Below, piece by piece: positions 1 to 9,324 of a stretch of 9,324 bases of DNA. Under the pieces are notes generated by a model. It worked only from the letters and a program-made list of their open reading frames with translations, was not told the origin of the DNA and ran no database searches. The stretch's first letter is position 1. Each line of letters starts with the position of its first letter. The stretch covers positions 1 through 9,324 of the forward strand of contig DYJV01000076.1 of NCBI GenBank assembly GCA_020722945.1, read 5' to 3'. This DNA comes from Candidatus Methylomirabilis sp. (GTDB taxonomy: Bacteria > DYJV01). The position numbers were made by a program, and so were the translations under genes.

Positions 1-2
1 AG

Positions 3-86
3 CTTATTTTTTCAGGTAAGATGTCGATGGAAGAGATTTCAGAATTAACAGGTTTACCTATGGAAGAATTAAAAAAGATATATTAG
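3..86 (+). CDS. C-terminal fragment, possibly Rpn/PD-(D/E)XK transposase-nuclease family tail
   Basis: An open frame enters from the left edge and ends at TAG (84-86), giving 27 residues that include SMEEISELTGLPMEELKKIY. Short tails of the form 'G-x-S-x-EEI-x-ELTGL-x-x-EEI/L' are common at the C-terminus of Rpn-type (recombination-promoting nuclease/putative transposase, PD-(D/E)XK) proteins, where they form a small helix-turn-helix-like segment. The resemblance is recalled from family knowledge and rests on very few residues. The catalytic part, if it exists, lies outside the window. The following 156 bases to the next gene contain no further convincing gene. A weak hairpin at 97-120 is too far from the T-run at 136-142 to be a good terminator. 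Confidence 0.45.
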   Translation, partial: LIFSGKMSMEEISELTGLPMEELKKIY

Positions 87-163
87 AGCTATAAATGGAA
101 ATGAGTATTTTGCATTTACCTGTTTCACTATCTTATTTTTTTACTTGTAATGCTGAACTTTTC

Positions 164-182
164 TAATTAATTATATTAATTA
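164..182. repeat. AT-only perfect palindrome upstream of the EF-G2 operon
   Basis: Perfect 8-bp inverted repeat, TAATTAAT and ATTAATTA, around a 3-nt centre. It lies about 60 nt upstream of the first operon gene, in the 156-bp AT-rich leader. TATATT (172-177) and TATAAA (181-186) within and next to it resemble -10 boxes, but no good -35 box stands at the right distance. It may be an operator or promoter part, or chance in very AT-rich DNA. No function is claimed. Confidence 0.25.
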
Positions 183-242
183 TAAATTTTAACCTTTAAA
201 TTATTTTTTTATTTTTAAAATTACATATAGAAAGGGGATATC

Positions 243-2327
243 ATGTCTAATTATTCGGTTGACAAAATAAGAAACATTGTTGTCGCATCACACGGTGGTG
301 CTGGCAAAACTTCTCTTTGCGAGGCGATGCTGTTTAATGGAAAAGTTACTGACAAACTTGGGAGTGTTGATTCAAATAGTTCTGTGTTAGACTATGAAGT
401 CGAGGAGATGAAGAGGAAAATTACCATATCATCATCTATAGCTTATTTAGACTGGAATAAGACATTGATTAACTTAGCTGATACCCCAGGCTATGCAAAT
501 TTTCTTGAAGATACCAAAATATGTATGAAAGCTTTTGGTGGTGCACTTATAATTGTTTCTGCTGTATCAGGTGTAAAAGTCCAGACAGAACAAGTATGGA
601 AATTTGCAGATGATTACCAAATGCCAAAAGTAATTTTTGTGAACAAAATGGATAGAGAGAGAGCAAGTTTTGAGAGAGCTTTAGGGGATATAGAGAAGAT
701 CTTTAAAGTAAAACCTCTACCTTTACAAGTTCCAATCGGTAGTGAACTAACTTTTAAAGGGGTTGTTGACCTAATAGAGGAGAAAGCGTATATTTACGAA
801 AATGATGCAAGTGGAAAATATAAAAAAACAGATATCCCTGATGACCTGAAAGAGATATTCCCTCAGCTAAGAGAGAAGATGATAGAAAATATTGTTGAGG
901 CAGATGATGCAATAATGGAGAAGTATTTGGCAGGTGAAGATATTACCACCGACGAACTTTTCAAAGCTCTCAAAGAGGGGACACTCACAGGAAAATTTGT
1001 TCCTGTTCTTTGTGGTTCTGCAATAAAAAACATTGCTATTAATAAAGTCCTCGATTTAATACTTGACATTATGCCTAATCCACTTGAGAAAGCAAATCTT
1101 GAAGCATTTGACCCCAAAAAGGGTGAAAAAATATTTTTAAAACCTGAAATAGAGAAACCTTTTTCAGGAATAGTGTTTAAAACAATATCTGACCCTTACA
1201 CCGGTAAAATTACTATATTCAGAGTATTCTCTGGCAATGTTAACTCTGATGCCACCATCCTTAACTCTACCAAAAGCAGCAAAGAGAAGCTTGGACAGCT
1301 ATACAAACTGATAGGAAAGAAGCTCATCCCTATTACCTCTGCAAATACAGGGGAAATTGTTGCGGTTACAAAACTTAAAGATACATTGACTGGTGATATT
1401 TTATGTGATCCTAATCATCCTGTGATATTAGAGTGGGTTAAACCATCAGAACCTGTAATATCTTTTTCAATTATCCCAAAAACAAAGGGTGATGAGGAGA
1501 AAGTTTCTCTTGCTCTCCAAAAATTATCTGAAGAGGATCCATCTTTACAGATTGGACGAGATTCACAAACCAAAGAGCTCCTTCTCTCAGGAATGGGGCA
1601 AGTTCATATTGAAGTTATTGTTGAAAAACTGAAAAGAAAATTTGGAGTTGATGTAGAGCTAAAAACTCCTAAAGTCCCATACCGAGAAACAATCTCTAAA
1701 AAAGTTAAAGTTCAAGGTAAATACAAAAAACAGTCTGGAGGTCGTGGTCAATATGGGGATGTATGGATAGAGATAGAACCTTTAGAAAGAGGTAAAGGTT
1801 TTGAGTTTGTGGATAAAATAGTTGGTGGGGTTGTTCCAAAGCAGTATATCCCAGCAGTTGAAAAGGGGATACAGGAAGCTATGGTTGATGGGGTTATAGC
1901 AGGATATCCCGTTGTAGACTTGAGAGTGACACTTTTTGATGGTTCCCACCATTCAGTAGATTCATCAGAGATGGCTTTTAAAATTGCTGGTTCTATGGCT
2001 TTCAAAAAAGCAGCAAAAGATGCTGGAATGGTTATCCTTGAACCTATTATGGATATTGAAATTACAGTTCCTGATGATGTTATGGGTGATATAATAGGAG
2101 ATCTAAATAGCAGAAGGGGCAAAGTAGTTGGTGTTGATCCACTTGTTAACAGTAATCAGCTAATAAAAGCACAAGTTCCTATGTCTGAAATTCTTGAGTA
2201 TGCTCCAGATCTTCGTTCAATAACAGGGGGTAGAGGTATGTTTACAACAAGATTTTCACATTACGAAAAAGTTCCATCATTCTTGACCGATAAAATAATT
2301 GCTAATGCTCAGCCAATAGAAGAGTAA
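243..2327 (+). CDS. fusA: Elongation factor G-like GTPase, EF-G2 type
   Basis: This is a 694-residue translational GTPase with the full EF-G layout. The G domain has a P-loop SHGGAGKT (16-23), switch I ending RKITI (58-62), DTPGY (80-84), NKMD (134-137) and GSA (258-260). Domain II is near 300-385, domain III near 400-475, and domain IV near 480-600 carries SGGRGQYGDV and the tip DGSHHSVDSSEMAFK. Domain V near 600-680 includes a DIIGDLNSRRG segment. Canonical EF-G has AHIDAGKT, RGITI and DTPGHVDF. Here the P-loop is SHGGAGKT, the switch I Gly is Lys, and the switch II His that promotes GTP hydrolysis is Tyr84. These changes fit the EF-G2 paralogue group (for example Thermus EF-G-2) better than the housekeeping FusA of str operons, and no rpsL/rpsG/tuf neighbours are seen. 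The ATG follows AAAGGGG (231-237) by 5 nt. It heads an envelope-related operon. Role by inference: ribosome-dependent GTPase, with its exact translational step uncertain. Confidence 0.95.
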   Translation: MSNYSVDKIRNIVVASHGGAGKTSLCEAMLFNGKVTDKLGSVDSNSSVLDYEVEEMKRKITISSSIAYLDWNKTLINLADTPGYANFLEDTKICMKAFGGALIIVSAVSGVKVQTEQVWKFADDYQMPKVIFVNKMDRERASFERALGDIEKIFKVKPLPLQVPIGSELTFKGVVDLIEEKAYIYENDASGKYKKTDIPDDLKEIFPQLREKMIENIVEADDAIMEKYLAGEDITTDELFKALKEGTLTGKFVPVLCGSAIKNIAINKVLDLILDIMPNPLEKANLEAFDPKKGEKIFLKPEIEKPFSGIVFKTISDPYTGKITIFRVFSGNVNSDATILNSTKSSKEKLGQLYKLIGKKLIPITSANTGEIVAVTKLKDTLTGDILCDPNHPVILEWVKPSEPVISFSIIPKTKGDEEKVSLALQKLSEEDPSLQIGRDSQTKELLLSGMGQVHIEVIVEKLKRKFGVDVELKTPKVPYRETISKKVKVQGKYKKQSGGRGQYGDVWIEIEPLERGKGFEFVDKIVGGVVPKQYIPAVEKGIQEAMVDGVIAGYPVVDLRVTLFDGSHHSVDSSEMAFKIAGSMAFKKAAKDAGMVILEPIMDIEITVPDDVMGDIIGDLNSRRGKVVGVDPLVNSNQLIKAQVPMSEILEYAPDLRSITGGRGMFTTRFSHYEKVPSFLTDKIIANAQPIEE

Positions 2328-2331
2328 CTTT

Positions 2332-3027
2332 ATGAACAAAGGATTAGATATATTTCTCAGAGTTTTAATTGTGGCATCTATATTTGGTGGAATAGGTTAC
2401 TATTACTATACTAAATTTACTCTTCCATCTCAGCCTATCCTTAAATCTGACATAATCAAACTCCCAAATAAAGATGAATTACCAATTAAAGATAATAATT
2501 CCAATATATTAGATAACAAATCTGACAACAACTCTAAAATTAATCTTACTAATAGTAATATCAATACCATAGAAGCTACCAAATATTATAGAGTAACTGT
2601 CAATGATTTGTTTGACAATACAGTGGCAGAGAAAGTATCTCTTTACTTAAAGAAAATAAATTTACAATATCAATCAGCAAAGGATAAAAAGGAGATTTTA
2701 TTTAAAAGAGTGTTAGTTGGTCCATTTAAAACAAATAAAGAGTGTATCAATGCTGAAAATAAACTAAAATCATTAAAAATGGATACCATGAAACTCACCT
2801 TAAAAAATGGCTGCTTTGTTAATGTTGGTAGTTTTGTTACAGAAACAAAAGTAAAACATCTTACTTCAGAACTAAATAAAAACAGTATTCACAATATCAC
2901 TTTAATGGAGATCAAAGTTCCTAAGGATGTTTTCACTTTTAAAATAGACAATCTCTCCACCGATAAACTTAAAGATTTAGAGAAATTTTTTAAAGAGAAT
3001 CTCATTAATTACAAATTAAATGAATGA
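2332..3027 (+). CDS. Membrane-anchored protein with two SPOR-like domains
   Basis: The protein has 231 residues. A short N-terminus is followed by one hydrophobic helix (about 7-27), a low-complexity Asn/Asp/Lys/Ser linker (about 38-80), and a folded C-terminal part. Residues 84-158 show the beta-alpha-beta-beta-alpha-beta order of a SPOR domain, with the family-like string RVLVGPF (126-132) followed by a helix bearing AENKLKSL. A second, more diverged unit starts at GCFVNVGSF (160-168) and runs to about 229. SPOR domains in other bacteria bind peptidoglycan stripped of stem peptides at division sites, so a periplasmic, inner-membrane-anchored, wall-binding role is inferred. The start lies 4 nt after the EF-G2 stop with only a weak GAAGAG ahead, and the end overlaps rfaE2 by ATGA. 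Co-translation with both neighbours is likely. The SPOR call rests on pattern and predicted secondary structure, not on a search. Confidence 0.75.
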   Translation: MNKGLDIFLRVLIVASIFGGIGYYYYTKFTLPSQPILKSDIIKLPNKDELPIKDNNSNILDNKSDNNSKINLTNSNINTIEATKYYRVTVNDLFDNTVAEKVSLYLKKINLQYQSAKDKKEILFKRVLVGPFKTNKECINAENKLKSLKMDTMKLTLKNGCFVNVGSFVTETKVKHLTSELNKNSIHNITLMEIKVPKDVFTFKIDNLSTDKLKDLEKFFKENLINYKLNE

Positions 3028-3524
3028 ATACTCTAACAGACAAAATAGTAAGAAATTGGGAAACTCTTTCAGAACTTCTGAAAGTTGAAAGAGATAAAGG
3101 TAAAAAAGTAGCTTTTACCAATGGCTGTTTTGATATAATACATGCTGGGCATGTTTCTTATCTGAAAAAGATAAAAGATTTTTCTGATATCCTCGTAGTT
3201 GGCGTAAATAGTGACAGCAGTATAAAAAATATCAAAGGTGACTCAAGACCTATAATTCTTGAAGAGGACCGCATCCAGATATTAGCTGCATTTTATTTTG
3301 TCGATTATGTTACGATATTTAATGAAGGGACACCACTTAATCTTATAAAAAAGATATTACCAGATATACTTGTAAAGGGTGGAGATTGGAATATAGACAA
3401 TATAGTGGGTAAAGATATTGTTGAAAATAGTGGTGGAATAGTCAAAACAGTAAATTATATCAATGGACTTTCAACAACAGGGATAATAGAAAAAATAATT
3501 AAAAATTATAAAAAAGGAGATTAG
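3024..3524 (+). CDS. rfaE2: D-glycero-beta-D-manno-heptose 1-phosphate adenylyltransferase
   Basis: A 166-residue nucleotidyltransferase matching the C-terminal half of HldE/RfaE. It transfers AMP from ATP to heptose 1-phosphate, giving ADP-heptose precursor for the LPS inner core in the cytoplasm. Visible signatures are FTNGCFDIIHAGHVSYL (31-47) with the HxGH ATP-binding motif (40-43), VGVNSDSSIKNIKG (59-72), RPI (75-77), EEDR (80-83), PDILVKGGDW (113-122), IVGKDIV (127-133) and GLSTTGII (148-155). Length is normal for the stand-alone form, so the kinase half (RfaE1) must be encoded elsewhere. The start codon overlaps the previous stop (ATGA, 3024-3027), a sign of translational coupling. No key residue is missing. 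Confidence 0.94.
   Translation: MNTLTDKIVRNWETLSELLKVERDKGKKVAFTNGCFDIIHAGHVSYLKKIKDFSDILVVGVNSDSSIKNIKGDSRPIILEEDRIQILAAFYFVDYVTIFNEGTPLNLIKKILPDILVKGGDWNIDNIVGKDIVENSGGIVKTVNYINGLSTTGIIEKIIKNYKKGD
3514..3520 (+). promoter_or_regulatory. Ribosome binding site selecting the TTG start
   Basis: AAGGAGA lies 7 nt upstream of TTG at 3528, inside the last codons of rfaE2. The strong Shine-Dalgarno match, together with the signal peptide that begins exactly at this codon, decides the non-ATG start of the downstream gene. Confidence 0.75.
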
Positions 3525-3527
3525 ATT

Positions 3528-5360
3528 TTGAAAAATATCAAAGTAGGAGTCGTAACATTAATTTTTATCTTATTCTCTATTAATCTTTTTGCTAATTCAC
3601 CATGGGACAACCTTGCACATCAGTTGAATAACTTTTTTTCATACGGAAATATTGAAAGTTATCTTATCCAAAATACATCTGATGGTGTGATATCTTTTCA
3701 AATATCATCTACTCAACCTACACTATTTCCTAACAACGAACTTATTATAAAGAAAGGTGGCTCTAACCCTTTGGCAACTGAGACTCTCGGTTTTGCAAAA
3801 TTTTTAGGTTTTTTTAATCAGGCAGGGTCAGCCAAATCTATCTCAATTATCAACAATATATCTCCTGGTGATATCCTTATCAAGCCTTACACCAGAAAAG
3901 TTGTCTTATACACTAATGTTAAAGATAAATACTCATTCAAACCTTATGCAGATTTACAACAGTGTCTTACTTTTAACAACTTCATTATATTTGAGGTTAA
4001 CAAACCAGAAGAGGTCAATCTACTCAACCCATCTGAATACAATATATTAGTGAGGCTTGAAGTTTCAAACGGATTGCTTATAGGGAAAATACAATCTTTA
4101 TACGACAGCACGATACTTTTTAATCAATCTTATCAATTCCCTTTTCAGGTAGCTACCTCTTACCCTGTTGATACTCCTATTGCAATTACATCAAAAGATA
4201 CCAAATCAAAATTCTTTGGTATGAATCAAAATACTCCGAATAAAAGGGAAAGTTATACAAAATCAAAAAAAGATCTTGGAGACTACAGCTTTAAAACTGG
4301 TAAAGATATTAATGAATCTAAACTATCTTTATCAGGTGATTTTGAAGTAATCAAATATAAACTTGACAGAGAAATTACAAGAATAACCACATCTGATGTT
4401 GACGGAGATGGACACCCTGAGATTGTTGGGTTAAACAACTATGGTGTTTTTGCCTACACTATTGAGAATGATACTATCAAATTAAAATACTCATACTCTT
4501 TACCAGGAAACAGCTATATAGGTATCAGTATCTATAATGGTGATTTTAACAAAAATGGCAAAGATGAGCTCTTTGTAACATTGGCAGAGAAATATAAAGA
4601 CCTCGAAATTAACCATACCAAACTTTCCTCCATTATAATAGAGCATCAAGGGGGGAACAACTTCAAAGTTTTAAATAGTAATTTCCCCTACTATTTGAGG
4701 GTTGTGGATGATAGAAATGGGAACAAAGTGCTTTTATGCCAAGAGAAAGAAGAGTTTGAACCATATTCTGGTAAAGTATTTCAAGTCAAATGGTCAGGTA
4801 GTAATTTTAAAGTTGGACAACCATTTGATGAGGCAAAAAATGTTTACTCTATTTATGGATTTGCTCCAAAACCTTCTAATAAAGATTATACACTGATACT
4901 TGATGCTTTTGGTAATGTTTCAGGGTATTTTGCTCCAAAAGAGGAGAAAGTAGATATTATGGATGAAAATTTAGGGGTATTTACTACTATTCCATACCCT
5001 ATAAAGCTTAAATATCCATCAAGCAGGGGTGGTTTTGTATCTGAAAATACAAAAGATTTCTTTGCTTATAGAAGATTTGATTTTAAAAAAGATTACAACG
5101 ATCAAGTTTTTACTGTCAAAACATCATACAACAAAGATACAACAAGGAAAGTAATAAGCAAAATATTCAAAGGTAATGAAGAGCCTGACAGAATTGTTGC
5201 TATTAAATGGATAGGGAATAATATTATCAAAACATGGGAGTCTGATAAAATTTATGGAACTATATTTGATTTCTCATTCTTTAAAGAGAACGACAAAGAT
5301 ATTCTTGCTGTTCTTGTAGAGGATAGAAATGAGGGATACACCGTCCATTTAATGAGATAG
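3528..5360 (+). CDS. Secreted FG-GAP/VCBS-repeat-like protein
   Basis: This 610-residue exported protein starts at TTG. The N-terminus MKNIK plus a hydrophobic core (about 6-21) is a signal peptide, with probable cleavage after Ala22 (LFA/N). Residues 23 to about 220 are a beta-rich region that I do not recognise. From about 275, FG-GAP/VCBS-like units appear with two calcium-loop-type motifs, DVDGDGHPE (290-298) and DFNKNGKDE (339-347), each preceded by a hydrophobic strand. The rest (350-610) has similar blade-like strands but less clear motifs, so a beta-propeller is plausible. Comparable proteins are periplasmic or outer-membrane associated. No lipobox, C-terminal anchor or enzymatic motif is visible. 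It begins 3 nt after the rfaE2 stop and ends in a 12-bp convergent overlap with the minus-strand cluster. Function unknown; a cell-envelope role is inferred from export and neighbours. Confidence 0.8.
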   Translation: MKNIKVGVVTLIFILFSINLFANSPWDNLAHQLNNFFSYGNIESYLIQNTSDGVISFQISSTQPTLFPNNELIIKKGGSNPLATETLGFAKFLGFFNQAGSAKSISIINNISPGDILIKPYTRKVVLYTNVKDKYSFKPYADLQQCLTFNNFIIFEVNKPEEVNLLNPSEYNILVRLEVSNGLLIGKIQSLYDSTILFNQSYQFPFQVATSYPVDTPIAITSKDTKSKFFGMNQNTPNKRESYTKSKKDLGDYSFKTGKDINESKLSLSGDFEVIKYKLDREITRITTSDVDGDGHPEIVGLNNYGVFAYTIENDTIKLKYSYSLPGNSYIGISIYNGDFNKNGKDELFVTLAEKYKDLEINHTKLSSIIIEHQGGNNFKVLNSNFPYYLRVVDDRNGNKVLLCQEKEEFEPYSGKVFQVKWSGSNFKVGQPFDEAKNVYSIYGFAPKPSNKDYTLILDAFGNVSGYFAPKEEKVDIMDENLGVFTTIPYPIKLKYPSSRGGFVSENTKDFFAYRRFDFKKDYNDQVFTVKTSYNKDTTRKVISKIFKGNEEPDRIVAIKWIGNNIIKTWESDKIYGTIFDFSFFKENDKDILAVLVEDRNEGYTVHLMR

Positions 5361-6059
5361 AGATAACTTCTCTATCTTCTTTTTTAATATTTTTTCCATT
5401 TTATTTTTATCTTTCCCCTGCAAAGCACCAACTGGGCATACTTCTACACATTTGAGGCACCCTTTGCAGTAAGTCTCTGATATTTCTTTGTTTTCAAAGA
5501 AAGTTATTATGGTGTTGTATCCTCTTTTTGCAAAATCTATAGAATCTTTTTTGTTAAGTTTACTGCATATATTTACACACCTTCCACATAATACGCATTT
5601 TTTGTAATCGTAGATAATGTGAGGGTGTGTTGTATAATCTATATTGCTGTCTCTTTCAATAATAGGAAGAAATTGAGGTTTTAGTGGAATACCAAGGAAA
5701 TTTGTTATTTTCTGTAATTCACAAACATGATTTGCAATGCAATCTCTGCAAAAACTTTTATCAATTGATAAAAGTAGCTCTACTCCCCATTTTTGGAGCT
5801 CCCTTACCTCCTCTGTATTGGTATGAACTATCATACCCTCTTTTACTTTTTCACTACATGAAGTAACAGGCTGTCCCCTGCCCTCTATCTCAACAAAACA
5901 TAATCTGCAGGATGCATCAGGGTTTTCAGCATTTTTGAGATAGCAGAGGTTTGGTATATAAATATTATTTTCAAGACAGACTTGCAGCAGATTGTCACCC
6001 TCTTTTGCAGTTACTCTCTTACCATCAACAAATATATCAACAAGCTTAACATCATTCAT
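5349..6059 (-). CDS. HoxU-like 2Fe-2S/4Fe-4S electron-transfer subunit (NuoG N-terminal type)
   Basis: A 236-residue iron-sulfur protein equivalent to the N-terminal part of NuoG/HydA or to HoxU. The [2Fe-2S] ferredoxin domain has C39-x11-C51-x2-C54-x13-C68. Next comes the slot for the His-Cys3 cluster (HxxxCxxCxxxxxC), where C104, C107 and C113 are present but position 100 is Asp. Then come two [4Fe-4S] motifs: C155, C158, C161, C165 and C198, C201, C204, C208. The protein stops after the ferredoxin domain with a Lys-rich tail, so no molybdopterin or H-cluster domain is attached. As in HoxU, it would pass electrons between the NuoF-like FMN subunit and an unidentified partner in the cytoplasm. 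ATG at 6059 follows GGAGG (6070-6074 on this strand) by 10 nt. The region upstream has been duplicated in tandem. The 3' end overlaps the convergent FG-GAP gene by 12 bp. Confidence 0.88.
   Translation of the reverse strand: MNDVKLVDIFVDGKRVTAKEGDNLLQVCLENNIYIPNLCYLKNAENPDASCRLCFVEIEGRGQPVTSCSEKVKEGMIVHTNTEEVRELQKWGVELLLSIDKSFCRDCIANHVCELQKITNFLGIPLKPQFLPIIERDSNIDYTTHPHIIYDYKKCVLCGRCVNICSKLNKKDSIDFAKRGYNTIITFFENKEISETYCKGCLKCVEVCPVGALQGKDKNKMEKILKKKIEKLSLSH
5355..5385 (+). terminator. Rho-independent terminator of the plus-strand operon, inside a convergent gene
   Basis: A perfect 9-bp stem, AGATAGAGA (5355-5363) and TCTCTATCT (5369-5377), closes a TAACT loop and is followed by TCTTTTTT (5378-5385). 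The T-run follows only in the plus direction, so it should stop the EF-G2 operon. The 5' arm contains the TAG stop (5358-5360) of the FG-GAP gene. The whole hairpin lies within the last codons of the minus-strand HoxU-like gene and encodes part of its Lys/Ser/Leu tail. Stem GC is low (3 of 9 pairs), which is in line with the AT-rich genome. Confidence 0.75.
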
Positions 6060-6228
6060 CTATTTATATCCTCCATAATCAATCTTCTTCAATTAAAGGG
6101 AGAAGATCTGGTGGTGAAACTACTTTTACTGCATCATAACATCATTCATCTATTTATATCCTCCATAATCAATCTTCTTCAATTAAAGGGAGAAGATCTG
6201 GTGGTGAAACTACTTTTACTGCATCATA
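6047..6228. repeat. Perfect 90-bp tandem duplication at the gene junction
   Basis: 6047-6138 and 6137-6228 are identical over 92 bases with a 90-base period, so the copies share a 2-base TA at the joint. Read on the minus strand, each copy holds the last 19 codons and TGA stop of the NuoF-like gene, the GGAGG site, and the first 13 bases (ATGAATGATGTTA) of the HoxU-like gene. The upstream copy (6137-6228) serves as the real NuoF-like end. The downstream copy (6047-6138) serves as the real HoxU-like RBS and start. Neither reading frame is broken. Total identity implies a recent event or an assembly artefact. Confidence 0.95.
6126..6149 (-). other. Decoy 7-codon minicistron made by the duplication
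   Basis: The upstream copy of the HoxU-like start keeps its GGAGG site (6160-6164) and ATG (6149). After four original codons (MNDV) it runs through the duplication joint into the copied NuoF-like tail in another frame and stops at TAA (6126-6128), giving MNDVMMQ. Ribosomes may initiate here and terminate 66 nt before the true start at 6059. It is a by-product of the duplication, not a conserved gene. Any effect on translation of the HoxU-like subunit is inference. Confidence 0.5.
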
Positions 6229-8073
6229 TTCTGGTGGACAAACTTTTACACATTCACCACACTTCACACACTTTTTCTGATCTATAATTTTCTTTCTTGA
6301 TTTTTTTGTGGTAAAAATAGCCTCTGTTGGACAACATCCAAGACATGCATCACACCCTCTTGCACATTTATCAAGATCAATATAGTAAGCTATCAGATCC
6401 CTGCACATAAGTGATGGACATTTTTTGTCAATTATGTGTGCAATATACTCATCTTCAAAATACCTGATAGTTGTGAGAATAGGATTTGGTGCAGTTTTAC
6501 CAAGTCCACAAAGTGAACCTTTGACTATAACATCACTAAGCTTTTTCAGTAGTGAGATATCCTCCATCTCCCCTTGCCCCTTTGTAATACGCTGAAGTAT
6601 TTCAAGAAGCTGCCGTGTACCTACTCTGCAAAATGTGCATTTCCCACAAGATTCTTTTTGGGTAAAATCAAGAAAAAACTTTGCAACTTCAACCATGCAG
6701 CTACTACTATCCATTACTACCATTCCACCTGAACCCATCATTGCACCAGCTCCCCTCAAGGAGTCAAAATCTATCGGGATATCCAAAAAAGCTTCAGGAA
6801 GACAACCACCAGATGGCCCACCTATCTGAACAGCTTTAAACTCTTTACCACCTTTTATCCCACCACAAATATCAAATATAAGATGCCTCAAAGTTTCTCC
6901 CATAGGTAGTTCAACAAGACCAGGATATTCAACATCACCAACTACTGAAAAAATAGCTGTTCCAGGACAATTTGAAAGACCAATTTCTTTGAAAGCTTGG
7001 GCACCATTTCTCAAGATATAAGGGATAGCTGATAACGTTTTGACATTGTTAATCAAAGTAGGCTGCCCTTTAAAACCTCTCTCTGAAGGGTAAGGCGGTT
7101 TTACAGTAGGGACACCCCTTTTACCTTCTAATGAAGAGATAAGAGCAGTTTCCTCTCCACATACAAAAGCTCCTGCACCTTGAAAAACAGATACATCTAT
7201 ACTAAAATCAGAACCAAATATATTTTTACCTATAAATCCCTCTTTTTTTGCATCATGAATAGCAGTTTTCATGGTATTGACTGCAATAGGATACTCTGCT
7301 CTGATGTATAAAATTGCATTCTCTGCTCCTATTGAATATGCACCTATCAAGAGTCCTTCAAGTAACTGGTGAGGATTACTCTCCATTATTGTTCTATCCA
7401 TATATGCACCAGGATCACCCTCATCACCGTTGCAAATTATAGTTTTGAAATCACCACTTGAATTGGCAGTAATCTCCCATTTAACTCCAGTAGGGAAACC
7501 TGCACCACCCCTACCCCTCAATCCAGAGTTTTTTATAACCTCAATTATATCCTCTCTTTTCATTCCAAGAGCTTTTATAAATCCAGAATATCCTTCATTT
7601 GCAATATAATGCCTTATATTGTAAGGATCTATAATCCCATTAATGTTCATTACTATTTTCTTTTCAAATAAAAATCTTGGATAATCATTGATATTTGGAT
7701 AATTGTCATCAGGAGTTATGGACCCTATCATATAGTCAAAACATGGATCACCTTCTATCAAGAATGCTTTTACAAGAACCCTTGCCTCCCCTTCCCTGAT
7801 ATTTTTATACATAAGTGGAGGAAAACCGGGATTTTGAATTGTAACAATAGGTTCTGCATAACAGTGTCCATTGCATCCAACTGGGACCACTTCACCTTGC
7901 AAATTATACTCTTCAAGCATATCTTTGAATGTTTTTATCGTGTCTGTTGATCCTGCAGCTCTTCCACAAGTAGCATTCCCAACATAGATGATAATTTTAT
8001 CTGAATTTATGAGATTGTTCCACTCAGATATAGATTTATCCTTTATATTTGCATACATATCGTAAAAATTCAT
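6169..8073 (-). CDS. nuoF: NuoF/HndC-like NADH-binding flavoprotein subunit with extra Fe-S domains
   Basis: A 634-residue subunit that would oxidise NAD(P)H with FMN and pass electrons to Fe-S clusters. Residues about 25-105 form a thioredoxin-like ferredoxin domain with ATCGRAAG (C36) and VGCNGHCYAEP (C67, C71). The NuoF core follows: GRGGAGFPTG (187-196) and GAGAFVCGEETAL (299-311) for FMN/NADH binding. The N3-type [4Fe-4S] cluster has C476, C479, C482 and C522. The C-terminus (about 565-615) is a double ferredoxin with C570, C574, C577, C580/C581 and C602, C605, C608, C612. This extended form is typical of NuoF-like subunits of NAD(P)-linked hydrogenases, formate dehydrogenases and bifurcating enzymes, not of short complex I NuoF. 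ATG at 8073 overlaps the NuoE-like stop (ATGA, 8070-8073), with GAGG just upstream. The stop lies in a duplicated 90-bp segment. NADH versus NADPH preference cannot be told from the sequence. Confidence 0.93.
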   Translation of the reverse strand: MNFYDMYANIKDKSISEWNNLINSDKIIIYVGNATCGRAAGSTDTIKTFKDMLEEYNLQGEVVPVGCNGHCYAEPIVTIQNPGFPPLMYKNIREGEARVLVKAFLIEGDPCFDYMIGSITPDDNYPNINDYPRFLFEKKIVMNINGIIDPYNIRHYIANEGYSGFIKALGMKREDIIEVIKNSGLRGRGGAGFPTGVKWEITANSSGDFKTIICNGDEGDPGAYMDRTIMESNPHQLLEGLLIGAYSIGAENAILYIRAEYPIAVNTMKTAIHDAKKEGFIGKNIFGSDFSIDVSVFQGAGAFVCGEETALISSLEGKRGVPTVKPPYPSERGFKGQPTLINNVKTLSAIPYILRNGAQAFKEIGLSNCPGTAIFSVVGDVEYPGLVELPMGETLRHLIFDICGGIKGGKEFKAVQIGGPSGGCLPEAFLDIPIDFDSLRGAGAMMGSGGMVVMDSSSCMVEVAKFFLDFTQKESCGKCTFCRVGTRQLLEILQRITKGQGEMEDISLLKKLSDVIVKGSLCGLGKTAPNPILTTIRYFEDEYIAHIIDKKCPSLMCRDLIAYYIDLDKCARGCDACLGCCPTEAIFTTKKSRKKIIDQKKCVKCGECVKVCPPEYDAVKVVSPPDLLPLIEED

Positions 8074-8597
8074 TTTTTAACCTCTGATTTTCTACTTTCT
8101 ATCTCTTCTTGAATTTTATGTGATTCTATCAACCCTTCAACTTTGCTTGGTGTAAAATAACCCTCAACATTCTCATTTACAACAACAACAGGAGCTAAAG
8201 AACAGCAACCTACACATGCAACCCTTTCGAGACTATATTTTCTATCTTTGGTAGTCTCCCCTTCATGAATATTAAGTTTTCTTTCAAAATTCTCAAGAAT
8301 AATATTAGCACCTTTAACATGGCAAGCTGTCCCGAGGCATACTTTAATCTGGAATTTACCTGGTGGATTAAATTTGAATTGGTTGTAGAAAGTGGCAATA
8401 CCGTAAACTTTGTTGTGTGATATAGAGAAATACTCCCCTATCATTGAGAAAGATTTTAGAGGGATATAACCAAATTTGTTTTGTATGGTCTGTAAAAGGG
8501 GGAGAACACGAGAGTAATCTTTAGTAAAATTATTGAGCAACTCTTCTATATCTTCAAGTATTTTAGATTCATCAAAAAATTCTTCATCTCTTTCCAT
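8070..8597 (-). CDS. nuoE: NuoE/HndA-like [2Fe-2S] thioredoxin-fold subunit
   Basis: A 175-residue protein of the 24-kDa complex I subunit family. The N-terminal helical part (about 10-75) includes the family-like stretch LLPLLQ-TIQNKFGYIP and VYGIATFYNQF. The thioredoxin-fold [2Fe-2S] domain has C87-x4-C92 (CLGTAC) and C128-x3-C132 (CVGCC, with one extra Cys at 131), then LAPVVVVN. Length is normal. It sits beside the FMN of the NuoF-like subunit in the cytoplasmic arm of such enzymes, where the cluster may store one electron from NADH oxidation. GGAGA (8605-8609 on this strand) precedes ATG by 7 nt. It overlaps the NuoF-like gene by ATGA and lies 81 nt downstream of the zinc-ribbon gene. 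The last about 15 residues are a charged, Glu/Lys-rich tail. Confidence 0.93.
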   Translation of the reverse strand: MERDEEFFDESKILEDIEELLNNFTKDYSRVLPLLQTIQNKFGYIPLKSFSMIGEYFSISHNKVYGIATFYNQFKFNPPGKFQIKVCLGTACHVKGANIILENFERKLNIHEGETTKDRKYSLERVACVGCCSLAPVVVVNENVEGYFTPSKVEGLIESHKIQEEIESRKSEVKK

Positions 8598-8640
8598 AAA
8601 ATTGTCTCCAACTTCTGTATGTTATTGAATAGAGCAGTTA

Positions 8641-8669
8641 CTTTAAACTCTGTAATTAATAATTTTCAA
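8641..8669 (-). promoter_or_regulatory. Weak candidate promoter for the diaphorase genes
   Basis: In the 81-nt gap ahead of the NuoE-like gene, TTGAAA (8664-8669 on this strand) stands 17 nt from TTAAAG (8641-8646). The -35 is reasonable and the -10 is poor. It could give separate expression of the three redox genes, but the gap is also short enough for read-through from the zinc-ribbon gene. No operator-like symmetry is seen in the gap. Confidence 0.2.
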
Positions 8670-8678
8670 TATTAGAAG

Positions 8679-9032
8679 TTAAAATGTGGTATAACACACC
8701 TTTCCATCTACTTTTGTCCCTCTTGCAAGCTCCATATGTCTCAAAGTAGCAAAGTTCCTTTTAAACTCCTCTTCAGATATAGCAAGCTTACTACATATTG
8801 TATTAATCTCAATAGGTGGATTATCTTTTAATAATTTGAGAATACTGTTCTGTATTTCTGAAATTTCGGTTTTCTTGGAATTTTTTGCAGCATAGACTGC
8901 CCATGGATCGCAAGTTTTCGGCATAGTCATAATAGTCATATAGCAATCTTCACATAAATTACGACCCTCATGAGTAATCATTTCGGATAGTTCAAACTTA
9001 CCTTTGCATTTAAAACATTCAATAGCAGCCAT
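8679..9032 (-). CDS. Small zinc-ribbon/LIM-like protein with a winged-helix-like C-terminus
   Basis: The protein has 117 residues. The N-terminus has C6-x2-C9 and C27-x2-C30 with an intervening GRN-L turn, a treble-clef/LIM-like zinc site. CDPWAVYAAK (41-50) is a conserved-looking linker. Residues about 55-117 read as helix-turn-helix followed by a beta-hairpin (EISEIQNSILKLLKD, then ICSKLAISEEEFKRNFATL, then RGTKVDGKVCYTTF), consistent with a small winged helix. No family name is recognised with certainty. AGGAGG (9038-9043 on this strand) precedes the ATG closely and fixes the start. It is the first gene of the minus-strand cluster, 81 nt before the NuoE-like gene, so a regulatory or accessory role for the redox module is possible but is only inferred from position and fold. 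Confidence 0.75.
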   Translation of the reverse strand: MAAIECFKCKGKFELSEMITHEGRNLCEDCYMTIMTMPKTCDPWAVYAAKNSKKTEISEIQNSILKLLKDNPPIEINTICSKLAISEEEFKRNFATLRHMELARGTKVDGKVCYTTF

Positions 9033-9242
9033 TCTATCCTCCTGAAGAATAATTTATTAACTCCTTGGCAATACTACTATCAAGCAATTTTTGCAAGATT
9101 ATTTTGATAATTTTCATTAATTAACTTATTATGATATATAAAATGTTGTGCCATCTTATTAAATGAATAGTAGAAAAAATAGGCTTAAGGCTGAGGGTTG
9201 AAAGTAAGAAAATATAATTCAAGGGTTAAAATTTAAAATTAT

Positions 9243-9267
9243 AATGACAAACTATACTTTTGTCATT
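9243..9267. repeat. Perfect 9-bp inverted repeat
   Basis: AATGACAAA (9243-9251) and TTTGTCATT (9259-9267) form a perfect stem around a 7-nt loop. It lies in non-coding DNA about 210 bp upstream of the zinc-ribbon gene and runs straight into the GTCATTTCGA repeat-like element. There is no T-run in the plus direction, and only a broken AT-rich stretch follows in the minus direction, so a terminator role is weakly supported. It may be one end of the dispersed repeat or a protein-binding site. Confidence 0.45.
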
Positions 9268-9294
9268 TCGACGAACAAAGTGAGGAGTAATCTC
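9261..9294 (+). repeat. Dispersed GTCATTTCGA-type intergenic repeat (probable)
   Basis: TGTCATTTCGACGAACAAAG followed by TGAGGAGTAATCTC resembles short REP-like intergenic elements seen in many bacterial genomes, with the general form GTCATTTCGA-CGAA-GAAGTGAG-AATCTC. Only one copy is present here, so repetitiveness cannot be shown from the window. No transposase or RAYT gene is near. Confidence 0.5.
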
Positions 9295-9324
9295 AGGGAT
9301 AGGCTGAAGTGCTGAAAGTTGAAG

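Follow-up and report, generated by a model that had tools for sequence, protein, structure and literature searches.

In bacteria, small tandem duplications arise by replication slippage or short-homology-dependent illegitimate recombination and are described among the small variable segments of genomes (PMC2884548). The spacing of neighbouring genes has been studied with an E. coli reporter, in which translational re-initiation falls with distance and is at background (<3%) at 40 nt separation, and genes translated independently hardly respond to the gap (PMC2268962). In the HoxEFU/HydBC-type NADH dehydrogenase module, the genes of three redox subunits follow one another in the order E, F, U, and relatives of this module have a single F-U junction. 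Here, we describe a module of the same gene order and domain content in which the F-U junction is present twice in the assembled sequence.

The window, that is, the whole stretch of DNA analysed (9,324 nucleotides), corresponds to an entire contig (C146) of a draft genome of 184 contigs and 2.51 Mb. On its minus strand, the genes E, F and U lie in succession. The first of this three-gene set (8070-8597) encodes a NuoE/HoxE/HydC-like thioredoxin-type 2Fe-2S subunit. F (6169-8073, stop codon at 6169-6171) encodes a NuoF/HoxF/HydB-like flavin subunit of 634 aa with Complex1_51K, NADH_4Fe-4S and C-terminal ferredoxin domains. U (5349-6059) encodes a HoxU-like or HydA N-terminal-like iron-sulfur subunit of 236 aa with Fer2_4 and Fer4 domains. 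The end of U overlaps by 12 bp (5349-5360) that of a convergent plus-strand gene (3528-5360) coding for an FG-GAP repeat protein. In contrast to the HoxEFU/HydBC-type modules, no FeFe hydrogenase catalytic domain is encoded downstream of the genes in the window. Moreover, none of the genes of the genome encodes an FeFe hydrogenase catalytic subunit scoring above the TIGR02512 family cut-off. The genome carries a second HoxEFU-like E-F-U set on another contig (C50, L131:5132-8152), located directly downstream of pyruvate/2-oxoacid:ferredoxin oxidoreductase-type genes. Since no FeFe hydrogenase was found above the cut-off, both modules may serve another partner.

At the F-U junction, positions 6047-6228 consist of a 90-bp unit repeated once, head to tail and without any mismatch. 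Tandem Repeats Finder (TRF) reported 6047-6228 as the sole tandem repeat in the window (period 90, 2.0 copies, 100% match, 0 indels), a repeat finder delimited the copies as 6047-6136 and 6137-6226 with 100% match, and an exact-match scan gave 92 identical bases starting at 6047 and 6137, at a distance of 90. About 2e-44 exact repeats of such length are expected by chance in the window, and a chance origin is excluded. The identity over 92 bases announced by the sequence-only reading is thus correct. That reading had also placed a 2-base joint between the copies. The two bases do exist, but they do not join the copies as an extra element: with a period of 90, the dinucleotide TA is the sequence common to both original borders of the unit, the unit-to-unit joint reading TGTTA|TGATG. 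No further copy of the unit was found elsewhere in the genome.

In each unit, the last 18 codons of F and its stop codon are followed by 19 nt that include a GGAGGA Shine-Dalgarno site, and then by the U start with the codons next to it. In the copy lying upstream on the minus strand (6137-6226), the F end and stop codon are those of the F gene itself, and the Shine-Dalgarno site is followed by a decoy start. In the downstream copy (6047-6136), the F tail is a relic outside any long frame, and the Shine-Dalgarno site, the start (6059) and the first codons are those actually used by U. The distance from the F stop to the U start is consequently 109 nt, whereas a single unit would leave 19 nt. 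The decoy start behind the duplicated Shine-Dalgarno site opens a mini-ORF (6126-6149, minus strand) encoding only MNDVMMQ before a stop codon. Both F and U are intact, and their proteins are unchanged by the duplication. The minus-strand frames and the measured gap therefore agree with what had been proposed from the letters alone, namely a unit spanning the NuoF-like end and the HoxU-like ribosome-binding site and start, with F ending in one copy and U beginning in the other, a spacing enlarged from 19 to 109 nt, and an added decoy start. The seemingly rebuilt junction needs no special mechanism, because any tandem duplication across a stop and a start codon spares both genes.

The sequence-only reading had suggested that the junction be compared in related strains, and we identified F/U pairs in relatives by tblastn, leaving out as unreliable the distant rows with fused or missing starts (e.g. 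L019, L020, L024, L025 and L051). The relatives closest in U (46-48% identity) are two Desulfobacteraceae and one Bacillota metagenome genome. A single unit is present in L037 (F 68% identical, gap of 9 nt), L038 (F 59% identical, gap of ~22 nt) and L039 (F 53% identical, gap of 5 nt), whose F tails are homologous, such as YDAVRKVSPPDKAPIVE. The paralogous set on C50 also has one unit, with a 12-nt gap. Adjacent copies identical at 100% over 92 bp are thus peculiar to the window among these five junctions. In other relatives, F-U gaps of 35-138 nt occur in the absence of any duplication of this kind, indicating that the family at large accepts a wide gap. In L021, a distant relative, the gap between the F-like and U-like genes holds a different tandem repeat, made of CCTCTTGCCTTTTGCC-type units. 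The best match to F in the other genome of the same phylum (n=1) was weak, and no F-U junction was found in viral contigs.

The sequence-only reading had raised the possibility of an assembly artefact. In that case, the genome of the organism would carry a single unit, and the extra copy would stem from the handling of a loop in the assembler or from chimeric reads in the library. Such a concern is legitimate for a draft of 184 contigs with 5.79% contamination. We surveyed stretches of the assembly totalling 987,125 unmasked bases (~0.99 Mb), many short contigs being masked and read as N. In the sampled stretches, two of the six gaps of 100 N are bordered left and right by identical 55-base flanks, and contig C24 ends in 55 bases that duplicate an internal segment of exactly this length. 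From these flanks and from the way such assemblers work, the assembly was apparently built as a 55-mer graph. The 92-bp repeat exceeds this length and would form a loop in the graph, which makes the copy number uncertain and is a point in favour of an artefact. Exact tandem repeats are also found at contig starts or beside an N gap (L077:1-191 on C21, L085:1-400 on C29 and L071:17369-17567 on C20, with periods of 75, 27/30 and 42 bp, respectively), indicating that the assembly tends to break at tandem repeats, as at the starts of C21 and C29 and the end of C24. However, a 55-mer graph of a single unit has no loop, and a gap-free second copy would therefore need reads crossing the unit-to-unit joint. 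Moreover, 55-base overlaps elsewhere were left as 100 N, whereas the 92-bp repeat is free of any N gap. Within the 0.99 Mb sampled, gap-free duplications of period 55 or 90 did not recur, and no comparable duplication of a gene junction was found. Other exact tandem repeats (period 12 to 75 bp), several of them at contig ends, are present in the sample, so such events do occur in this genome. Given this assembly signature, the duplication is probably real in the organism; the worry about an artefact is lessened, and we regard it as unlikely.

Perfect direct repeats of such length can gain or lose copies, and the sequence-only reading had envisaged a length switch. In such a switch, the presence of one, two or more units would set the U:F ratio, with translation of the two genes coupled or uncoupled. 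For a U gene that relies on coupling, the widening from 19 to 109 nt might be of consequence, re-initiation being at background by 40 nt (PMC2268962). However, a strong Shine-Dalgarno site of its own precedes U, and the gap has little influence on genes translated independently (PMC2268962); gaps of 35-138 nt in other relatives point the same way. Only two copies are present, no single-unit allele was found in the same assembly, and the closest relatives found have no repeat at the junction. Furthermore, phase variation does not usually target a subunit of a soluble redox complex. These observations speak against the switch, which we consider very improbable; that a reversible gain and loss of 90 bp toggles F-U translational coupling and adjusts the make-up of the NADH:acceptor complex, with the proteins untouched, is in our view extremely improbable. 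Reading frames and predicted start accessibility do not differ between one and two units, the predicted opening energy of the real U start being practically equal in both cases (~8 kcal/mol). The unchanged accessibility argues against a duplication that became fixed because it is adaptive, whether by lowering or raising U synthesis or by adding a promoter or regulatory site. The duplication does lengthen the leader by 90 nt and supply an extra Shine-Dalgarno site as well as a mini-ORF, but no sigma-70-like promoter was found in 5900-6400 (2.1 expected in shuffles), the accompanying search gave no terminator-like site, and neither an Rfam family nor tRNA features were detected. Adaptation is therefore also a highly improbable explanation.

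The explanation that we consider likely is that illegitimate recombination recently duplicated 90 bp in tandem, by chance and almost neutrally, across the F-U junction of a HoxEFU-type module. The original borders share only the 2 bp TA, so that illegitimate recombination or template switching is a likelier origin than RecA-dependent exchange; the tandem copy would have been produced by slippage or template switching at this microhomology. The perfect identity, maintained over 92 bp even though coding constraint is absent from most of one copy, suggests a recent origin, and the tandem duplication sparing both genes that the sequence-only reading had put forward is, judging from this identity and from the distant single-unit relatives, probably recent. 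As perfect direct repeats do, it would collapse to one copy at a low rate. For its translation, U would use its own Shine-Dalgarno site, that of the second copy, and the main effect would be at most a modest change in U synthesis, through the loss of any coupling and some capture of ribosomes at the decoy start. Uncoupled translation with an altered subunit ratio, as had been proposed, is thus possible as a small predicted change in U output; a large one is unlikely in view of the strong Shine-Dalgarno site of U, the equal predicted accessibility and the wide gaps of relatives. The duplication is probably close to neutral.

In itself, the duplication is of little importance: mutations of this kind are ordinary, and the amount of the second protein would change slightly at most. 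It illustrates cleanly that a tandem duplication across a stop and a start codon can lengthen the gap between two genes and keep both whole and, if its copy number proved variable, translational coupling in redox operons could be tested on it in a simple natural setting. Among known systems, minisatellite or VNTR loci are similar in having perfect head-to-tail copies that could change in number, but only two copies are present here, in a single assembly. The small tandem duplications described previously (PMC2884548) are closer, since they measure tens of bp, have tiny border homology and leave genes intact, and the size of the unit is within the between-strain range given there. Whereas those duplications lie wholly inside or between genes, the one read here in a single genome spans a stop/start junction.
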